Of a stretch of 64,000 nucleotides of DNA, positions 1-64,000 are shown in pieces. The notes beneath the pieces are model-generated. The model ran no database searches, was not told the origin of the DNA, and saw only the letters and a program-made list of their open reading frames with translations. Position numbers and translations under genes: made by a program. Each line of letters opens with the position of its first letter. The stretch's first letter is position 1. Source of the stretch: Parerythrobacter aestuarii (GTDB taxonomy: Bacteria > Pseudomonadota > Alphaproteobacteria > Sphingomonadales > Sphingomonadaceae); assembly GCF_030140925.1 (NCBI RefSeq), contig NZ_JARBWD010000002.1:248001-312000 (forward strand). The letters are read 5' to 3'.

Positions 1-1169
1 CAGTCCCGGTTTCTTATGGTGTTGTGCAGACAGGCGATCCTGTTGAGAAAGGCGTCCCCTGCGTGCGCGTTGTCGATATCGCCAACGGCGATCTCAATCC
101 CGCTTCGATGATCACAACAAGCCAGGAAATTAGCGCTGCATACAGCCGAACTGTATTGAAGGAAGGCGACCTGATGATCGCACTACGCGGCATCATCGGC
201 CAGACGGCGCAGGTCACATCGGAGCTCGAAGGATGCAACCTAACGAGGGGTATTGCCAGGATCTCTCCGAAGAAAGGCGCAGCCACATCAGACTTTCTGC
301 TCCAATCGCTAAACGGCCCTGAGTTCAAGAACCTGATCAACCGGCGGGCCAACGGCTCGGCACTTCAAGAGATCTCGATCGCGACGTTGCGAAAAGCACC
401 TGTCTTGCTTCCACCCATTTCGGAACAGCGGCGCATCGCCGAAACGCTAAAAACTTGGGATCGCGCCATCGAGACGGTCGAGGCACTGATCGCCAACGCC
501 CGCGCTCAGAAGCAGGCGCTGAAGCAGCAGCTGCTCCCGCAAGGCACCACCCCACCCAAGAAACGCCTCCCCGGCTTTTCCGGTGATTGGCGGGAAATCC
601 GCTTAGGAACCGCGTTCACAGAACGGGTTGAACGTGGCGAAGATGGGTTGGCGCTTCTGTCGGTCACGCAGGCCAGTGGCGTAATCCCGCAAGAAGATGC
701 TGGGCGGCGAAACATATCCAGCGTTGACCAATCGAAGTACAAGACAGTCTGCGCGGGCGATATTGCCTACAACACCATGCGCATGTGGCAGGGTGCCTCT
801 GCGCTCAGCGGCCTGACTGGTAAGGTCAGTCCAGCCTACACCGTTGTCACACCTCGAAATGGACACGACGCGCTGTTCTATTCCTACTTGTTTAAGCAGC
901 CGAAAATGATCCACGTGTTCGAGCGCCATTCGCAGGGTCTCGTGTCCGATACGTGGAACCTCAAGTTTCCGCACTTCGCGAAGATTCGCATCCGGGTTCC
1001 CGGCATCGAGGAACAGGTCGCCATTGCCGCAGCAATCAAGAGCGTGGACGATCTTACCGTTGCCTACGAAGGCCAACTCACCGCCCTCCGCCAGGAAAAG
1101 GCCGCGCTGATGCAGCAACTGCTGACCGGCAAACGCCGGGTCAAAATCCCGGAAGGCGAGGTGGCGTGA
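1..1169 (+). CDS. hsdS: Type I restriction-modification specificity subunit HsdS (5' truncated by window edge)
   Basis: This is the DNA-recognition subunit of a type I restriction-modification complex, which pairs with HsdM for methylation and with HsdR for cleavage. The reading frame is already open at base 3 (reading VPVSYGVVQTG), so the true start lies outside the window. Two target-recognition modules are visible. Each ends in the conserved helical spacer: LPPISEQRRIAETL at about 375-470 of the DNA track, then GIEEQVAIAAAIKSVDD near the C-terminus, both followed by Q-rich coiled-coil helices ending in QQLL. The two spacers mark the usual two half-site architecture. The stop codon overlaps the start of the next gene (TGATG), so the genes are translationally coupled. 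hsdM is expected just upstream, out of view. Recognition sequence cannot be read from the protein. Confidence 0.93.
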   Translation, partial: VPVSYGVVQTGDPVEKGVPCVRVVDIANGDLNPASMITTSQEISAAYSRTVLKEGDLMIALRGIIGQTAQVTSELEGCNLTRGIARISPKKGAATSDFLLQSLNGPEFKNLINRRANGSALQEISIATLRKAPVLLPPISEQRRIAETLKTWDRAIETVEALIANARAQKQALKQQLLPQGTTPPKKRLPGFSGDWREIRLGTAFTERVERGEDGLALLSVTQASGVIPQEDAGRRNISSVDQSKYKTVCAGDIAYNTMRMWQGASALSGLTGKVSPAYTVVTPRNGHDALFYSYLFKQPKMIHVFERHSQGLVSDTWNLKFPHFAKIRIRVPGIEEQVAIAAAIKSVDDLTVAYEGQLTALRQEKAALMQQLLTGKRRVKIPEGEVA

Positions 1170-2236
1170 TGCCGTTGATGACGTTTGCAGAAGCAATCGA
1201 GGATTCCGAAAAGTACTCCAAGCGCCACCTGTTGCTCGGCAACGGCTTCAGCATCGCCTGTCGTGCTGACATCTTTCATTATGGTTCGCTCTTTGAACAG
1301 GCTGATTTCACCCAAGTTCCTGAAGTCGAAGCCGTCTTCGCCGCACTCGGCACCCAAGATTTTGAGCAAGCAATCCGCTCACTGGAAAATGCGGCCAGAA
1401 TTTTGCCGCCCTATGTTGCACATGGTGATGAAGCCATCGCCAAGATGCTCGAGCACGCCAATGCGCTGAAAGAGATTTTGGTCCAGACGATTGCCAGCAA
1501 TCATCCCAACGTTCCGCCGGACATCCCTGATGCCAAGTTTTGGGCTTGTCGTCGCTTCCTCTCGCATTTCCTCGCAGGGCCAAAAGCAGGGCAGGTCTTC
1601 ACGCTCAACTATGATCTGCTGCTTTACTGGACGCTGATGCATGATGACATGCCGTTCGGCGATCCGATCAACCTGGCCAAGAACGACGGCTTCGGCAATG
1701 ATGAGGACGATCCCGATGCGGACTACGTCGTCTGGCAGGGCGAAACCGGCGCCCATGATGCGCGTGTGCATTTCCTTCACGGTGCACTGCACCTCTTCGA
1801 TTCAGGGGCAGAGTTGAAGAAATACACTTGGGTTCGAACAAACGTCCCGCTTGTCGATCAGGCCCGTGCAGCCATTGCGGTGGTTGCGTACCCGCTCTTC
1901 GTCGCCGAGGGCACCAGCGCGAAGAAGAAAGCGAAAATCCGTCACAACGCCTACCTTTACCAAGGCTTCAAGCAGTTCACCGCCAATGTGAAGCAGGGCC
2001 AACATTGCATGTTCGTATTCGGCCATTCGCTTGCGGCGAATGATGATCACATCCTTGTCAGGATTGGCCGGGGAAGATTCAAAAAGCTTTACGTGGGCAT
2101 CTTTGGCGATCCGCTTACCGATGACAATCAACGCATCATGGCGCGAGCCCAGGAATTGGCCGCTATGCGACCTGCGAACTGGCAGCTTGGTGTTGAATTT
2201 TACGATGCCGCTTCCGCCAGCGTCTGGGGAGATTGA
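1169..2236 (+). CDS. DUF4917 family SIR2-like protein in restriction operon
   Basis: 355 residues starting at the ATG that overlaps the hsdS stop. A much longer upstream extension of the frame runs inside hsdS and is not used. Motifs typical of SIR2-like (SIR2_2 / DUF4917) proteins are visible in order: a glycine-rich GNGFS loop at about 24-28, TLNYD at 145-149, HFLHG at 201-205, and FGHSLAANDDHI at 284-295. In defence SIR2 proteins the Asn of TxNYD and the His of LHG are the NAD-hydrolysing residues, and both are present here. Whether DUF4917 proteins really hydrolyse NAD is not known to me. The gene sits between hsdS and a dGTPase in one operon, so a role as an effector or regulator of the restriction system is inference from context. 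Confidence 0.75.
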   Translation: MPLMTFAEAIEDSEKYSKRHLLLGNGFSIACRADIFHYGSLFEQADFTQVPEVEAVFAALGTQDFEQAIRSLENAARILPPYVAHGDEAIAKMLEHANALKEILVQTIASNHPNVPPDIPDAKFWACRRFLSHFLAGPKAGQVFTLNYDLLLYWTLMHDDMPFGDPINLAKNDGFGNDEDDPDADYVVWQGETGAHDARVHFLHGALHLFDSGAELKKYTWVRTNVPLVDQARAAIAVVAYPLFVAEGTSAKKKAKIRHNAYLYQGFKQFTANVKQGQHCMFVFGHSLAANDDHILVRIGRGRFKKLYVGIFGDPLTDDNQRIMARAQELAAMRPANWQLGVEFYDAASASVWGD

Positions 2237-2238
2237 GC

Positions 2239-3576
2239 ATGAGCTGGAATGCACGACGTGAGGGCTGGACACCCCAAGCCGAGGACGCTCGCGAGGATGG
2301 GGACATCGATTATGCGCGGGTTATCCATTCAGCCTCATTCCGTCGCTTGCAGGGCAAGACCCAAATCCTCAATCTTGGCGATAGCGATTTCTATCGCACT
2401 CGCCTGACGCACTCATTGGAGGTGGCGCAGATCGCTGGCGGGCTTGCCAAACAACTGGCAAAGAGCTTGCCCGAACACCCGGCGACGGCGCACCTGCCCG
2501 ACCGAAGCATGATCCAGGCGATCGGCTGCACCCATGATTTGGGCCATCCGCCCTTCGGTCATGGCGGCGAAGTGGCGCTCAACTACTGCATGCGCTCGCA
2601 TGGTGGCTTTGAAGGTAACGGCCAGACACTGCGCATCCTAACGCGGCTTGAGAGCTTTTCCGCCAATGCCGGAGCAAACCTTTGTCGCCGCACGCTGCTT
2701 GGCGTTCTGAAATACCCGGTTGCCTTCTCGCAGGCGCGCAATCCTGCCATTGCTCCCAAACTATTCAGCGGTCCGACAACGCTGGACATTATAGACGATC
2801 AGGTCAGCAAGCCGCCAAAGTGCTACCTCGATTGCGAACGCGATGTGGTGGATTGGATTATCAACCCGCTGTCCGAAGCCGAACGTGAGGAATTTCAGGC
2901 CTGCGATCCGAAGAACGGCAAGCACCACGTTCCGCGCCACAAATCCCTCGATTGCAGCATCATGGATGCTGCTGATGACATCGCCTACGGCGTACATGAT
3001 CTTGAGGACGCAATCGCGTTGGGCTTGATCGACAAGGAAACGCTGGCAGCAGCATTGCAAGATAAGTGCCCCTCGTTTCTTGATGCCCTCAAAGAGAAGT
3101 ATCCTGATGAAAGCGCGAACGACGTTTTCACGCACATGGTCGAAGGCTTGTTCGCCAACAGCGGTACACGCAAACGCTTCATCAGCAGGCTGGTTCACCA
3201 CTTCATCACCGCTGCCGAATACGAAGAGAAGGAAGTCTTTTCCGAACCCCTTATTCGATACCGGGTGGTTTTGCAGCCGCCCCAACGCGATTTCCTCGAA
3301 GCGCTCAAAGACCTAGTCGCAGGCGAAGTCATCCTCAGTCCCAGCGTCCAGCATCTGGAATTCAAGGGGCAGACAATGGTGGTTTCAGTGTTTGAAGCCT
3401 TACAGGCGGACCCGAGGCGCCTGCTGCCGCGCGACGCCTACGTCAAGTTCACGGCTGCCAACGACGATCCGCGCATCATCTGCGATCATGTCGCTGGCAT
3501 GACGGATACCTATCTCCTGCGTACCTATGAGCGGCTCTTCAGCCCCCGCATGGGTTCGGTGTTCGACAAGCTGTGA
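2239..3576 (+). CDS. HD-domain deoxyguanosinetriphosphate triphosphohydrolase-like protein
   Basis: 445 residues, start ATG two bases after the preceding stop (TGAGCATG). It matches the dGTPase branch of the HD superfamily, which removes triphosphate from dGTP or other dNTPs. Visible metal-site elements are His58 in RTRLTHSLEVAQ, the His-Asp pair at 99-100 in CTHDLGHPPFGHGGE with His103 and His108 following, and the later DAADDIAYGVHD segment carrying the distal Asp. The N-terminal RRLQGKTQI segment is also typical of the family. Most dGTPase-like proteins are housekeeping, but dNTP triphosphohydrolases are also established anti-phage proteins that deplete dNTP pools. Its location inside a restriction operon, flanked by a SIR2-like gene and hsdR with almost no spacing, favours a defence role. 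That role is inferred, not shown. Confidence 0.85.
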   Translation: MSWNARREGWTPQAEDAREDGDIDYARVIHSASFRRLQGKTQILNLGDSDFYRTRLTHSLEVAQIAGGLAKQLAKSLPEHPATAHLPDRSMIQAIGCTHDLGHPPFGHGGEVALNYCMRSHGGFEGNGQTLRILTRLESFSANAGANLCRRTLLGVLKYPVAFSQARNPAIAPKLFSGPTTLDIIDDQVSKPPKCYLDCERDVVDWIINPLSEAEREEFQACDPKNGKHHVPRHKSLDCSIMDAADDIAYGVHDLEDAIALGLIDKETLAAALQDKCPSFLDALKEKYPDESANDVFTHMVEGLFANSGTRKRFISRLVHHFITAAEYEEKEVFSEPLIRYRVVLQPPQRDFLEALKDLVAGEVILSPSVQHLEFKGQTMVVSVFEALQADPRRLLPRDAYVKFTAANDDPRIICDHVAGMTDTYLLRTYERLFSPRMGSVFDKL

Positions 3577-3578
3577 GC

Positions 3579-6500
3579 ATGACGATCACACCCAACACCG
3601 CTGAGCTTTACAGCTCCCATATTCCGGCCCTCGCCACGCTGGTTTCGCTGGGCTGGGACTATCTGTCACCAGAGGACTGCCTAGCCGCGCGTGGCGGCAA
3701 TCAGGGAGTGGTGCTGCGCGATGTGCTGGTCGAGCAGCTGCGGCGGCGGACGTTCGACTACAAGGGGCGGACCTATCCGCTTTCAACCAATGCGATCGAC
3801 CAGATCGTCCGCGAGCTGACCTCACCTGCCCTGAACGAAGGGCTGATCACCGCCAACGAGAAACTCTACAACGCCATCACGCTGGGCATCACCGTCACCG
3901 AATTCGTCGAAGGCAAGAAGCATAGCGTAACCGTTCCGATCATCGATTGGGCACACCCATTGGCGAATAGCTTTGTCGCCAGCGAAGAAATGGAAGTGCT
4001 TGCCGTGCCGGGCACGCACACACGACGGCCGGATATCGTCGGCTTCGTCAACGGCATCCCTCTGCTGGTGATCGAGGCCAAACGGCCCGACAGTGGCAAT
4101 CCCAACAAGTCAATGGTGGACGAAGGCATCAGCCAAACGATCCGCAACCAGGGGCAGGAGGAAATCCCGCACCTGTTCGCCTATGCCCATCTGCTGCTGT
4201 CTATCGGCATGACAGATGGCCGCTATGGCACCACCAAGACCCCGCGCAAATTCTGGGCGCAATGGCGCGAGGAGGAGTTTTCCGAGGATCACTTCCGCCA
4301 GATCAAAAATGCCGCAAAGGCGACCGATCCGCGCGCGGCGATCTTGAAGAACCATGTGCGCGAAGTGCGCGATCACTTCCAGCATCTATGGAGCGATGAG
4401 CAGGCCGTGACCGCGCAGGACCGTCTGCTGATAGGCCTCTGCACGCCCGAGCGCTTGCTGGAATTCGTGCGTTCCTACGTTCTGTTCGACCGCAAGGTGG
4501 ACAAAATCGTTGCTCGCCATCAGCAATTCTTCGGCATCCGCGCACTGCTTAACCAGATCAGTGGGATAAGGCCCGACGGTGCGCGCGAGGGCGGGGTGAT
4601 CTGGCACACCACCGGCTCGGGTAAGAGCTTCACGATGGTGATGCTGTGCAAGGCCCTACTGCTGCACGAGCAGCTGAAGGCCTGCCGTCTGGTCGTGGTC
4701 ACTGACCGGCGCGATCTGGAAAAGCAATTGGCGGGCAACTTCCTGACCGGGGGAGCCTTCGGTTCGGACATTGGCTCCAAGGTTGCGGGCAAGGCCAAGG
4801 CGCAATCGGGGCGCGATCTCGCCAAGCGCATCGGCAAGGGCACCGAGCGGATCATCTTCACAATTATCAACAAGTTCGGCAGCGCAGCGCGCCACGCCGA
4901 ATGCCGCAACGACAGCGCAGACATGATCGTGCTGGTCGATGAAGGGCACCGCAGCCAGGGCGGCGAGAACCACGAGCGGATGCGCAAGGCGCTGCCAAAC
5001 GCCGCCTATGTCGCATTTACCGGCACTCCGCTGCTGAAGGACGACAAGACAGCCAACAAGTTCGGGCGCATCGTCCACGCCTACACGATGAAGGACGCCG
5101 TTTCGGATGGAACGGTGACGCCGCTGCTCTACGAGGAACGCGAGCCGATCCTCGACGTGAACGAACGGGCAATCGACAACTGGTTCGACAAGGTTACCGC
5201 TGGGCTTTCCGATGAGCAAAGAGGCGATCTCAAAAAGAAGTTCGGGACCAAGGGCGCGGTCTATGGCTCTGGCGACCGGATCAATCTGATCGCACTCGAC
5301 ATAGCGACCCATTTCAGTGAGAACTTCAAGGATCTTGATCTCGGCCTAAAGGGTCAGCTCGCGACCGATTCTAAGCGCTCTGCCATCCGCTACAAGAAAG
5401 CACTGGATGCAACCGGTCTGGTGAGCAGCGCTATCGTCATCTCACCCCCCGACACGCGGGAAGGTCATTCGGAAGTGGATGAGGCAGAACTGCCCGAGGT
5501 GCTGCAATGGTGGAAGGAAAACGTCAAAGGCGACCCCGACGATTACGAACGCCAGGTGATCGAGGATTTCTCAACCGATGGGCGACCTGACATTCTGATC
5601 GTGGTCGACAAGTTGCTGACTGGATTTGATGAGCCGCGCAACGCCGTCCTCTACATCGACAAAAAGCTCGAACAGCACAATCTGATCCAGGCTATTGCTC
5701 GCGTGAACCGGCTGCATGAGCACAAGAAGTATGGTTTGCTTATCGATTATCGGGGTATTCTGAAGGCGTTGGATACCGCGCTTACCGAATATCAAGACCT
5801 CGCGGAACGCACGCAAGGCGGCTTCGATCTCGACGATATCGACGAACTCTATGCCGATGTCAGCACCGAGTATAAGCGATTGCCCAGCCTCCACGCCGAC
5901 CTCTGGTCAATCTTCAAGCCGGTCAAGAATAGGGCTGATATCGAGCAGTACCGGCAGCTGCTGGTACCGCAGACTCGCGAGGGCGAGGATGGCGCACCTG
6001 TCGACATGAACCAGAAGATTAGGGAGGATTTCTACGAGGCTCTGACAGCCTACGGCATGTGCCTAAAGATTGCACTGGGATCGCGCTCGTTCTTCGAAGA
6101 CACGTCGATCACCGAGGGGCAGATTGCTGAATACAAACGGGACCTCAAGTTCTTTTCCAACCTGCGCAAGATCGTGAAGCAGGACGCACAGGAAACCATC
6201 GACTACAGCGCGTACGAGGACCAGATCAGGAGACTGGTCGATCGCTATGTTGTGGGCGAGGACGTTGAAAATGTGGACGGCGTCCTGATCGTCAATGAGC
6301 TTGGAAATCAGCAGGCCGCCGAAACCTGGTCACCTGAGAAAACACGCAACGAAACTGACATTATCCGATCCAGAGTCCGCAAGACGATCGAGCAGGAATT
6401 GGCCGACGATCCCTATGCGCAGCTGTTCTTTTCGGACCTGCTCAAGCGGGCCATTGCGGAAGCATCCGCACTTTTCGACCACCCTTACAAGCAATACATC

Positions 6501-6863
6501 ATGTTTAAGGATTTGGAAGAAAAGCTCGCCGCCAAGAAGATCGATGACCTGCCCAAACGCCTCGAAGGTCACCGCCATGCGAGCGCGTATTTCGGGATTA
6601 TCCGGTTGGAGATTGGCGACGCGGTCGCAAACGGGGATGAACAGCAAGACTTCATCCGGGCAGCGCTGGATATGGAAAAGTCCGTCGAGAGTGCAATTGC
6701 GGAAAATTCGCTGAACCCCGCAAACATTGAAGCAGCTATCCGAAAAGCCTTGTTGCCTCGCCTGTTCGGCTTGACCGGCTTGGACAAGGCAAAGGTTATT
6801 ACCGAGAAGGTTGTCGAGGTAACCCGCATTGGCCTTGCTCGGGGAAGTGGCGCAAAGGCATGA
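3579..6863 (+). CDS. hsdR: Type I restriction endonuclease subunit HsdR
   Basis: 1094 residues, the motor and nuclease subunit that translocates DNA and cuts at a distance. The N-terminal nuclease shows the PD-(D/E)xK signature: Asp152 in RRPDIVGF and Glu166-Lys168 in LLVIEAKRP. The helicase core has Walker A at about 344-351 (TTGSGKS), motif II read as DEGH at 455-458 rather than the usual DEAH, motif III FTGTP at 481-485, and the late motifs DKLLTGFDEP and QAIARVNR. The C-terminal third is helical and probably contacts HsdM/HsdS. The start ATG lies two bases after the dGTPase stop, in the same TGAGCATG arrangement as the gene before it, and the end overlaps the metallopeptidase start by four bases. 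All key residues are intact, so it should be active. Confidence 0.95.
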   Translation: MTITPNTAELYSSHIPALATLVSLGWDYLSPEDCLAARGGNQGVVLRDVLVEQLRRRTFDYKGRTYPLSTNAIDQIVRELTSPALNEGLITANEKLYNAITLGITVTEFVEGKKHSVTVPIIDWAHPLANSFVASEEMEVLAVPGTHTRRPDIVGFVNGIPLLVIEAKRPDSGNPNKSMVDEGISQTIRNQGQEEIPHLFAYAHLLLSIGMTDGRYGTTKTPRKFWAQWREEEFSEDHFRQIKNAAKATDPRAAILKNHVREVRDHFQHLWSDEQAVTAQDRLLIGLCTPERLLEFVRSYVLFDRKVDKIVARHQQFFGIRALLNQISGIRPDGAREGGVIWHTTGSGKSFTMVMLCKALLLHEQLKACRLVVVTDRRDLEKQLAGNFLTGGAFGSDIGSKVAGKAKAQSGRDLAKRIGKGTERIIFTIINKFGSAARHAECRNDSADMIVLVDEGHRSQGGENHERMRKALPNAAYVAFTGTPLLKDDKTANKFGRIVHAYTMKDAVSDGTVTPLLYEEREPILDVNERAIDNWFDKVTAGLSDEQRGDLKKKFGTKGAVYGSGDRINLIALDIATHFSENFKDLDLGLKGQLATDSKRSAIRYKKALDATGLVSSAIVISPPDTREGHSEVDEAELPEVLQWWKENVKGDPDDYERQVIEDFSTDGRPDILIVVDKLLTGFDEPRNAVLYIDKKLEQHNLIQAIARVNRLHEHKKYGLLIDYRGILKALDTALTEYQDLAERTQGGFDLDDIDELYADVSTEYKRLPSLHADLWSIFKPVKNRADIEQYRQLLVPQTREGEDGAPVDMNQKIREDFYEALTAYGMCLKIALGSRSFFEDTSITEGQIAEYKRDLKFFSNLRKIVKQDAQETIDYSAYEDQIRRLVDRYVVGEDVENVDGVLIVNELGNQQAAETWSPEKTRNETDIIRSRVRKTIEQELADDPYAQLFFSDLLKRAIAEASALFDHPYKQYIMFKDLEEKLAAKKIDDLPKRLEGHRHASAYFGIIRLEIGDAVANGDEQQDFIRAALDMEKSVESAIAENSLNPANIEAAIRKALLPRLFGLTGLDKAKVITEKVVEVTRIGLARGSGAKA

Positions 6864-7585
6864 TTGTCCGATACGGCGATCAAGAGGTTTTGTGCCTCGT
6901 TCGACAAACCGCAGCTGTGACGGGCCGTATTCGCATCCACGTTTACCCCAACGGTGATGTCGAAATTGAAGCTCCCTGCGATAAAGAAACAGGTCAGATC
7001 AGGGCGGCGGCTCAGCGACGCGCAAGGTGGATATTTCAGCACCGGAACGCGGCAATCGCCGCGCGGCGAATGGTACTACCGCGCGAGTACGTGAGCGGCG
7101 AGACGCACTTCTATCTAGGGCGGCGGCATAAGCTTATCGTCAACCAGAGCAACGCGCATCCTTCTGAAGTCAAACTCTTGCGAGGCAAGCTCGTTGTAAC
7201 CTTGCCAGTGGCTGATCGAGCCGCCGTCAAACGCAGATTGAATGCATGGTATGATGTGCGTGCAGTCGATTATCTGAGCGATAAATTTTCGGAAATCTCG
7301 GGTCGGTTGAATTGGGTCGAAGTATGCCCACCCCTGAAACTTATGCGCATGAGAACGCAATGGGGCAGCTGTTCCCCGGATGGTATTATCTACCTCAATC
7401 CCGCGCTTATTCGGGCCCCACGCCACTGCATCGAATACGTCATTCTTCACGAGCTTTGCCACCTAAAAGAGCATAACCACAGCAAGCGTTTCTTCGACCT
7501 GCTCAATAAGCAAATGCCCAATTGGCAGCGTGCAAAAGCGGAACTGGACTCGATTGCAGATCTCATTCTAGCTGAGCCTATGTAG
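6860..7585 (+). CDS. YgjP/DUF45-type zinc metallopeptidase associated with HsdR
   Basis: 241 residues, starting at the ATG that overlaps the hsdR stop (ATGA). The C-terminal half has the gluzincin-like signature HELCHLKEHNHSKRF (about residues 197-211), i.e. HExxH with a downstream His, preceded by MRTQWGSCS, another hallmark of the YgjP/M48-like family. Proteins of this family commonly sit next to type I restriction genes. Their function there is not established to my knowledge. Candidates are proteolytic control of HsdR or removal of stalled complexes from DNA, by analogy with the SprT/WLM relatives. The gene ends the restriction operon: after it comes a 125-bp AT-richer gap holding no recognisable gene and presumably the promoter of the next module. 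Confidence 0.85.
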   Translation: MIVRYGDQEVLCLVRQTAAVTGRIRIHVYPNGDVEIEAPCDKETGQIRAAAQRRARWIFQHRNAAIAARRMVLPREYVSGETHFYLGRRHKLIVNQSNAHPSEVKLLRGKLVVTLPVADRAAVKRRLNAWYDVRAVDYLSDKFSEISGRLNWVEVCPPLKLMRMRTQWGSCSPDGIIYLNPALIRAPRHCIEYVILHELCHLKEHNHSKRFFDLLNKQMPNWQRAKAELDSIADLILAEPM

Positions 7586-7710
7586 CCTGTCTTTTCACCT
7601 AAATTGATTTGATGTTTAGATCTCTGCTAGTCCAGCATCTCATAAGAAATTGTTCGGACCCGATATAGAAAAGTCCTTCTTCGCATTTTAGGCCGAGTCA
7701 ATCCTTACTA

Positions 7711-8964
7711 ATGAGCAATCAGCCCGAAGCCTTGTCCGAAAGCAAAACCGCGCAACGGTGGATTGCTCAATTCGACGATGGGGACCGCGAAGATGCAGCC
7801 TCTCTTGTCGACCGTCTCGAGTTATTCAACGAGGGTCAGGTCACCGATGCGATCACACGTCAGCTTGAGGAAATCGATACGGCGCAGGGCAGGGTCGCTC
7901 TATATGCCGAACGGGAGATCTCACAAGCGACGGCTTTTCCGATCGAGACCTATTCAAACCCACACGGCAATCTTAGCGAACGCGCAGTCGCGCATGCGAA
8001 GTTCAAGCCGGTCTCACCACGCCGCGGAGCGACGCGCGTTGGAAGCGAAGGATGGATGGCATTCTTGATTTCGCAGGCGATTAAAGCAAATCCAAGGTTC
8101 GTCAATCATCCTGCGCCACGACAATACAACAGTGCCAAAAGGACGAATCGAATTCGCCAGATTGTAATTGTCACCGATTTCATCGGTTCCGGTGACAGAA
8201 TCTGGACGATGCTTCACAAATTCTGGCGCGTTCCGACATTCGCAGCCTGGTGGTCACGAGGCTATATTCGGTTTCATGTCGTGGCCGCTGTCGGCACAAG
8301 CGGCGGCGTTGCCCGTATAAAATCTCACCCATGCAGGCCGACCGTTTGCGTCGCGAATGTGGTTTCAACCCTCACCGGTCCTCAACCTAAACCGTGGGCA
8401 GAGAAGTGGCTCCGTTTGGCGAAACGATATGGAAAAGATCACGATCAGCCGCTGGGACACAAAGAGACAGCGGCGCTCGTGGCATTCGACTACGGCATGC
8501 CGAACAATGTGCCCGCAGTGTTGGGGCAGCAGTTCAAACGCTGGAAACCTCTTTTCAGCGGTCGCGCACCAAGTGATCTACGATCTTTCTTCGGCCTACC
8601 GCAAACGACCGCTGATCTGCTGCGTAGCTCCATCGAAAATCAATGGGCAAAGCTTAAGCGTGTGCTGGATTTCCGATCGCGGCGCCGTGACCGGGCTGAA
8701 ATGCTTGCATTCTTGCTCGCCCTACGAGGACGCTGGCACGCTGATGCCGAGGTTGAGGTTGCTGAGCGATCTGGACTCCCGACCCAGGATGTTCTCCGTC
8801 TGCGAGGTGTTGCAATGTCGGCAGGATGGATCAGCGAAAGCAGTCGCTTGACCGATAGCGGGCGCAAGTTGTTGAAAGCCGGGCTGGCCAGGCGCAGAAG
8901 AGAGGTGAACAAGGTTGCCGGATCAAATGCTCCATATTATCCAACATCCCTGAGAGTCTCATGA
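7711..8964 (+). CDS. Phosphoribosyltransferase-like retron accessory protein with winged-helix tail
   Basis: 417 residues. The central part resembles the PRTase-CE class of phosphoribosyltransferase-fold proteins from conflict systems: a hydrophobic strand into IVIVTDFIGSGDR (151-163), which is the PRPP-binding loop position, and a later LVAFDYGMPNNVPAVLG (256-272), where PxNN is a recurring motif of this class. Residues about 328-390 look like a winged helix, ending in LTDSGRKLL. No signal peptide or membrane span is seen. The stop codon lies in the 5' arm of the proposed retron RNA, and the reverse transcriptase follows. In the Mestre et al. retron scheme, as I remember it, PRTase-linked retrons belong to type III; I cannot check this. 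It is probably the toxic effector restrained by the RT-msDNA complex, by analogy with other retrons. No good ribosome-binding site is visible before the ATG. Confidence 0.7.
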   Translation: MSNQPEALSESKTAQRWIAQFDDGDREDAASLVDRLELFNEGQVTDAITRQLEEIDTAQGRVALYAEREISQATAFPIETYSNPHGNLSERAVAHAKFKPVSPRRGATRVGSEGWMAFLISQAIKANPRFVNHPAPRQYNSAKRTNRIRQIVIVTDFIGSGDRIWTMLHKFWRVPTFAAWWSRGYIRFHVVAAVGTSGGVARIKSHPCRPTVCVANVVSTLTGPQPKPWAEKWLRLAKRYGKDHDQPLGHKETAALVAFDYGMPNNVPAVLGQQFKRWKPLFSGRAPSDLRSFFGLPQTTADLLRSSIENQWAKLKRVLDFRSRRRDRAEMLAFLLALRGRWHADAEVEVAERSGLPTQDVLRLRGVAMSAGWISESSRLTDSGRKLLKAGLARRRREVNKVAGSNAPYYPTSLRVS

Positions 8965-9166
8965 AGGCGTTTAGTTCCTGCACAAGCAGGCGTAATGCCG
9001 GGCACCCCTGTCTGGCGTTACCGGCGATCGTATTTCGGTCGCTGACGACTGAGCCTCCGCATAGGCCTTATCGGTCACGCTCCGCCCGGGGCGGCGATGG
9101 GCTTGCCGCGGAGCGCGACCGACCAGGCCGTGATCCTAGAGGGTAAATGACCTTGTGGGACTCTCA
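8951..9166 (+). ncRNA. Proposed retron msr-msd RNA between effector and reverse transcriptase
   Basis: Folding by eye gives a closed retron-like RNA. The ends pair over 14 bp without interruption (11 Watson-Crick, 3 wobble): TGAGAGTCTCATGA at 8951-8964 with TTGTGGGACTCTCA at 9153-9166, the expected a1/a2 arms. Inside are three msr-type hairpins: 8977-8981 with 8986-8990 (loop ACAA), 8992-9003 with 9010-9021 (12 bp with wobbles), and 9024-9030 with 9036-9042 (7 bp). Then comes a long msd-type stem pairing 9064-9085 with 9108-9129 (22 columns, 3 mismatches, apex 7 bp perfect). A guanine at 8974 in TTAG just after a1 is a candidate branch point. The a1 arm overlaps the effector stop codon and a2 lies within the first codons of the RT. 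Exact msDNA ends cannot be set by eye. Confidence 0.68.
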
Positions 9167-10298
9167 AACCTACGTCGCTGGTGCGCGCGCCGCTAATGTC
9201 GATCCTGCAATTATAAGCGCAGCGCTTAAACATGCTGCCGCGATCCAAAGCGTCTCGCATGAGCTTCCCGTAATCTTCACTCTAGCGCATCTCGCACAAG
9301 TTTGCGGTGTGTCCCATCGGTATCTCACTGACGTAGCTGGCCGCGGTAGTGATCCATATCGTGACTACATCGCTAAGAAACGCCAACATCCCCCAGGGAC
9401 AGCTGTGTCGCGGCGCTATCGGACAATCTGTATCCCCGATCCTGAACTCAAGAAGGTACAGCGCTGGCTCCAACAGCATGTGCTTTCTAAGATCGCACCT
9501 CATCGAGCGAGCACCGCCTATTTCAAAAGGGATACAATCTTTGAAGCGGCAGCTCGTCACGCAGGCGCACGATGGCTAGTCAAAGTCGACATCGAACGGT
9601 TTTTCGAATCCATCAAGGAGCCGTATGTCGCGAGTGTTTTCGAGCGCCTTGGCTATCCGGATCTACTCTCGTTCCAACTAGCCCGACTTTGCACTCGCCT
9701 CCCATCTCTCAAGAGCCGGAAAGATGTGTTCCGCAGGCGCTCCAATCCGATTGGAGGCGTCATGCAGAACGATTGGATAGGATTTCTCCCTCAAGGCGCG
9801 CCGACCAGTCCGCATCTGGCAAACTTGGTCATGCGACGTTTTGATCGGCGCATGACTTCCCTGTCGCGGGAATCCGGCTTGCGTTATAGCCGTTACTCGG
9901 ACGACATGATTTTCTCGACTTCCGGCGCATTTACGAGAGAGGGGGCCGAGGACTTCATTCATCAAGTCTATGATGTACTTGGCGCTCATGGCTTCGAGGC
10001 CAATAGAACCAAGACCAGCATTGCCGCGCCTGGCGCGCGCAAAGTTGTGCTGGGACTCCTAGTCGATCGCGATAGGCCACGCCTCACGCGTAACTTCAGA
10101 GCAAACATTGAGACCCATTTGCATTTCCTCGAGCGTGAAGACGTCGGGCCAGTCCGTCACGCGACGGCGCGGGGTTTTGATTCTGTAATCGGCTTGCGCA
10201 ATCACCTAATGGGGCAAATCGCATTCGCGCGACAAATTGACAGATGCTACGGCGACCGGCTTCGGTCCCGAGTTTTAGCGGTCGACTGGCCCGCTTAA
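9147..10298 (+). CDS. Retron-type reverse transcriptase
   Basis: 383 residues. Start ATG at 9147 is preceded by GAGGG at 9138-9142. The retron/group II RT core is complete: RTICIPDPELKKVQRWL near 92-108, VKVDIERFFESI with catalytic Asp148, LPQGAPTSPHLANL at 214-227, the catalytic YSDD at 250-253 (a variant of YADD), GFEANRTKTSI at 282-292, and VLGLLVD at 301-307 in the place of the VTG motif that marks retron RTs. No maturase X or endonuclease domain follows, which argues against a group II intron. The roughly 75-residue N-terminal part with FTLAHLAQVCGVS is the helical region found in many stand-alone defence RTs. It lies directly behind the structured RNA and the PRTase-like gene, so the three form one module. 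Confidence 0.88.
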   Translation: MTLWDSQTYVAGARAANVDPAIISAALKHAAAIQSVSHELPVIFTLAHLAQVCGVSHRYLTDVAGRGSDPYRDYIAKKRQHPPGTAVSRRYRTICIPDPELKKVQRWLQQHVLSKIAPHRASTAYFKRDTIFEAAARHAGARWLVKVDIERFFESIKEPYVASVFERLGYPDLLSFQLARLCTRLPSLKSRKDVFRRRSNPIGGVMQNDWIGFLPQGAPTSPHLANLVMRRFDRRMTSLSRESGLRYSRYSDDMIFSTSGAFTREGAEDFIHQVYDVLGAHGFEANRTKTSIAAPGARKVVLGLLVDRDRPRLTRNFRANIETHLHFLEREDVGPVRHATARGFDSVIGLRNHLMGQIAFARQIDRCYGDRLRSRVLAVDWPA

Positions 10299-10583
10299 GT
10301 CCCGGAACGACGACTTCGACACAAAGTCAGGCCTCCTTTCTAGCTTCCCCATACCCATCCGGCTTTCTTCGCGAACAGTCCTGAACCAGGTCAGCTGAGG
10401 AGCCGCAACCCGTTCCTTTGACGGCCGTGTTGTCGCGCTTCGCGCGCCTGCCCGCACCACCCGTCACGAACAGGTTTCCCTTGGAGCTTCGCTCCTGCGG
10501 TGCAGTCCTCCCATGCCCTGCTTCTTTCAGATGTTCGCAAGCCGGAGATGGTCTCCGGTTTGAGGAACTGAAGGACTTACATC
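10299..10583 (+). promoter_or_regulatory. Leader region between reverse transcriptase and ssb with a hairpin
   Basis: 285 bases without a convincing gene. The clearest structure is a 7-bp perfect hairpin at 10542-10558 (CCGGAGA, loop TGG, TCTCCGG), ending 25 bases before the ssb start, followed by a GAAGGAC ribosome-binding site. This could be a transcript leader or attenuator for ssb. The rest of the stretch shows short GC-rich palindromes such as TCGCGCTTCGCGCG near 10434 but no terminator with a T-tract. Confidence 0.35.
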
Positions 10584-10982
10584 ATGACCAATATCGCAAT
10601 CCTCACCGGCCGCATCGCCCGCGAACCGGACACCCGCGAGACCAAGGGCGGCACCAATGTCACCGGGATCACCGTCGTCACCGATCGCCCAGCGCGGGAC
10701 AAGGACGGCAAGACCAAAAGGCAAGAGAATGGCTACACCGCCAAGGAAAGCGAGTTCCACCGGGTGACCTGCTTCTCGCGTCTAGCCAAGACCGTCGGTC
10801 AGTACTGCTCCAAGGGCCAGCTGGTAAGCGTCCAGGGCCGCATCCACTACACCCAGTGGGAGGACAAGGACGGGGTCACGCGCTACGGCACCGAGATCCT
10901 CGCCGACAAGGTCGACTTCCTCTCCCGCGGCAACGGCTCCGGCGAGAACGACGACAACAAGGATGCTCCCGAGATCGACTAA
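10584..10982 (+). CDS. ssb: Single-stranded DNA-binding protein (mobile-element type)
   Basis: 132 residues with the SSB OB-fold layout: MTNIAILTGRIAREPD at the start, FHRVTCFSRLAKTVGQYCSKGQLVSVQGRI in the middle and a strand YGTEILADKVDFL before a short acidic tail. The tail ends in PEID and lacks the usual DDIPF tip that recruits partner proteins. This fits SSBs carried on plasmids and integrative elements rather than the housekeeping copy. A GAAGGAC ribosome-binding site precedes the ATG and a strong hairpin terminator follows. It lies in the accessory island next to the retron module, where it could protect single-stranded DNA of a mobile element. A link to msDNA is only speculation. Confidence 0.9.
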   Translation: MTNIAILTGRIAREPDTRETKGGTNVTGITVVTDRPARDKDGKTKRQENGYTAKESEFHRVTCFSRLAKTVGQYCSKGQLVSVQGRIHYTQWEDKDGVTRYGTEILADKVDFLSRGNGSGENDDNKDAPEID

Positions 10983-11008
10983 CATCCAGCATCATCGATC
11001 CCACGTGA

Positions 11009-11037
11009 GGGGCGCTGTCCAGACCGGACAGCGCCCC
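11009..11037 (+). terminator. Hairpin terminator after ssb
   Basis: A 12-bp perfect GC-rich stem, GGGGCGCTGTCC paired with GGACAGCGCCCC around the loop AGACC, followed by TTCTC. It starts 27 bases after the ssb stop, and stem strength and position fit a transcription terminator. The T-tract is weak. Confidence 0.7.
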
Positions 11038-11042
11038 TTCTC

Positions 11043-11666
11043 GCTCTCAAGCGAGGGGATAGAATGGAGCGGGGCTGGGGACGCACTCTGTCCCGCGCAG
11101 CCGCTGGCTGCGCTCCTGAGGAAGCGGTGCTTTTGTCCCGGGCCCCGCATGCACTCCCGACCGGCAGCGGGTCGGTGCGGCGCGAAGCTGCGGAACCGAC
11201 AGGTCCCGGTTCCTGGCTTCGCACGCGCTTCTTAGCCGCCGCCTCTTCGGGGGTGCGGTTCTTGTCTGGTCGAACGATCTTCAACTGCTCGGCGGGTAAG
11301 CCTGCGCAGCAGGACTGGTTGCTCACGCTCCGAAAATGGACACGGCAAATGCTTCCCTAGATCAGTCAGCCCATGAGACTGGCACCGCCCTCGCACATTG
11401 GAACTTGACAGGCACACCGTACGCAGCGGTGCCGCAGAAGTTTCCTGTTAGTTATCATGGCTTTGGGCGTCATTTTCGGGGTGTGCCTTTTCTAATTTGA
11501 ACGTGATTTACGAACTGGATTCGCAAGTCACTTGCAAGTCAGAGACTTCCAGGCTGCTGAAATCACTGCCGAACTTTTCATTTTCCTACAGGCAGGCCGT
11601 GACTTAGATTGGTCGTCGCCTTCCGAAGGGTGAGCCAGGTTCTTTGAACACAAGGAGCTTGGATAA
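11043..11666. other. Non-coding stretch in accessory island
   Basis: About 620 bases between the ssb terminator and the next gene with no reading frame I can assign to a family. The left half is very GC-rich; the right half (from about 11440) becomes AT-richer and contains the inverted element CAAGTCACTTGCAAG near 11523. A short minus-strand open frame ending near 10979 begins LPAEQLKIVRPDKNRTPEEAAAKK and could be a decayed gene remnant, but its rest looks like low-complexity antisense. The promoter of the following small gene probably lies in the AT-rich part. Confidence 0.4.
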
Positions 11667-11996
11667 ATGAAAAGGAATTATTGCTTACAAACTTACGTTA
11701 CCGCTCAAGTTGACGACTGGATAAAGGCCAAAGCGCGCGAGCGCGGGGTCAGCAGCAGCATCGTGGTTGGCGACTGCATTCACGATGCATGGATGCGCGA
11801 TATGGAGGCAGACTTACGCACGCCTGCCACCGATCCGGTGCGTCAGAACATCTTCATCACGGTCGCGCTGGATGCGTTGCTCACGTACCATCCGGAAACC
11901 GATCTGCGCGATCTAGTGGTCGATGCCTATCACCGCAGGCTCGTTCGTCTCGGCCTTGTCGCACCCAGTCCAGAGGGAGGCGACCATGCCGAATGA
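11667..11996 (+). CDS. Small hypothetical protein, possibly ribbon-helix-helix
   Basis: 109 residues, ATG preceded by AAGGAG at a good distance. The N-terminal part (NYCLQTYVTAQVDDWIKAKARERG) has the strand-then-helices look of ribbon-helix-helix DNA-binding or plasmid accessory proteins. The C-terminal part is helical and unassigned. It overlaps the following AlpA-like gene by 11 bases, so the two are probably cotranscribed. Similar gene pairs are found on integrative elements of this group, but I do not recognise a named family and the function is unknown. Confidence 0.6.
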   Translation: MKRNYCLQTYVTAQVDDWIKAKARERGVSSSIVVGDCIHDAWMRDMEADLRTPATDPVRQNIFITVALDALLTYHPETDLRDLVVDAYHRRLVRLGLVAPSPEGGDHAE

Positions 11997-12234
11997 GATC
12001 GAGCAGTTGTCGATGCCGTTTCTCGCGGACTCTGATCATGGGTGCTCCCGAAGGCCCAAGATCAATCGGTTCCTGAGGCTTCGAGAGGTCCTGCATCGGA
12101 CAGGCCTGGGCAGGTCCACGGTCTACCGCTGGATGGATGAAGGCCGGTTTCCAAAGTCGGTTCGCCTGGGCGGTCGCTCGATCGCCTGGATTGAGCATGA
12201 AATCGACGATTGGCTTCAGGATCGATGCAAATAA
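11986..12234 (+). CDS. AlpA-family DNA-binding regulator
   Basis: 82 residues from the ATG at 11986, which has a GAGGGAGG ribosome-binding site at 11973-11980. The frame opens further upstream inside the previous gene, but no site supports that start. The core INRFLRLREVLHRTGLGRSTVYRWMDEGRFP, followed by the segment SVRLGGRSIAWIEHEIDDWL, is the classic MerR-like/AlpA excisionase fold with its helix-turn-helix and wing. AlpA-type proteins control integrase expression or act as excision factors in genomic islands. No integrase is found within this window, so the partner gene may be at the other end of the island or lost. Confidence 0.85.
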   Translation: MPNEIEQLSMPFLADSDHGCSRRPKINRFLRLREVLHRTGLGRSTVYRWMDEGRFPKSVRLGGRSIAWIEHEIDDWLQDRCK

Positions 12235-12772
12235 GGGCGGACTAGGGGGCATTTGAAACGGATCGAAATCTCTTGCTCTCGGTCACCGAATCTGCTGCCT
12301 GTTTGACGTCGAAAGTTCCCTGTTCGAGTCACAATCACGGACTCACATTTCCACAAATTTTGGTGGGGGCATGGCGGGGGGCATGAACAAATGAAAGTCG
12401 CTGAACCCATTGATTTATCAGTATTTTAGACGAGAAATTCGGTTCCCGTAAGCGCACCAGCGCTTCATTCCTTCCATTGGTGGCAATTCGATCGGTGTCG
12501 TTGCTTGCACGAGCGTGCGGTTGGACGGACTGCGTTCGTCCCTCTCGCGTCCCACGTGTCGGGACTCGCTTTGGTGGGGCCAGGTGAGCAATCGGGTCGT
12601 GCTCTTGGCTCTGCCTTCAGTGGCTCGCCTTGCAACAAGAAGGTCGACATTGCGTACCAAATCATGCTTCGGGGCAGCCGACGGCAATTAAGAATTAGGG
12701 TATGGGGCCGAGAAGGGCATTCTGTGCGGGGTCGCAAGCGATTTCCAGATGCTCGGAATGGGGGTTTCACTG
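12235..12772. other. Island-to-core junction, attachment-site-like sequence
   Basis: 538 bases with no supportable gene. At 12322-12330 lies GTTCGAGTC, which looks like a tRNA T-loop, but no cloverleaf can be built around it. It is followed at 12365-12385 by two copies of GGGGGCATG, twelve bases apart. This combination, next to an AlpA gene and at the point where island genes give way to core metabolism, resembles the attachment end of an integrated element. The part from 12420 to 12770 shows no clear structure and presumably includes the pobA promoter. Confidence 0.3.
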
Positions 12773-13942
12773 ATGAAGACAAAGGTCGCAATCGTTGGGG
12801 CTGGGCCGGCAGGGCTGTTGCTGGGGCACCGCTTGCGTGCCGAAGGGATCGATGTGGTTGTCGTCGAGCGGGCCAGCGCTGATTACGTCCTTGGCCGGAT
12901 TCGCGCTGGCGTGCTGGAGAAAACCACAGTCGACCTGGTCGAGCAGGTCGGCCTTGACGCGCGGCTGAAGTCTGAAGGGCTCTTGCATGCGGGCTTCAAC
13001 CTTTCCGACGGCGACCGGCTGATCCGGATCGATTTGCAGGATCTCGTCGGACAACAGGTAACGGTCTATGGCCAGACCGAGCTTACGCGTGACCTGATGG
13101 ATGCTGCGCCGGAGCGCGGGCTGGAGATTCACTACGAGGCCAGCGACGTCGCGATCCATGATCACCATACAGACCGACCCTATGTCACTTTCGTCTCGGC
13201 AGAGGGACGGGAGGAAAGGATCGATGCCGAATTCGTGTGCGGATGTGACGGGTTTCATGGAGTATCGCGAAAAGCGATGGCAGCCGCAGGCAGGAGCTAT
13301 GAAAGGGTCTATCCGTTCGGGTGGCTGGGAATCCTGTCCGACGTGCCTCCCTGCAACGAGGAATTGATCTACTCCAACCACGCCAACGGTTTCGCGCTGG
13401 CCTCGATGCGATCAACCACCCGCAGCCGCTATTACATCCAGGTTCCAGTAACGGAGGACATCAACGACTGGCCCGACGAGCGGCTTTGGGACGAATTGGC
13501 GCTGCGTCTGGGGCCGGGTGCTGCTGCCAATATGCAGAGAGGCCCTGCTATCGAGAAATCGATCGCACCGCTGCGGTCGTTCGTTTTCGAACCGATGCGG
13601 GAGGGGCGGCTGCTGCTGGTCGGGGACAGCGCCCACATCGTGCCGCCAACAGGGGCCAAGGGCCTGAACCTTGCCGCCAGCGATGTCCATTATGCCTCCA
13701 CTGCACTGATCGCCTACTTCAGGAAGGGTGACAGCGATGCGGTCGATGAGTACTCGCGAAAGGCCTTGGCACGGGTGTGGAAATCGGAACGGTTCAGCTG
13801 GTCACTGACCAACCTCATGCATCGTTTCCCCGAAGACAGTGCGTTCGAACGCGAAATGCAGCGGGCGGAACTCGACTACATCGCTTCCAGCCGCGCTGCG
13901 CAGACAACGATCGCCGAGAATTATGTCGGGCTGCCGCTTTAA
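12773..13942 (+). CDS. pobA: 4-hydroxybenzoate 3-monooxygenase (PobA)
   Basis: 389 residues, an FAD and NAD(P)H-dependent hydroxylase turning 4-hydroxybenzoate into protocatechuate. I chose the ATG giving MKTKVAIVGAGPAG, as in characterised PobA proteins; two earlier in-frame ATGs add only eight residues. The FAD dinucleotide motif VGAGPAG, the DG motif GCDGFHG and the second FAD motif GDSAHIVPPTGAKGLN are present. The substrate-pocket residues known from the Pseudomonas enzyme are recognisable: Tyr in LIYSNH, the Ser/Arg/Arg/Tyr set in ALASMRSTTRSRYY, and the C-terminal Tyr in ENYVGLP. No pobR-like regulator or protocatechuate pathway genes are adjacent. The 3' end overlaps the convergent aldo/keto reductase by a few bases. 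Confidence 0.93.
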   Translation: MKTKVAIVGAGPAGLLLGHRLRAEGIDVVVVERASADYVLGRIRAGVLEKTTVDLVEQVGLDARLKSEGLLHAGFNLSDGDRLIRIDLQDLVGQQVTVYGQTELTRDLMDAAPERGLEIHYEASDVAIHDHHTDRPYVTFVSAEGREERIDAEFVCGCDGFHGVSRKAMAAAGRSYERVYPFGWLGILSDVPPCNEELIYSNHANGFALASMRSTTRSRYYIQVPVTEDINDWPDERLWDELALRLGPGAAANMQRGPAIEKSIAPLRSFVFEPMREGRLLLVGDSAHIVPPTGAKGLNLAASDVHYASTALIAYFRKGDSDAVDEYSRKALARVWKSERFSWSLTNLMHRFPEDSAFEREMQRAELDYIASSRAAQTTIAENYVGLPL

Positions 13943-14961
13943 CCCCTTACCGTGACTGACAATTGCGGCACCGGCATATCGAACATGCCGGTCACTTCGT
14001 GTGGCACATAGTTGGCTTCCAATGCGTCAACTTCGTCGATCGTCAAATCCAGGTCGAGCGCGGCAACTGCGTCTTCGATATGCTTCTGCTTGGTCGCGCC
14101 GACGATCGGGCTGGTCACGCCTTCCTTCTGCAAGACCCAGGCCAGCGCCACCTGCGCCATCGGCACGCCGCGCGCCCCGGCAATCTGTTCGACCGCATTA
14201 ATCACCGCGCGGTCGGCTTCTTCGGTGCGTTTGTAGAGCGCAGGGATCAGGCGGTCGGTGTCCGCCCGTTTCGTGCCGCCGGCCTGCGCCGGACGGGCCA
14301 GAACGCCGCGCGCCAACGGGCTCCACGGCATGACGGCGATGCCCTGGTCGCGGCATAGCGGCAGCATCTCGCGCTCTTCCTCGCGATAGAGCAGGTTGAC
14401 GTAGTTCTGCATGGAAATGAATCTCTTGAAACCGCCGCGCTCGGCGATGTGGAGCATTTTCTGGAACTGCCACGCATACATGCTGGAGGCGCCGACATAA
14501 CGGACCTTACCGCTGCGCACGATCGCATCAAGAGTTTCGACGATCTCTTCCATTGGCGTGCGCGGGTCGAGCCGATGGATCTGGTAGAGGTCAATGTAGT
14601 CGGTGCCGAGCCTGCGCAGGCTGTCATCGACTGCATGGATCAGCGCCTTGGCCGACAGCCCTCCCGTGTTGGGCGCCTGCCGCCAGCGGAAGAAGCCCTT
14701 GGTGGCGATCACGATCTCGTCGCGGTTGGCCATTTCCTTCAACAGCTTGCCGGTAATCTCCTCACTGGTACCGCCGGAATAGGCATTGGCGGTGTCGAAG
14801 AAGTTGATCCCGGCCTCGAGTGCCTGGCGGAAGAACGGGCGCGATTCGTCCTCGCTCAGTGTCCAGTCATGGCCTTCGGCGGCAGCATCGCCAAAGCTCA
14901 TGCAGCCAAGGCACAGGCGCGAAACGGCAAGGCCGGAATTGCCGAACTGTACATAATCCAT
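13939..14961 (-). CDS. Aldo/keto reductase
   Basis: 340 residues, an NADPH-dependent carbonyl reductase of the AKR superfamily, closest in layout to the YajO/AKR-tas group. The catalytic tetrad is visible: Asp and Tyr in FFDTANAYSGGTSEE, Lys in VIATKGFF, and His in LYQIHRLD. The C-terminal cofactor region IVGATKQKHIEDAVAALD is intact. The substrate is unknown. It faces pobA tail to tail with overlapping stops, so the two are not an operon. The region upstream of its start (14962-15035) is short and is shared with the divergent ArsR-type regulator. Confidence 0.9.
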   Translation of the reverse strand: MDYVQFGNSGLAVSRLCLGCMSFGDAAAEGHDWTLSEDESRPFFRQALEAGINFFDTANAYSGGTSEEITGKLLKEMANRDEIVIATKGFFRWRQAPNTGGLSAKALIHAVDDSLRRLGTDYIDLYQIHRLDPRTPMEEIVETLDAIVRSGKVRYVGASSMYAWQFQKMLHIAERGGFKRFISMQNYVNLLYREEEREMLPLCRDQGIAVMPWSPLARGVLARPAQAGGTKRADTDRLIPALYKRTEEADRAVINAVEQIAGARGVPMAQVALAWVLQKEGVTSPIVGATKQKHIEDAVAALDLDLTIDEVDALEANYVPHEVTGMFDMPVPQLSVTVRG

Positions 14962-15035
14962 GGGTTTGCTTCCTCTCTAGACTCCTGCGCCTACCACTGC
15001 TGCGCCGCGGGAGACAGTGCCGAAGCGGACTTGCA

Positions 15036-15057
15036 CATATAACAATATCTTTATATG
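15036..15057. promoter_or_regulatory. Palindromic operator-like site at the start of the ArsR-methyltransferase gene
   Basis: Two perfect 7-bp arms, CATATAA at 15036-15042 and TTATATG at 15051-15057, separated by 8 bases, in an AT-rich island within GC-rich DNA. Size, symmetry and location match ArsR-family operators. It lies immediately upstream of the chosen start of the regulator that precedes metF-metH and in the divergent space facing the aldo/keto reductase. Autoregulation of the methionine operon is inferred. Confidence 0.6.
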
Positions 15058-15072
15058 AAATTGGAAATGAAC

Positions 15073-16041
15073 ATGGAGGCAACCACTCGCGCCTTGGCGG
15101 ACCAGACCCGGCTGCGCATCATGCAGCTGCTGGGCACCATGGAACTGGCCGTGGGCGAACTCGCTCAGGTGCTGGGGCAAAGTCAGCCGCGGGTTTCGCG
15201 CCACGTGGCGATCCTTTGCGATGCGGGCTTGGCCGAACGTCGGCGTGAAGGCAGCTGGGTATTCCTGCGGGCGAGGCTTGCCGATGCAGAGGCCGGCGCG
15301 CTGGGAGAAGCGGTTGCCCGCCTGCTGTCGGCTGGCGAAGCCGATGACGAAGAATTCCGCCAGCAATGCGAAGAGGATCGCCGCCATCTGACTGCGATCC
15401 GTCGCCTTCGCGAGGCCGGAGCGGCTGACTGGTTCGCGACCCACGCCGACAAGTGGGATGAACTCCGGCGCATGCATACGCCCGACGAAGCGGTCGAAGC
15501 TGCCATGCTTGCGGCATTGCGTGGAAAGCCACCTGGCACTTTGCTCGATATCGGCACTGGAACGGGGCGCATGGCCGAACTGTTCGCGGACAGCGCCGAC
15601 CACATTGTTGCGCTCGACAAGAGCCTGGAGATGCTCCGCGTGGCGCGGGCGAAGCTGCAGCACCTGCCGGCTGAACGGGTGGAACTGGTTCAGGGGGATT
15701 TCCATGCCTTGCCCTTTGCCGATGAGCGGTTTGAAACAGTCGTGTTGCACCAGGTCCTGCATTTCGCGCAGGAACCGGAACGCGCGCTGGCCGAAGCGGC
15801 ACGGGTGCTCAAGCCTGGTGGCCGCATCGTCATCGTCGATTTCGCTGCCCATTCCCGCGAGGAACTGCGTGAACGGTTCCAGCATGCGCGGCTCGGATTC
15901 AGTGACCGCCAGATGCAGTCGCTCCTGCGCGACGCAGCGTTCACCCCAGCTAGGCCCGTGGCGCTTGAAGGTGATGCGCTAGTGACCAAGGTCTGGCTCG
16001 GTGAACGTCGCAAATCCCGCTGTCTCGAAGCGCAGGACTGA
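15073..16041 (+). CDS. ArsR-type regulator fused to a SAM-dependent methyltransferase domain
   Basis: About 322 residues. The first 80 form an ArsR winged helix (ALADQTRLRIMQLL, then QPRVSRHVAILCDAGLAERRREG). The rest is a class I methyltransferase with motif I LLDIGTGTGRMAELF, the acidic loop VALDKSLEML, QGDFHALPF and GGRIVIVDF. In-frame ATGs also exist at 15055 and 15067. I prefer 15073 because GGA lies seven bases before it and because 15055 sits inside the operator palindrome. Fusion regulators of this type next to metF and metH are thought to sense S-adenosylhomocysteine or SAM. That function is inferred from neighbours: metF starts only seven bases after its stop. Confidence 0.88.
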   Translation: MEATTRALADQTRLRIMQLLGTMELAVGELAQVLGQSQPRVSRHVAILCDAGLAERRREGSWVFLRARLADAEAGALGEAVARLLSAGEADDEEFRQQCEEDRRHLTAIRRLREAGAADWFATHADKWDELRRMHTPDEAVEAAMLAALRGKPPGTLLDIGTGTGRMAELFADSADHIVALDKSLEMLRVARAKLQHLPAERVELVQGDFHALPFADERFETVVLHQVLHFAQEPERALAEAARVLKPGGRIVIVDFAAHSREELRERFQHARLGFSDRQMQSLLRDAAFTPARPVALEGDALVTKVWLGERRKSRCLEAQD

Positions 16042-16048
16042 GGCTCCA

Positions 16049-16975
16049 ATGGCCCCCCACCAATATCCGCATCAGTCGCTCCGGTTCGCCGAGACCCCGT
16101 TGTTTGCCGGGCTGCCGGGCGATGTGCGCGTGTCGTTCGAATTCTTCCCGCCCAAGACCCCCAAGGGCGAGGAAAACCTGATGGCGTGCCTGCACAGCCT
16201 TGCCACGCTCGATCCCGACTTCGTCTCGCTGACCTATGGTGCGGGCGGATCGACCCGCGCACGAAGCCGTGAAGTGGCCGCACGCATGAACCGCGAGGTA
16301 AAGGCCCCGGTCGCGGCGCACCTGACTTGCGTGGGTGCCTCCAAGGCCGAGACCGACCGGATCGCCGACGAGTTCTGGGAAGCGGGCATCCGCCACATCG
16401 TCGCGCTGCGCGGCGACGGTGGTCCCCCGGGCACGAAATTCGAACCGCACCCCGATGGCTATGCCAATGCGGCGGAATTGGTAGCCGGCCTCAAGAGGCT
16501 GCATCCGTTCGAGATTTCAGTCGCCGCCTATCCTGAAACGCACCCGGACTCGCCCGACGAAGTGGCGGACCTCGACAATCTCAAGCGGAAGTTCGACGCT
16601 GGTGCCGACCGGGCGATCACGCAGTTCTTCTTCCAATCGCAGAGCTTCTTCCGGTTTCGCGATCGTGCTGCGGCGGCGGGACTCGACAAGCAGGTCATCC
16701 CCGGAATCCTGCCCGTCACCAATTTCGAACGGACGCAGAGCTTCGCCAACGCGTGCGGAGCGGAGCTACCCGAATGGTTTGCCGACCTGTTCGCCGGGCT
16801 CGATGCCATGCCGCATGCCCGCGAGCTGGTGGCAGCGACTGTCACAGCCGAGTTCTGCCGTCGCCTCTATGCCGAACAAGTGCGGGACTTCCACTTCTAC
16901 ACGCTCAACCGCTCCGAACTGTCCTACGCCACCTGTCACATGCTGGGCCTGCGCCCCAAGGAGACCGCTGCATGA
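16049..16975 (+). CDS. metF: 5,10-methylenetetrahydrofolate reductase
   Basis: 308 residues. This FAD enzyme reduces methylene-THF to methyl-THF, the methyl donor for the methionine synthase encoded next. Signatures are SFEFFPPKTPKGEE with the catalytic Glu, SLTYGAGGSTR, HLTCVG, IVALRGD, AAYPETHPDS and ITQFFF. The ATG at 16049 gives MAPHQYPHQS; longer in-frame versions run into the regulator gene. The stop overlaps the metH start (ATGA), so the folate and homocysteine steps are translationally coupled. Length and motifs match the bacterial MetF family with nothing missing. Confidence 0.95.
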   Translation: MAPHQYPHQSLRFAETPLFAGLPGDVRVSFEFFPPKTPKGEENLMACLHSLATLDPDFVSLTYGAGGSTRARSREVAARMNREVKAPVAAHLTCVGASKAETDRIADEFWEAGIRHIVALRGDGGPPGTKFEPHPDGYANAAELVAGLKRLHPFEISVAAYPETHPDSPDEVADLDNLKRKFDAGADRAITQFFFQSQSFFRFRDRAAAAGLDKQVIPGILPVTNFERTQSFANACGAELPEWFADLFAGLDAMPHARELVAATVTAEFCRRLYAEQVRDFHFYTLNRSELSYATCHMLGLRPKETAA

Positions 16976-18018
16976 CTCCGCGTGAACGGTTGCAGGCGGC
17001 AGCTTCCCGGCAGCTGCTGGTCAAGGATGGACCCTATGGCACGGAAATCCAGCGAGCAGGGTTGGCACCGGAAGACTATGCCGGCGACACCGGGCTGGCG
17101 CAGGACCAAAAGGGCAACAACGACCTGGTCAACCTGACCCAGCCGCAGGTCATTCGCGCGATCTGCGACAGCTATATCGCCGCCGGGGCAACGGTGCTGG
17201 CGACCAATACCTTCAATGCCAACCGGATCAGCCAGGCCGACTATGGTGCCGAGGCTCTGGTACATGAGATCAATGTCGCCGCCGCACGCATCATCCGCGC
17301 TGCCTGTGATGAGGCCAGCGCGAAGGACGGCATCGAACGCTTCGTGTGCGGAGCGATGGGGCCGACCAACAAGACCCTCTCGCTCAGCCCCGATGTGGAG
17401 GATCCCGGCTTTCGCGAAGTCAGCTTCGACGAGATCGTCGAAGTCTATCGCGAACAGGCTGTCGCACTGCTTGAAGGCGGAGCGGACTTCATCCTCATTG
17501 AGACAGTGTTCGACACGCTCAATTGCAAGGCAGCGATCATGGCGGTGAAGCAGCTTGAGCGCGAGCGCGGCGAGGATATCCCGCTGATGATCTCGCTAAC
17601 GCTGACCGACCTGTCGGGTCGCAACCTCTCGGGCCATACGGTCGAGGCCTTCTGGTACACGGTCCGCCATGCGAAGCCGGTCACCATCGGGCTCAATTGC
17701 AGCTTCGGAGCCGAGCAATTGCGGCCACATGTCCAGCTGCTCTCGCGCATCGCCGATGCTTTGCTGATGGCCTATCCCAACGCCGGACTGCCCAATGATC
17801 TGGGGCAATATGACGAGCTGCCGGAGACCACCGCCAGCTTCCTGCGGGACTGGGCCGAAAACGGTCGCGCCAATATCCTCGGCGGCTGCTGCGGCTCGAC
17901 GCCTGAACATATCGCGGCGATTGCCAGGGCAATCGGCGGAATGCCCGTGCGCGCGATCCCGGCTGCGGAGCCGGAAATGCGGCTAGCCGGTCTCGAACCC
18001 TTTACGATTGCTGCCTGA
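16972..18018 (+). CDS. metH: Methionine synthase, homocysteine-methyltransferase half (split MetH)
   Basis: 348 residues covering only the first module of cobalamin-dependent methionine synthase, the zinc-dependent homocysteine-binding barrel. The zinc cysteines are visible in LNCSFG and [11 protein letters not shown], and the [12 protein letters not shown] and [11 protein letters not shown] segments are typical. The frame can be extended upstream, but the ATG overlapping the metF stop is the sensible start. The other MetH modules are in the next gene, one base further on. Split MetH is normal in several sphingomonads, so this is not a frameshift: both genes have clean starts and the stop falls in a linker. 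Confidence 0.93.
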
Positions 18019-18019
18019 C

Positions 18020-20647
18020 ATGACCGCACAAACACCAAAGGAAACGGGTGCCCGTTTCGTCAATGTCGGCGAGCGCACCAATGTCACCGGTTCGGCCGCG
18101 TTCAAGAAGCTGATCATGGCGGACGACTATGCCAAGGCCGTCGAAGTCGCCCGCCAGCAGGTCGAGAACGGCGCGCAGGTGATCGACGTCAACATGGACG
18201 AGGGCCTGCTCGACGCCGAGAAGGCGATGACGACCTTCCTCAAGCTGATCGCTGCAGAGCCCGATATCGCCCGCGTGCCGGTTATGATCGACAGCTCGAA
18301 GTTCGATGTGATCGAAGCGGGCCTCAAGTGCGTCAGCGGCAAGCCGATCGTCAATTCGATCAGCATGAAGGAAGGCGAGGAGCCGTTCCTGGAACATGCC
18401 CGCAAGTGCATGGATTATGGCGCAGCGGTGGTCGTCATGGCCTTCGACGAAACGGGCCAGGCCGACACGAAGGCGCGCAAGGTGGAGATCTGCCAGCGTG
18501 CTTACGCGCTGCTGACCGGCATCGGCTTTCCGCCGGAAGACATCATCTTCGATCCCAATATCTTTGCCGTGGCGACGGGGATCGAGGAGCATGATCGCTA
18601 CGGTCTCGACTTCATCGAAGCTGTGCAGGAGATCAAGGCGCTGTGCCCGCATGCCAAGACTTCGGGCGGGCTCTCCAATCTTTCCTTCAGCTTCCGCGGC
18701 AACGAAACCGTGCGTCGGGCGATGCACTCTGTGTTCCTTTATCACGCCATCCCCGCCGGGCTCGACATGGCGATCGTCAATGCCGGGCAGCTCGACATCT
18801 ATGACGATATCGACGCCACCCTGCGCGACGCGTGCGAGGACGTGATCCTGTGCCGCCGTTCGGATGCGACCGAGCGGCTGATCGAACTCGCCGAAAGCTA
18901 CAAGGGCAGGGACGCCAAGGCCGAGAAGGAAGCCGAGGAATGGCGCGGCTGGCCGGTCGAGCGGCGGCTCGAACATGCGCTGGTCAAGGGCATCGACGCG
19001 CATGTGGTCGACGATACCGAGGAAGCCCGCGCGGCGCTGGAAGCCGGCGGCGGCCGGCCCATCGAAGTCATCGAAGGTCCGCTGATGGACGGGATGAACG
19101 TCGTCGGCGACCTGTTCGGCAGCGGCAAGATGTTCCTGCCGCAGGTGGTGAAATCGGCCCGTGTGATGAAGAAGGCCGTGGCGCACCTGATCCCCTTCAT
19201 CGAAGCGGAGAAGGAAGAGGGGGCCAAGGCCAAGGGCACCATCATCATGGCCACAGTGAAAGGCGACGTCCACGATATCGGGAAGAACATCGTCGGCGTG
19301 GTGCTGCAGTGCAACGGCTATGAAGTGATCGACCTCGGCGTGATGGTGCCGTGGCAGGATATCCTCAAGGCCGCGGTCGAAAACGATGCCGACATGATCG
19401 GGCTATCGGGCCTCATTACCCCGTCGCTCGACGAGATGGTGACCGTGGCCGAGGAAATGCAGCGCGCGGGCATGACCATGCCGTTGCTGATCGGCGGCGC
19501 GACCACCAGCAAAGTCCACACTGCGCTGCGCATCGATCCCGCCTATGATGGCCCTGTGATCCATGTCCTCGATGCCAGCCGCGCGGTCGGGGTGGCTAGC
19601 CGGTTGCTGTCCGACACCCAGCGCGATGAGTTCGTCGAGAGCACTGCCAGCGATTACCAGCACGTGCGCGATGTCCGCGAAGGCAAGGGGCAGAGCGAGC
19701 TCTTCACGCTCGAGGAGGCTCGCGCCAATTATTACGACGCCTATCTCAGCGACAAGGCCGCCCCGCCGGACAAACCGGGCATTCACGTGTTCGACGACTG
19801 GTCGCTGGCGGACCTGCGCGAATGCATTGACTGGACCCCGTTCTTCCGCGCCTGGGAGCTGCACGGCACTTACCCGCGCATCCTGGATGACGAGGTCGTG
19901 GGCGAAGCAGCCCGCAGTCTCTACGCCGATGCGCAGGCGATGCTGGACCGGGTCGTCGAGGAGAAATGGCTGACCGCCAGGGGTGTGTGTGGCTTCTGGC
20001 CCTGTGCGCGGGACGGCGACGATGTGACGATCCACCTGGCCGAGCAGGAAGAGCATGTCGTGCTCCCGTTCTTGCGCCAGCAGGTCAAGAAAAGCCGTGA
20101 CCGGGCCAATTTCTGCTTGGCCGATTTCATTGACCCGGCGGGCGACTGGATCGGCGGCTTCGCGGTCGGCATCCACGGGATCGAGCCGCACTCTGCGCGG
20201 TTCCAGGCCGAGAAGGACGACTATTCGGACATCTTGCTCAAGGCTCTGGCGGATCGCTTTGCCGAAGCCTTTGCCGAGCGGCTGCACCAGCATGTCCGCA
20301 CCGACCTGTGGGGCTATGCCCCGGGCGAGCAGCTGACCAACGAGGCCCTGATCAAGGAGCAATATCGCGGCATCCGCCCGGCACCGGGCTATCCGGCCTG
20401 CCCGGATCATTCGCTCAAGCCGATCCTGTTCGACCTGCTCGATGCGCCCGCCAATGCCGGGCTGACCCTGACTGAGAGCTTCGCGATGTTTCCCACGGCG
20501 GCGGTCAGCGGGTTTTACTTCGGCCATCCTGAAAGCCAGTATTTCGGGGTGGCCCGGATCGGGCGTGACCAGCTCGAAGATTATGCTCGCCGTCGCGGGG
20601 TCGATCTGGCAACCGCTGAGCGATGGCTACGTCCCAATCTCGATTGA
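18020..20647 (+). CDS. metH: Methionine synthase, folate/cobalamin/activation half (split MetH)
   Basis: 875 residues with the remaining MetH modules in order: pterin-binding barrel ([12 protein letters not shown] near 13-24, then [14 protein letters not shown]), cobalamin cap ([26 protein letters not shown]), cobalamin domain with the histidine ligand in [12 protein letters not shown], and the SAM-binding reactivation domain ending with [13 protein letters not shown]. The ATG at 18020 is one base after the previous stop; a TTG at 18008 would add four residues. It needs the preceding gene product for homocysteine activation. The 3' end overlaps the dioxygenase gene by 25 bases. Confidence 0.95.
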
Positions 20648-21615
20648 GCGTCACGGCGGCCTTGCCGCGGATCGCGCATCTGGATGACCTGCGACGCGCC
20701 TTCGTCGCCGGGGGTGAGCCGCTGCCGGAAATTACCACACGCCTGCTGCTCGATACGCTGGGGCTGGGCAACCGGCAGGCGTTCGACTTCCTCGCCCGGG
20801 CGCGCCCGACGCAGGAAGAGTTCGAACAGTGGGTGATCGAAACCGCCGGCATGCCGGACCCGGATCTGGTCGTTCGTTACAATGCGGCGGTGGAAGCGCA
20901 TGCAGCTGCACGGTCAACCGAACCGGATATCGACCGCTTGCCGAATGTCCTGAGCGAAGCGGATCTCACGCAATGGGAGCGCGACGGCTATGTCATCTTG
21001 CATGACGCAATTTCGCGCGAGGCCTGCGCAGAAGTCGCGCGGCTGGTCTGGGACTTTCTCGACGCCTGCGCCGACGAACCCGTCAGCTGGTACGGTAAGG
21101 GTGCGGAGGGCATCATGGTGCCGGTTTACCAGCACCCGGCGCTGGAAGTCGGGCGGCGCTCGCCCCGTGTGCGGAAAGCCTTCGCGCAGCTGTGGGGGCG
21201 GAGCGACCTGTGGGTAACGATCGACCAGTTGGGCTTCAACCCGCCCGTGACTGAGCACAGCGCGTTCAAGGGCAGCGACTTGCACTGGGACGTCAGCCTG
21301 GCGCGTCCCATCCCTTTCGCAACGCAGGCGCTGCTCTACCTCACCGACACGAGCACCGACCACGGGGCCTTTCGTTGCGTGCCGGGCTTTCACCACCGGC
21401 TGGACGCGTGGCTCGACAATCTGGATGGACAGTTGCCGCGTGAGGTCGATCTTTCGGACGAGGCCGTCTGCGTTCCGGGTAGGGTCGGGGACCTCGTGAT
21501 CTGGCGGCAGGACTTGCCGCATGGGGCCAGCCCCAACCGGGCGGATCGACCGCGGCTGGTGCAATATCTCAACTTCTATCCGCCGGATCTGGAAATGGCG
21601 GACCAATGGCTCTGA
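20623..21615 (+). CDS. Phytanoyl-CoA dioxygenase family protein
   Basis: 330 residues, a predicted Fe(II)/2-oxoglutarate oxygenase of the PhyH family. The iron facial triad is likely His and Asp in GSDLHWDVS and His in LPHGASPN, and the 2-oxoglutarate Arg is in [10 protein letters not shown]. About 100 extra residues at the N-terminus are helical and unassigned. It starts within the end of metH and its own end overlaps the TauE/SafE permease by ten bases, so it is part of the methionine transcript. The substrate is unknown; the neighbours hint at a sulfur or one-carbon compound, which is inference. Confidence 0.88.
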
Positions 21616-22538
21616 CCATGCCGCATCCCTCCCGGCTCCTCTGGCTCGGTATCGCCGGGCTGCTGGCAGCCTATGCGCTGACCTTTGCCGTGGTGGCGAA
21701 GGATTCGTCGACATGGACTGACCTGTGGTTCGTGCCCGGGGTGGGGGTGATCGGGGCGATAATCGCCAATGCCAGCGGAACCGGTGGCGGGGTGGTCTTT
21801 ATCCCGGTGTTCAACGCCTTGCGTGAGCTGGGCGGATGGAGCCTCGATCCGCTGCGCGTGACGGCGATTTCCATGGGTATCCAGGCCTTCGGCATGAGCA
21901 TGGGCGCGCTGCGCTGGACCGACCGGCTGTTGCACCAGCCAATCATGCCCGAAGGCGGGCACGATGCTCCGGTTCGCATCTGCGATTATGGCGCGGTGTG
22001 CCTGCTGGTGCTGGCGATCTCGCTGCCGCTGCAACTGGGCACACAATTGCTGGTGCAGGTCGACGGTCGCACGGTGCTGCTGGCTTACAAGGCGTTCTCG
22101 GTGGTGTTGGGGCTCGCGCTGATCATCGCCACGTGGACTGTCAACCGCGACCTGCCCGAACGTCGCGCACTGACCGCGGTCGATTTTCTGGTGCTGGCGG
22201 GCCTCGCCATTCCCGGCGGCTTCATCACCGCGCTGTTCTCGGTCGGGATCGGCGAGCTCGTCGCCTTCTACCTGTTCCTGCGCCATTTCCCGATGGTGCT
22301 GGCGGTCGGGACCGCCTGCGTGATCTCCTCCATCAGCATGATTGCCGGGACGCTGGTTAACCAGCAAGCCGGGATCATTGCCTGGGATATCGTGCTGCTC
22401 GCAGCACCCGGAGCCATGCTGGGGGCCATACTGGCCCGTCCGATTGCGCTATGGCTGGGGCCGCGCAAGCTCAAGACCGCAGGCGGGGTGTGGATCGTGC
22501 TGTCTGCGCTCTACCTGATCTGGCTCAATACAGCCTGA
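21606..22538 (+). CDS. TauE/SafE family permease
   Basis: 310 residues of strongly hydrophobic sequence with about eight membrane spans and the family pattern of two similar halves: VGVIGAIIANASGTGGGVVFIPVF in the first half, then GLAIPGGFITALFSVGIGELVAFYLFL and a final ILARPIALWLGPRKLK. The TauE/SafE family exports sulfite and sulfoacetate or moves other small organic anions across the inner membrane. Cotranscription with a PhyH-type oxygenase after metF-metH suggests export of a sulfur-containing product, but this is inference. The start overlaps the previous stop. A palindromic hairpin follows 23 bases after the end. Confidence 0.9.
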   Translation: MALTMPHPSRLLWLGIAGLLAAYALTFAVVAKDSSTWTDLWFVPGVGVIGAIIANASGTGGGVVFIPVFNALRELGGWSLDPLRVTAISMGIQAFGMSMGALRWTDRLLHQPIMPEGGHDAPVRICDYGAVCLLVLAISLPLQLGTQLLVQVDGRTVLLAYKAFSVVLGLALIIATWTVNRDLPERRALTAVDFLVLAGLAIPGGFITALFSVGIGELVAFYLFLRHFPMVLAVGTACVISSISMIAGTLVNQQAGIIAWDIVLLAAPGAMLGAILARPIALWLGPRKLKTAGGVWIVLSALYLIWLNTA

Positions 22539-22561
22539 TTTCGTATGTCTTGCTTACAAAA

Positions 22562-22577
22562 CCGCAGAATTCTGCGG
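22562..22577. terminator. Palindromic hairpin after the TauE/SafE gene
   Basis: CCGCAGAATTCTGCGG is a perfect 16-base palindrome preceded by ACAAAA and followed by GTTT, the usual frame of a factor-independent terminator. It separates the methionine operon from the glycine riboswitch about 100 bases further on. Confidence 0.6.
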
Positions 22578-22683
22578 GTTTGCGGGTGAAAAATCATGCT
22601 GCAATGCATCATCGGCGATTGACCGGCGGGCGCTTTTGAGCGACGGGGAAGGGGTCGCCCGGATGCGAATCCGGGACGCATTT

Positions 22684-22874
22684 GCGGGAGAGGTCGCGCG
22701 GCTGGAAGCAGCCAAGCGGCGCCGAAGGAGCAACCGCCCCGGAATCTCTCAGGCAAAAGGACCGCGATGCGTTGAGACACTCTGGAAAGCGCCCGCGCCG
22801 CATGGCGTGAGCCACCGAAGGAGGAAGCGCGCTGCACAAGGCGCGTGATGCTCTCAGGTTTCCCGACAGAGGGG
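22684..22874 (+). promoter_or_regulatory. Tandem glycine riboswitch
   Basis: Two consecutive glycine aptamers are readable. The first runs from GCGGGAGAGG through GCCGAAGGAGCAA and AATCTCTCAGGCAAAAGGACCGC-type core elements (about 22684-22765). The second runs from ACTCTGGAAAGC through CACCGAAGGAGGAAGC and CTCTCAGGTTTCCCGACAGAGGGGG-type elements (about 22779-22874). The short linker between them (about 22768-22778) is usual for the cooperative tandem form. It ends about 47 bases before gcvT, so glycine should switch on the glycine cleavage operon. Confidence 0.95.
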
Positions 22875-22921
22875 GCGGTGCGGCGATCCATCCCGGAGCG
22901 CGGCTGAGTCGGGGACTGATT

Positions 22922-24055
22922 TTGAGCGATAGTGAAACCGAAGACGAAGTGATTGAGCTAGGCACGCTGCCGCTCGACGCCTGGCACCGGGCGCAAGGTG
23001 CGCGGATGGTGCCCTTCGCCGGCTACGAGATGCCGATCCAGTATGAAGGTATCGTCGCCGAGCACGATTGGACCCGCACCAGCGCCGGCCTGTTCGATGT
23101 GTCGCATATGGGGCAGCTACTGTTGTCCGGTCCCGATCTGGACGCGGCGGTCGAAGCGGTGCTGCCGATCGACCTCTCGACGCTGAAGCTCGGCCAGCAG
23201 CGCTATTCGCTGCTGCTCGACGAAGAGGGCGGGGTGCTCGACGACCTGATGGTCTCGCGCTGGCCCGAAGCGCTCTATCTTGTCGTCAATGGCGCGACCA
23301 AGTGGGACGATATCGGCCATTTGCGCGAACATTTGCCGGACGAGATCACGCTCCACCACATGGACGAACACGCGTTGCTCGCGCTGCAGGGGCCCAAGGC
23401 GTTCGCCGCGCTGGAGCGCCATGCGCAGGGCGAATACCCGCTCTCCGCGCTGACCTTCATGAAGTTCGGTCGATTCACGCTCGCCGGGCACGATGTCACC
23501 ATCGCCCGCGCCGGCTACACAGGCGAGGACGGGTTCGAGATCTCGCTGCCCGCCGCCGCTGCGGAGGAGATCGCCACGCTGCTGTGCGGCGAGCCCGAAG
23601 TGAAGCCAATTGGTCTCGGTGCGCGCGACAGCCTGCGCCTCGAGGCCGGGTTGCCACTCTACGGCCATGACCTCTCGCCCGAGACTTCGCCGATCGAGGC
23701 GGGGCTCATTTTCGGCATCAACAAGCGCCGCCGCACGGAAGGCGGCTATCCCGGTGCCGACCGCATCAACCGCGAGATCGCGCAAGGCACCGCGCGCAAG
23801 TGGGTCGGCCTGAAACTCGAAGGTCGCATGCCTGCACGTGAGGGAGCCGAGGTGTTCGTAGGGGATACCAGGGTAGGAACCGTCACCAGCGGCGGCCATT
23901 CGCCAACGCTCGGCTATCCGATCGCGATGGCCTATGTCGATGTGGCCTACGCCGCCGAGGGCACCCAGCTCGAAATCGAAGTCCGTTCCAAGCGTCTGCC
24001 GGCCACGGTCGTGCCGATGCCATTCGTACCGCACCGCTACTACCGGGGGAAATAA
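22922..24055 (+). CDS. gcvT: Glycine cleavage system aminomethyltransferase (T protein)
   Basis: 377 residues. The T protein transfers the aminomethyl carbon from lipoylated GcvH to tetrahydrofolate and releases ammonia. Hallmarks are [45 protein letters not shown] containing the catalytic Asp, [13 protein letters not shown], and the C-terminal [13 protein letters not shown]. Translation seems to begin at TTG at 22922, with GGGGA a few bases before it, giving a short acidic N-terminal tail; a GTG at 22958 is a less supported alternative. It is the first gene after the glycine riboswitch and is followed by gcvH with a two-base gap. Confidence 0.95.
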
Positions 24056-24057
24056 GC

Positions 24058-24429
24058 ATGGCTCGTTATTTTACCGATGAACACGAATGGATCGATCTCG
24101 AGGGCGACCTCGCGACGGTCGGCATCACCGATTACGCGCAGGAACAGTTGGGCGATATCGTCTTCGTCGAATTGCCCGAGGTCGGCCGAATGGTCGAAAA
24201 GGGCGGCGAGGCTGCAGTGGTCGAAAGCGTCAAGGCCGCCAGCGACGTCTACGCCCCGCTCAGCGGCGAAGTGATGGAAGCCAACGCCGCGCTGGAAGAG
24301 GACCCCGCGCTGGTCAACACTTCGCCCGAAGAAGAAGGCTGGTTCTTCCGCCTGACCGTCTCCGACACGTCCGAGCTCGAAGGGCTGATGGACGCCAAGG
24401 CCTACAAGGCATTCTGCGACGAGTTGTGA
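24058..24429 (+). CDS. gcvH: Glycine cleavage system H protein
   Basis: 123 residues, the lipoyl carrier protein shuttling the aminomethyl group between the P, T and L proteins. The lipoylation Lys is in [14 protein letters not shown], and FTDEHEWI at the start plus [20 protein letters not shown] are family signatures. It follows gcvT immediately. A cluster of palindromic repeats separates it from gcvPA, so expression of the downstream genes may be modulated at that point. Confidence 0.97.
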
Positions 24430-24434
24430 TTTTT

Positions 24435-24548
24435 CCCCTCCCGCTCGCGGGAGGGGTCAGGGGTGGGCATGGGCCGATAGGCCCACCCCGCTGCGACTAA
24501 GACCGCTTCGCGGCCCAAATCTCGCTCCCCTCCCGCAAGCGGTAGGGG
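24435..24548. repeat. Cluster of palindromic repeats between gcvH and gcvPA
   Basis: Three inverted repeats in 114 bases: 24435-24456 (10-bp arms CCCCTCCCGC and GCGGGAGGGG), 24460-24489 (9-bp perfect arms GGGGTGGGC and GCCCACCCC), and 24527-24548, a degenerate copy of the first element. This looks like a REP-type intergenic element, and it could stabilise the upstream message or attenuate the operon. Confidence 0.7.
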
Positions 24549-24564
24549 ATAAGGAATTGAAATC

Positions 24565-25926
24565 ATGCGTTACCTGCCCCTGACCGATACCGACCGCAGC
24601 GACATGCTCGCCACCATCGGCGCGTCCTCGATCGACGACCTGTTCGTCGATGTGCCCGAGGAAGCGCGGCTCTCCGGCCCCATCGCCGGCCTGCCGCTGC
24701 ACGCCAGCGAGATGGCGGTCGAGAAGCATATGCGGAGGCTATCCAAGAAGAACCTGGCGGCGGCGGATGCGGCGTTTTTCCTGGGGGCAGGGGCCTATCG
24801 CCACCATGTCCCGGCCAGCGTCGATCACATCATCCAGCGCGGCGAGTTCCTCACCGCTTACACGCCTTACCAGCCCGAAATCGCGCAGGGCACGCTGCAG
24901 ATGCTGTTCGAGTTCCAGACCCAGGTGGCCAAGCTCTATGGCTGCGAAGTCGCCAATGCCTCGATGTACGATGGCTCGACCGCGTGCTGGGAAGCGGTGG
25001 CGATGGCCGGGCGCGTCACGCGGCGCAAGCGCGTCGTGCTCTCGGGCGTGCTGCACCCGCATTATGCCGAGGTAGTGCGGACCATGGCGAAATTCACCGA
25101 GGACGAGATCGCCGATGCGCCGCTGGTGCTGCGCCCCGCGCCGGACAATTCCAAGCTGATCGAGCGGATCGACGAGAACACCAGCTGCGTCGTCGTGCAG
25201 TATCCCGATATCCTCGGTCGCATTCCCGACCTGGAAGAGATCGCCAAGGCCGCGCATGCCAAGGGCGCGCTGCTGATCGCGGTCAACACCGAGCCGGTGG
25301 CGCTGGGCATGATCAAGTCGCCGGGTGAGCTGGGTGCCGATATCGTCGTCGGCGAAGGCCAGGCGCTGGGCGTCGGGCTGCAATTCGGCGGGCCCTACCT
25401 CGGCCTGTTCGCAGTGCGCGACAAGAAGCATGTCCGCCAGATGCCGGGGCGGCTGTGCGGCGAGACCGTCGATGCCGAGGGCAAGCGCGGCTTCGTGCTG
25501 ACGCTCTCGACCCGCGAGCAGCACATCCGCCGCGAGAAGGCGACTTCCAATATCTGCACCAATTCCGGCCTGTGCGCGCTGGCCTTCAGCGTCCACATGA
25601 CACTGCTGGGCGAGAAGGGCCTCAGGCGACTGGCGGCGGAGAACCACCGGCTCGCATGCCTTGCCGCTGACCGGCTGGCAAAGGTGCCGGGCGTGACTGT
25701 GCTCAACGACACCTTCTTCAACGAATTCGCCATCACTGTCGGCCGCGATGCGCGCCAGCTGGTGCGCGAGCTGGCGGAAAAGGGCGTGCTCGCAGGTGTC
25801 TCACTCGGCCGGCTGTTCCCGCAGTCGGGCGGGCTCGATGAAGCGCTGCTGGTCGCTGTGACGGAGACCACGACCGAGGAAGACATCGAAACGCTGGCCG
25901 CAGCGCTCGAGGGAGAACTGGCATGA
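24565..25926 (+). CDS. gcvPA: Glycine dehydrogenase (decarboxylating) subunit 1
   Basis: 453 residues, the N-terminal half of the P protein in the two-subunit form common in many bacteria. It carries no PLP lysine; subunit 2 has it. Family features include [14 protein letters not shown] at the start, [37 protein letters not shown], and [20 protein letters not shown]. An AAGGA ribosome-binding site lies about nine bases before the ATG. The 3' end overlaps the start of gcvPB (ATGA), so the two halves are coupled in translation. Confidence 0.95.
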
Positions 25927-27518
25927 ACGCCCCGAACGCCTCCGGCTGGAAGCCCGAAATGACGCCCGCGAGCGAAGACGGGATGCATCACGGGCCCGCC
26001 ACCACCACCGGCAACCGCGCGCTGATGCTGGAAGAACCGCTGCTGTTCGAGATCGGCCGGGCCGACAACACCGGGGTCGACCTGCCCGAGCCGTCGGGCG
26101 AGACCTCGGCCCGTCTTGGCGGCTTCGAGCGGACCGATCCGATCGGCCTCGTCGGCCTGACCGAGCCGGAGACCGTTCGTCACTATACCCGTCTCAGCCG
26201 TCAGAACTATGCCATCGACCTCGGCCTGTTCCCGCTCGGCAGCTGCACGATGAAGCACAATCCGCGCCTCAACGAGAAGGTCGCGCGGATGCCCGGCTTT
26301 GCCGATGTCCACCCGCTGCAGCCGGTCGATACCGTGCGCGGCGCGCTGGAAGTGATCAACGAGCTGGCGTTCTGGCTGATCGACCTTACCGGCATGCACG
26401 GCGTGGCGATGAGCCCCAAGGCCGGCGCGCACGGCGAGCTGTGCGGGATCCTCTGCATCCGTGCCGCATTGGAAGCGCGCGGCGATGCGCGCGAAGTCGT
26501 CCTCGTGCCGGAAAGCGCGCATGGCACCAATCCCGCCACCGCCGCTTTCGCCGGCTACCGGATCGAGAACATCCCCGCCAATGCCGATGGCCGCGTTGAT
26601 CTCGATGCGCTCAAGGCCCGTCTCGGTCCTGATGTGGCCGCGGTGATGATCACCAATCCATCGACGCTCGGCCTGTTCGAACGCGACCTGAAGGCGATCT
26701 CCGACGCGGTCCATGAGGCCGGCGGCTTCGTCTATTGCGACGGCGCCAACTTCAACGCCATCGTCGGCAAGGTGCGCCCGGGCGACCTGGGCGTCGATGC
26801 CATGCATATCAATCTGCACAAGACCTTTTCCACCCCGCACGGCGGCGGTGGCCCCGGCTCGGGACCGGTGGTGCTGAGCGAAGCGCTCAGCCCGTTCGGC
26901 CCGCTGCCCTATACCGCCCGCACGGCGGACGGCGTGGTGCATTTGGTCGAGGAAGAAGGCGCTGAGGCTTTCTCGCAGGAGCACTTCGGCGGGAGGATGC
27001 AGAGCTTTGGCCGCATGACTGCTTTCCATGGCCAGATGGGCATGTTCACCCGCGCGCTGACCTATATCCTCAGCCATGGTGCCGATGGTCTGCGCCAGGT
27101 GGCCGAGGACGCGGTCCTCAACGCCAATTACATCCTGCGCAGCCTCGAGGACGTGCTCGACGCCCCCTTCGCGCACAGTGGCCCGTGCATGCACGAAGCG
27201 CTGTTCAGCGACAAAGGCTTTGCCGAGGGGCTTTCGACGCTGGACCTCGCCAAGGGGCTGATCGACGAAGGCTACCACCCGATGACGGTCTATTTCCCGC
27301 TGGTGGTGCATGGCGCGATGCTGGTCGAACCCACCGAGACCGAGAGCAAGGCCGCGCTCGACCAGTTCATCGCCGCCTTCCGCAGCGTGGCCGAACGGGC
27401 CAAGGCCGGGGACGAAAGCCTCAAGCAGGCGCCGTATTACTCGCCCCGCCGCCGGCTCGACGAAACGACCGCCGCGCGCAAGCCGGTGCTGGCATGGGAA
27501 CCGGGCGAAGAAGGGTAA
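25923..27518 (+). CDS. gcvPB: Glycine dehydrogenase (decarboxylating) subunit 2
   Basis: 531 residues, the PLP-binding half of the P protein, which decarboxylates glycine. The PLP lysine lies in [19 protein letters not shown]. Other hallmarks are [49 protein letters not shown], and [18 protein letters not shown]. It starts at an ATG overlapping the gcvPA stop and closes the riboswitch-controlled operon. The convergent flippase gene ends ten bases downstream. Confidence 0.96.
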
Positions 27519-27528
27519 GGGTGGGCGG

Positions 27529-28812
27529 CTATTCCGCCGCCTGCTTCTCGCCGGTAGCACCCTCGTCGCTGTCCAGTTCGATTCGAATGCTGGCCTGGCT
27601 GAGGATCGCGACCCAGAAGCCGATCACGGCCAGCGCGCTGGCGCCGAGCATGCAGAGCGCCGCGCCTTTGAGGCCCTGCCAGCCCATCGCCACGTCGAGC
27701 AGGGCAAAGGCAATCGCCATCGGCACCGCGCGGACGATGAAGGCAGTCCCCGCGCGCCCGGCGCTGACCAGCAGTGATTCGAGGCTCGCTCCGACCAGTT
27801 CCACCGCGCCGCCGATGGCTAGGATGACCATTGCCCAGTAGACCACCCCAAATTCTTCGCCGGCGATCAGCGCCAGCGCCTCTCGACCCGCAAGGATTGC
27901 AACGGCCACGGCGATGACTCCACCGATCAGGGCCACGTTGGCCATGCGCCGGGCAATCTCCGCTGCGCGTTCCTGCGCGTGGACGAGCTCTGGGTAGATC
28001 GCCTTGGAGACAGTCTGCGCCAGCTGCACCAGCGCTTGCCCCAGCTGGCTGGCAACCCTGAAACCACCGGCAAAGGCCTCGCCTCCAATCGCACCGACGA
28101 GCAGGATCATCACCTGCTTGCCAGCCACCTGCAGGCTGCCAAGGGCATTGGTGGAAAGGACAAAGCGCCATGTCCCGGGGTGTTCGCGCGGGATGGTCGT
28201 GAGGCTGACTTCGCTGAGGTCCAATCGCTCTTGCTTGAGCGCGGCGATCCACAACGCGGCGGCCACTGCGACTTCGGAGGCTGCCCATGCGAGGATGAAG
28301 CCGGTCACCGTCGGCATGAACAGCACAGCCAGCCCCGCACCCACGGCGCGGATCAGCGGCTGCACCGCTTCGGCGGCAGTGGCGCGGGCATACTGGAAAC
28401 GGAGTCGCAAGAGGCCGGTGGGGGTCGAGCGGATCGACAGCAGCGAGACCACACAATAGCCGAACGCCACCCACAGCAATTCGTCGGGCAAGGGCAGCCA
28501 CAGCTGCGCGGTCAGGACCAATAACGCCGATGCGACGATTCCGACGAATGCAGACAGCAGATCCAGCCCCACGGCAAAACCTGCCGCGCGCGCCGGTCCG
28601 TCCGGCCCCGCTCCCCAACGGACCACAAACTGCCAGGTCTGGAAATTGACCAACCCCGTCACGGTCTGGCCCAGCGCGACGATGATCGCGAAATAGCCGA
28701 ATCCGTCGAGACCCAGCGTGCGGGTGGCAAGCGCGAGGTAAACGAGGCTCAGCACCGCGTTGAAGCCGCGCCCTCCCAGGAGCCAGCCCATGTTCTTGAA
28801 GATGCGCCGCAT
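27529..28812 (-). CDS. Polysaccharide flippase / O-antigen transporter-like membrane protein
   Basis: 427 residues with about 12 hydrophobic segments, starting MRRIFKNMGWLLGGRGFNAVLSLVYLALATRTLGLDGFGYFAII. This matches the Wzx/RfbX-type members of the MATE-like flippase superfamily that move lipid-linked sugars across the inner membrane. No glycosyltransferases are adjacent, so its substrate is open. It is transcribed toward gcvPB and ends ten bases from it. The 119 bases before its start hold no gene, only the divergent promoter space shared with the Nmad3-like gene. Confidence 0.85.
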   Translation of the reverse strand: MRRIFKNMGWLLGGRGFNAVLSLVYLALATRTLGLDGFGYFAIIVALGQTVTGLVNFQTWQFVVRWGAGPDGPARAAGFAVGLDLLSAFVGIVASALLVLTAQLWLPLPDELLWVAFGYCVVSLLSIRSTPTGLLRLRFQYARATAAEAVQPLIRAVGAGLAVLFMPTVTGFILAWAASEVAVAAALWIAALKQERLDLSEVSLTTIPREHPGTWRFVLSTNALGSLQVAGKQVMILLVGAIGGEAFAGGFRVASQLGQALVQLAQTVSKAIYPELVHAQERAAEIARRMANVALIGGVIAVAVAILAGREALALIAGEEFGVVYWAMVILAIGGAVELVGASLESLLVSAGRAGTAFIVRAVPMAIAFALLDVAMGWQGLKGAALCMLGASALAVIGFWVAILSQASIRIELDSDEGATGEKQAAE

Positions 28813-28931
28813 GCGTGCTTACAGCCCGATCAGGTGATATGCGGCGAAGATGGTCATGGCGCGGCTTCCTAGCCTATGCGTGGCGTTAGGCAAACGCGGT
28901 AATCTCCAGGGGCGGTAACAAAGTTTCTCGT

Positions 28932-29681
28932 ATGCGTATCATCTTTAGCCGCAAGGGTTTCGACAGCGCCGCCGGTGGCGGGGCTTCCCCGATTATCGAT
29001 GGGTGCCCGGTTTCTTTGCCCATACCCAGCGCCGGCTGGTCGCAGACGACCTATGCCGATCTTGGCCTGGGGGGAGCCGTGCACCGCGCCAGCCGGGGCA
29101 AGCTCGGCACTGACGACCATTGCCACCACGATCCCATGTTCCTCGACGATGACACATGCCTGTTCGGCCAATGTAGCGCGGCGCAGACGCACCTTGCCAA
29201 CCGCGGCGTAGGCGAGGGCGATGTGTTCCTGTTCTTCGGCCTCTTTCGCGAAGAAGACAGCGGTGAACCGCATCACCGCATCTTCGGCTATTTGCGGATC
29301 GAAGAGATCGTCGACCTGTCGCACTGCAGCGATCACCGCAGGCAAGAGCTGGCGATGCTGGGACATCCGCACGCACTGGGGATGCACGCGAAGAACGATG
29401 TCATCTATTGCGGGAAGGGAGCGACCGCAGGGCAGGCCTGCGATGTCCTGCGCCTGACTGTGCCCGGTGGGCCGCCCAGCCTGTGGCGGCGACCGGCGTG
29501 GCTGAAGCCCGGCGGTCTCAGCTATCACGACCGGGCCGACCGCTGGCTTTCCGGCAAGCGGATCAGGAGCGTGGCGCGCGGGCAGGAATTTGTCGCCGAT
29601 ATCGGTCGCAGGCAGGCACCGAGGACGTGGCTCGACACCATCCTTTCCGAGATCCGATCCGATACAGTAAAAAGTAGGTAA
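28932..29681 (+). CDS. Nmad3-like (nucleotide modification associated domain 3) protein
   Basis: 249 residues. The opening MRIIFSRKGFDSAAGG followed by ASPIIDGCPVSLPIP is the signature I associate with the Nmad3 family, which comparative genomics linked to DNA base-modification and conflict systems. Other family-like parts are HHDPMFLDDD, LFFGLFREED, HRIFGYLRIEEIV, and LPGGPP-like VPGGPPSLWRRPAWL. No other modification genes are beside it here, and codon use looks like that of the core genome. The molecular function is unknown. The assignment rests on remembered family resemblance and should be confirmed by profile search. Confidence 0.6.
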   Translation: MRIIFSRKGFDSAAGGGASPIIDGCPVSLPIPSAGWSQTTYADLGLGGAVHRASRGKLGTDDHCHHDPMFLDDDTCLFGQCSAAQTHLANRGVGEGDVFLFFGLFREEDSGEPHHRIFGYLRIEEIVDLSHCSDHRRQELAMLGHPHALGMHAKNDVIYCGKGATAGQACDVLRLTVPGGPPSLWRRPAWLKPGGLSYHDRADRWLSGKRIRSVARGQEFVADIGRRQAPRTWLDTILSEIRSDTVKSR

Positions 29682-29840
29682 TACCTACAAAGATAACTGG
29701 CAGGCAGCGGCGTTAATGGTTACAGCTGTAGCCGCATCGTGGCTGCCTCGCGTCCTTTGGGTCGCCCAAAACCAAAGCCGTTGCGGTCACGGTGCACCCG
29801 TTTTTTGCGGTTTGCCGGATGCAAACCTTGCCCTTACGAC

Positions 29841-29903
29841 CCCGCCTCCCCACCCGGCCACCATAGCCTGATGGTATCATTGGTGGCCGGGTGGGGAGGC
29901 GGG
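29841..29903. repeat. Perfect 23-bp inverted repeat with 17-base loop
   Basis: Arms at 29841-29863 and 29881-29903 are exact reverse complements over 23 bases; the left arm begins CCCGCCTCCCCACC and the loop is TAGCCTGATGGTATCAT. It lies between convergent genes (Nmad3-like and mmsB), so it could end transcription from both sides, though no T-tract follows. The exactness of the arms is unusual for a simple terminator. Other parts of the 266-base gap show no gene. Confidence 0.75.
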
Positions 29904-29947
29904 TTGGCCAAAGTGGCTTCGGGTGCCCTGCGCGTAAGCGCAGCGAG

Positions 29948-30817
29948 TTAAAGCATCTTGATAATGGCGCTGAAATCGAGCCCGCCATTGCCTGCGCCAG
30001 CGAAGTCTTCGTACAGCGAAGCCGCCCGCGCACCCATCGGAGTCGCCGCATCGGCGCTCTCCGCCGCTTCCATTGCCAACCGCAGGTCCTTCAGCATCAG
30101 CGCGGTGGCGAAACCGCCCTGGTAGTCATTGTCGGACGGCGACTGCGGGCCGACGCCGGGCACCGGGCAATAGCTCGTCATCGACCAGCACTGGCCCGAG
30201 CTGACCGAGGAAATGTCGTAGAAGGTCTGCGGGTCGAGCCCCAGCTTCTCGGCCATCTTGAAGGCCTCGCAGGTTCCGATCATGTGGATGCCCAGCAGCA
30301 TGTTGTTGCAGATCTTGGCAGCCTGGCCGTTGCCGGCGTCTCCGGCGTGGATCACGGCCTTGCCCATGGCTTCGAGGATCGGTTTGGCGCGGGCGAAGGC
30401 GCTGTCGGTACCGCCGACCATGAAGGTCAGCGTGCCGCCATTGGCCGCCGCGATCCCGCCGCTGACGGGGGCATCGACCATCTCATATCCGCCGGCGTCC
30501 GCCGCAGCGATCACTTCGCGCGCGGTGGCGACATCGATGGTGGAGCAATCGAGCAGCACCGCACCGGCCGGGGCATGGCCGATCACTTCATTGGTGTAGA
30601 CACCCTTCACGATTGCGCCATTGGGCAGCATCGAGACCACGGCATCGACGCCCTCGACGGCCTCCTTCGCGCTGCCGAAGGTGGTGCAACCCGCCTCGCA
30701 CGCATGGGCGATGGCCGTTTCGCTCAAGTCAAAGGCCTGCACCGCATGTCCCGCCTTGACGAGGTTCGCGGCCATCCCGCCGCCCATGTTGCCGAGGCCG
30801 ATAAAGCCGATCTTCAT
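29948..30817 (-). CDS. mmsB: 3-hydroxyisobutyrate dehydrogenase
   Basis: 289 residues. It oxidises 3-hydroxyisobutyrate to methylmalonate semialdehyde in valine degradation. The NAD motif GFIGLGNMGGGMAANL opens the protein, DAPVSGGIAAANGGTLTFMVGG is the substrate loop, and the catalytic lysine is in GNGQAAKICNNMLLG. I chose the ATG giving MKIGFIG. The longer frame runs into the intergenic palindromic repeat and encodes no family sequence. It lies in the minus-strand valine cluster, separated from the crotonase gene upstream by that repeat. Confidence 0.94.
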   Translation of the reverse strand: MKIGFIGLGNMGGGMAANLVKAGHAVQAFDLSETAIAHACEAGCTTFGSAKEAVEGVDAVVSMLPNGAIVKGVYTNEVIGHAPAGAVLLDCSTIDVATAREVIAAADAGGYEMVDAPVSGGIAAANGGTLTFMVGGTDSAFARAKPILEAMGKAVIHAGDAGNGQAAKICNNMLLGIHMIGTCEAFKMAEKLGLDPQTFYDISSVSSGQCWSMTSYCPVPGVGPQSPSDNDYQGGFATALMLKDLRLAMEAAESADAATPMGARAASLYEDFAGAGNGGLDFSAIIKML

Positions 30818-30831
30818 GTCAGTCTCCAATC

Positions 30832-30931
30832 CGTCATTGCGAGCGGCGAAGCCGCGCGGCAATCCAGTGACCTTTGCTATTGGCACGGTCTGAAGCTGGA
30901 TTGCTTCGTCGCTACGCTCCTCGCAATGACG
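30832..30931. repeat. Intergenic palindromic repeat, family A copy 1
   Basis: An imperfect inverted repeat: CGTCATTGCGAGCGGCGAAG at the left, GCAATCCAG inward, then CTGGATTGC and CTCCTCGCAATGACG on the right. The same end sequences recur at 31747-31830 and 49246-49332. It lies between mmsB and the enoyl-CoA hydratase gene. Reading frames that extend through it (RFAPRND-type peptides) are artefacts of the repeat. Confidence 0.85.
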
Positions 30932-30949
30932 AGGTGCGCAGAAATACTC

Positions 30950-31732
30950 TCACCGCCCCTTCCAGTTGCCTTCGCGCTTCTCGATGAAGGCGGCCATGCC
31001 TTCGGCCTTGTCTTCGCTGGCCGTAAGGATCTGGAACAGGCGGCGTTCCTGGGTCAGGCCCTGGTCAAGCGTCATCTCGAAAGCGCTGTTGACCATCTCC
31101 TTGTTGGCGATCGCGGCCATCGGCGGCATCGAGGCGATCAGCGTTGCGGTTTTCTTCGCTTCGGTCATCAGCTCGTCATGCGGTACGACCTTTGCAACAA
31201 GGTTGCTGCGTTCGGCTTCTTCGGCGCCCATCATCCGGCCGGTGAGGCACATTTCCATTGCCTTGGACTTGCCGATGGCGCGGGTCAGCCGCTGGCTGCC
31301 GCCCATGCCGGGCGCGACGCCGAGCTTGATTTCCGGCTGGCCGAACCTGGCATTCTCCGAAGCAATGATGAAGTCGGCCATCATGGCGAGTTCGCACCCG
31401 CCGCCCAGCGCGAAGCCGTTGACCGCGGCGATCCACGGCTTGCGCGTCGTCTTGACGATGTGGCTGGTCCACTTGCCGAAAAAGTCCTCGAGGTAGAAGT
31501 CAGCGGCGGCCTTGTCGGACATTTCCTTGATGTCGGCCCCGGCGGCAAAGGCCTTGTCGCCGCTCCCGGTCAGGATTGCACACAGCTGGCTGTCATCGGC
31601 CTGGTAAGCGGCGAAGGCGTCGATCAGTTCGTCCAGTACTACGCTCGACAGTGCGTTCAAGGCCTGCGGGCGGTTGAGCGTGATGATCGTCACCGCGCTA
31701 TCGGTTTCGGTCAGGATGGTTTCGTAGCTCAT
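30950..31732 (-). CDS. Enoyl-CoA hydratase (crotonase family)
   Basis: 260 residues. Both catalytic glutamates of crotonase hydratases are present, in [14 protein letters not shown] and in [16 protein letters not shown], with the oxyanion-hole segment [13 protein letters not shown]. In this cluster it most likely hydrates methacrylyl-CoA to 3-hydroxyisobutyryl-CoA, though short-chain crotonases are broad in substrate. The start at MSYETI is chosen because the upstream extension is encoded by the palindromic repeat. It lies between mmsB and the hydrolase gene, with repeats on both sides. Confidence 0.9.
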
Positions 31733-31746
31733 TTCAACTCCATATC

Positions 31747-31830
31747 CGTCATTGCGAGGAGCGAAGCGACGCGGCAATCCAGAGTTGCGCGCGATCCGCT
31801 CTGGATTGCTTCGCTTCGCTCGCAATGACG
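31747..31830. repeat. Intergenic palindromic repeat, family A copy 2
   Basis: Left end CGTCATTGCGAGGAGCGAAG and right end TCGCTCGCAATGACG enclose inner arms GCAATCCAGAG and CTCTGGATTGC around about 17 bases. This is the most symmetric copy of the family and could fold into a long hairpin. It separates two crotonase-fold genes of the valine cluster. Confidence 0.88.
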
Positions 31831-31856
31831 AGGAAGGGGAGCAATCCGGCTAGTAT

Positions 31857-32912
31857 CTACTTCAGCGGCACCCACTCCTCGCCTTCGGGCAGGGGTGCGA
31901 ATATCTCGTCCAGCAGCGCGTCGGTCACGCCTTCGGGGGTCGCCGGGTCCCACTTCGGATCATTGCTCTTGTCGACGATCACCGCGCGCACGCCCTCGGC
32001 GAAATCGGGACGGGTCAGCACGCGGCTGGCGATGCGGTATTCCATCCGCATATTGTCGGCGAAATCGGTCAGCTGCGCGCTCTCGGCCAGCTGCCGCAAC
32101 GCCACCTTGCAGGTCTGCGGGCTCTTGGTACCAAGCGTATCGCGTTCCTTCATCGCCCAGTCGTCTTCGCCCATTGCTGCCTCAAGCGAAGCAAGAATGT
32201 CCTCATAGCGATCGGAAGCAAAGTGCTTGATGATCTTGTCGGCATTGCCTTCGATCCGGGCCTTGGGCGGGGTTCCGACCGGTTCAGAGAGGATACCCGC
32301 GATGCGATCGGGGTGTTCTATGATCCGGGCCTTGATCTCGCCCAGCATCTCGCTCGGCACGTAATGCGTCGCAAGGCCGGTCCACAGGCATTCGGAGCCA
32401 TCGAGCCGCGCACCGGTCAGCGCGAGAAATTGCCCCATCCGTCCGCCGAGCCGTGAAAGGTACCAACCGCCACCGACATCGGGGAACAGGCCGATGCCCG
32501 TCTCCGGCATGGCAAAGCGGGTGTTCTCGGTCGCGACGCGGAACTTGCACGGCTGCGAAATGCCTACGCCGCCGCCCATTGTGATGCCGTCCATGAAAGC
32601 CACGATCGGCTTGCCATAGGTGAACATCTGGTGGTTGAGCTGGTATTCGTCGTGGAAGAACTTGCGTCCCGATACGCCGCCATCGTTGAGCGCAGAATTG
32701 CGCAGGAACGCAATATCGCCTCCGGCACAGAACCCTCGCCCGTCATGGTGGTCGAGGATAACGGCTTCGAGGCTGTCATCATCGGCCCATTCGCTCAAAG
32801 CCGCGCTCATCGCGTGGCACATTTCCAGCGTCAGCGCATGAAGCGCTTTGGGCCGGTTGAGCGAGATATGCCCGACCCGCTCGTGCTTCTCTATAATTAC
32901 TTCGTCAGTCAT
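31857..32912 (-). CDS. 3-hydroxyisobutyryl-CoA hydrolase-type crotonase-fold protein
   Basis: 351 residues, longer than a hydratase and matching the HIBCH branch, which releases CoA from 3-hydroxyisobutyryl-CoA. Diagnostic parts are GRGFCAGGDIAFL, DGITMGGGVGIS, and RFAMPETGIGLFPDVGGGWYLSR with the Glu and Asp of the active site. The extended C-terminal helical part (SPQTCKVALRQL, MRMEYRIASRVL) also belongs to this branch. Its 5' end overlaps the VOC gene by four bases, so both are on one transcript. Confidence 0.92.
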   Translation of the reverse strand: MTDEVIIEKHERVGHISLNRPKALHALTLEMCHAMSAALSEWADDDSLEAVILDHHDGRGFCAGGDIAFLRNSALNDGGVSGRKFFHDEYQLNHQMFTYGKPIVAFMDGITMGGGVGISQPCKFRVATENTRFAMPETGIGLFPDVGGGWYLSRLGGRMGQFLALTGARLDGSECLWTGLATHYVPSEMLGEIKARIIEHPDRIAGILSEPVGTPPKARIEGNADKIIKHFASDRYEDILASLEAAMGEDDWAMKERDTLGTKSPQTCKVALRQLAESAQLTDFADNMRMEYRIASRVLTRPDFAEGVRAVIVDKSNDPKWDPATPEGVTDALLDEIFAPLPEGEEWVPLK

Positions 32913-33283
32913 GCTGCCATTCTCGGTTCGATCAGGTCCCAGCGGTTGCCCCAGGGATCGCTAAAGACTGCGACCTTGCCGTAGGTTTCATCGCGCGGAC
33001 CATCGGTAAACTCGATACCCCATGCACGCATGCGGTCGTGCGCAGTAGCGAAATTGTCAGTGTGGAGAAACCAGCCTACCCGGCCTCCGGTTTGGTTGCC
33101 AATGACACTGCGCTGCTCGTCACTTGCGGCTTTCGCAAGGAGCAGCTTGGCGCCATTCTCTCCGCCGACAACCACCCAGCGCTTGCCTCCACCGAGATCG
33201 GTATCTTCCGCAACTACGAATCCGAGCGCGTCCGTGAAGAACGCAATAGCTTCATCGTAGTCGGGCACGACCAAGGCTGTCAT
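32909..33283 (-). CDS. VOC (glyoxalase/bleomycin resistance) family protein
   Basis: 124 residues starting MTALVVPDYDEAIAFFTDALGF, a single pair of beta-alpha-beta-beta-beta modules as in VOC enzymes, ending KVAVFSDPWGNRWDLIEPR. Possible metal ligands are scattered His/Glu residues but cannot be fixed by eye. It sits between the hydrolase and the acyl-CoA dehydrogenase of the valine cluster. A link to methylmalonyl-CoA epimerase, another VOC protein of this pathway, is tempting, but the sequence looks like a generic VOC member. A longer frame reaching 33382 has no family sequence. Confidence 0.8.
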   Translation of the reverse strand: MTALVVPDYDEAIAFFTDALGFVVAEDTDLGGGKRWVVVGGENGAKLLLAKAASDEQRSVIGNQTGGRVGWFLHTDNFATAHDRMRAWGIEFTDGPRDETYGKVAVFSDPWGNRWDLIEPRMAA

Positions 33284-33294
33284 GGCTAGACCGC

Positions 33295-34440
33295 TCACTG
33301 GCGCAGCAGGTCCCGGCCGACAATCATCCGCATCACCTGGTTGGTGCCTTCGAGGATCGAATGCACACGCAGGTCGCGCCAAAAGCGTTCGATGGGATAT
33401 TCGCGCAAATAGCCATAGCCGCCGAACAGCTGCAGTGCGTTGTTGACGACATTGCTGCCGCTGTCGGTCGCCAGTCGCTTGGCCATGGCGGAGAAACGGC
33501 TCTTGTCGGGCGCATTGTCGGTCACCTTGGCAGCGGCGAGATAGAGCAACGCGCGCGCCGCCTCCAGCTCGGTCGCCATATCGGCGAGCATGAACTGGGT
33601 GTTCTGGAAGTCCGCTACTGGCTGGTCGAATTGCTTGCGTTCCTTGGTGTATTTGATCGCTTCATCGAGGCACCGCTGCGCCCCGCCGAGCGAACAGGCA
33701 CCGATATTGAGCCGCCCGCCGTCGAGCCCCATCATAGCAAAGCGGAAGCCTTCGCCTTCATCGCCGACGCGATTGGCGACGGGCACGCGGCAATCCTCGA
33801 AGATCAGCTGCGCGGTCGGGCTGGCGTTCCAGCCGAGCTTCTTTTCCGGCTTGCCGAAGCTGAGGCCCGGCGTGTCTTTTTCGACCACGAGGCAGGTGAT
33901 GCCTTTGGTCTTGTGCTCGCCGGTGCGGACCATGACGACATAGACATCGTTGAAGCCGCTGCCGGAGATGAACTGCTTGGTGCCGTTGAGGACGTAGTGA
34001 TCGCCGTCCAGCACGGCCTGCGTCTTGAGGCCCGCCGCATCCGAACCACTGCCGGGCTCGGTCAGGGCGTAGCTGGCGATCTTCTCCATCGTCACAAGGT
34101 CAGGCAGGAAGCGTTCTTTCAGCGCAGCGCTGCCAAACTGGTCGATCATCCAGCTCGCCATATTGTGGATCGAAATATAGGCGCTGGTGGCGGGGCAGCC
34201 ATAGGCCATCGCCTCCATGATCAGCGCTGCTTCCAAGCGCCCGAGCGCGATTCCGCCCGATTCCTCGGAGACATAGATGGCGCCGAAGCCGAGCTCGCCC
34301 GTGCTCTGGATCACATCGCGCGGGAAGTGGCTTTTTTCGTCCCACTCGGCGGCGAAGGGGGTGATGTTGTCGGCGGTGAAACGCTGCGCCATCTCCTGGA
34401 TGGCGAGCTGGTCGTCAGTCAGTTGAAATTGTCCAGTCAT
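33295..34440 (-). CDS. Acyl-CoA dehydrogenase, probably isobutyryl-CoA dehydrogenase
   Basis: 381 residues, FAD-dependent, with ASYALTEPGSGSDAAGLKT and the C-terminal LFGGYGYLREYPIERFWRDLRVHSILEGTNQVMR, in which the Glu of LEGTNQ is the catalytic base of short-chain acyl-CoA dehydrogenases. In a cluster with 3-hydroxyisobutyryl-CoA hydrolase, mmsB and mmsA, the likely substrate is isobutyryl-CoA, giving methacrylyl-CoA. This is context-based; 2-methylbutyryl-CoA is an alternative. Its stop is 11 bases from the VOC start. Confidence 0.9.
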   Translation of the reverse strand: MTGQFQLTDDQLAIQEMAQRFTADNITPFAAEWDEKSHFPRDVIQSTGELGFGAIYVSEESGGIALGRLEAALIMEAMAYGCPATSAYISIHNMASWMIDQFGSAALKERFLPDLVTMEKIASYALTEPGSGSDAAGLKTQAVLDGDHYVLNGTKQFISGSGFNDVYVVMVRTGEHKTKGITCLVVEKDTPGLSFGKPEKKLGWNASPTAQLIFEDCRVPVANRVGDEGEGFRFAMMGLDGGRLNIGACSLGGAQRCLDEAIKYTKERKQFDQPVADFQNTQFMLADMATELEAARALLYLAAAKVTDNAPDKSRFSAMAKRLATDSGSNVVNNALQLFGGYGYLREYPIERFWRDLRVHSILEGTNQVMRMIVGRDLLRQ

Positions 34441-34490
34441 GCCCGCGCTCCTAGCGCCGCGAGCGGTGCAGGGGAAGGGCTAGCGGGCCT

Positions 34491-34877
34491 TCAGTCGAGC
34501 ATTGCCTCGGCTTCGATCTCGACCAGCCATTCGGGCCGGTAGAGCTCCTTGACCGCGACCAGCGTGGCGGTGGGCCGCGCCGGCTTCATATGGCGCGCAT
34601 GGCTGGCGCTGACAGCATCGGCGACTGCGATGTCGGTCACGAACATGCGCACGCGCACCACGTCTTCGACACTTCCGCCCAACTCTTCGATCGAGCGCAG
34701 GATCAGAGTGAAGCAACGGTCCGCTTGCGCGCCCGCATCACCAGGCGTCGAGCTGCCGTCATCCTCAATGGGGGCCGTGCCTGAGACGAGGATGCGGTTG
34801 CCAACCCGCATGGCGCGGCAGAAGCCGATTTGTTCCTCGAATGGCGAAGCGGAGGCGAGGCGGCGGCGTTCGGTCAT
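34491..34877 (-). CDS. RidA family protein
   Basis: 128 residues of the YjgF/YER057c/UK114 trimeric family, whose best-known members hydrolyse reactive enamines and imines. Features are RMRVGNRILVSGTAPIEDDG, the segment QADRCFTLILRSIEELGGSVEDVVRVRMFVTDI with the conserved Arg, and the ending RPTATLVAVKELYRPEWLVEIEAEA. It lies between the acyl-CoA dehydrogenase and a small secreted protein on the minus strand. Amino acid breakdown generates the type of intermediate RidA clears, so its place in the cluster makes sense. Confidence 0.9.
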   Translation of the reverse strand: MTERRRLASASPFEEQIGFCRAMRVGNRILVSGTAPIEDDGSSTPGDAGAQADRCFTLILRSIEELGGSVEDVVRVRMFVTDIAVADAVSASHARHMKPARPTATLVAVKELYRPEWLVEIEAEAMLD

Positions 34878-34893
34878 CGGTTGGTGGCTCCAG

Positions 34894-35286
34894 TCAGCGG
34901 CAACGGTAATAGCCGATCTTGGGGGCCGGCTTGCCCTCGTATGTGGAGTGCCACAGCTTGTTGTCGCGCAGCAGCATAAAGCTCATTCGCACACCATTGG
35001 TGCTCCAGCCGCCGGGCGCGACGAACTCTCCGACCAGCGATCGATCCGATTGCGAAAGCACTGCGCCGATCTCGAACGGTTCGCCTTCAATAATGACCTT
35101 GTTGCTACGAATGCCGAGCTTGCCCGGGACCGCCATACCCCGCGCCCGGCACGCATATTTGTTGCGGCCATAGACGCCCCAGAGATCGTCAGGGAATTCC
35201 TCGACCTGCGCATCATCGGCATCCTGGGCGGCGGACAGTGGCAAGCCAAGGCACAATGCGAGAGGGAGGGTGTAGGTGAGTTTCAA
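34894..35286 (-). CDS. Small secreted protein of unknown function
   Basis: 130 residues. The N-terminus (MKLTYTLPLALCLGLPLSAAQ) is a signal peptide with a likely cut after SAA, so the mature protein is periplasmic. The mature part contains two Cys (in KYACRARG and YYRCR) that could form a disulfide. I recognise no family. It is on the same strand as ridA and begins 19 bases from the end of the next small secreted protein gene, suggesting cotranscription. Confidence 0.75.
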   Translation of the reverse strand: MKLTYTLPLALCLGLPLSAAQDADDAQVEEFPDDLWGVYGRNKYACRARGMAVPGKLGIRSNKVIIEGEPFEIGAVLSQSDRSLVGEFVAPGGWSTNGVRMSFMLLRDNKLWHSTYEGKPAPKIGYYRCR

Positions 35287-35305
35287 TTTGCTGGAACCTT
35301 TCGTC

Positions 35306-35614
35306 CTATCCGCAGCGGATCGAAGTGATTGTCATCGCGCGGTCGTAGCTGATGCGAACCCGTTCAGGCCGATAGTCCATGGTGACCGCAGTATCCGGCG
35401 GCACCCATTGGAAGATGCTAGCACCGGTAGCCGCAATGATGGCATCGCCGATGGCCTTGGTTGCCCTCTTCCCGACATAGCGCTGCGCCGCTTCAGCCAC
35501 GCAGGAAGCCTCTGCCTCCGGGGCCGGTTCGACTGTCTGGGGTGGTGGCGCTGAAGCTGCGCAGGCCATGAGGCTCGGAAGCATTCCGGCCATCAGAACG
35601 AAGCGGGGGCGCAT
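35306..35614 (-). CDS. I78 family peptidase inhibitor-like lipoprotein
   Basis: 102 residues. The signal peptide ends in SLMACAAS, a plausible lipobox with acylated Cys. The mature part, after a Pro/Glu linker, reads CVAEAAQRYVGKRAT, then GASIFQWVPPDTAVTMDYRPERVRISYDRAMTITSIRCG. That is the I78 serine-protease inhibitor pattern (Cys at both ends, TMDYRPDR-like core). It would act in the periplasm against serine proteases. It sits among other small secreted proteins on the minus strand. Confidence 0.82.
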   Translation of the reverse strand: MRPRFVLMAGMLPSLMACAASAPPPQTVEPAPEAEASCVAEAAQRYVGKRATKAIGDAIIAATGASIFQWVPPDTAVTMDYRPERVRISYDRAMTITSIRCG

Positions 35615-35657
35615 TGTCGTCTCCTCCTGACAGGGGGCAATGCTACCCTAAATGACT

Positions 35658-35696
35658 GAAAAGGAAAGGGCCGGAGCAGCAAATCCGCTCCGGCCC
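35658..35696 (-). terminator. Factor-independent terminator on the minus strand
   Basis: Read on the minus strand, a 10-bp perfect stem GGGCCGGAGC with GCTCCGGCCC around a 9-base loop is followed by TTTCCTTTTC. It lies 24 bases beyond the stop of the gene at 35721-36095 and would end that transcript before the I78 inhibitor gene. Confidence 0.85.
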
Positions 35697-35720
35697 AGTG
35701 TTCATGGCCGTGACGAAGTA

Positions 35721-36095
35721 TCAGTCCCCCAGCCGGCAGTGGCGATAGGAGCTGTATTGCCCGCTCGGCGTGGCGGTCTCCACAATCGTGCATTCATAGG
35801 GGCCGATCATGACGTCCTCGCGATAGTTGAACGCAGTGTCGATTTCCTGGCCCGGTTGCAGGGTGCCCTTGTCACGGTAGATCTGGAACTGCAGCACGCC
35901 GTCCTTGTCGCGCTTGTTGGTGATCTTGGCATCACATTCGTTATCGAACTGGTACGGCTGGTCCTCTGCCCCGCGCACCACGCAAACATCCCGGCGGATT
36001 TGCTCGGCAGCGTTGACCGGCTTGTTTTCCGGCAAGGCGTGAGCCGGGATGGCAAGCATGGCCATCACCGGAGCGGCGATCATCAGTTTTTTCAT
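35721..36095 (-). CDS. Small secreted protein with four cysteines
   Basis: 124 residues from the ATG giving MKKLMIAAPVMAMLAIPAHA, a clear signal peptide with an AHA cut site. The frame opens further upstream but without a signal sequence. The mature protein has four Cys (RRDVCVVRG, DNECDAKI, GPYECTIVE, YRHCRLGD), enough for two disulfide bonds, and a beta-rich composition. No family recognised. A strong terminator follows, so it is probably a single-gene unit between mmsA and the I78 gene. Confidence 0.75.
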   Translation of the reverse strand: MKKLMIAAPVMAMLAIPAHALPENKPVNAAEQIRRDVCVVRGAEDQPYQFDNECDAKITNKRDKDGVLQFQIYRDKGTLQPGQEIDTAFNYREDVMIGPYECTIVETATPSGQYSSYRHCRLGD

Positions 36096-36222
36096 GGTTT
36101 TTCCCCATCGGTTCCGTTGTCCGGCGTGGCTATTGCCCTCTGCTGGAGTGACCGACCCCGCAGGCATATGACTCCGATTTTACAAAGGAGTCAAACGCTG
36201 CGGTCGCGGGAAACATACTGCG

Positions 36223-37719
36223 CTATCCCATTGTGGGAATGACAAAGGCGTTGGAGCCATCCCCGCCGCCGTCGGGCCAGCGTTGGGTGACTTTCTTGGA
36301 CTTGGTCCAGAACCGAAGGCCTTCCATGCCGTATTGGTCGATGTCGCCGAAGCCCGAACGCTTCCAGCCACCGAAGCTGTGGTAGCTGACGGGCACAGGG
36401 ATCGGGACATTGATGCCGACCATGCCGACATTGACCCGATTGGCGAACTCGCGCGCGGCGTGGCCGTTGCGGGTGAAGATCGCGACGCCATTGCCGTACT
36501 GGTGCTCGCTCGGCAGTCGCACGGCATCCTCGAAATCCCTTGCGCGTACGATCTGGAGGACCGGGCCGAAGATCTCTTCCTGGTAGCTCTTCATGGTCGG
36601 GGTGACATGATCGATCAGCGTCGGGCCGACGAAGAAGCCGTTCTCATGCCCCTGCAGGCTGAAGCCACGGCCGTCGATCACGATCTCGCCACCTTCTTCC
36701 TCGGCGGTGGTGATCCACTGCTCGACCCGCGCCTTGTGTTCGGGCGTGACGACCGGGCCATAATGCGCATCGGGATCGGTCGAGACCCCCACCCGCAGCG
36801 CGTTGATTGCCGGGATGAGCTTTTCTCGCAGCGCATTGGCGGTATCCTCGCCCACCGGGACCACGACAGGCAACGCCATGCAGCGCTCGCCGGCCGAGCC
36901 GAAGGCCGCGCCAGCGAGGTCGTTCACCACCTGGTCGAGATCGGCGTCGGGCATGACGATGCCATGGTTCTTGGCTCCGCCGAACGCCTGCACCCGCTTC
37001 GCATTGGCGGTACCGCGCGAGTAAATATACTGCGCGATGTCGGAGCTGCCGACAAAGCTGATCGCGGCGATATCGGGGTGGTCGAGGATGGCATCGACCA
37101 TTTCCTTGTCGCCATGGACCACCTGTAGCAGCCCTTCTGGCGCGCCGGCTTCGACGAACAGTTCTGCGAGGCGCACCGGTACGCTGGGGTCGCGCTCGGA
37201 CGGCTTTAGGATGAAGGCGTTGCCCGCCGCGATCGCCATGCCGAACATCCACATCGGGATCATCGCCGGGAAGTTGAACGGAGCGATTCCCGCGCCGATG
37301 CCCAGCGGCTGACGCATCGAATAAACATCGATACCGGGGCCCGCGCCCTGGGTGTATTCGCCTTTGAGCGCCTGCGGGATGCCGCAGGCGAACTCGATCA
37401 CTTCGAGCCCGCGCTGGACATCGCCATGCGCGTCGTCGACGACCTTGCCGTGCTCGCTCGAGAGCAGCTCGGCGAGGGCTTGCTTGTTGGCTTCGACCAG
37501 CCGCTTGAACTCGAACATCACCCGGGCGCGCTTCTGCGGGTTGGTGGCGGCCCATTCAGGCTGCACCTGCTTGGCAGTTTCGACCGCGCGGGCCAGCAGC
37601 GCGGCATCGCCCAGCGCGACTTCGGCCTGCACTTCGCCGGTCGAGGGGTTCCAGATCTGGTGCTTGCGGCCTGACCCGCCGCCGGTGCCCCCCACAATGA
37701 AATGATCGACCTGGCGCAT
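36223..37719 (-). CDS. mmsA: CoA-acylating methylmalonate-semialdehyde dehydrogenase
   Basis: 498 residues. This aldehyde dehydrogenase converts methylmalonate semialdehyde to propionyl-CoA, the end of the valine pathway. The active-site Cys is in FGSAGERCMALPVVV, the cofactor loop in FILKPSERDPSVPVRLAELFVEAG, and the FNFPAMIPMWMFGMAIA segment is typical of MmsA rather than general aldehyde dehydrogenases. The start at MRQVDHFIVGG has an AGAGGAATAATC leader on the minus strand. A weak inverted repeat (TGACTCC with GGAGTCA, 36169-36193) follows its stop and may end the transcript. Confidence 0.95.
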   Translation of the reverse strand: MRQVDHFIVGGTGGGSGRKHQIWNPSTGEVQAEVALGDAALLARAVETAKQVQPEWAATNPQKRARVMFEFKRLVEANKQALAELLSSEHGKVVDDAHGDVQRGLEVIEFACGIPQALKGEYTQGAGPGIDVYSMRQPLGIGAGIAPFNFPAMIPMWMFGMAIAAGNAFILKPSERDPSVPVRLAELFVEAGAPEGLLQVVHGDKEMVDAILDHPDIAAISFVGSSDIAQYIYSRGTANAKRVQAFGGAKNHGIVMPDADLDQVVNDLAGAAFGSAGERCMALPVVVPVGEDTANALREKLIPAINALRVGVSTDPDAHYGPVVTPEHKARVEQWITTAEEEGGEIVIDGRGFSLQGHENGFFVGPTLIDHVTPTMKSYQEEIFGPVLQIVRARDFEDAVRLPSEHQYGNGVAIFTRNGHAAREFANRVNVGMVGINVPIPVPVSYHSFGGWKRSGFGDIDQYGMEGLRFWTKSKKVTQRWPDGGGDGSNAFVIPTMG

Positions 37720-37829
37720 GATTATTCCTCTCAAGTGTTCAATTGTGTCGCGCGCTCTAGCGAACCCGCCGCGCGAATCCAACTTCCAACAGCTGTAGCC
37801 CCCTGCGTGCCTGTGCCCAACTGATCAAT

Positions 37830-38012
37830 TTACCGGGGCTCGGCATCTTCTTCGGCTTCGGTCTTTGCCATGGATGGCTCTTGCAGGGCCTTGTCCAGCT
37901 CTTCAGCCTTGGCGTTGACCTCTTGTTCTGCGTCGGCATAGCGCTCGTCGAAGTCCGGCTCCGCCTCACATCCGGCGGCGAGCAGCAGGAGGCAGGGGGC
38001 AAGCGCGCGCAT
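37830..38012 (-). CDS. Small predicted lipoprotein
   Basis: 60 residues. MRALAPCLLLLAAGC has a lipobox (LAAGC), and the mature part is short and acidic, with repeated Glu/Ala/Lys suggesting a helix. The start overlaps the tamB stop, so it is the third gene of the tamA-tamB-lipoprotein unit. The function is unknown. It could be an outer-membrane partner of the TamAB complex, which is inference from coupling only. Confidence 0.7.
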   Translation of the reverse strand: MRALAPCLLLLAAGCEAEPDFDERYADAEQEVNAKAEELDKALQEPSMAKTEAEEDAEPR

Positions 38013-41000
38013 CAGTAGTTCTTCCGGTAGCGGATGTTGACATTGGTCTGGCCCGATCCGCCGGCCTGGCTGAGGATCGAAAGGGCGGGAGTCAGGCTGA
38101 TTTCCAGTTGGGTGGCGGTGAAGCCGCGGGCATCGGTGATGAATTCGACATAGATGTCGTCGGTCAGGTACTTGCCCGCCGCCAGCGCGGTGCCGCGCCC
38201 GGTGGCATCGTCGGACCCCAGCACGCGCAGCCGGTCGACCCCGGTGGCGGAGCGCAGCTTGCCCAGCGGGTTGAGCCCGCCGCCGCTGCCGCGCAGCGAA
38301 TTGAGCGAAGCGGCGAGCTGCACCGCCTGCACCGGCGAGAGACTGGCGATCGAACTACCGAACAGGATGCGGGCGAGGATCTCGTCCTGCGGCAGCCCCG
38401 GAACGCTGGAAAACGCCACCTGCGGATCGTAGGCGCGCCCGGTGACATTCACATTGACGGTGATGTCCTCGACATCCTCGGTCGCCACCAATTGCAGGGT
38501 CGGGTTGATTTCGGCCCCGCCGGTGAAGCCGACTTCGCCCCGGGTCAGCTCGAAAGAGCGCCCGGCAAAGCCCAGCGTGCCGCGCACCAGCGCCACTTGC
38601 CCGGTCAGGCGCGGGTCGGCGCTGGTGCCGGACAGGGTGAGGTTGGCGTTCCATTCAGATTCCAGCCCCATGCCGGAGACATAGAGCCGCTCGGGCGCGG
38701 CGAGTTTTACGTCCAGCCGCAGCTGTTCGAACAGGCCGGGTGTGGACGGGGCAGGCTCACTACCCGTGATGCGCTGGCGGCCCCGGCGCGGCTTGAAGCG
38801 TACGCCGGTGAGTTCGGGCACCTGCGCCGCCCCTTCGCGGACCAACTGGTAGCGGGTTTCGGGCAGGACGATCGAGCCCGACAGCAGCGCGGTTTGCCCT
38901 GCCAGCTTGGTCAGCCGCAATTCGCCGGTGGCGCTGGTCGAAAGAAACTCGCTGCGCGCCAGCCGTGCCTTGTCCATCTTCACCCGCAAGTCCATCGGAT
39001 AGCCCGCTGCTTCGGCAAGGCTGATCGTGCCGCTGGCACTGACAGTCCCATTGCCCGCCACTGCCTGCAGCCGCTCGACTTCGACCCGGTCGCCTGCGAA
39101 GCGCCCGATCAAGGACAGGTTGGACAGCCGTGTGCCATAGAGATCGTTTTCATAGGTCAGCTTGTTGCCACGAATGATGCCGGCGAGGCGCGGCTGCTCG
39201 ACCCGGCCCGAGAAATCGGCCGCCACAGCGATCGGGCCGGTCAAGTGTTGGTCAGCGTCCCCGACAAGGGAAAACAGCGTTGCCGCCGGGCCATTGTAGC
39301 GAACCCCACCCGAAAGTGGCGCAGCCAACAGTCGCTCTGTCCAGTCGCCGGCCCCGGGCCCGAGTGGGCGGAGCGAGGTGTTGAGCCGCCCGATCACTGT
39401 GCCGCGCTGGCGCATCACCGCGCGGGCCTCGCCGCCATCGGCCAGCAGATTGCCGACGAAATTGATATCGACAGGCTCGCTCACGGCGCGCGAAGTCGTG
39501 CGGGTGAAGCGGCTGACAGTCAGCCGGGCATCGGCGCGCGGGAAGGCGTCGGCACTGGCTTGCGCAAAGTCGAGGCTGCCGCTGGCACGGCCATTGATGC
39601 CGAGCCCGGGGCTGAAGGCTTCGACGACAGAGAGATCGACACCGTCAAGGCGGCTCTGCAGCTTGATCCCTTGGCCGTAGGTCCCGGCAAGGCGGACATT
39701 GCCCTTGTCGAAATCGATCCGGGTCTGGAGCAGCTCGTAAGCATCGCCGCGCGGGACGATGCGAGCCGGACTGGCAGTGCGGAAGTTAACGCCGCGAGCG
39801 CGGCCGGTGATCGCGGCGCGCCACAGCTCAGGCTCCATCTCGGCATTGGCAGCGACACGGAACGGGATGCCGTTGTCGCCTTCGAGCAGCACCTTGGCGG
39901 TACCGCTACCGTTGCGATAATCGACCTTGGCTCGGGCCGCGTTGATGAGGAAGCCGTCGAGCCGCGTGCCGCCCAATTGTACGTCTGCCACCACATGTGG
40001 CTGGTCATAGAGCACGATGTTGGCGTCGATGATGGCCGAGCCGATGCGCAAGCGGCGCGTGCCGCGCAGCAAGGTGTTGGTGGCCCGGGCGTTGACCAGC
40101 AATTGCTGGTAATCGCCCTTGGCAGCAAGGCGCGCGATTCCGCGCAATCCCTTGCCATCAGCGACCAGTTCCCCTGCGAAGGGCCCGGCGATGGTCTGTC
40201 GCAGTGACCCGGTGAAACCGATGCCGGACAGGTCCGCGCGGGCGATATCGAGCGTCACCACCTCGCCCATGCCCAGCGTCACCGCAGCGGTGAGCGGGCC
40301 GTAGTCGGTCTCGGCCGTGCCATCGAGCAGGTAGCCCTCGCCTGCGCGAGTGATGTCGGCGCGCAGACTGGCGAGGCCGATGCCGAGGCCGGGCCGCTCG
40401 GCCGTCACCATCGCGCGCGGATCGTCGAAGGTGCCGGCGACTTCCAGCCCGAGCGGGCCATAGCTGTCGCTGACGCCGTTGGCGGTAAGCGCCAGCTTGC
40501 CGTCGAGCCCGTAATAGCCGCTGCCGCCGGTGACCCGCAGGTCGGGCGAAGCGAGCCGCAGGTTGGAGAAGCGGAACAGGCCGTCGGGGCCGTAGCTGAT
40601 ATCGCCTGCCGCGACCGCTTGTCCGCCAAGGAAGCTGCGCACGCCCTCGCTGAACAGGCTGGTCGAACGCGCCCGGACCTTGCCCGCGAGAGTGAAACCG
40701 CGCTGCCCGGTTTCCAGGTCTAGATCGCTCTCGACCTGGAAGATGCCGACTGTCTCGACCCGGTAATTGTCGATCTTCCCATCGAGTGCGCCGGAATAGA
40801 ACCCTTCCGACATGTCCGCCACAAGCACCAGCCCGGCATCGACCCGGTCGGAGGTCAGCCGCATGCTATCGGACAGGATGCGCGGGCCATCGACCGCCAG
40901 CTCGCCTGCCAGCGCAACGTTCGCCAGCGTTCCGCCGGCCACGGTATCGAGCCCCGTGATGCGGCTCGCACGCGCCTCGACCGGGATGAGAATCCCATCG

Positions 41001-42211
41001 GTATCGACCCGCGCCGCGCCGCTGGCGGTCAGGTTGTCAAGGCCAAGGCCGTCCATCACCAGCCGGTCGGCATTGAGAGAATAGGCCACTTGCGGCGTGG
41101 CAAATTCCCCGTCGAGCGTTAGCAGGCCGCGCAAGCCTCGCCCGCTGAGGTTCTCCGCCAGCGCTGCAGGGCGGAGCACGGTGAAGGCGAGCTTGAAGTC
41201 CTCGAATGTGTTCTCGCCAAGGTCGATGAGCCCGTCGGCATTGAGTCGCAACCCGCCCGAGACGATGTTGCCTTGCACATCGGCGCGGCGCTGGTCGAAG
41301 GCGGCAGTCAGGTCGAGCTGCATCTCGGGGCCGAGCAATGTAGCGGTTGCCCCCTTGAACAGCCGCGCCGCCCGGGTCGGACCATGCAAAGTGAAAGTGC
41401 CGTCCCGCGCCAGCAGTGTCAGCCGCGCCAGCTCGCTGTCGCCCAGCTCGGCATCCACCGTGCCGTCCCAGCTGGCCCAATCGCCCTTGCCCATTACTTT
41501 CAGGTCGAGCGGTTCGCGCAGTCCGGCCAAAGCTGCAATCACGCCATCGGCAGGGGCGGCGATAACCAGGTCGAGGTCGAGTTGGCGGTCTTCCGGCACC
41601 GCATCGAGCGCCAGCGCGATCCGGTCGCCCCCGGCCTTCTCGCCCACCGCCAGCAATTGACCATTGAGCCGCGTCTCGGCCCTGCCATCGGCAATATGCG
41701 CCATGCCCGCGATGCTTCCCGCACGTTCCTCACCGGTGACCGCAGGAGCGGCGACGAAACGGTCGATCCGAAATTCGCCAATGTCGATATCGAGATCCGG
41801 CAGCAGCGGTGCATCGGGATCGGTTTCATTGAACTCGGGAACCCGCTCCAAGGTCACCAATGGTGAGGTCAGCGACCGGATATCGACGTGGTTGTCGAGA
41901 TAGGCAAAGGGCCGCCAGTCGAGTTGAACCTTTTGTGCGACGAGGAAATGCCCTTTCGGGTCGCTCACGGCGACGTCGCGCAGAGTCATGTCGCCATAGA
42001 TAGAGCCGTCGATCTGGCCGACGCTGAGCTGCATCCCGCTCTCGAATTCCAGCCCGGCGATCTGGCGCGCGATGAAGCGGTGCCCGGAATTGCTGTCGAG
42101 CCAGAGCAGCGCTGCCCCCAGCAGCACCGCCAGTCCGCCCAGCGCCAGCGCGGCGTATGTGCCGATCCTGCGCCAGCGGCGCGGGGGCAGGGGGGCGGCT
42201 TCGTCCACCAT
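38012..42211 (-). CDS. tamB: Translocation and assembly module protein TamB
   Basis: 1399 residues. TamB-type proteins (DUF490) span the periplasm, cooperate with TamA in outer-membrane protein insertion, and are related to bridge-like lipid-transfer proteins. One N-terminal membrane anchor is seen (IGTYAALALGGLAVLLGAALLWL), followed by a very long repetitive beta-rich body. The C-terminal DUF490 part reads GRAYDPQVAFSSVPGLPQDE, then ILARILFGSSIASLSPVQA. The start overlaps the tamA stop. Length and layout agree with alphaproteobacterial TamB. Long open frames on the opposite strand (38108-40207) are shadows of this gene. Confidence 0.94.
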   Translation of the reverse strand: MVDEAAPLPPRRWRRIGTYAALALGGLAVLLGAALLWLDSNSGHRFIARQIAGLEFESGMQLSVGQIDGSIYGDMTLRDVAVSDPKGHFLVAQKVQLDWRPFAYLDNHVDIRSLTSPLVTLERVPEFNETDPDAPLLPDLDIDIGEFRIDRFVAAPAVTGEERAGSIAGMAHIADGRAETRLNGQLLAVGEKAGGDRIALALDAVPEDRQLDLDLVIAAPADGVIAALAGLREPLDLKVMGKGDWASWDGTVDAELGDSELARLTLLARDGTFTLHGPTRAARLFKGATATLLGPEMQLDLTAAFDQRRADVQGNIVSGGLRLNADGLIDLGENTFEDFKLAFTVLRPAALAENLSGRGLRGLLTLDGEFATPQVAYSLNADRLVMDGLGLDNLTASGAARVDTDGILIPVEARASRITGLDTVAGGTLANVALAGELAVDGPRILSDSMRLTSDRVDAGLVLVADMSEGFYSGALDGKIDNYRVETVGIFQVESDLDLETGQRGFTLAGKVRARSTSLFSEGVRSFLGGQAVAAGDISYGPDGLFRFSNLRLASPDLRVTGGSGYYGLDGKLALTANGVSDSYGPLGLEVAGTFDDPRAMVTAERPGLGIGLASLRADITRAGEGYLLDGTAETDYGPLTAAVTLGMGEVVTLDIARADLSGIGFTGSLRQTIAGPFAGELVADGKGLRGIARLAAKGDYQQLLVNARATNTLLRGTRRLRIGSAIIDANIVLYDQPHVVADVQLGGTRLDGFLINAARAKVDYRNGSGTAKVLLEGDNGIPFRVAANAEMEPELWRAAITGRARGVNFRTASPARIVPRGDAYELLQTRIDFDKGNVRLAGTYGQGIKLQSRLDGVDLSVVEAFSPGLGINGRASGSLDFAQASADAFPRADARLTVSRFTRTTSRAVSEPVDINFVGNLLADGGEARAVMRQRGTVIGRLNTSLRPLGPGAGDWTERLLAAPLSGGVRYNGPAATLFSLVGDADQHLTGPIAVAADFSGRVEQPRLAGIIRGNKLTYENDLYGTRLSNLSLIGRFAGDRVEVERLQAVAGNGTVSASGTISLAEAAGYPMDLRVKMDKARLARSEFLSTSATGELRLTKLAGQTALLSGSIVLPETRYQLVREGAAQVPELTGVRFKPRRGRQRITGSEPAPSTPGLFEQLRLDVKLAAPERLYVSGMGLESEWNANLTLSGTSADPRLTGQVALVRGTLGFAGRSFELTRGEVGFTGGAEINPTLQLVATEDVEDITVNVNVTGRAYDPQVAFSSVPGLPQDEILARILFGSSIASLSPVQAVQLAASLNSLRGSGGGLNPLGKLRSATGVDRLRVLGSDDATGRGTALAAGKYLTDDIYVEFITDARGFTATQLEISLTPALSILSQAGGSGQTNVNIRYRKNY

Positions 42212-44478
42212 CAGAACGCCTGTCCGATGCCGATGTAGAGTGCGAAGCTGTTCTCCCCCTCGCGCTTGTCGAGCGGGATGGCGAAATCGACCCTGAGCGG
42301 CCCGAAATTGGTGTAATATCGGGCACCTACGCCGACCCCGAAGCGGATGTCGGAGAAGTCTGGCGTGCTCGCTTCATAGACCTGCCCGGCATCGACAAAG
42401 CCGACCACGCCATAGTCGCCGAAACGATAGCGGACCTCGGCTGCAGCCTCGACCAGGCTGCGCCCGCCTATGGGACGATAGAGGAACGGGCTGGCGGTTT
42501 CCTCCGGATCTGTCGGGTCGAACCTCGGATTGTCGAGCACCGCGCGGGGCCCAAGCTCCTGGTAGCCGAACCCGCGCACCGACCCGCCACCGCCGCCATA
42601 GAAACGCCGCGACGGAGCCAGCTCGAACCGCTCGATCCCCTGGATCGTCCCGATCCTCACACGCCCTGCCAGTACGAGATTTTCGCTCGCCGGAAGGTAA
42701 GCCGAAGCGTCGAGCTGGGCGCGAGTGTAGAATGTGAAGCCCCCGTCGAGCGACCCTTCGGGCTCGACCAGCATCGTCGCCTTGAAGCCGCGGGTCGGAT
42801 CGAGCAGGCTGTCGGTGCGGTCGATCCCGACTTGTCCGGTCAGCCCGCCGATGAAGAAGGTTTGGCGGACAAGGCCGCCGGTTGCGGGATCGAAATCCTG
42901 CTCGTTGGTCCCGATCAGCTGCACGCCGAAAGCATAAGTGAAGGGCTTCTGCCAGATCGGGGTGGAATCGTAGCTGATGAGCGCAGCGAGCCGTCCGGTG
43001 TAGGCCTCGTAAGCGTCGAGATTGGAATGCAGCGCTTCGGCGGTCAGCTGGAAGGTGCGGTCGCGCTTGCCGGCATTGGAGCGGCGGAAGGTGACGCTCG
43101 CGCCTTGTTCCTCGGTCCCCAGCACGGCGCTGGCGATCAGCGCGCCTTCGGGCGGGAACAGATTGCGGTGGCTCCAGCTGCCTTCGACCCGGAACCCCTC
43201 GCCGGTGCCATAGCCGGCGCTGGCTGTGATCGAGCGCGGCGGACCGGCGGTCTGTTCGACAAGGATGGTGGCGTATTCGGTGCCGTCCTCTGCCTGCTCG
43301 CCGCTGCGCTCGGGCCTGACGCTGACGGCGCTGAGGAGGCCTGTGGCGACCAGCGCCTGGCGCAAGTCATCGATATCGCGGCTGTCATAGAGATCGCCGC
43401 GTTCAAACCGCTTGAGCACTTCGATATGTGCGGCATCGAAGGCGAGCTTGCCTGTGGTGCGGATAGCTCCGAACCGGGCGCGCGGCCCGGTTTCGACTGG
43501 CAATGAGTATTCGCCTTCGCCGGTTTCCCGGTCGAGCAGGATGTCGCGCTGGCCCAGCTCGGCGAACGGGTAGCCGTTTTGTGGCAGCGCAAACGCCAGC
43601 AGCGCTTCGGCAGCTTGTACCCGCGTCGCAACAATCGGTTCGCCGATCACCAGCGGGAAGTTGTCGCGCAGCAGATCTGTAGGCTCGACCGGCCCGGCGT
43701 CGAGCGTGATGCTGCCAAGCGAAAAGCGTTGCCCCGGCGCAACTTCGATGACGGCCGTCACCTCACGGGTGTCGCTCCGGTCGATGCGGGTTTCGACTGA
43801 ACCGGCAAACCAGCCTTCGGACGCGAGAATGCGCTCCACGAGGGTTGTATCCTCGCGCAATCGCGCGGCGACCTGGGCGATATTGGCGGCATTGCCATCG
43901 CCCCGGCGGAGCGCCGAGAAATCCTTGAACATGTCACGCAGGTTGGCGTCGGTCTCGCGGTCGGCCTCATCCAGCCCCGTCAGGCTGACGGAATAGGCGA
44001 CTTCGACCGTCTCCTCGTCATTGGCCGCTTCGGCAAACTCCACGGGGGCAACGTCGAAACTTTCCAGCGGTGGCAGCGGGGCAACGAGTTCAGCATCGCG
44101 GATCGGGGCATCGGCGATGGCTTCGACCGCATCTCCGTCTGCGAGTGTCGGATCGCCGAGCGGGAGCATGTCTTCGATTTCGCCCTGTTCGGCGGCAATG
44201 CGGCGTTCGAATTCGGCGATGGACTCCATCGGCCGATCCAGCTCCGGATCGTCCTCTGCAACCAGGTCCGGGATACTGCTGTCGAACTCCTCGTCATCGA
44301 TGACGGGCTCGGTCGCGGGCAAGTCGGCATCGGCGGGCGGCGACGGGATATCAAGCGCGGGCTGATCCTGCGCCGCAAGACCCGGGCTCGCCCCCAGCAA
44401 GGGCAAGGCCAACCACCAGCCCGCCGGGCCTTTGCGGGTACGCCCGCCGTCGCACAATGGGGCCGCTGCCCGTCGCAT
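42211..44478 (-). CDS. tamA: Omp85-family outer-membrane assembly protein TamA
   Basis: 755 residues. A basic N-terminus leads into a signal-like stretch (WWLALPLLGASPGLAAQ). A low-complexity acidic linker and POTRA-like modules follow (for example TRVQAAEALLAFALPQNGYPFAELG). The C-terminal 16-strand barrel carries the VRGF-type motif in GGGGGSVRGFGYQELGPR and ends with Phe (YIGIGQAF), as expected for the outer-membrane beta signal. It is the first gene of the tamA-tamB unit. The long acidic linker of about 100 residues before the POTRA region is larger than in enterobacterial TamA. Confidence 0.92.
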   Translation of the reverse strand: MRRAAAPLCDGGRTRKGPAGWWLALPLLGASPGLAAQDQPALDIPSPPADADLPATEPVIDDEEFDSSIPDLVAEDDPELDRPMESIAEFERRIAAEQGEIEDMLPLGDPTLADGDAVEAIADAPIRDAELVAPLPPLESFDVAPVEFAEAANDEETVEVAYSVSLTGLDEADRETDANLRDMFKDFSALRRGDGNAANIAQVAARLREDTTLVERILASEGWFAGSVETRIDRSDTREVTAVIEVAPGQRFSLGSITLDAGPVEPTDLLRDNFPLVIGEPIVATRVQAAEALLAFALPQNGYPFAELGQRDILLDRETGEGEYSLPVETGPRARFGAIRTTGKLAFDAAHIEVLKRFERGDLYDSRDIDDLRQALVATGLLSAVSVRPERSGEQAEDGTEYATILVEQTAGPPRSITASAGYGTGEGFRVEGSWSHRNLFPPEGALIASAVLGTEEQGASVTFRRSNAGKRDRTFQLTAEALHSNLDAYEAYTGRLAALISYDSTPIWQKPFTYAFGVQLIGTNEQDFDPATGGLVRQTFFIGGLTGQVGIDRTDSLLDPTRGFKATMLVEPEGSLDGGFTFYTRAQLDASAYLPASENLVLAGRVRIGTIQGIERFELAPSRRFYGGGGGSVRGFGYQELGPRAVLDNPRFDPTDPEETASPFLYRPIGGRSLVEAAAEVRYRFGDYGVVGFVDAGQVYEASTPDFSDIRFGVGVGARYYTNFGPLRVDFAIPLDKREGENSFALYIGIGQAF

Positions 44479-44656
44479 CTAAAGCATTGATCCCGTTATC
44501 TGTGTGGTCCCGACAATACAGGCCGATCCATGGTGGGAAAACCACTGAAGCGGCGATGCGGTCCCATAATTCGTGCGCTCAGGCGCAATATGCCTGCACA
44601 AGGTATGTTGACCAGCGCCGTCCAACCGTGGCAAGCGCGCGCACCGCTCATCGAGC

Positions 44657-44730
44657 GCGGGTGTAGCTCAATGGTAGAGCAGCAGCTTCCCAAGCTGACG
44701 ACGAGGGTTCGATTCCCTTCACCCGCTCCA
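44657..44730 (+). tRNA. tRNA-Gly, anticodon CCC
   Basis: A 74-base cloverleaf ending in an encoded CCA. The acceptor arm pairs GCGGGTG with CACCCGC, the D arm is GCTC/GAGC, and the anticodon loop is TTCCCAA with CCC as anticodon reading GGG. The T arm has the usual TTCGATT loop. The outer pair of the anticodon stem (G27 with A43) is a mismatch. An imperfect tandem repeat begins directly after CCA. Confidence 0.95.
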
Positions 44731-44802
44731 TTTTCTCGCACCACCTCTTCGCTGCTTGAGTGCAGTGTTTTTCGCACTACCGCTTGGCTGCTTGAGCGCA
44801 GG
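44731..44802. repeat. Imperfect 36-base tandem repeat next to tRNA-Gly
   Basis: Units 44731-44766 and 44767-44802 agree at 29 of 36 positions. Each unit contains CGCAC near its start and GCTGCTTGAG with a small CTGC/GCAG hairpin near its end. It fills the space between the tRNA and the aldo/keto reductase start region. Such duplications behind a tRNA can be traces of site-specific integration, but no integrase is present. Confidence 0.6.
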
Positions 44803-44839
44803 GGGTTCTCCTCTCGGCCCAAAAGGGCTTAATGGGGTA

Positions 44840-45643
44840 GTGCGCTCCATTACCCTCCCGCAGACCGACCTTTCAGTGTCCCGCTTCGTTTTCGGGACAT
44901 CGGGCCTGTTCAACGTGCGCGGGCGCGAGAATCGCGAAGCTCTACTGGAAGAGGCGGTGGCGCAGGGTTTTTCGCATTTCGACACAGCTCCCTACTACGG
45001 TTTCGGTCATGCCGAGCGCGACCTTGCGCCGATACTGGCGCAGCACCCCGATGTAACCGTGGCGACCAAGGTCGGGCTCTATTCTCCGGGCGGTGAAGCT
45101 CAGCCTGCATGGCAGGTGTTTGCCCGCAAGGCAGTGGGGCGGGCCGCCAAGTCGATGAGCAAGCCGGAACTCGATTTTTCCCTGGATCGCGCGCAGCAAT
45201 CACTTGTGGGGAGTCTTCGGAGATTGGGCCGCGAGCGGATCGATCTCTACTTGCTGCACGAACCGGAGCTGGCGTTGATCGCGACCGAGGAATGGCTGCG
45301 CTGGCTGGAGGACTGCAGGACCAGCGGCAAGGTGCGCTATTTCGGGATGGCCGGACTGCCTGAGAGCACCGTACCGATCCTCGCTGCCGAACCTGGGCTC
45401 GGGATGGTGCTGCAACTCGCCGACAGCCTCGATCGTCAAGAGGCCGACCACGCGCTGGGCGAGCGGGCGATGCAGGTTACCTATGGTTATGTCTCGGCTG
45501 CCATGCAGCGGGCCAGGGCTCTGAACGTGCCGGGTGTGCTTGCCAAGGCGCTGGAACGCAATCGCACCGGTGCCGTGATCGTCAGTACCACCCGGCGCGA
45601 GCGGTTGGCGCAATATGCCCCGATTGCCGGAGCCGCCGGGTGA
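44840..45643 (+). CDS. Aldo/keto reductase
   Basis: 267 residues from the GTG at 44840, preceded by GGGG a few bases before. An in-frame extension to 44756 crosses the tandem repeat and has no family sequence. AKR features are SRFVFGTSGLFNV, HFDTAPYYGFGHAERDL with the catalytic Asp and Tyr, TKVGLYSPGG with the Lys, and LYLLHEPEL with the His. The layout recalls the D-threo-aldose/L-fucose dehydrogenase-like group. It overlaps the GMC oxidoreductase start by four bases, so both act in one pathway, presumably sugar or alcohol oxidation. Confidence 0.85.
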   Translation: MRSITLPQTDLSVSRFVFGTSGLFNVRGRENREALLEEAVAQGFSHFDTAPYYGFGHAERDLAPILAQHPDVTVATKVGLYSPGGEAQPAWQVFARKAVGRAAKSMSKPELDFSLDRAQQSLVGSLRRLGRERIDLYLLHEPELALIATEEWLRWLEDCRTSGKVRYFGMAGLPESTVPILAAEPGLGMVLQLADSLDRQEADHALGERAMQVTYGYVSAAMQRARALNVPGVLAKALERNRTGAVIVSTTRRERLAQYAPIAGAAG

Positions 45644-47139
45644 TCCTCGCGGCGGAAAGCGCGCTGCCTCAAGAAGCCGATTTCGTAGTGATCGGCGGCG
45701 GGACCATCGGTTTGCCGTTGGCGCGCCAGCTGGCTCTGCAAACCGGGAAGCGAGTGCTGTGCCTGGAATCGGGCGGATCGGAGCAGGAAGGCGAAACACA
45801 CCCCTTCAATGCGGTGGAGCAGGCAGGTGCTCGCTACGAAGGGGCCGAGCATGGGCGGTTTCGCTGCCTGGGCGGTACCTCGACGCGATGGGGCGGTGCG
45901 CTGATCCCGTTTCAGCCCTCCAACATGGCGGGCTGGCCTGTCAGCTGGACGGACCTCGCTCCGTTCCTGCCGCAGGTCGAGGCTCTGTTCGGCCTCGAGC
46001 CCGGATCCTACGAAGCCGAAGCGATGGCGGGGCTGGTGAAGGGCCATCTGACACCCCGGTTCGCCAAATGGCCCCCTTTCGGCAAGCGCAATGTCTGGAC
46101 GCTGCTCGGGAAGGAATTACGCAGCAGCACCGAGGTGCAGATCGCTACCAACAGCGTGGTCACCGATCTTGCGCCGAGTGAGAGCGGCATCAGGATCATA
46201 GTGCAGCGCGAAGCTGTGCGACATGAGATTGCAGCAAAGCGCGTGATCATTGCTGCCGGGGCGATCGAGACGACGCGGCTGGTATGGCTGCTCGACCGGG
46301 CGATGGGCGGGGCAGTGGCGCATGAATCGCCCTCGCTCGGTAGCTACTTTTCGGACCACCTGTCGGTCGAGGTCGGGCGGATCGTGCCGCGTGATCGCAG
46401 CGCGCTCAACCGCCTGTTCGGTTTCCGTTTCGCGCCCTCTGGCATGATGCGCAATTTGCGCTTCGAGCGATCAGGCGACGTGCCGGGATTTGTCCATGTG
46501 GGCTATGATACCGACGGTAGCAGCGGCTTCGACCACTTGCGCGGCGCAATGCAGCAAGTCCAGCGCCGTCGATTACCAAGACTCGCCGACATCGGCGGGT
46601 TGTCGCGCAACGCTCCCTGGCTGGCGCGGGCGGTGAAATGGCGTTTCCTCGACAAGCAGCAACTCTTCCCCGACCGAGCGGAGCTTGTGGTGCATGCCGT
46701 GATCGAACAGCTGCCCGATCCGGAAAATCGCATTACGTTGAGTGACAAACGAACCGATATGCATGGCACGCCGCTGCCGGTGATCGATTGGAAGGTAACG
46801 CCGCAGGACGCGGCCAACCTGCAGGCCCTCGCCGATATCTTCGAATCGGGCTGGCAGGGTGGCGAAGTGGCGCGAATGGGGGCATTCGAGCGCTTCTCGC
46901 AGACCGAAGTTGCCGATGCGCTGGTGCATTCGGGCGGGATCTATCATCCGACGGGCTCGACCCGGATGGGCACCACCCCGGCAGAGGGCGTCGTCGACGC
47001 AGACCTGTGCCTGTTTGCCGAACCGCGCGTGCAGCTATGCAGCACCTCGGTCCTGCCATCCGGTGGCGGGGCCAACCCGACCATGACCGCGCTGCTTCTT
47101 GCCATGCGGCTGGCAGCGCAGCATGGTCGGACGTCCTAG
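45640..47139 (+). CDS. GMC-family FAD oxidoreductase
   Basis: 499 residues starting at GTG overlapping the previous stop. The FAD motif is DFVVIGGGTIGLPLARQLAL, then CLGGTSTRWGGALIPF, and the C-terminal GMC catalytic region HSGGIYHPTGSTRMGTTPAEGVVD followed by VLPSGGGANPTMTALLLAMRLA. These enzymes oxidise alcohols or sugars. The substrate is unknown, and no signal peptide is seen. An aldo/keto reductase precedes and an FkbM methyltransferase follows, which together suggest modification of a sugar or polyol. Confidence 0.88.
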   Translation: MILAAESALPQEADFVVIGGGTIGLPLARQLALQTGKRVLCLESGGSEQEGETHPFNAVEQAGARYEGAEHGRFRCLGGTSTRWGGALIPFQPSNMAGWPVSWTDLAPFLPQVEALFGLEPGSYEAEAMAGLVKGHLTPRFAKWPPFGKRNVWTLLGKELRSSTEVQIATNSVVTDLAPSESGIRIIVQREAVRHEIAAKRVIIAAGAIETTRLVWLLDRAMGGAVAHESPSLGSYFSDHLSVEVGRIVPRDRSALNRLFGFRFAPSGMMRNLRFERSGDVPGFVHVGYDTDGSSGFDHLRGAMQQVQRRRLPRLADIGGLSRNAPWLARAVKWRFLDKQQLFPDRAELVVHAVIEQLPDPENRITLSDKRTDMHGTPLPVIDWKVTPQDAANLQALADIFESGWQGGEVARMGAFERFSQTEVADALVHSGGIYHPTGSTRMGTTPAEGVVDADLCLFAEPRVQLCSTSVLPSGGGANPTMTALLLAMRLAAQHGRTS

Positions 47140-47159
47140 CAGCAGGAGCCAGAAGAAAC

Positions 47160-47858
47160 GTGGACTATTCGAGTGACTGGATCCTGCGGCTACGCGGCCT
47201 TGGCCAGAGACTTGGAATTCTCAGGCCGATGCAACGCGCTTACAGGGCGCTGTTCCGGATCGACTACGAAGAGGCCTTCGATAGCGCGCTCAAGGCCCGC
47301 ATCCGCCCGGGCGATACTGTGTGGGATGTGGGGGCCAACATAGGCCACTATGCGCCGCAGTTTGCTGCTATGGTGGGGCCGCAGGGCAAGGTCGTGGCCG
47401 TCGAACCTTCGCCATCGAGCCTTTCTGAACTGCGTCAGGCCATTGCCGCTTGCGCCAATGTTGTGGTCGAGGAAATTGCCCTCTCCAACGAGAGCGGCGA
47501 AGCCGAGTTCTACCTTTCGACCGAAGGGGCCAGTGCGAACGAAGGATTGAGCGCTGTCGGGAGCGACGGTGGCATGGTGGGTTCCCGCGTGCCGGTCCTG
47601 CGCGGGGAAGAGCTGGCGCGTCGCCATGCTCCCAATGTCATAAAGGTCGATGTCGAAGGCTTCGAGCTGGAGGTCATAGAAGGTCTGGGCGTAACGCTGC
47701 ATGATGCCGGGCTACACACGGTGGCGATCGAAGTGCATTTCCAGACGCTCGCTCGCAGGGGCAGGTCCGACGCGCCCAAGCGGTTGAGCGCCTTGCTCCA
47801 GGACGCCGGTTTTGGGGTCCGCTGGACCGACCCCTCGCATCTGGTGGCAAGCCGATAG
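47160..47858 (+). CDS. FkbM family methyltransferase
   Basis: 232 residues from the GTG at 47160, which has AGGAG about eleven bases before; the frame opens much earlier inside the GMC gene but without family sequence. The FkbM signature is clear: GDTVWDVGANIGHYAPQFA (SAM motif I), GKVVAVEPSPSSLSELRQ, and PNVIKVDVEGFELEVIEGLG. FkbM proteins O-methylate sugars or polyketides. It ends the unit with the two redox enzymes before it. Confidence 0.88.
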   Translation: MDYSSDWILRLRGLGQRLGILRPMQRAYRALFRIDYEEAFDSALKARIRPGDTVWDVGANIGHYAPQFAAMVGPQGKVVAVEPSPSSLSELRQAIAACANVVVEEIALSNESGEAEFYLSTEGASANEGLSAVGSDGGMVGSRVPVLRGEELARRHAPNVIKVDVEGFELEVIEGLGVTLHDAGLHTVAIEVHFQTLARRGRSDAPKRLSALLQDAGFGVRWTDPSHLVASR

Positions 47859-47922
47859 GCATGGTTCACTCCGCCCCCAAGCTGGGCTAACATGTGCCAT
47901 CGATGCCAATGAGTAAGATCGC

Positions 47923-48159
47923 ATGAGACTTTTCACCGAACATCCCAACTCGGTCGGCGAGAGCTATTTCGAGCATATGCGGGTCGCCGCCAGTTTTGGC
48001 TGGCCGATGATCGTTGCCGGGATCGGTGCTGTCCTGCACGGTATTTTCCCGTTCCTGTTCGAAAAGACCGGTAGCAAGGCGATCATGCAGCTGCACGGCC
48101 GGCTTGTCGCCGCGCGCGGGCGCAACGAGAAAGAGAACAACTTCGATCCCTGCATCTAG
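47923..48159 (+). CDS. DUF6356 family small membrane-associated protein
   Basis: 78 residues. The pattern TEHPNSVGESYFEHMRVAASFGWPMI, then GIGAVLHGIFPFLFEKTGS, is the DUF6356 family found mainly in sphingomonads and relatives. One or two hydrophobic segments (about 25-48) suggest membrane association. The function is unknown. It stands alone between the FkbM gene and the convergent alcohol dehydrogenase, with stops six bases apart. Confidence 0.85.
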   Translation: MRLFTEHPNSVGESYFEHMRVAASFGWPMIVAGIGAVLHGIFPFLFEKTGSKAIMQLHGRLVAARGRNEKENNFDPCI

Positions 48160-48165
48160 GCCGGA

Positions 48166-49233
48166 TCAGGCCACCCGCAGGCTCTCCATGTCGATCACGA
48201 AGCGGTATTTGACATCGCTCGCTTCCATCCGGTCATAAGCGGTGTTGATGTCCTGCATCGGGATGACCTCGATCTCCGGCACGATGCCTTTCTCCGCACA
48301 GAGGTCGAGCATTTCCTGCGTCTCGGCAATCCCGCCAATGCCGCTGCCGGTCAGAATCTTGCGCCCCAGCAAGATGCCCGTGTGCAGTTCGGGCATCTTG
48401 TCGATCATCCCGACCAGCACTTGCGCACCGTCGATCTTGAGTAACAGCAGATACGGCGTGACATCGTGGCGCACGGGAATAGTGTTGAGCACCATGTCGA
48501 AATAGCCGCGCTTTGCCTTCATCGCCTCGCGATCGGTGGTGAGGAGGAAATCATGCGCGCCGAGGTCCAGAGCGTCCTGCCGCTTGTCTTCGGTGCGGCT
48601 GAGCACGGTCACTTCCGCCCCCATCGCCACAGCGAACTTGACGCCCATGTGGCCGAGCCCGCCGAGGCCCGCGACGGCGACCTTGCTGCCCGGGCCGACC
48701 TTCCACGTCCGCAGCGGCGAGTAGGTGGTGATGCCGGCGCAGAGCAGCGGGGCGGCGTGCTCGCTGCTGAGCGCGTCGGGCACCTTGAGCACGAACTCGT
48801 CGCGGCACACAATGCGATCGGAATAGCCGCCATAGGTGACCGAGCCATCATGCCGGTCGCGCCCGCCATAGGTTCCGACCATGCCGTTGAGGCAATATTG
48901 CTCCAGGTCCTGCTCGCAATGGGCGCAGGACTTGCAGCTGTCCACCATGCAGCCGATCGCGACCCGGTCGCCAACGGCATGGCGAGACACGCCATCGCCG
49001 ACCGCCGCCACCGTACCCACAATCTCGTGCCCAGGAACGCATGGGTAGGTCGTGCGGCCCCAGTCATTGCGCGCGGTGTGCAGGTCCGAATGGCAGATCC
49101 CGCAATGACTGATGTCGATCAGCACGTCGTCATCGCGCAGGCCCCGGCGGGTGATGTCCATCGGGCCGACACCGCTCTCCGGCGAGGTCGCGCCATAGGC
49201 CTTGGTGGGGTATTCGTTGGTCGATTGCTGCAT
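48166..49233 (-). CDS. Zinc-dependent NAD(P) alcohol dehydrogenase, cinnamyl-alcohol type
   Basis: 355 residues. The catalytic zinc ligands are in CGICHSDLH and GHEIVG, the structural zinc set in CKSCAHCEQDLEQYC, and the cofactor motif is GLGGLGHMGVKFA. This is the YahK/CAD branch of medium-chain dehydrogenases, which usually reduces aldehydes with NADPH. An intergenic repeat separates its start from the SDR gene upstream, so they may be independently transcribed. Confidence 0.92.
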   Translation of the reverse strand: MQQSTNEYPTKAYGATSPESGVGPMDITRRGLRDDDVLIDISHCGICHSDLHTARNDWGRTTYPCVPGHEIVGTVAAVGDGVSRHAVGDRVAIGCMVDSCKSCAHCEQDLEQYCLNGMVGTYGGRDRHDGSVTYGGYSDRIVCRDEFVLKVPDALSSEHAAPLLCAGITTYSPLRTWKVGPGSKVAVAGLGGLGHMGVKFAVAMGAEVTVLSRTEDKRQDALDLGAHDFLLTTDREAMKAKRGYFDMVLNTIPVRHDVTPYLLLLKIDGAQVLVGMIDKMPELHTGILLGRKILTGSGIGGIAETQEMLDLCAEKGIVPEIEVIPMQDINTAYDRMEASDVKYRFVIDMESLRVA

Positions 49234-49245
49234 TCAGACCTCCAT

Positions 49246-49332
49246 CGTCATTGCGAGCGAAGCGAAGCAATCCAGAGCGATATCGCGCGACGCCCTGGAT
49301 TGCCACGTCGCCTGCGGCTCCTCGCAATGACG
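49246..49332. repeat. Intergenic palindromic repeat, family A copy 3
   Basis: Left end CGTCATTGCGAGCGAAGCG and right end GCTCCTCGCAATGACG, with inner arms GCAATCCAG and CTGGATTGC, are the same elements as in the copies at 30832 and 31747. It lies between the alcohol dehydrogenase and SDR genes, about 18 kb from the others. Confidence 0.85.
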
Positions 49333-49350
49333 ACGTGAAGTGGGAAAACT

Positions 49351-50145
49351 CTACTTCGGCGGCATGCGGATCGCGCCATCCAGCCGGAACTGGTGGCCGT
49401 TGATATAGCCGTTGCGGGCGATCTCCAGCACCAGCGAGGCGAACTCCTCCGGATGACCGAGCCGCTTGGGGAAGGGCACACTGGCGTTCAGTTGGTCCCA
49501 CATCTGCGGATTGCGGTCCTTCATCCCCAGCATCAGCGGGGTGGCGAAAATGCCCGGCATGATTGAATTGACGCGTATGCCGATATCCATCAGGTCGCGT
49601 GCCATCGGCAGGACCAGCCCGTTCACCCCGCTTTTGCAGCTGCCATAGATGACCTGCCCGATCTGCCCGTCTTGCGCTGCGACACTGGCAGTCAGGATGA
49701 TCGCGCCGCGCTCGCCATCCTCCGTGATCGGGTCGCTGTTGGCCATGCCCAGCGCCGAATGGCTGGCGATACGGAAGCTGGAGGTCAGGATGCCTTCCGC
49801 GCCAAACGCATAGTGTTCGGTCGGCAGCTTCTTGTAGCAACCGTTTTCCTTGTCCCAGCTGATGGTCTTGCCGCGCTGGCTCGCCATGGCGCAATGAACG
49901 GTCAGCCGTTCCTGCCCATGCGCGGCGCGGGCAGCCTCGAACCCGTCGACCACAGCCTGCTCGTCCATGATGTTGACGTGGTGGAACGTGCCGCCGATTT
50001 CCTCGGCCTTGGCGGGGCCTTCATCGGTGTTGATATCGAAAATGGCGACCTTGAAGCCCTGCTCGGCGAGCGCCCTGGCGCTGGCATTGCCGAGGCCGGA
50101 TGCACCGCCGGTGACAATGGCGGCATGACCGTCTGCGAATTTCAT
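49351..50145 (-). CDS. Short-chain dehydrogenase/reductase
   Basis: 264 residues with the SDR cofactor motif VTGGASGLGNASA, the Asp-ending strand VAIFDIN pointing to NAD rather than NADP, and the active-site YxxxK in VIYGSCKSG together with ILTASVAAQDGQIGQ carrying the Ser. The layout recalls 3-hydroxyacyl-CoA dehydrogenase type II-like SDRs, but the ENGCYKKLPTEHYAFG insertion is unusual and the substrate is unclear. It is divergent from the PhoX-like gene, with about 77 bases between them. Confidence 0.88.
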   Translation of the reverse strand: MKFADGHAAIVTGGASGLGNASARALAEQGFKVAIFDINTDEGPAKAEEIGGTFHHVNIMDEQAVVDGFEAARAAHGQERLTVHCAMASQRGKTISWDKENGCYKKLPTEHYAFGAEGILTSSFRIASHSALGMANSDPITEDGERGAIILTASVAAQDGQIGQVIYGSCKSGVNGLVLPMARDLMDIGIRVNSIMPGIFATPLMLGMKDRNPQMWDQLNASVPFPKRLGHPEEFASLVLEIARNGYINGHQFRLDGAIRMPPK

Positions 50146-50222
50146 TGTGCTCTCCCCAATTGTGCCCTGCCTTCATGCGGCAGCGGTGCTATGACCGCCA
50201 GCATTATCAGGAGGAAAGTCAC

Positions 50223-51545
50223 ATGTCCGCCCCGTTTCAGACCGATCGCCGCGCGTTCATGACTGCGACCAGCAGCGCCTTTGCCGCCTTGATTGCGAGC
50301 GGGTGTTCGACCGGGCCGCGGGTGGCGGCATCGGCAACGAATGGTGCAGGGTATGGCCCGCTGGTGCCGGATCCTGCCGGGCTGCTCGATCTTCCGGCAG
50401 GATTTTCCTACCGCGTGATCTCCCGACTGGGCGACGCCATGGACGACGGGCTGACCGTGCCCGACCGCGGCGACGGGATGGGGTGTTTCGATCTCGGCAA
50501 TGGCGAGATTGCGCTGGTCCGCAACCACGAGCTGCATCCGGGGACCGACCCGGGCGGTGAGCTGGCCAGCGGCTATGGACGCGGCCCGGACGGCAAGGTC
50601 TTCCCCGGCGGCACAACCAATGTCGTCCTTGACGCGGAGAGCCTCGAGGTGAAGCGCCAGTTCCGCTCGCTCGCCGGGACCATGCGCAATTGTTCAGGCG
50701 GGATTACCCCGTGGAACAGCTGGATCACTTGCGAAGAACCGGGATCGCGCGCGCTCGCCCTGGCCAAGGAGCATGGCTATGCTTTCGAAGTGCCGGCCGA
50801 TGCGCCCGGCATGGTCGATCCGGTGCCGCTCAAGGCCATGGGCCGCTTCAACCACGAGGCCGCCTGCGTCGATCCGGTGACGGGCATGGTATACATGACC
50901 GAAGACCAGGACGACGGTCTGGTCTATCGCTTCATCCCCAATGTGAATGGCGAGCTTGCCAAGGGCGGCAAGCTGCAGGCTTTGGCGCTGGAGAAGGGGT
51001 TTGCCGATGCCAGCAACCGTGATGGGGCGTGGAAGACCGGCGATCTCTACATGGTCCGCTGGATAGATCTCGACGATGTCGAAGCACCCGACGACGACCT
51101 GCGCAAGCGCGGTGCAGCGGCGGGCGCGACAACCTTCTCGCGCGGCGAGGGGATGCACATGGGCGAGCGCGAGCTGTTCTTCTGCTGCACCAGCGGCGGC
51201 CAGGCCGGCTATGGCCAGATCTTCCGTCTCCGCCCGGGGCGCACCCGCGTCCCCGATACGCTCGACCTCTATTTCGAATCCACCGGGCCTGAGCAGTTCA
51301 ACTACGGCGATAATCTGTGCGTCGCGCCCAACAGCCACCTGGTAGTGTGCGAGGACCAGTACACCGATGTCGTCGACAACCATTTGCGCGGGATCGACCG
51401 CCAAGGGCGCCCCTATGATCTGGCCCGGCTCGACCGCCAGACGGAGCTCGCCGGTGCCTGCTTCTCGCCCGACGGCAAGACGATGTTCGTCAATGCCTAT
51501 AGCCCCACCGTGACGTTGGCGATCACCGGCCCCTGGGCCAGCTGA
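50223..51545 (+). CDS. PhoX-like (DUF839) phosphatase family protein with Tat-type signal
   Basis: 440 residues from the ATG at 50223, preceded by AGGAGGAAAG. The N-terminus DRRAFMTATSSAFAALIASGC carries a twin-arginine-like motif and a lipobox-like SGC, indicating export as a folded protein, possibly lipidated. The body has DUF839/PhoX features: ALVRNHELHPGTDPGGE, GTMRNCSGGITPWNSWITCEE, GRFNHEAACVDPVTGMVYMTED, and GDNLCVAPNSHLVVCEDQ. PhoX enzymes are calcium- and iron-dependent alkaline phosphatases. Whether this divergent member is one is not certain. An unrelated membrane-protein gene follows closely. Confidence 0.85.
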   Translation: MSAPFQTDRRAFMTATSSAFAALIASGCSTGPRVAASATNGAGYGPLVPDPAGLLDLPAGFSYRVISRLGDAMDDGLTVPDRGDGMGCFDLGNGEIALVRNHELHPGTDPGGELASGYGRGPDGKVFPGGTTNVVLDAESLEVKRQFRSLAGTMRNCSGGITPWNSWITCEEPGSRALALAKEHGYAFEVPADAPGMVDPVPLKAMGRFNHEAACVDPVTGMVYMTEDQDDGLVYRFIPNVNGELAKGGKLQALALEKGFADASNRDGAWKTGDLYMVRWIDLDDVEAPDDDLRKRGAAAGATTFSRGEGMHMGERELFFCCTSGGQAGYGQIFRLRPGRTRVPDTLDLYFESTGPEQFNYGDNLCVAPNSHLVVCEDQYTDVVDNHLRGIDRQGRPYDLARLDRQTELAGACFSPDGKTMFVNAYSPTVTLAITGPWAS

Positions 51546-51557
51546 GGCAGCTCCAGC

Positions 51558-52112
51558 GTGTCATCCTTCCTGTTCGGCTTTGCGCTGGTGCTGCTGGTTT
51601 CGATCGGTGCGCGCGACCAGTTGCTGGTGGCCCGAATGGACGGGCGAACCGGACCGGGTATCCTTGTCGCCGGCTGCATCGCGGCGATTGCTTCTGCTTC
51701 ACTGATGGCGTGGGCAGGCGACCGGATCGCCCACATGCTGTTTCCTGCCGCGCGCGAGATGCTGGTGGCGCTGGCGCTTTTGGCCGCAGTGGTGGAACTG
51801 CTGTGGCCTAACCGTAGCAAGGCCCCGAAAGAACCGACGCACTCGATCTTTGCTGCATTCCTCGTATTGCTCGCACGCCAGATCGGCGATGCGGGTCGCT
51901 TCCTCGTATTCGCGCTGGCGGCGGTGACGGCGCTTCCTTCGCTGGTGGCAACGGGCGGCGCGCTGGGGGGGATCGCCGCGCTCACGCTAGGATGGATCAT
52001 GGGAACGCAGCTGGAAGAGGCCTTGCCGCTTCGCGCTATCCGGCTCGTGTTGGCGATGGTCCTCGCTGGCGTCGCGCTGTTCTTCGGGCTTACCGCGCGA
52101 GGCATGATTTAA
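51558..52112 (+). CDS. Membrane protein of unknown function with duplicated halves
   Basis: 184 residues, GTG start 12 bases after the preceding stop, with five or six membrane segments. The two halves carry comparable charged motifs following a membrane span, GARDQLLVARMDG and ARQIGDAGRFLVFALA. This recalls the ExGDKT duplication of the GDT1/TMEM165 (UPF0016) cation exchangers, but the motif is so altered that membership is doubtful. A hairpin (AATCGT/ACGATT, 52113-52129) follows directly. Confidence 0.65.
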   Translation: MSSFLFGFALVLLVSIGARDQLLVARMDGRTGPGILVAGCIAAIASASLMAWAGDRIAHMLFPAAREMLVALALLAAVVELLWPNRSKAPKEPTHSIFAAFLVLLARQIGDAGRFLVFALAAVTALPSLVATGGALGGIAALTLGWIMGTQLEEALPLRAIRLVLAMVLAGVALFFGLTARGMI

Positions 52113-52216
52113 ATCGTCAAAAACGATTATAGTTGCGATATATATTTTGGAAACCGATTACAGACCTGTGCGTTGATAGGGTGTAAGAAAAATGCATTCA
52201 ATCAATGGAGGTACGC

Positions 52217-52678
52217 ATGGCTACCGCAGGAGATAACTCGAAGACCGCGCTTGTGAACGAACTGAACGGGTTGCTGGCCGATCACTTCGCGCTGTTCGTG
52301 AAGACCAAGAACTTCCACTGGCATGTGACGGGGCCGCGTTTCCGCGACCTGCACCTGCTGTTCGACGAGCAAGCAATCGAAATTCGCGACAATATCGACA
52401 TGCTGGGTGAGCGCGTCCGCAAGAACGGTGCGCCGACGCTGACGTCCGTCGGCTCGATCGCTGGTGCGACTGCGATCAAGGACCAGGACGATCCAACCCT
52501 CGCCGCCGAGGCGATGCTCAAGGAGCTGCACGACGACAATGTGCTGATGCTCGACCGCATCAAGAAGCTGAAGGAGCTCGCTGGGGAAGCTGGTGACAAC
52601 GCCACCGACGGCATTCTCGACGACCTCACCGACCAGACCGAAGAGCGGATCTGGTTCCTCAGGAGCACGCTGCAGTAA
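52217..52678 (+). CDS. dps: Dps-family DNA protection / ferritin-like protein
   Basis: 153 residues from the second ATG (52217), which has GGAGG just before it. Ferroxidase-site residues of Dps are in KNFHWHVTGPRFRDLHLLFDEQ and IRDNIDMLGERV. The product forms a 12-subunit shell that stores iron and shields DNA in starvation or oxidative stress. The AT-rich region upstream (52113-52204) is the likely promoter. I see no unambiguous OxyR or Fur box there. A terminator hairpin follows 30 bases after the stop. Confidence 0.94.
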   Translation: MATAGDNSKTALVNELNGLLADHFALFVKTKNFHWHVTGPRFRDLHLLFDEQAIEIRDNIDMLGERVRKNGAPTLTSVGSIAGATAIKDQDDPTLAAEAMLKELHDDNVLMLDRIKKLKELAGEAGDNATDGILDDLTDQTEERIWFLRSTLQ

Positions 52679-52708
52679 AGACGCGCTTGATTGTGCGGAT
52701 ACGAATTC

Positions 52709-52746
52709 GGACCGCACGGGGGATGCCTCCGTGCGGTCCTTCGTTT
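52709..52746 (+). terminator. Terminator after dps
   Basis: Arms GGACCGCACGG (52709-52719) and CCGTGCGGTCC (52729-52739) pair perfectly over 11 bases and are followed by TTCGTTT. This should separate dps from pgl, although the pgl start is only 12 bases further. Confidence 0.8.
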
Positions 52747-52757
52747 ATGGTCAACGA

Positions 52758-53381
52758 ATGGCAGACGTGACGATCATTGAGAACGCCGATACCACCCGCA
52801 TCGCCGACTGGCTGGAGCGGCGATTGGCTGTGGCGCTTGAGCAAGTGGGTGATCGCGTGGCCATCACCATCCCGGGCGGCTCGACCCCGTTCCCGATCCT
52901 GGCCGATCTCGTCACTCGCGACCTGGATTTCAGCCGCCTCGAGATCTGGCCCAACGATGATCGCATCGTGCCGGAAGATCATGAGGCCTCCAACACCGGC
53001 AAGATGCGCACGCTGCTGGAGCCTGTCGGTGGTCATATCGTTCCGTTGGCCGAAGATGCCAAACCGCCGCATTTCGCGCTTTGCTGGCTGGGTATGGGAC
53101 CGGACGGGCACATCGCTTCGCTTTTCCCCAACACCCAGCCATCGGTCGACGACCCCCTGGCGGTGCGGCGACTGACGCCCGATCCACTTCCCCCGCATGC
53201 CCCTTTTGACCGGATCACGCTGACCATTCCCAGCCTGCTCGACAGCGATGCGATACTGTTCTCGCTTGGCGGCGCGGAGGACAAACGCGCAGTCTTCGAA
53301 ACTGCGACACGTGGAGAACACGATTTGCCGGTTGCGCGTTTGCTCGGAGCGGCGCAGCAGAAGGTGACATGCTTCACCTGA
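52758..53381 (+). CDS. pgl: 6-phosphogluconolactonase
   Basis: 207 residues. It hydrolyses 6-phosphogluconolactone in the pentose phosphate and Entner-Doudoroff routes. Family features are ITIPGGSTPFPIL, WPNDDRIVPEDHEASN, LGMGPDGHIASLFPN, and the late RITLTIPSLLDS. No zwf, edd or other pathway gene is next to it; instead dps lies before and a Nudix hydrolase overlaps its end by 13 bases. It is slightly shorter than the usual 230 residues, lacking part of the N-terminal helix region. Confidence 0.9.
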   Translation: MADVTIIENADTTRIADWLERRLAVALEQVGDRVAITIPGGSTPFPILADLVTRDLDFSRLEIWPNDDRIVPEDHEASNTGKMRTLLEPVGGHIVPLAEDAKPPHFALCWLGMGPDGHIASLFPNTQPSVDDPLAVRRLTPDPLPPHAPFDRITLTIPSLLDSDAILFSLGGAEDKRAVFETATRGEHDLPVARLLGAAQQKVTCFT

Positions 53382-53842
53382 TTCCCGCACCCGTCCATCG
53401 TATGTTGTTGCCGATCGCCTTTCGCGTGCGGCATGTCTGGCGCAAGTTTGCCAAACCGCAATTGACGGGTTGCGCCGTCATCGTTTCCGACCACGAAGGC
53501 TCGATCCTGCTGATGCGGCACAGCTACGGCCCGCGCGTCTGGGCATTGCCTGGCGGCGGGGTCGCCAGGGGCGAAGATCCGGCTGCAGCGGCCCAGCGCG
53601 AGATTTTCGAGGAAGTAGGGATCGAGCTGAGCCGTCTGTCACTGGTTACCGTGCTGGAGGATACGATCTCAGGAGCGCCCAACACCACGCACCTGTTCGC
53701 TGCGACAACCGACCAGTATCCACGGGCCGATCGCCGCGAAGTGCTGGAAGCGAAGTTCTTCCCGCGCCATTCATTGCCAGAGCCGCAAGGAACGCAGACC
53801 CGGGTGCGGCTCGACGTGTGGCGCGAAACCTTGCAGCGCTGA
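53369..53842 (+). CDS. Nudix hydrolase
   Basis: 157 residues with the full Nudix box GGGVARGEDPAAAAQREIFEEVGIEL (Glu residues of the REIFEE helix bind the metal). These hydrolases remove nucleoside diphosphates linked to other groups. The substrate is not visible from the sequence. The first 25 residues (RMLLPIAFRVRHVWRKF) are basic and helical. It starts inside the end of pgl, so the two are coupled. It faces dinB tail to tail. Confidence 0.9.
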   Translation: MLHLIPAPVHRMLLPIAFRVRHVWRKFAKPQLTGCAVIVSDHEGSILLMRHSYGPRVWALPGGGVARGEDPAAAAQREIFEEVGIELSRLSLVTVLEDTISGAPNTTHLFAATTDQYPRADRREVLEAKFFPRHSLPEPQGTQTRVRLDVWRETLQR

Positions 53843-53844
53843 CC

Positions 53845-54981
53845 TTAGAAGAGCGGCAACTGGCCGCTCGAACGTTCGGAACGTTCGGCCTGCTTCTCCG
53901 CTTCCTGCTCGAGGTTGGAGAGCGTCAGCCCCATCAGGCGGATCGGCAAGGGAAGCGGCAATTGCGCTTCCAGCAGGTCACGCGAGATCTGCGCGAATTC
54001 TTCCCGGCCTTCGACGTAGTGCGGCACGGAATGTGCGCGGGTGACAGTGCGAAAGTCGTTGTACTTCATTTTCAGCGTGACAGTCCGCCCACGCGCTTTG
54101 GTGCGCTCGATGCTGTCCCACACGATCCCGGTGATCCGTTCCAGCGTTTCGCGCAGCTCGTCGGGTTCGTGCTGGTCTGTCGAGAAGGTACGTTCGCCAC
54201 CGACCGACTTGCGGATGCGGTTGGCACGCACCGGCCTCAAGTCGATCCCGCGCGCGGCGCGATAGAGATAGTCGCCGAAGCTGCCGAAGTGCTGCCGTAG
54301 CCAGCCGAGGTCCTTCTTTGCCAGGTCGGCCCCCGTCTCGATTCCCAACTTCGCCATTTTCTCCGCTCCCTTGGGTCCGACCCCATGGAAGCGCCGGATC
54401 GGCAGTGACTGCACGAACGCCGCGCCTTCGCCAGGCTTGATAATGCATAGTCCATCGGGCTTGTTCTGGTCGCTGGCGAGCTTGGCGAGGAACTTGTTGT
54501 AGCTGACCCCGGCGCTGGCGGTGAGCCTGGTTTCCGCCTTGATGCGCTCGCGGATCAACTGCGCGGTTCGGGTGGCCGAACCCACCCCGCGCAAGTCGTC
54601 GGTCACATCGAGATAGGCTTCGTCGAGGCTCAGCGGCTCGACGTGCGGGGTGTAATGGCGAAAGATCTCGCGGATCCTGGCCGATGCCTCCTTGTACGCA
54701 TCGAAGCGGTGGCGGACAAAGATCAGGTCGGGGCACAGCCGCTTGGCGGTAACCGAGGGCATCGCGCTCTTGACCCCGAATTTGCGCGCTTCGTAGCTGG
54801 CCGCCGCTACAACGCCACGTCCACCAGCCCCACCAACCGCCACCGGCTTGCCGCGCAGCTCCGGATTGTCGCGCTGCTCGACGCTGGCAAAGAAGGCATC
54901 CATGTCGACATGGATGACCTTGCGCAGGCCATCGGCCTCATCGTCGTCGCTGAAGTCATCGCCGCCATCCATGCCCATCAC
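53845..54981 (-). CDS. dinB: DNA polymerase IV (Y-family translesion polymerase)
   Basis: 378 residues. Catalytic motifs are HVDMDAFFASVEQ near the start and PLSLDEAYLDVTD in the palm. The helix-hairpin-helix segment RRFHGVGPKGAEKMAKLG is intact, and the C-terminal QLPLF is a clamp-binding motif. About 17 extra acidic residues precede the usual start (GGDDFSDDDEAD). The divergent MFS gene shares its promoter space (54982-55085). No alphaproteobacterial LexA box is obvious there. Confidence 0.95.
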   Translation of the reverse strand: MMGMDGGDDFSDDDEADGLRKVIHVDMDAFFASVEQRDNPELRGKPVAVGGAGGRGVVAAASYEARKFGVKSAMPSVTAKRLCPDLIFVRHRFDAYKEASARIREIFRHYTPHVEPLSLDEAYLDVTDDLRGVGSATRTAQLIRERIKAETRLTASAGVSYNKFLAKLASDQNKPDGLCIIKPGEGAAFVQSLPIRRFHGVGPKGAEKMAKLGIETGADLAKKDLGWLRQHFGSFGDYLYRAARGIDLRPVRANRIRKSVGGERTFSTDQHEPDELRETLERITGIVWDSIERTKARGRTVTLKMKYNDFRTVTRAHSVPHYVEGREEFAQISRDLLEAQLPLPLPIRLMGLTLSNLEQEAEKQAERSERSSGQLPLF

Positions 54982-55026
54982 ATAGCCCGCCCGTCATGGC
55001 AAATGAAGCACAGCCACCCGGCATTA

Positions 55027-55041
55027 GTATGCAACGCATAC
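55027..55041. promoter_or_regulatory. Palindromic site between dinB and the efflux gene
   Basis: GTATGC, spacer AAC, GCATAC is a perfect 6-bp palindrome with a 3-base spacer in the 104-base divergent region. It could be the operator of a repressor controlling the efflux pump. It does not match LexA boxes known from alphaproteobacteria. Confidence 0.4.
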
Positions 55042-55085
55042 GAAAATTGCTTTGCATCCTCCGGCAGGCTGGGCATGGAAAGAGG

Positions 55086-56360
55086 ATGATCCATACGATC
55101 ACTTCCAGTGAAGGCCCGCCGCGGACCATAAGGAGGCTCGAATTCGTTGCCCTGATGGCGGCGGTCATGAGCCTTGGCGCGCTGGCCATCGACGCCATGT
55201 TGCCCGCGCTCGACGAGATCGCGGCGACATTCGGCGTGGACGATCCCAACCGTCGCCAGCTGGTGGTAGGTGTCTATCTTCTGGCCGGTGGTGTCGGATG
55301 CCTGGTGCCAGGCTCATTCGCCGACCACTTCGGGCGCACCCGTGTTCTGATGGTGGTGCTCTGCTGCTACATCGTCACTTCGCTGCTGTGTGCGGTCGCC
55401 CCAACCTATGAAGCGCTGTTGGGTATCCGCATTGCGCAAGGGTTCCTCGTTGCGGGTCTGGGCGTGTTGCCTGCGGCGATCATCCGGGACCGCTTCGAAG
55501 GCGATGCCATGGCGCGCCTGATGTCGACCATCTTCATCGTCTTCATGGTGGTGCCGGTGTTGGCACCCAGCATGGGGCAGTGGGTCCTCAATGTTGCGCA
55601 ATGGCCTTGGGTCTTCGTGGCGATGGCGATCGCAGCGGCTTTGGTGATGTTATGGGCATGGCTCCGCTTGCCGGAAACACTGGCGATCGAGGATCGCGAT
55701 CCGCTCGATTTCAGGAGCGTGTTTCATAACCTGCCGCTCACTTTCCGCACGCGCGAGGCAGTCGGCTACGTCTTTGGTAGTGGCCTCACCTTCGGGGCCA
55801 TGTTCGGCTATATCAATTCGGCCCAGCAGCTGATCGGCGAACACTTTGGGGCGGGTGACGATTTCCCGATCATCTTCGGTGCGACAGCCTCTACGCTGGC
55901 AGTCTCCAGCTTCGCCAATTCGCGCATTGTCGAGAACTTCGGTGCCCGGCGTGTGTCGCATACCGCGCTCTGCGTGTTCATCGCGGTTTCGGCAGCGCAA
56001 GTGTGGGCAGCGTTCTACCATGGCGGCTCGCTGGAGCTGTTCATCCCTTTGATGTCGGCAAACCTGTGCCTGCTCGGCTTCATGGGGGCCAATTTCGGCT
56101 CAATCGCCATGCAGCCGTTCCAGCATGCGGCTGGAGCAGCAAGCTCGGCACAGGGCTTCGTGCGAATGTCGTTGGGAGCCGGGGTCGGGATCCTGATCGG
56201 CCAGGCTTATGATGGTACGGCGCGGACGCTGGCGGTCGCGCTGCTGAGCTGCAGCATCGCTTCACTGTGCCTGATCCTGTTCAGCGAACGCGGCGTGCTG
56301 TTCCGAAGGCCCCGCGATGCAAGGCGCTATCTCGCCTTGCATGACGTGTTGCACGATTGA
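55086..56360 (+). CDS. MFS multidrug efflux transporter, Bcr/CflA-like
   Basis: 424 residues from the ATG at 55086. An in-frame ATG at 54996 would add 30 residues lying across the palindrome and is less likely. Twelve membrane spans are readable. The second span region has LVVGVYLLAGGVGCLVPGSFADHFGRTRVL, the MFS loop motif, and QGFLVAGLGVLPAAIIRDRFEG is typical of the Bcr/CflA drug-proton antiporters. The beginning LEFVALMAAVMSLGALAIDAMLPALDEIAATFGV is also family-like. The substrate is unknown. It ends five bases from the convergent carboxylase gene. Confidence 0.9.
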   Translation: MIHTITSSEGPPRTIRRLEFVALMAAVMSLGALAIDAMLPALDEIAATFGVDDPNRRQLVVGVYLLAGGVGCLVPGSFADHFGRTRVLMVVLCCYIVTSLLCAVAPTYEALLGIRIAQGFLVAGLGVLPAAIIRDRFEGDAMARLMSTIFIVFMVVPVLAPSMGQWVLNVAQWPWVFVAMAIAAALVMLWAWLRLPETLAIEDRDPLDFRSVFHNLPLTFRTREAVGYVFGSGLTFGAMFGYINSAQQLIGEHFGAGDDFPIIFGATASTLAVSSFANSRIVENFGARRVSHTALCVFIAVSAAQVWAAFYHGGSLELFIPLMSANLCLLGFMGANFGSIAMQPFQHAAGAASSAQGFVRMSLGAGVGILIGQAYDGTARTLAVALLSCSIASLCLILFSERGVLFRRPRDARRYLALHDVLHD

Positions 56361-56365
56361 GGCAC

Positions 56366-57919
56366 CTAGGCTTCGCTCTCCAGCCTCCGCCAGGCCAGCT
56401 CGGCGAATTCGCACAGCAGGGGCCGCGTATCGCGCGGGTCGATAATGTCCTCGACATTGAAGCGCTCGGCGCTGCGGAAGGGCGAGGTGACCTTGTCCAG
56501 CCGCTCGCGGATCGCGGCCAGCTCTGCCGCCGGGTCTTCGCTGGCTTCCAGCTCGGACTTGTAGGCGACCTCCAGCCCGCCCGCGATCGGCAGGCTGCCC
56601 CAGTCGCCCGAGGGCCAGCAATAGCGGTACTGGAACCGGTCTGCGTTCGACATCGCGCTCCCCGCAATGCCATAGGCGCGGCGCATGACGATCGAGGCGA
56701 GCGGGACAGTGGCCTTGTAGATAGCATTCATCGCCTGCACCCCGTAACGGATCGTGCCCGCGACCTCCGCCTCGCGCCCGATCATGAAACCGGGGTTGTC
56801 GACCAGGTGGACGATCGGCAGGCGGAACTGGTCGGCCAGCTTGACGAAGCGCTCGACCTTTTCGCTGGTCTTGGCGTCCCAGCTGCCTCCGAGATAGCTC
56901 GGATCGCTGGCGAGCACGAATACAGGCCAGCCATCGAGGCGGGCCAGTGCAGTGATGGCGGTGCGGCCCCACATGCGGCCGATTTCGAACACTGTGCCCT
57001 GGTCGAACACCATGTCGAGGCAGCGGCGCATTGAATAGACTTGTTTCTCCTCACGCGGGACGAGGCTGAGCAGCGCTTCCTCGCGGCGATGGACCGGGTC
57101 GGTGCAGAGCGAACGCCGCGCCAGCTGGCCGACATGCTCGGGCATGAAGCTGAGGAAATGCCGCGCGCGGGCGAAGGCTTCGGCTTCGCTGGAGACCTCG
57201 TCATCGACCACGCCGTTGCGGGTGTGGATGTCGCTGCCGCCGAGTTCCTCCTTGGCTTGTTGATGGTCTGCGGCGCTTTTGTATTGCTCGCCCAAGCCGT
57301 CGACCACGGCAGGACCGGCGGCGAATATCTGCGACAAGCCCTTGACCATAATCGAATAGTGGCTTGCAACGATGCGTGCCGCTCCGAGGCCGGCTGTGGG
57401 GCCCAGCGCCAGCGCCACGACCGGCACGGTGTCGAGGTTCTTCACGGTGTCGCCCCATCCGGGCACGGCAGGGATATAGGTCGCGCCGATCATTTCCAGT
57501 GTCTTGACCGAGCCACCGCCTCCTGTGCCGTCGATCATCTTGATGATGGGCAGCTTCAGCTCGTGCGCCATCTGTTCGGCCTGCACCATCTTGCGCTTGA
57601 TGCCTGCGTCGGCCGCGCCACCGCGAATGGTGAAATCGTCTGCCGTGGCGACCACCGGACGGCCATTGATAGTGGCCTTGCCGAACAGGAACGGAGCGGG
57701 GAGGACACTGATGAGGTCGCCGTTCTCGTCATAGGTCGCATTGCCGGCGATCTTGCCGATCTCGCGGAAGGAGCCGTCATCGACCAGCGCCGCGAGCCGG
57801 GCGCGGGCATCCATTTTGCCGCGTGAGTGTTGGCGACCGACCTTCTCTGGTCCGCCCATCTGCTCGGCGAGTTCTTCGCGCTTGCGGAGTTCCTCGAGTT
57901 CCTTGGCCCAGCTCAACAC
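56366..57919 (-). CDS. Acyl-CoA carboxylase carboxyltransferase (beta) subunit
   Basis: 517 residues of the biotin-dependent carboxyltransferase family, with two crotonase-like halves. It begins LRKREELAEQMGGPEKVGRQHSRGKMDARARLAALVDDGSF. The acyl-CoA and biotin sites correspond to IDGTGGGGSVKTLE and LVDNPGFMIGREAEVAGTIRYG. The sequence differs from classic PccB (for example SISEN/HSGG-like signatures are missing), so the substrate, propionyl-CoA or another acyl-CoA, is uncertain. It is transcribed after the alpha subunit, separated from it by a palindromic repeat. Confidence 0.88.
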   Translation of the reverse strand: MLSWAKELEELRKREELAEQMGGPEKVGRQHSRGKMDARARLAALVDDGSFREIGKIAGNATYDENGDLISVLPAPFLFGKATINGRPVVATADDFTIRGGAADAGIKRKMVQAEQMAHELKLPIIKMIDGTGGGGSVKTLEMIGATYIPAVPGWGDTVKNLDTVPVVALALGPTAGLGAARIVASHYSIMVKGLSQIFAAGPAVVDGLGEQYKSAADHQQAKEELGGSDIHTRNGVVDDEVSSEAEAFARARHFLSFMPEHVGQLARRSLCTDPVHRREEALLSLVPREEKQVYSMRRCLDMVFDQGTVFEIGRMWGRTAITALARLDGWPVFVLASDPSYLGGSWDAKTSEKVERFVKLADQFRLPIVHLVDNPGFMIGREAEVAGTIRYGVQAMNAIYKATVPLASIVMRRAYGIAGSAMSNADRFQYRYCWPSGDWGSLPIAGGLEVAYKSELEASEDPAAELAAIRERLDKVTSPFRSAERFNVEDIIDPRDTRPLLCEFAELAWRRLESEA

Positions 57920-57928
57920 CCACTCCCG

Positions 57929-58019
57929 TCATGCTGAACTTGTTTCAGCATCCATCTCTCCATTTCGAGTTGCAGTGCATGCGGCGAAATGGACCCTGAA
58001 ACAAGTTCAGGGTGACGAG
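57929..58019. repeat. Intergenic palindromic repeat, family B
   Basis: CGTCATGCTGAACTTGTTTC at the left pairs imperfectly with GAAACAAGTTCAGGGTGACG at the right, a common type of intergenic element in alphaproteobacteria. It differs in sequence from the family A copies. It lies between the alpha and beta carboxylase genes on the minus strand. Confidence 0.8.
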
Positions 58020-58028
58020 AAGGGAAAG

Positions 58029-59921
58029 TCAGTCCTCCTCCGCAGGCTCCACCACGCACAGCACCGCCTCGACCTGCACCTGCCCGCCTTCGCTGGCGGT
58101 AAGCCCGGTCACGGTCCCGTCGAACGGCGCGGTGAGGGAGTGTTCCATCTTCATCGCCTCGAGCACCATCAGCCGCTGGCCTGCGGTGACGCTGTCGCCC
58201 TCGGCCACATCGACCGCAATGACCTTGCCCGGCATCGGAGCGAGGATCGCGCCGTCGGCGGCGGAGGCGTGGGCGCCTTCGAAACTTGGGAGCCTAACTT
58301 CGAAGCTTTGCCCATTCTTGGTGACCATTGCGGCATCTGGCGTCGATGTAGATGTGTACGTGTCGCCACCCAAAAACGGCACCTTCGCGACTTCGAAGTT
58401 CTTCCCGTCGACTTGAACGAGCAGACTACGTTTCGGACTTGCGTTGAGGCGGAAACCCTCAAGGAGTTCATTGTCGCGACTGTGATACCAGTCGTCACCG
58501 TAGTCTTCGATCAGGCGACGGGCACCTTGGCCCAAGACTTCCTCATCAGGTTCAGTCGACGGAATGAGGCTTTCCCCCTCTTTCTCAATGAAGCCCGTTG
58601 TGAACTCTCCTGATTTGAAGGTGGGGGAGTTAGCTGCGCGGTAGAGGAAGCCCGCGTTCGATTTGACGGGCCAGACCATCGTTCCTTCGAGTGCGGCGAG
58701 CATTGAGTTAATCGCTTCGTCGCGATCATGCTCATGAACGATAACTTTTGCGATCATTGGGTCGTAAAACGGTGAGATCGTCGAGTGTTGTTCGACACCG
58801 GAGTCGACGCGGTAATCTGTGTCAGGCAGGTTGTAGCGATCCAACCGTCCTGTGCTTGGCAGGAACCCCTTCGCCGGGTCTTCCGCATAGAGGCGCGCTT
58901 CCATCGCCCAGCCGTTGATCGATAGCTCCTCCTGCTTCAGCGGAATCGGTTCGCCGCTCGCCACCCGCAGCTGCCACTCCACGAGATCCACCCCGGTGAT
59001 CTCTTCGGTCACCGGGTGTTCCACCTGCAGCCGCGTGTTCATCTCCATGAAGAAGATGCGGTCGGCGCGCAGGCCTTCGCTCGCGTCGGCGATGAATTCG
59101 ATCGTGCCTGCGCCATCATAATCGACCGCCTTGGCGGCGCGCACGGCGGCGGCGCAGATTTCCTCGCGGGTCGCCTCGTCCATGCCGGGGGCGGGGGCTT
59201 CCTCGATCACCTTCTGGTGGCGGCGCTGGAGCGAGCAGTCGCGTTCGAACAGGTGGACGACATTGCCGTGGCTGTCGCCGAACACCTGCACCTCGATATG
59301 GCGGGGCGAGGTGATCCACTTTTCGAGCAGCACTTCGTCATTCGTGAAGCTGGCCTTGGCCTCGCGCTTGCAGCTTTCGAGGGCGGCTTCAAAGTCCGCT
59401 GCCGCGTCGACCTTGCGCATCCCCTTGCCGCCGCCGCCCGCGACCGCCTTGATCAGCACGGGATAGCCGATCGCGTCGGCCTCTGACTTGAGACGCTCTA
59501 CCGACTGGTCCTCGCCTTCATAGCCGGGCGTCACCGGCACACCCGCTTCGCGCATCAGCTTCTTGGCGGCGTCCTTGAGGCCCATGGCTTCGATGCTCGA
59601 TGGCTTGGGGCCGACCCAGATCAGCCCGGCATCGATCACCGCCTGCGCGAACCCGGAATTCTCCGACAGGAAGCCATAGCCCGGATGGATCGCATCCGCC
59701 CCGGTCTGCTTCGCCGCCGCGATGATCTTTTCGCCAACAAGGTAGCTCTCGGACGCAGGCGACGGCCCGATATGCACCGCTTCATCGGCTGAACGCACAT
59801 GCAGCGCCTTGGCATCGGCATCCGAATAGACCGCCACCGTCGCAATCCCCATGGCGCGCGCGGTGCGGATGATGCGGCAGGCGATCTCGCCGCGATTGGC
59901 GATCAGGAGCTTAGCTATCAT
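58029..59921 (-). CDS. Acyl-CoA carboxylase alpha subunit (biotin carboxylase and biotin carrier)
   Basis: 630 residues. It starts at MIAKLLIANRGEIACRIIRTARAMG, the classic biotin carboxylase opening, followed by KAVAGGGGKGMRKV (ATP loop), QRRHQKVIEEAPAPG, and EMNTRLQVEHPVTEEITG. The C-terminal biotin carrier carries the attachment lysine in VLEAMKMEHSL. The longer frame to 59987 crosses the neighbouring gene. The stretch 58321-58860, coding roughly for residues 354-533, is clearly poorer in GC than the rest of the gene, although the frame is intact. Its start overlaps the DUF4440-like gene by 11 bases. Propionyl-CoA is a plausible substrate given the valine genes in the window. Confidence 0.93.
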   Translation of the reverse strand: MIAKLLIANRGEIACRIIRTARAMGIATVAVYSDADAKALHVRSADEAVHIGPSPASESYLVGEKIIAAAKQTGADAIHPGYGFLSENSGFAQAVIDAGLIWVGPKPSSIEAMGLKDAAKKLMREAGVPVTPGYEGEDQSVERLKSEADAIGYPVLIKAVAGGGGKGMRKVDAAADFEAALESCKREAKASFTNDEVLLEKWITSPRHIEVQVFGDSHGNVVHLFERDCSLQRRHQKVIEEAPAPGMDEATREEICAAAVRAAKAVDYDGAGTIEFIADASEGLRADRIFFMEMNTRLQVEHPVTEEITGVDLVEWQLRVASGEPIPLKQEELSINGWAMEARLYAEDPAKGFLPSTGRLDRYNLPDTDYRVDSGVEQHSTISPFYDPMIAKVIVHEHDRDEAINSMLAALEGTMVWPVKSNAGFLYRAANSPTFKSGEFTTGFIEKEGESLIPSTEPDEEVLGQGARRLIEDYGDDWYHSRDNELLEGFRLNASPKRSLLVQVDGKNFEVAKVPFLGGDTYTSTSTPDAAMVTKNGQSFEVRLPSFEGAHASAADGAILAPMPGKVIAVDVAEGDSVTAGQRLMVLEAMKMEHSLTAPFDGTVTGLTASEGGQVQVEAVLCVVEPAEED

Positions 59922-60417
59922 CGCCGTCGATCCAGCCGGCACCCACTTCGCCACAGCGCTCAGGCGCGACCATGGTGAAGCTGACATTGCCGACCTTCCA
60001 GCTGCCGTCGTCCATCCGCACCATGCTCATCGAATTGATCCCGCAATGGGTCAGCGTGCCATTTGCAGTGAAGCTGTAGGGACCCCACACCTGCGCCATG
60101 TCCCCGCTAATGAGGATGTCGGAGTATTTCATGGACTCGACGTAGTCCGCAGTGCGCTTGGCCCAGTTTTCCAGGTGCTTGGCCGCCGGGACAATATCAA
60201 TGCGCGGGTTGGCCGGGTCCATCTGGTTGTGCACGAAGATAACTGCCTCCGGCAGCATGTGTTCGGCCAGCACGGTACGGTCGGAATTGGCGATCGCGTC
60301 CATGAAGCCATTGGCTCCGGCGATGACCGCCATTTCCTCGGTGACATAGACATCGGCCGATACGGGCGACGCAGCGACAGCAAGCGCAAGGCCTGCGATA
60401 AAGGGGTTTCCTCTCAT
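59911..60417 (-). CDS. Secreted DUF4440 / SnoaL-like (NTF2-fold) protein
   Basis: 168 residues from the ATG giving MRGNPFIAGLALAVAASPVSADVYV, a signal peptide with cut after SADV-like region. The mature part has the cone-shaped NTF2-like pattern of DUF4440 proteins: FMDAIANSDRTVLAEHMLPEAVIFVHNQ, then GDMAQVWGPYSFTANGTLTHCGINSMSMVRMDDGSWKVGNVSFTM. A pocket protein with unknown ligand. It lies between crtB and the carboxylase alpha gene, overlapping the latter by 11 bases. A longer upstream frame runs antisense to crtB and is not used. Confidence 0.8.
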   Translation of the reverse strand: MRGNPFIAGLALAVAASPVSADVYVTEEMAVIAGANGFMDAIANSDRTVLAEHMLPEAVIFVHNQMDPANPRIDIVPAAKHLENWAKRTADYVESMKYSDILISGDMAQVWGPYSFTANGTLTHCGINSMSMVRMDDGSWKVGNVSFTMVAPERCGEVGAGWIDGDDS

Positions 60418-60427
60418 GTGCTGCTGG

Positions 60428-61441
60428 CTAGTCGCTGGCAGCACGCTCCGCAAGTTGCGAGCGCGTCCAGCGCGGCATTTCCGAGGGCTTGGGTGGACGG
60501 TTGACCAGCGCTTCGAAGAAGGCGGCGGCAGCGTGGCGGATCTTGTCGAGCTTGCTAGTGTGGACGCGGTGGTCCCACGCCTCGGTCCCGCGGCGGCGGA
60601 CTTCACGGCCGATTTCGCCATAGATACGGGCGGCGGAAAGCACCGCCCAGCGGCTGCGGAAAGGCAGGCGGGCCGCGCCAATGCGGGCGGCGGCTTCATG
60701 CGCTTCCATCAGCGTGACCATATGTGCGGCCATGTCGGCCAGTTCCTGCCGGTGGTGCGGCTTGGTGTGCTGGCCTGGCTCGATGTCTTCCTCGACCAGC
60801 CATTCGATTGGCAGGTAGCAGCGCCCGGCGGCGTCATCCTCCAGCAGATCGCGGGCGATATTGGCGAGCTGGAAGGCGAGACCGAGGTCGCAGGCGCGAT
60901 CGAGCGTGTCTTCGTCGTCGGGCGAGACGCCCATAACCACCGCCATCATCACGCCGACGGCGCCGGCGACATGGAAGCAGTAGCGCAGAAGGTCGCCCTC
61001 ATTGCGCGGGCGCCAGTCCGCTGCATCGAGCTCGAACCCGGCGATAACATCATCGGCCATGGCCTGAGTGATGCCGCATTCCTTGGCGACGAGGCCGAAA
61101 GCGTCGAAGGCGACATCGGCGGTCGGCTGGCCCGCCAGCGCGCGGCGGGTGAGGACGCGGATCGCTTCGATGCGGTCTTCGGCATTGGACTGGTCGCCCA
61201 GTTCACCACCATGATCCTGCGCATCGGCGATATCGTCGCAGCGGCGGCACCAGGCATAAAGCAGCCACACCCGCTCGCGCGTGGTGCGATCGAACAGGCG
61301 GCTGGCGGCGGAAAAGCTCTTGGAGCCCCTCTTGATAGAGAGCCTCGCCTTTTCGACCAGCGCTGCCCGGTTGCGTCCGCCGCCCGGCGTGGACGGGGTA
61401 GGGCGGACGTAATTCGGGGCGAGTGGGCGTTCGGTAGGCAT
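60428..61441 (-). CDS. crtB: Phytoene synthase
   Basis: 337 residues. It joins two geranylgeranyl diphosphates to phytoene. Both Asp-rich metal motifs are present: WCRRCDDIADAQD and LANIARDLLEDDAAGRCYLP. FDRTTRERVWLLYAWCR and the C-terminal SRWAVLSAARIYGEIG are family parts. It belongs to the minus-strand carotenoid set with crtI and crtY, with a LOG-family gene and a palindromic repeat in between. Confidence 0.94.
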   Translation of the reverse strand: MPTERPLAPNYVRPTPSTPGGGRNRAALVEKARLSIKRGSKSFSAASRLFDRTTRERVWLLYAWCRRCDDIADAQDHGGELGDQSNAEDRIEAIRVLTRRALAGQPTADVAFDAFGLVAKECGITQAMADDVIAGFELDAADWRPRNEGDLLRYCFHVAGAVGVMMAVVMGVSPDDEDTLDRACDLGLAFQLANIARDLLEDDAAGRCYLPIEWLVEEDIEPGQHTKPHHRQELADMAAHMVTLMEAHEAAARIGAARLPFRSRWAVLSAARIYGEIGREVRRRGTEAWDHRVHTSKLDKIRHAAAAFFEALVNRPPKPSEMPRWTRSQLAERAASD

Positions 61442-61450
61442 ACTTAGCGC

Positions 61451-61550
61451 GTCACCCCTGCGAAGGCAGGGGCCCAGATGAGGGTTCGATAACTTGCGAC
61501 GGTGAAGCGGTGGGATAGGTTATCTGGACCGCGGCCTGCGCCGGGGTGAC
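61451..61550. repeat. Intergenic palindromic repeat, family C
   Basis: GTCACCCCTGCGAAGGCAGG at the left, continuing GGCCCAGAT, pairs with ATCTGGACC and GGCCTGCGCCGGGGTGAC at the right. This is another REP-like element, different from families A and B, in the gap between crtB and the LOG-family gene. Confidence 0.8.
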
Positions 61551-61580
61551 GGGTGCTTTTGATTTTGGGTTTGCGAACCG

Positions 61581-62162
61581 TCACAAATCGTCGGCCTTCA
61601 TGCGGAAGATCGGGGTGTGCGGCTTGTAGTTGATCATCTTCGCCAGCAGGTCCGGCAAGGTTTCAGCATGGATCAGGATGTTCTGGTGCGCCTCCCGCAC
61701 GAAACCGACCTCCGCCATCTTGCGATTGAAGGCGATCAGGTCGTCATAGAAGCCGAATGCGTTAAGCAGTCCGACCGGATCGGAGTGATAGCCCAGCTGC
61801 GCCCAGCTCATCGCTTCCCACAGCTCGTCCATCGTGCCGACCCCCCCGGGGATGGTGACGAAGCCATCGGACAGGTCGGTGAACTTCTGCTTGCGCTCGT
61901 GCATCCCGCTGACGGTGATCAGTTCGGTGCAATTGTGGTTGGCGACCTCCGAATTGACCAGCGCTTCGGGAATTACCCCGATGACCTCTCCGCCCGCTTC
62001 CAGCGCACCGGTCGCGACCGCGCCCATCAGCCCTAGCCGCCCGCCACCATAGACGACGCCGATGTCACGCTCTGCCAGCCCTTGGCCGACTTCGCGCGCA
62101 AGCTCGATATAGCGACTATCCTCCGGTGTGGCGGAGCCGCAATAGACAGCGAGGCGTTTCAT
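61581..62162 (-). CDS. LOG-family protein (TIGR00730), nucleotide 5'-monophosphate phosphoribohydrolase-like
   Basis: 193 residues of the Rossmann-fold LOG family, known for cytokinin riboside monophosphate hydrolysis. The diagnostic motif PGGVGTMDELWE is present, with YGGGRLGLMGAVATGALEAGG for phosphate binding and the Arg of MHERKQKF. Bacterial members also act on AMP. Its start overlaps the crtI stop by four bases, so it is cotranscribed with carotenoid genes, an arrangement whose meaning is unclear. Confidence 0.9.
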   Translation of the reverse strand: MKRLAVYCGSATPEDSRYIELAREVGQGLAERDIGVVYGGGRLGLMGAVATGALEAGGEVIGVIPEALVNSEVANHNCTELITVSGMHERKQKFTDLSDGFVTIPGGVGTMDELWEAMSWAQLGYHSDPVGLLNAFGFYDDLIAFNRKMAEVGFVREAHQNILIHAETLPDLLAKMINYKPHTPIFRMKADDL

Positions 62163-63652
62163 CCCAGCAAATCCCCGATCATCAATCCAGCGGTCGCCTT
62201 AGCACTACCGACGACGCCGGGAATACCCGCACCGGGGTGTGTCCCCGCCCCGACAAGGTAGAAATTGTCGATCACGTCATCGCGGTTGTGGCCACGGAAC
62301 CAGGCACTCTGTGTGAGCACCGGCTCGAGGCTGAAGGCGCTGCCCAAGTGCGCGTTGAGATCATGTGCAAAATCGGTCGGCGCGTAGTGGAACTTGGTCA
62401 CGATCCGGTCGTGGATGTCGGGGATCAGGCGGCGGCCGACTTCGTCGAGGATGCGCTTCTCAAGGATCGGTCCGATTTCCTCCCAGTCGATCTTGAGCTT
62501 GCCCATGTGGGCGACGGGCACCAGCGCATAGAACGTGCTCTTGCCCGGCGGGGCCATGCTCGGGTCGGTCACGGTCGGGTGGTGCAGGTAGATACTGAAA
62601 TCCTGCGGTAGCACGCCATTGTCGTAAATGTCTTCGAGCAGCCCTTTGTAGCGCGGACCGAACAGGATCATGTGGTGCGGAATACCCGGCCACGTGCCCT
62701 CCAGCCCGAAATGCACCACGAACAGCGAGGGGCTGTAGCTCTTCTTCTTGAGCTTCCTGCCCATCGACCAGCCGCGCTGGCTGCGGCCGAGCAGGTCCTT
62801 GTAGCTGTGCACGATATCGGCATTGCTGGCGACGGCATCGAATGCCATTTTGAGCCCGTGCAGCGTCTCGACCTCGGTCGCGCGTTTCTCCGCCGTGTGC
62901 ACCTGCACCACCGGGTCGCCGATGATCATTGTTCCGCCGAGCCGTTCGAAATGGCGGATCATCCCGGCGATCAGGCGGTTGGTGCCGCCGCGGGTCCACC
63001 ACACGCCGCCGTCCATCTCCAGCTTGTGGATCAGCGCATAGATCGCGCTGGTCTTCATCGGGTTGCCGCCGACGAGCAGGGTGTGGAAGCTCAGCGCCTC
63101 GCGCAGCTTCTCGCTTTCGACGAAGCTGGAAACCATCGAATAGACACTGCGCCAGGCCTGTTTCTGGGCGAGCGCCGGCGCTGCTTTGAGCATCGACTTG
63201 AAATCGAGGAAGGGCACAGTGCCGAGCTTGAGATAGCCTTCCTCATAAACCCCAGCGCTGTATTCGAGGAAGCGCTGGTAGCCATCGACATCGGCCGGGT
63301 TGAGCTTCTCGATCTCCTTGAACAGCTTGGCCTTGTCGTTGGAGTAATCGAAATTGTGCCCGTCGGGCCAATTGAGCCGGTAGAACGGGCGCACCGGCAT
63401 CAGCTCGACGTCCTTCGCCATGTCGCTGCCGGAAATCTCCCACAGTTCCTTGAGGCAATCGGGATCGGTGACCACGGTCGGCCCGCCGTCGAAAGTGAAG
63501 CCCTCGCGCTCCCAGTAGTAGGCCCGCCCACCGGGCTTGTCGCGCGCTTCGATCACCGTGGTGGCGATGCCGGCGCTCTGCAGCCGGATCGCAAGCGCCA
63601 TCCCGCCGAAGCCGGAGCCGATCACGCATGCTGTCTTGCCGTCAGTGCTCAT
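62159..63652 (-). CDS. crtI: Phytoene desaturase
   Basis: 497 residues, an FAD-dependent desaturase of the CrtI type making lycopene from phytoene. The N-terminal FAD motif VIGSGFGGMALAIRLQSAG, EARDKPGGRAYYWE, and the C-terminal YLVGAGTHPGAGIPGVVGSAKATA are hallmarks. It overlaps the end of crtY by four bases at its start and the LOG gene at its end, so all are in one operon. The product depends on desaturation number, which cannot be read here. Confidence 0.95.
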   Translation of the reverse strand: MSTDGKTACVIGSGFGGMALAIRLQSAGIATTVIEARDKPGGRAYYWEREGFTFDGGPTVVTDPDCLKELWEISGSDMAKDVELMPVRPFYRLNWPDGHNFDYSNDKAKLFKEIEKLNPADVDGYQRFLEYSAGVYEEGYLKLGTVPFLDFKSMLKAAPALAQKQAWRSVYSMVSSFVESEKLREALSFHTLLVGGNPMKTSAIYALIHKLEMDGGVWWTRGGTNRLIAGMIRHFERLGGTMIIGDPVVQVHTAEKRATEVETLHGLKMAFDAVASNADIVHSYKDLLGRSQRGWSMGRKLKKKSYSPSLFVVHFGLEGTWPGIPHHMILFGPRYKGLLEDIYDNGVLPQDFSIYLHHPTVTDPSMAPPGKSTFYALVPVAHMGKLKIDWEEIGPILEKRILDEVGRRLIPDIHDRIVTKFHYAPTDFAHDLNAHLGSAFSLEPVLTQSAWFRGHNRDDVIDNFYLVGAGTHPGAGIPGVVGSAKATAGLMIGDLLG

Positions 63653-64000
63653 GCGCCATGCGCCTTTCTGTCATTGCTCATCACCAGCGGCTGGCTCTTG
63701 CCGAAGATCGCCCCGATTGCGCGCAGGATCGAAACCGGCGGCTTGCCCGCCAGCACGCGGAACTTTTCGAACGGGGCCGACTGTGCCGCATAGAACCGTT
63801 CGATCAGCCGTTCGTCCAACCGATAGAACCGCTGGAAGATCCGGTAGCGCTTATTGGGCGCGGCGGCGTCGAAAAGTAACCTGCCCAGAAGGCGGTAATA
63901 GCTGGTCCTGTTCCAATGCCGCTGGGCATGACTGGCAAGCAGCGCGGCGAGCTGGTCGCCCGGCAAATCTGCATTAGCCGCAACCAGTTGCGCAGTCTCG
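63649..64000 (-). CDS. crtY: Lycopene cyclase (C-terminal part, cut by window edge)
   Basis: Only the last 115 or so codons are in the window; the frame is open to the right edge. The visible end NRTSYYRLLGRLLFDAAAP, RYRIFQRFYRLDERLIERFYAAQ and LAGKPPVSILRAIGAIF is the typical C-terminus of bacterial CrtY lycopene beta-cyclases. It is followed by crtI with a four-base overlap, giving the gene order crtY-crtI. An apparent TTG start at 63966 is an internal codon. Confidence 0.85.
   Translation of the reverse strand, partial: ETAQLVAANADLPGDQLAALLASHAQRHWNRTSYYRLLGRLLFDAAAPNKRYRIFQRFYRLDERLIERFYAAQSAPFEKFRVLAGKPPVSILRAIGAIFGKSQPLVMSNDRKAHGA

Follow-up and report, generated by a model that had tools for sequence, protein, structure and literature searches.

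A predicted SahR repressor heading the sahR–metF–metH1–metH2 operon and a three-site methyl-cycle regulon in Parerythrobacter aestuarii

Introduction

SahR is an ArsR-family regulator that recognizes a 20-bp palindrome and has a core regulon of sahR, ahcY, metH, metH2, metF and metK; Leyn et al. 2014 reconstructed this regulon in seven of seven Sphingomonadales genomes (PMC4239095). S-adenosylhomocysteine (SAH) is the SahR effector in Desulfovibrio, a result credited to Novichkov et al. 2014 in PMC8877191, and a sahR mutant of Ensifer aridi shows raised sahR promoter activity, consistent with autorepression (PMC8877191). The name SahR is used likewise in PMC7950407, PMC5343134 and PMC8710502. 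The SAH riboswitch is another SAH-responsive regulator of ahcY and metF (PMC4239095); it resembles SahR in targets and signal, but is an RNA and not a protein. SamR of Xanthomonadales is a SahR homologue encoded next to a split metH, with approximately 30% identity and a 24-bp palindrome; in the regulons as given in the same source, metK is the only SAM-cycle gene, ahcY is absent and the effector is called undetermined (PMC4239095). Finally, ‘ArsR^M’ of Brevundimonas sp. M20 is encoded by a 960-bp ArsR–methyltransferase gene, followed in the same operon by metF, a gene for a homocysteine methyltransferase, and metH; the protein shifts its own promoter in gel assays, and that promoter contains an AT-rich palindrome (PMC10190100).

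Here we analyse a 64,000-nucleotide stretch of Parerythrobacter aestuarii DNA, hereafter the window, for which an original prediction, made from the letters, had proposed a SAM- or SAH-sensing ArsR-type regulator of the methionine cycle. We conclude with high confidence that the gene is the alphaproteobacterial sahR, leading a sahR–metF–metH1–metH2 operon and encoding a predicted SAH-released repressor of this operon, ahcY and metK. The system is already known under the name SahR, so the original prediction is right but not new.

A two-domain regulator

The regulator combines an ArsR-type helix-turn-helix (HTH_5, 3.3e-11; NF033788, 75.6 bits with a cut-off of 55) with a methyltransferase-fold domain (Methyltransf_11, 2.2e-27), as the original prediction had read it. 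Its predicted structure has a pLDDT of 92.9 and a pTM of 0.84 and superposes on 1vl5 with a Z of 23.2 and an rmsd of 1.8 over 174 aligned residues. The fold matches listed for the model are methyltransferases; the 60 best of 118 sequence matches include no solved structure spanning both domains.

The start codon is most likely at position 15067, with which the N-termini of relatives align. An ATG at 15055, inside the palindrome upstream, was rejected as the start on this ground, and the distance between palindrome and start differs among relatives, so that an ATG within the palindrome does not count as conserved. A start at 15067 places the operator just before the gene. The original prediction had put the site on the start region; it does adjoin the gene start, but it precedes the gene and the ATG that it contains is unlikely to begin it.

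Operator and promoter

The predicted operator, CATATAACAATATCTTTATATG, has two perfect 7-bp arms and, by reading, 9 of 11 base pairs over the whole site. It is the sole match in the window, with 0 in 100 shuffles, and when the spacer is relaxed to CATATAA-N4..10-TTATATG it is still the single match in the whole 3.02-Mb genome. The perfect CATATAA/TTATATG site of the original prediction is therefore both present and unique. Of 50 rows covering the region upstream of sahR in Sphingomonadales, 48 retain at least 10 of the 12 operator core positions; counted as distinct genes, with that of the window among them, the share is 46 of 47.

A −35-like hexamer lies directly next to the operator. Among 118 distinct promoter regions, taken from 127 loci in the order and in named relatives, the pattern TT[TG][AGC](C or A[CG]) stands just 5′ of ATATAA in 81; a control window placed farther upstream gives 5 of 118. 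The type to which the window’s own hexamer belongs, TTGCA[CG], lies beside the operator in 14 of the 118 and in 0 of the controls, and a narrower pattern that the window does not match, TT[TG][AGC]C, in 63 versus 5. With the hexamer in this position, the right half of the operator probably lies at about −10, overlapping the promoter, and transcription would begin close to the ATG. In 84 of the 118 distinct regions, an in-frame ATG or GTG is first met 8–13 nt past the palindrome, which suggests a very short or leaderless sahR mRNA in this lineage; the palindrome-to-start distance is mostly 8–14 nt in the window’s family and 27–110 nt in the other families of the order.

Table 1 Features of the sahR locus, in window coordinates
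Feature	Description	Position	Strand	Basis
−35-like hexamer	TTGCAC, abuts operator	15031–15036	+	Inferred; pattern comparison over promoter regions
SahR operator (predicted)	22-bp palindrome CATATAA-N8-TTATATG	15036–15057	+	Pattern search, comparison
sahR	ArsR-type winged helix plus class I methyltransferase fold (SAM/SAH-binding), 324 aa	15067–16041	+	Pfam/NCBIfam, comparison
metF	Methylenetetrahydrofolate reductase, 308 aa	16049–16975	+	PF02219 2.5e-85; TIGR00676 above cut-off
metH1	Homocysteine-binding half of split methionine synthase, 348 aa	16972–18018	+	PF02574 1.4e-88
metH2	Folate/B12/activation part of split methionine synthase, 875 aa	18020–20647	+	PF00809, PF02607, PF02310, PF02965

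The metF–metH1–metH2 operon

The four genes follow one another at 7, −4 (an overlap) and 1 nt (Table 1). The product of metH1 aligns with residues 9–355 of the MetH model and that of metH2 with residues 358–1230. The MetH domains are thus divided over two genes, and the ‘metH’ of the original prediction is a split methionine synthase: the regulator does lead metF and metH as proposed, but the region then considered, 15036–18018, holds only the homocysteine-binding part, and metH2 falls outside it. The order sahR–metF–metH1–metH2 recurs in 18 of 20 fetched Sphingomonadales loci, and both exceptions are the two sahR copies of a single genome, described below. A scan of named relatives, which covers the best 80 loci only and is no survey of distribution, finds the operator by pattern in 76, metF as the next gene in 77, metH1 in 74 and metH2 in 70; half of the 10 loci lacking metH2 reach the end of their contig within 2.3 kb.

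A PhyH-type dioxygenase gene (20623–21615, +) overlaps the end of metH2. This gene and a TauE gene downstream were rejected as operon members: neither has a match in the 20 fetched stretches, which extend roughly 2–3 kb beyond metH2 where metH2 is present. Past them, a glycine riboswitch (22675–22774, +, 60 bits) precedes a gcvT-like gene at 22922. At the Rfam gathering threshold, this riboswitch and a tRNA are the only elements in the whole window, and no SAH or SAM element is found at the ahcY or metK loci; riboswitch control of the sahR operon, ahcY and metK was accordingly set aside. On the upstream side, a type III-A retron reverse transcriptase (9147–10298, +; PADLOC RT_III-A 1.9e-162, Pfam RVT_1), a single-strand binding protein (10584–10982) and an AlpA-like regulator (11923–12234) form a stretch that looks like a mobile island.

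Three predicted operators in one genome

Allowing at most one mismatch, ATATAA-N8-TTATAT occurs at three places in the genome: before the sahR operon, 98 nt before the ATG of ahcY and 16 nt before that of metK (distances by reading). Both ahcY and metK are single-copy. These are exactly the genes before which the SahR motif is expected, namely sahR, ahcY, metK and metF/metH. At two mismatches the core motif has 9 places and a reversed control pattern also 9, so no sites can be claimed beyond the three near-exact ones. The genome has one MetE-like gene, a weak match (22–23 bits, Pfam cut-off 21), and metE was rejected as an additional target, with no site near that gene even at two mismatches. 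The original prediction had proposed a search for the palindrome at ahcY, metK and metE, and was staked on at least one further methionine gene carrying it; ahcY and metK do, and the weak MetE-like gene does not.

Conservation and co-loss in Sphingomonadales

The regulator is found in 135 of 147 genomes of the order and an exact operator site in 132; among good assemblies, defined by a completeness of 90% or more and a contamination of 5% or less, the counts are 120 and 112 of 124. Regulator and sites are lost together in these well-assembled genomes: an exact site is present in 112 of the 120 with the regulator versus none of the 4 without (Fisher p 5e-5, kinship ignored). The remaining 8 regulator-bearing genomes have one-mismatch sites, 7 at ahcY and 1 at sahR (G050). 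Upstream of ahcY, the four good SahR-less genomes score 6–7 of 12 core positions, the background level, and seven of ten SahR-bearing genomes compared score 11 of 12; the other three (G025, G050 and G123) have no site there, G123 having ahcY fragments only.

Three SahR-less genomes of one family (G019, G030 and G100) have metF matches of only 34–37 bits, versus 275–328 bits in 11 others compared, and retain ahcY; they may have lost the methionine-remaking operon as a whole. Another, G128, retains metF–metH1–metH2, with neither sahR nor a site nearby. The regulator is also not found in eight less complete assemblies (53–85%), five of which (G037, G095, G098, G106 and G115) carry an exact site; missing contigs or chance sites may account for these five.

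It is hardly conceivable that the palindrome is AT-rich sequence present by chance, with the regulator controlling something else. The motif is of low complexity, and the reversed control reaches up to 8 matches in some genomes of the order; in this genome, however, the control has 0 exact matches and each of the three near-exact sites stands before a gene of the methionine cycle, and the joint loss of regulator and site argues further against coincidence. Of 30 exact-site loci compared across the order, 9 lie at sahR, 11 at metK and 1 at ahcY; the other 9 are beside none of the tested genes.

Some loci depart from the common arrangement. G123 has two SahR copies (L077, 1055–2035, and L078, 7534–8490), one with neither an operator nor a nearby metF, the other divergent from metF with the operator between them. 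A SahR from Gluconobacter frateurii (L167, 6001–6894) groups with three Sphingomonas-type rows inside the window’s family (99/88); its locus has the site and metF but lacks metH within 6 kb, and may reflect horizontal transfer or a contig given the wrong label. At metK of some genomes of family f8 (for example, L049 and L060, both 1501–1536), two overlapping operators 16 nt apart create CTTTATATAAA at the centre, which resembles the palindrome published for ArsR^M of Brevundimonas.

The wider family and the effector

Regulator, operator and operon recur across Sphingomonadales and the wider Alphaproteobacteria. In a phylum sample of 200 genomes, 53 match SahR, 35 of them in the class (370–453 bits) and 18 outside it (148–205 bits). 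Of the best 30 of the 53, window included, 27 have metF adjoining sahR, and 27 match the motif at no fewer than 9 of its 12 positions. For comparison, 16 of the 18 matches from outside the class were fetched together with two from within it. Twelve of the 16 adjoin metK, 10 of these with an ATATCAA...TTGATA-type palindrome, and the other four adjoin metH1 and metH2, with upstream palindromes that look different. These arrangements fit the published gamma SahR and SamR types, respectively, and we label them so by inference.

In the tree, the gamma-type and SamR-like groups are each set apart at 100/100; the branching point of SamR among the rows of the window’s class has no firm support. The window protein lies among its own family and class, with alphaproteobacterial rows of like operon and motif and apart from the gamma-type rows (100/100). 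It is likewise not in the SamR-like clade (100/100), and its operator is of the ATATAA-N8-TTATAT form. The locus shares with SamR the position of a SahR homologue beside a split metH, but SamR differs, by the published account, in palindrome length, sequence identity and the lack of ahcY from its regulon, and the rows taken for it here form a clade of their own. Set against published SahR, the locus shows no difference of substance: the ArsR family, the palindrome and the core regulon are alike. The name is assigned by regulon, operon, motif and tree, and orthology to the experimentally studied SahR proteins is presumed.

The distant SamR also raises the question of the effector. The regulator could respond to SAM, as end-product feedback, instead of SAH, as has been suggested for SamR; the pocket motif is indistinguishable for the two ligands, metK belongs to this regulon as it does to that of SamR, and Leyn et al. 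call the SamR effector undetermined (PMC4239095). We consider this unlikely, as the regulon here also includes ahcY, which encodes the SAH-removing enzyme, whereas the SamR regulons as published contain no SAM-cycle gene other than metK (PMC4239095), and the SamR-like rows are separate in the tree, with all four beside metH1/metH2 and with different-looking palindromes. SAH as the effector, and repression with autoregulation, come from the literature on SahR, and the same effector would presumably act here.

Sensor or enzyme

The methyltransferase domain looks like a sensor, on evidence that leans this way. Across 151 distinct orthologues, the SAM/SAH pocket residues D161, G163, G165, G167 and D184 are present in all and D211 in 149; H232, R268, H273, L276 and G277 are fixed in all 151 and H228 in 150, so that the fixed positions lie both in and beyond the generic SAM motif. 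A row of the class beyond these 151, L250, carries K at position 268. The gamma and SamR types keep the glycine-rich loop in a modified form, and positions 228, 229 and 275 differ in both, with H228 replaced by N or M. H273 is replaced by D in the gamma type only, and H232 by T in the SamR type only; R268 is replaced by V in the SamR type. The changed positions presumably lie on the acceptor side, as in the usual class I fold. A common ligand surrounded by differing residues would suit a sensor. That these residues do not vary within the alphaproteobacterial clade still gives catalysis a slim chance: the domain might be sensor and enzyme at once, methylating a clade-specific acceptor, arsenite or a metabolite, in a reaction coupled to DNA release, a combination that we regard as quite improbable.

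An alternative is that the protein is a bifunctional regulator-enzyme of the ArsR^M kind, methylating arsenite with its methyltransferase domain while its ArsR domain governs the met operon, so that arsenic resistance would be tied to methionine supply. Li et al. 2023 provide assay data from Brevundimonas: a coupled kit measured SAM turnover of 0.87 U/mg with arsenite, the legend naming controls from which SAM, arsenite or protein was left out, and Escherichia coli became more tolerant of arsenite (PMC10190100). The Brevundimonas protein most likely is a SahR orthologue under another name. Six of the eight residues named there as SAM-binding (H223, Q224, H227, F254, R263 and H268) correspond to H228, Q229, H232, F259, R268 and H273 of the window protein at a constant offset of 5, a match made by the paper’s residue numbers; the operon order and the AT-rich promoter palindrome are also shared, and the difference lies in its description as an arsenite methyltransferase.

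That description sits poorly with the family as a whole. By the same offset, the invoked arsenic cysteine C134 falls on window position 139, where no orthologue has a cysteine, and the neighbouring column 138 has one in 5 of 151; with the invoked residue so rare or absent, the arsenite methyltransferase reading is doubtful. Cysteine is missing altogether from 33 of the 151 orthologues, and in the columns where it is commonest it reaches 64% and 54%. ArsM enzymes have three or more conserved arsenic-binding cysteines; among the 151 SahR orthologues, no cysteine is invariant. The pattern of sites, moreover, tracks the methionine cycle. The terms ‘HPLC’ and ‘SahR’ are absent from the text of the paper (PMC10190100), and a search of the open-licence literature found no paper naming both ‘SahR’ and ‘ArsRM’. 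Arsenite methylation by this regulator is, in our assessment, very improbable.

Discussion

The preferred reading remains that of an SAH-responsive SahR, for which the published system and the arrangement seen here suggest the following mechanism. SahR, probably as a dimer, would bind the AT-rich palindrome overlapping the promoter and block transcription of its own operon and, elsewhere in the genome, of ahcY and metK. When SAH accumulates, it would bind the methyltransferase-fold domain, acting as the sensor, and SahR would leave the DNA. AhcY could then remove SAH, MetF and MetH remake methionine, and MetK remake SAM.

For annotation, the comparison points to a probable naming conflict: ArsR^M, described as an arsenite methyltransferase, is apparently the SahR family under a second name, which could mislead the naming of related genes. 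For the organism, a clean whole-genome test confirms that a known repressor, by its predicted identity SahR, runs the methyl cycle in this lineage.
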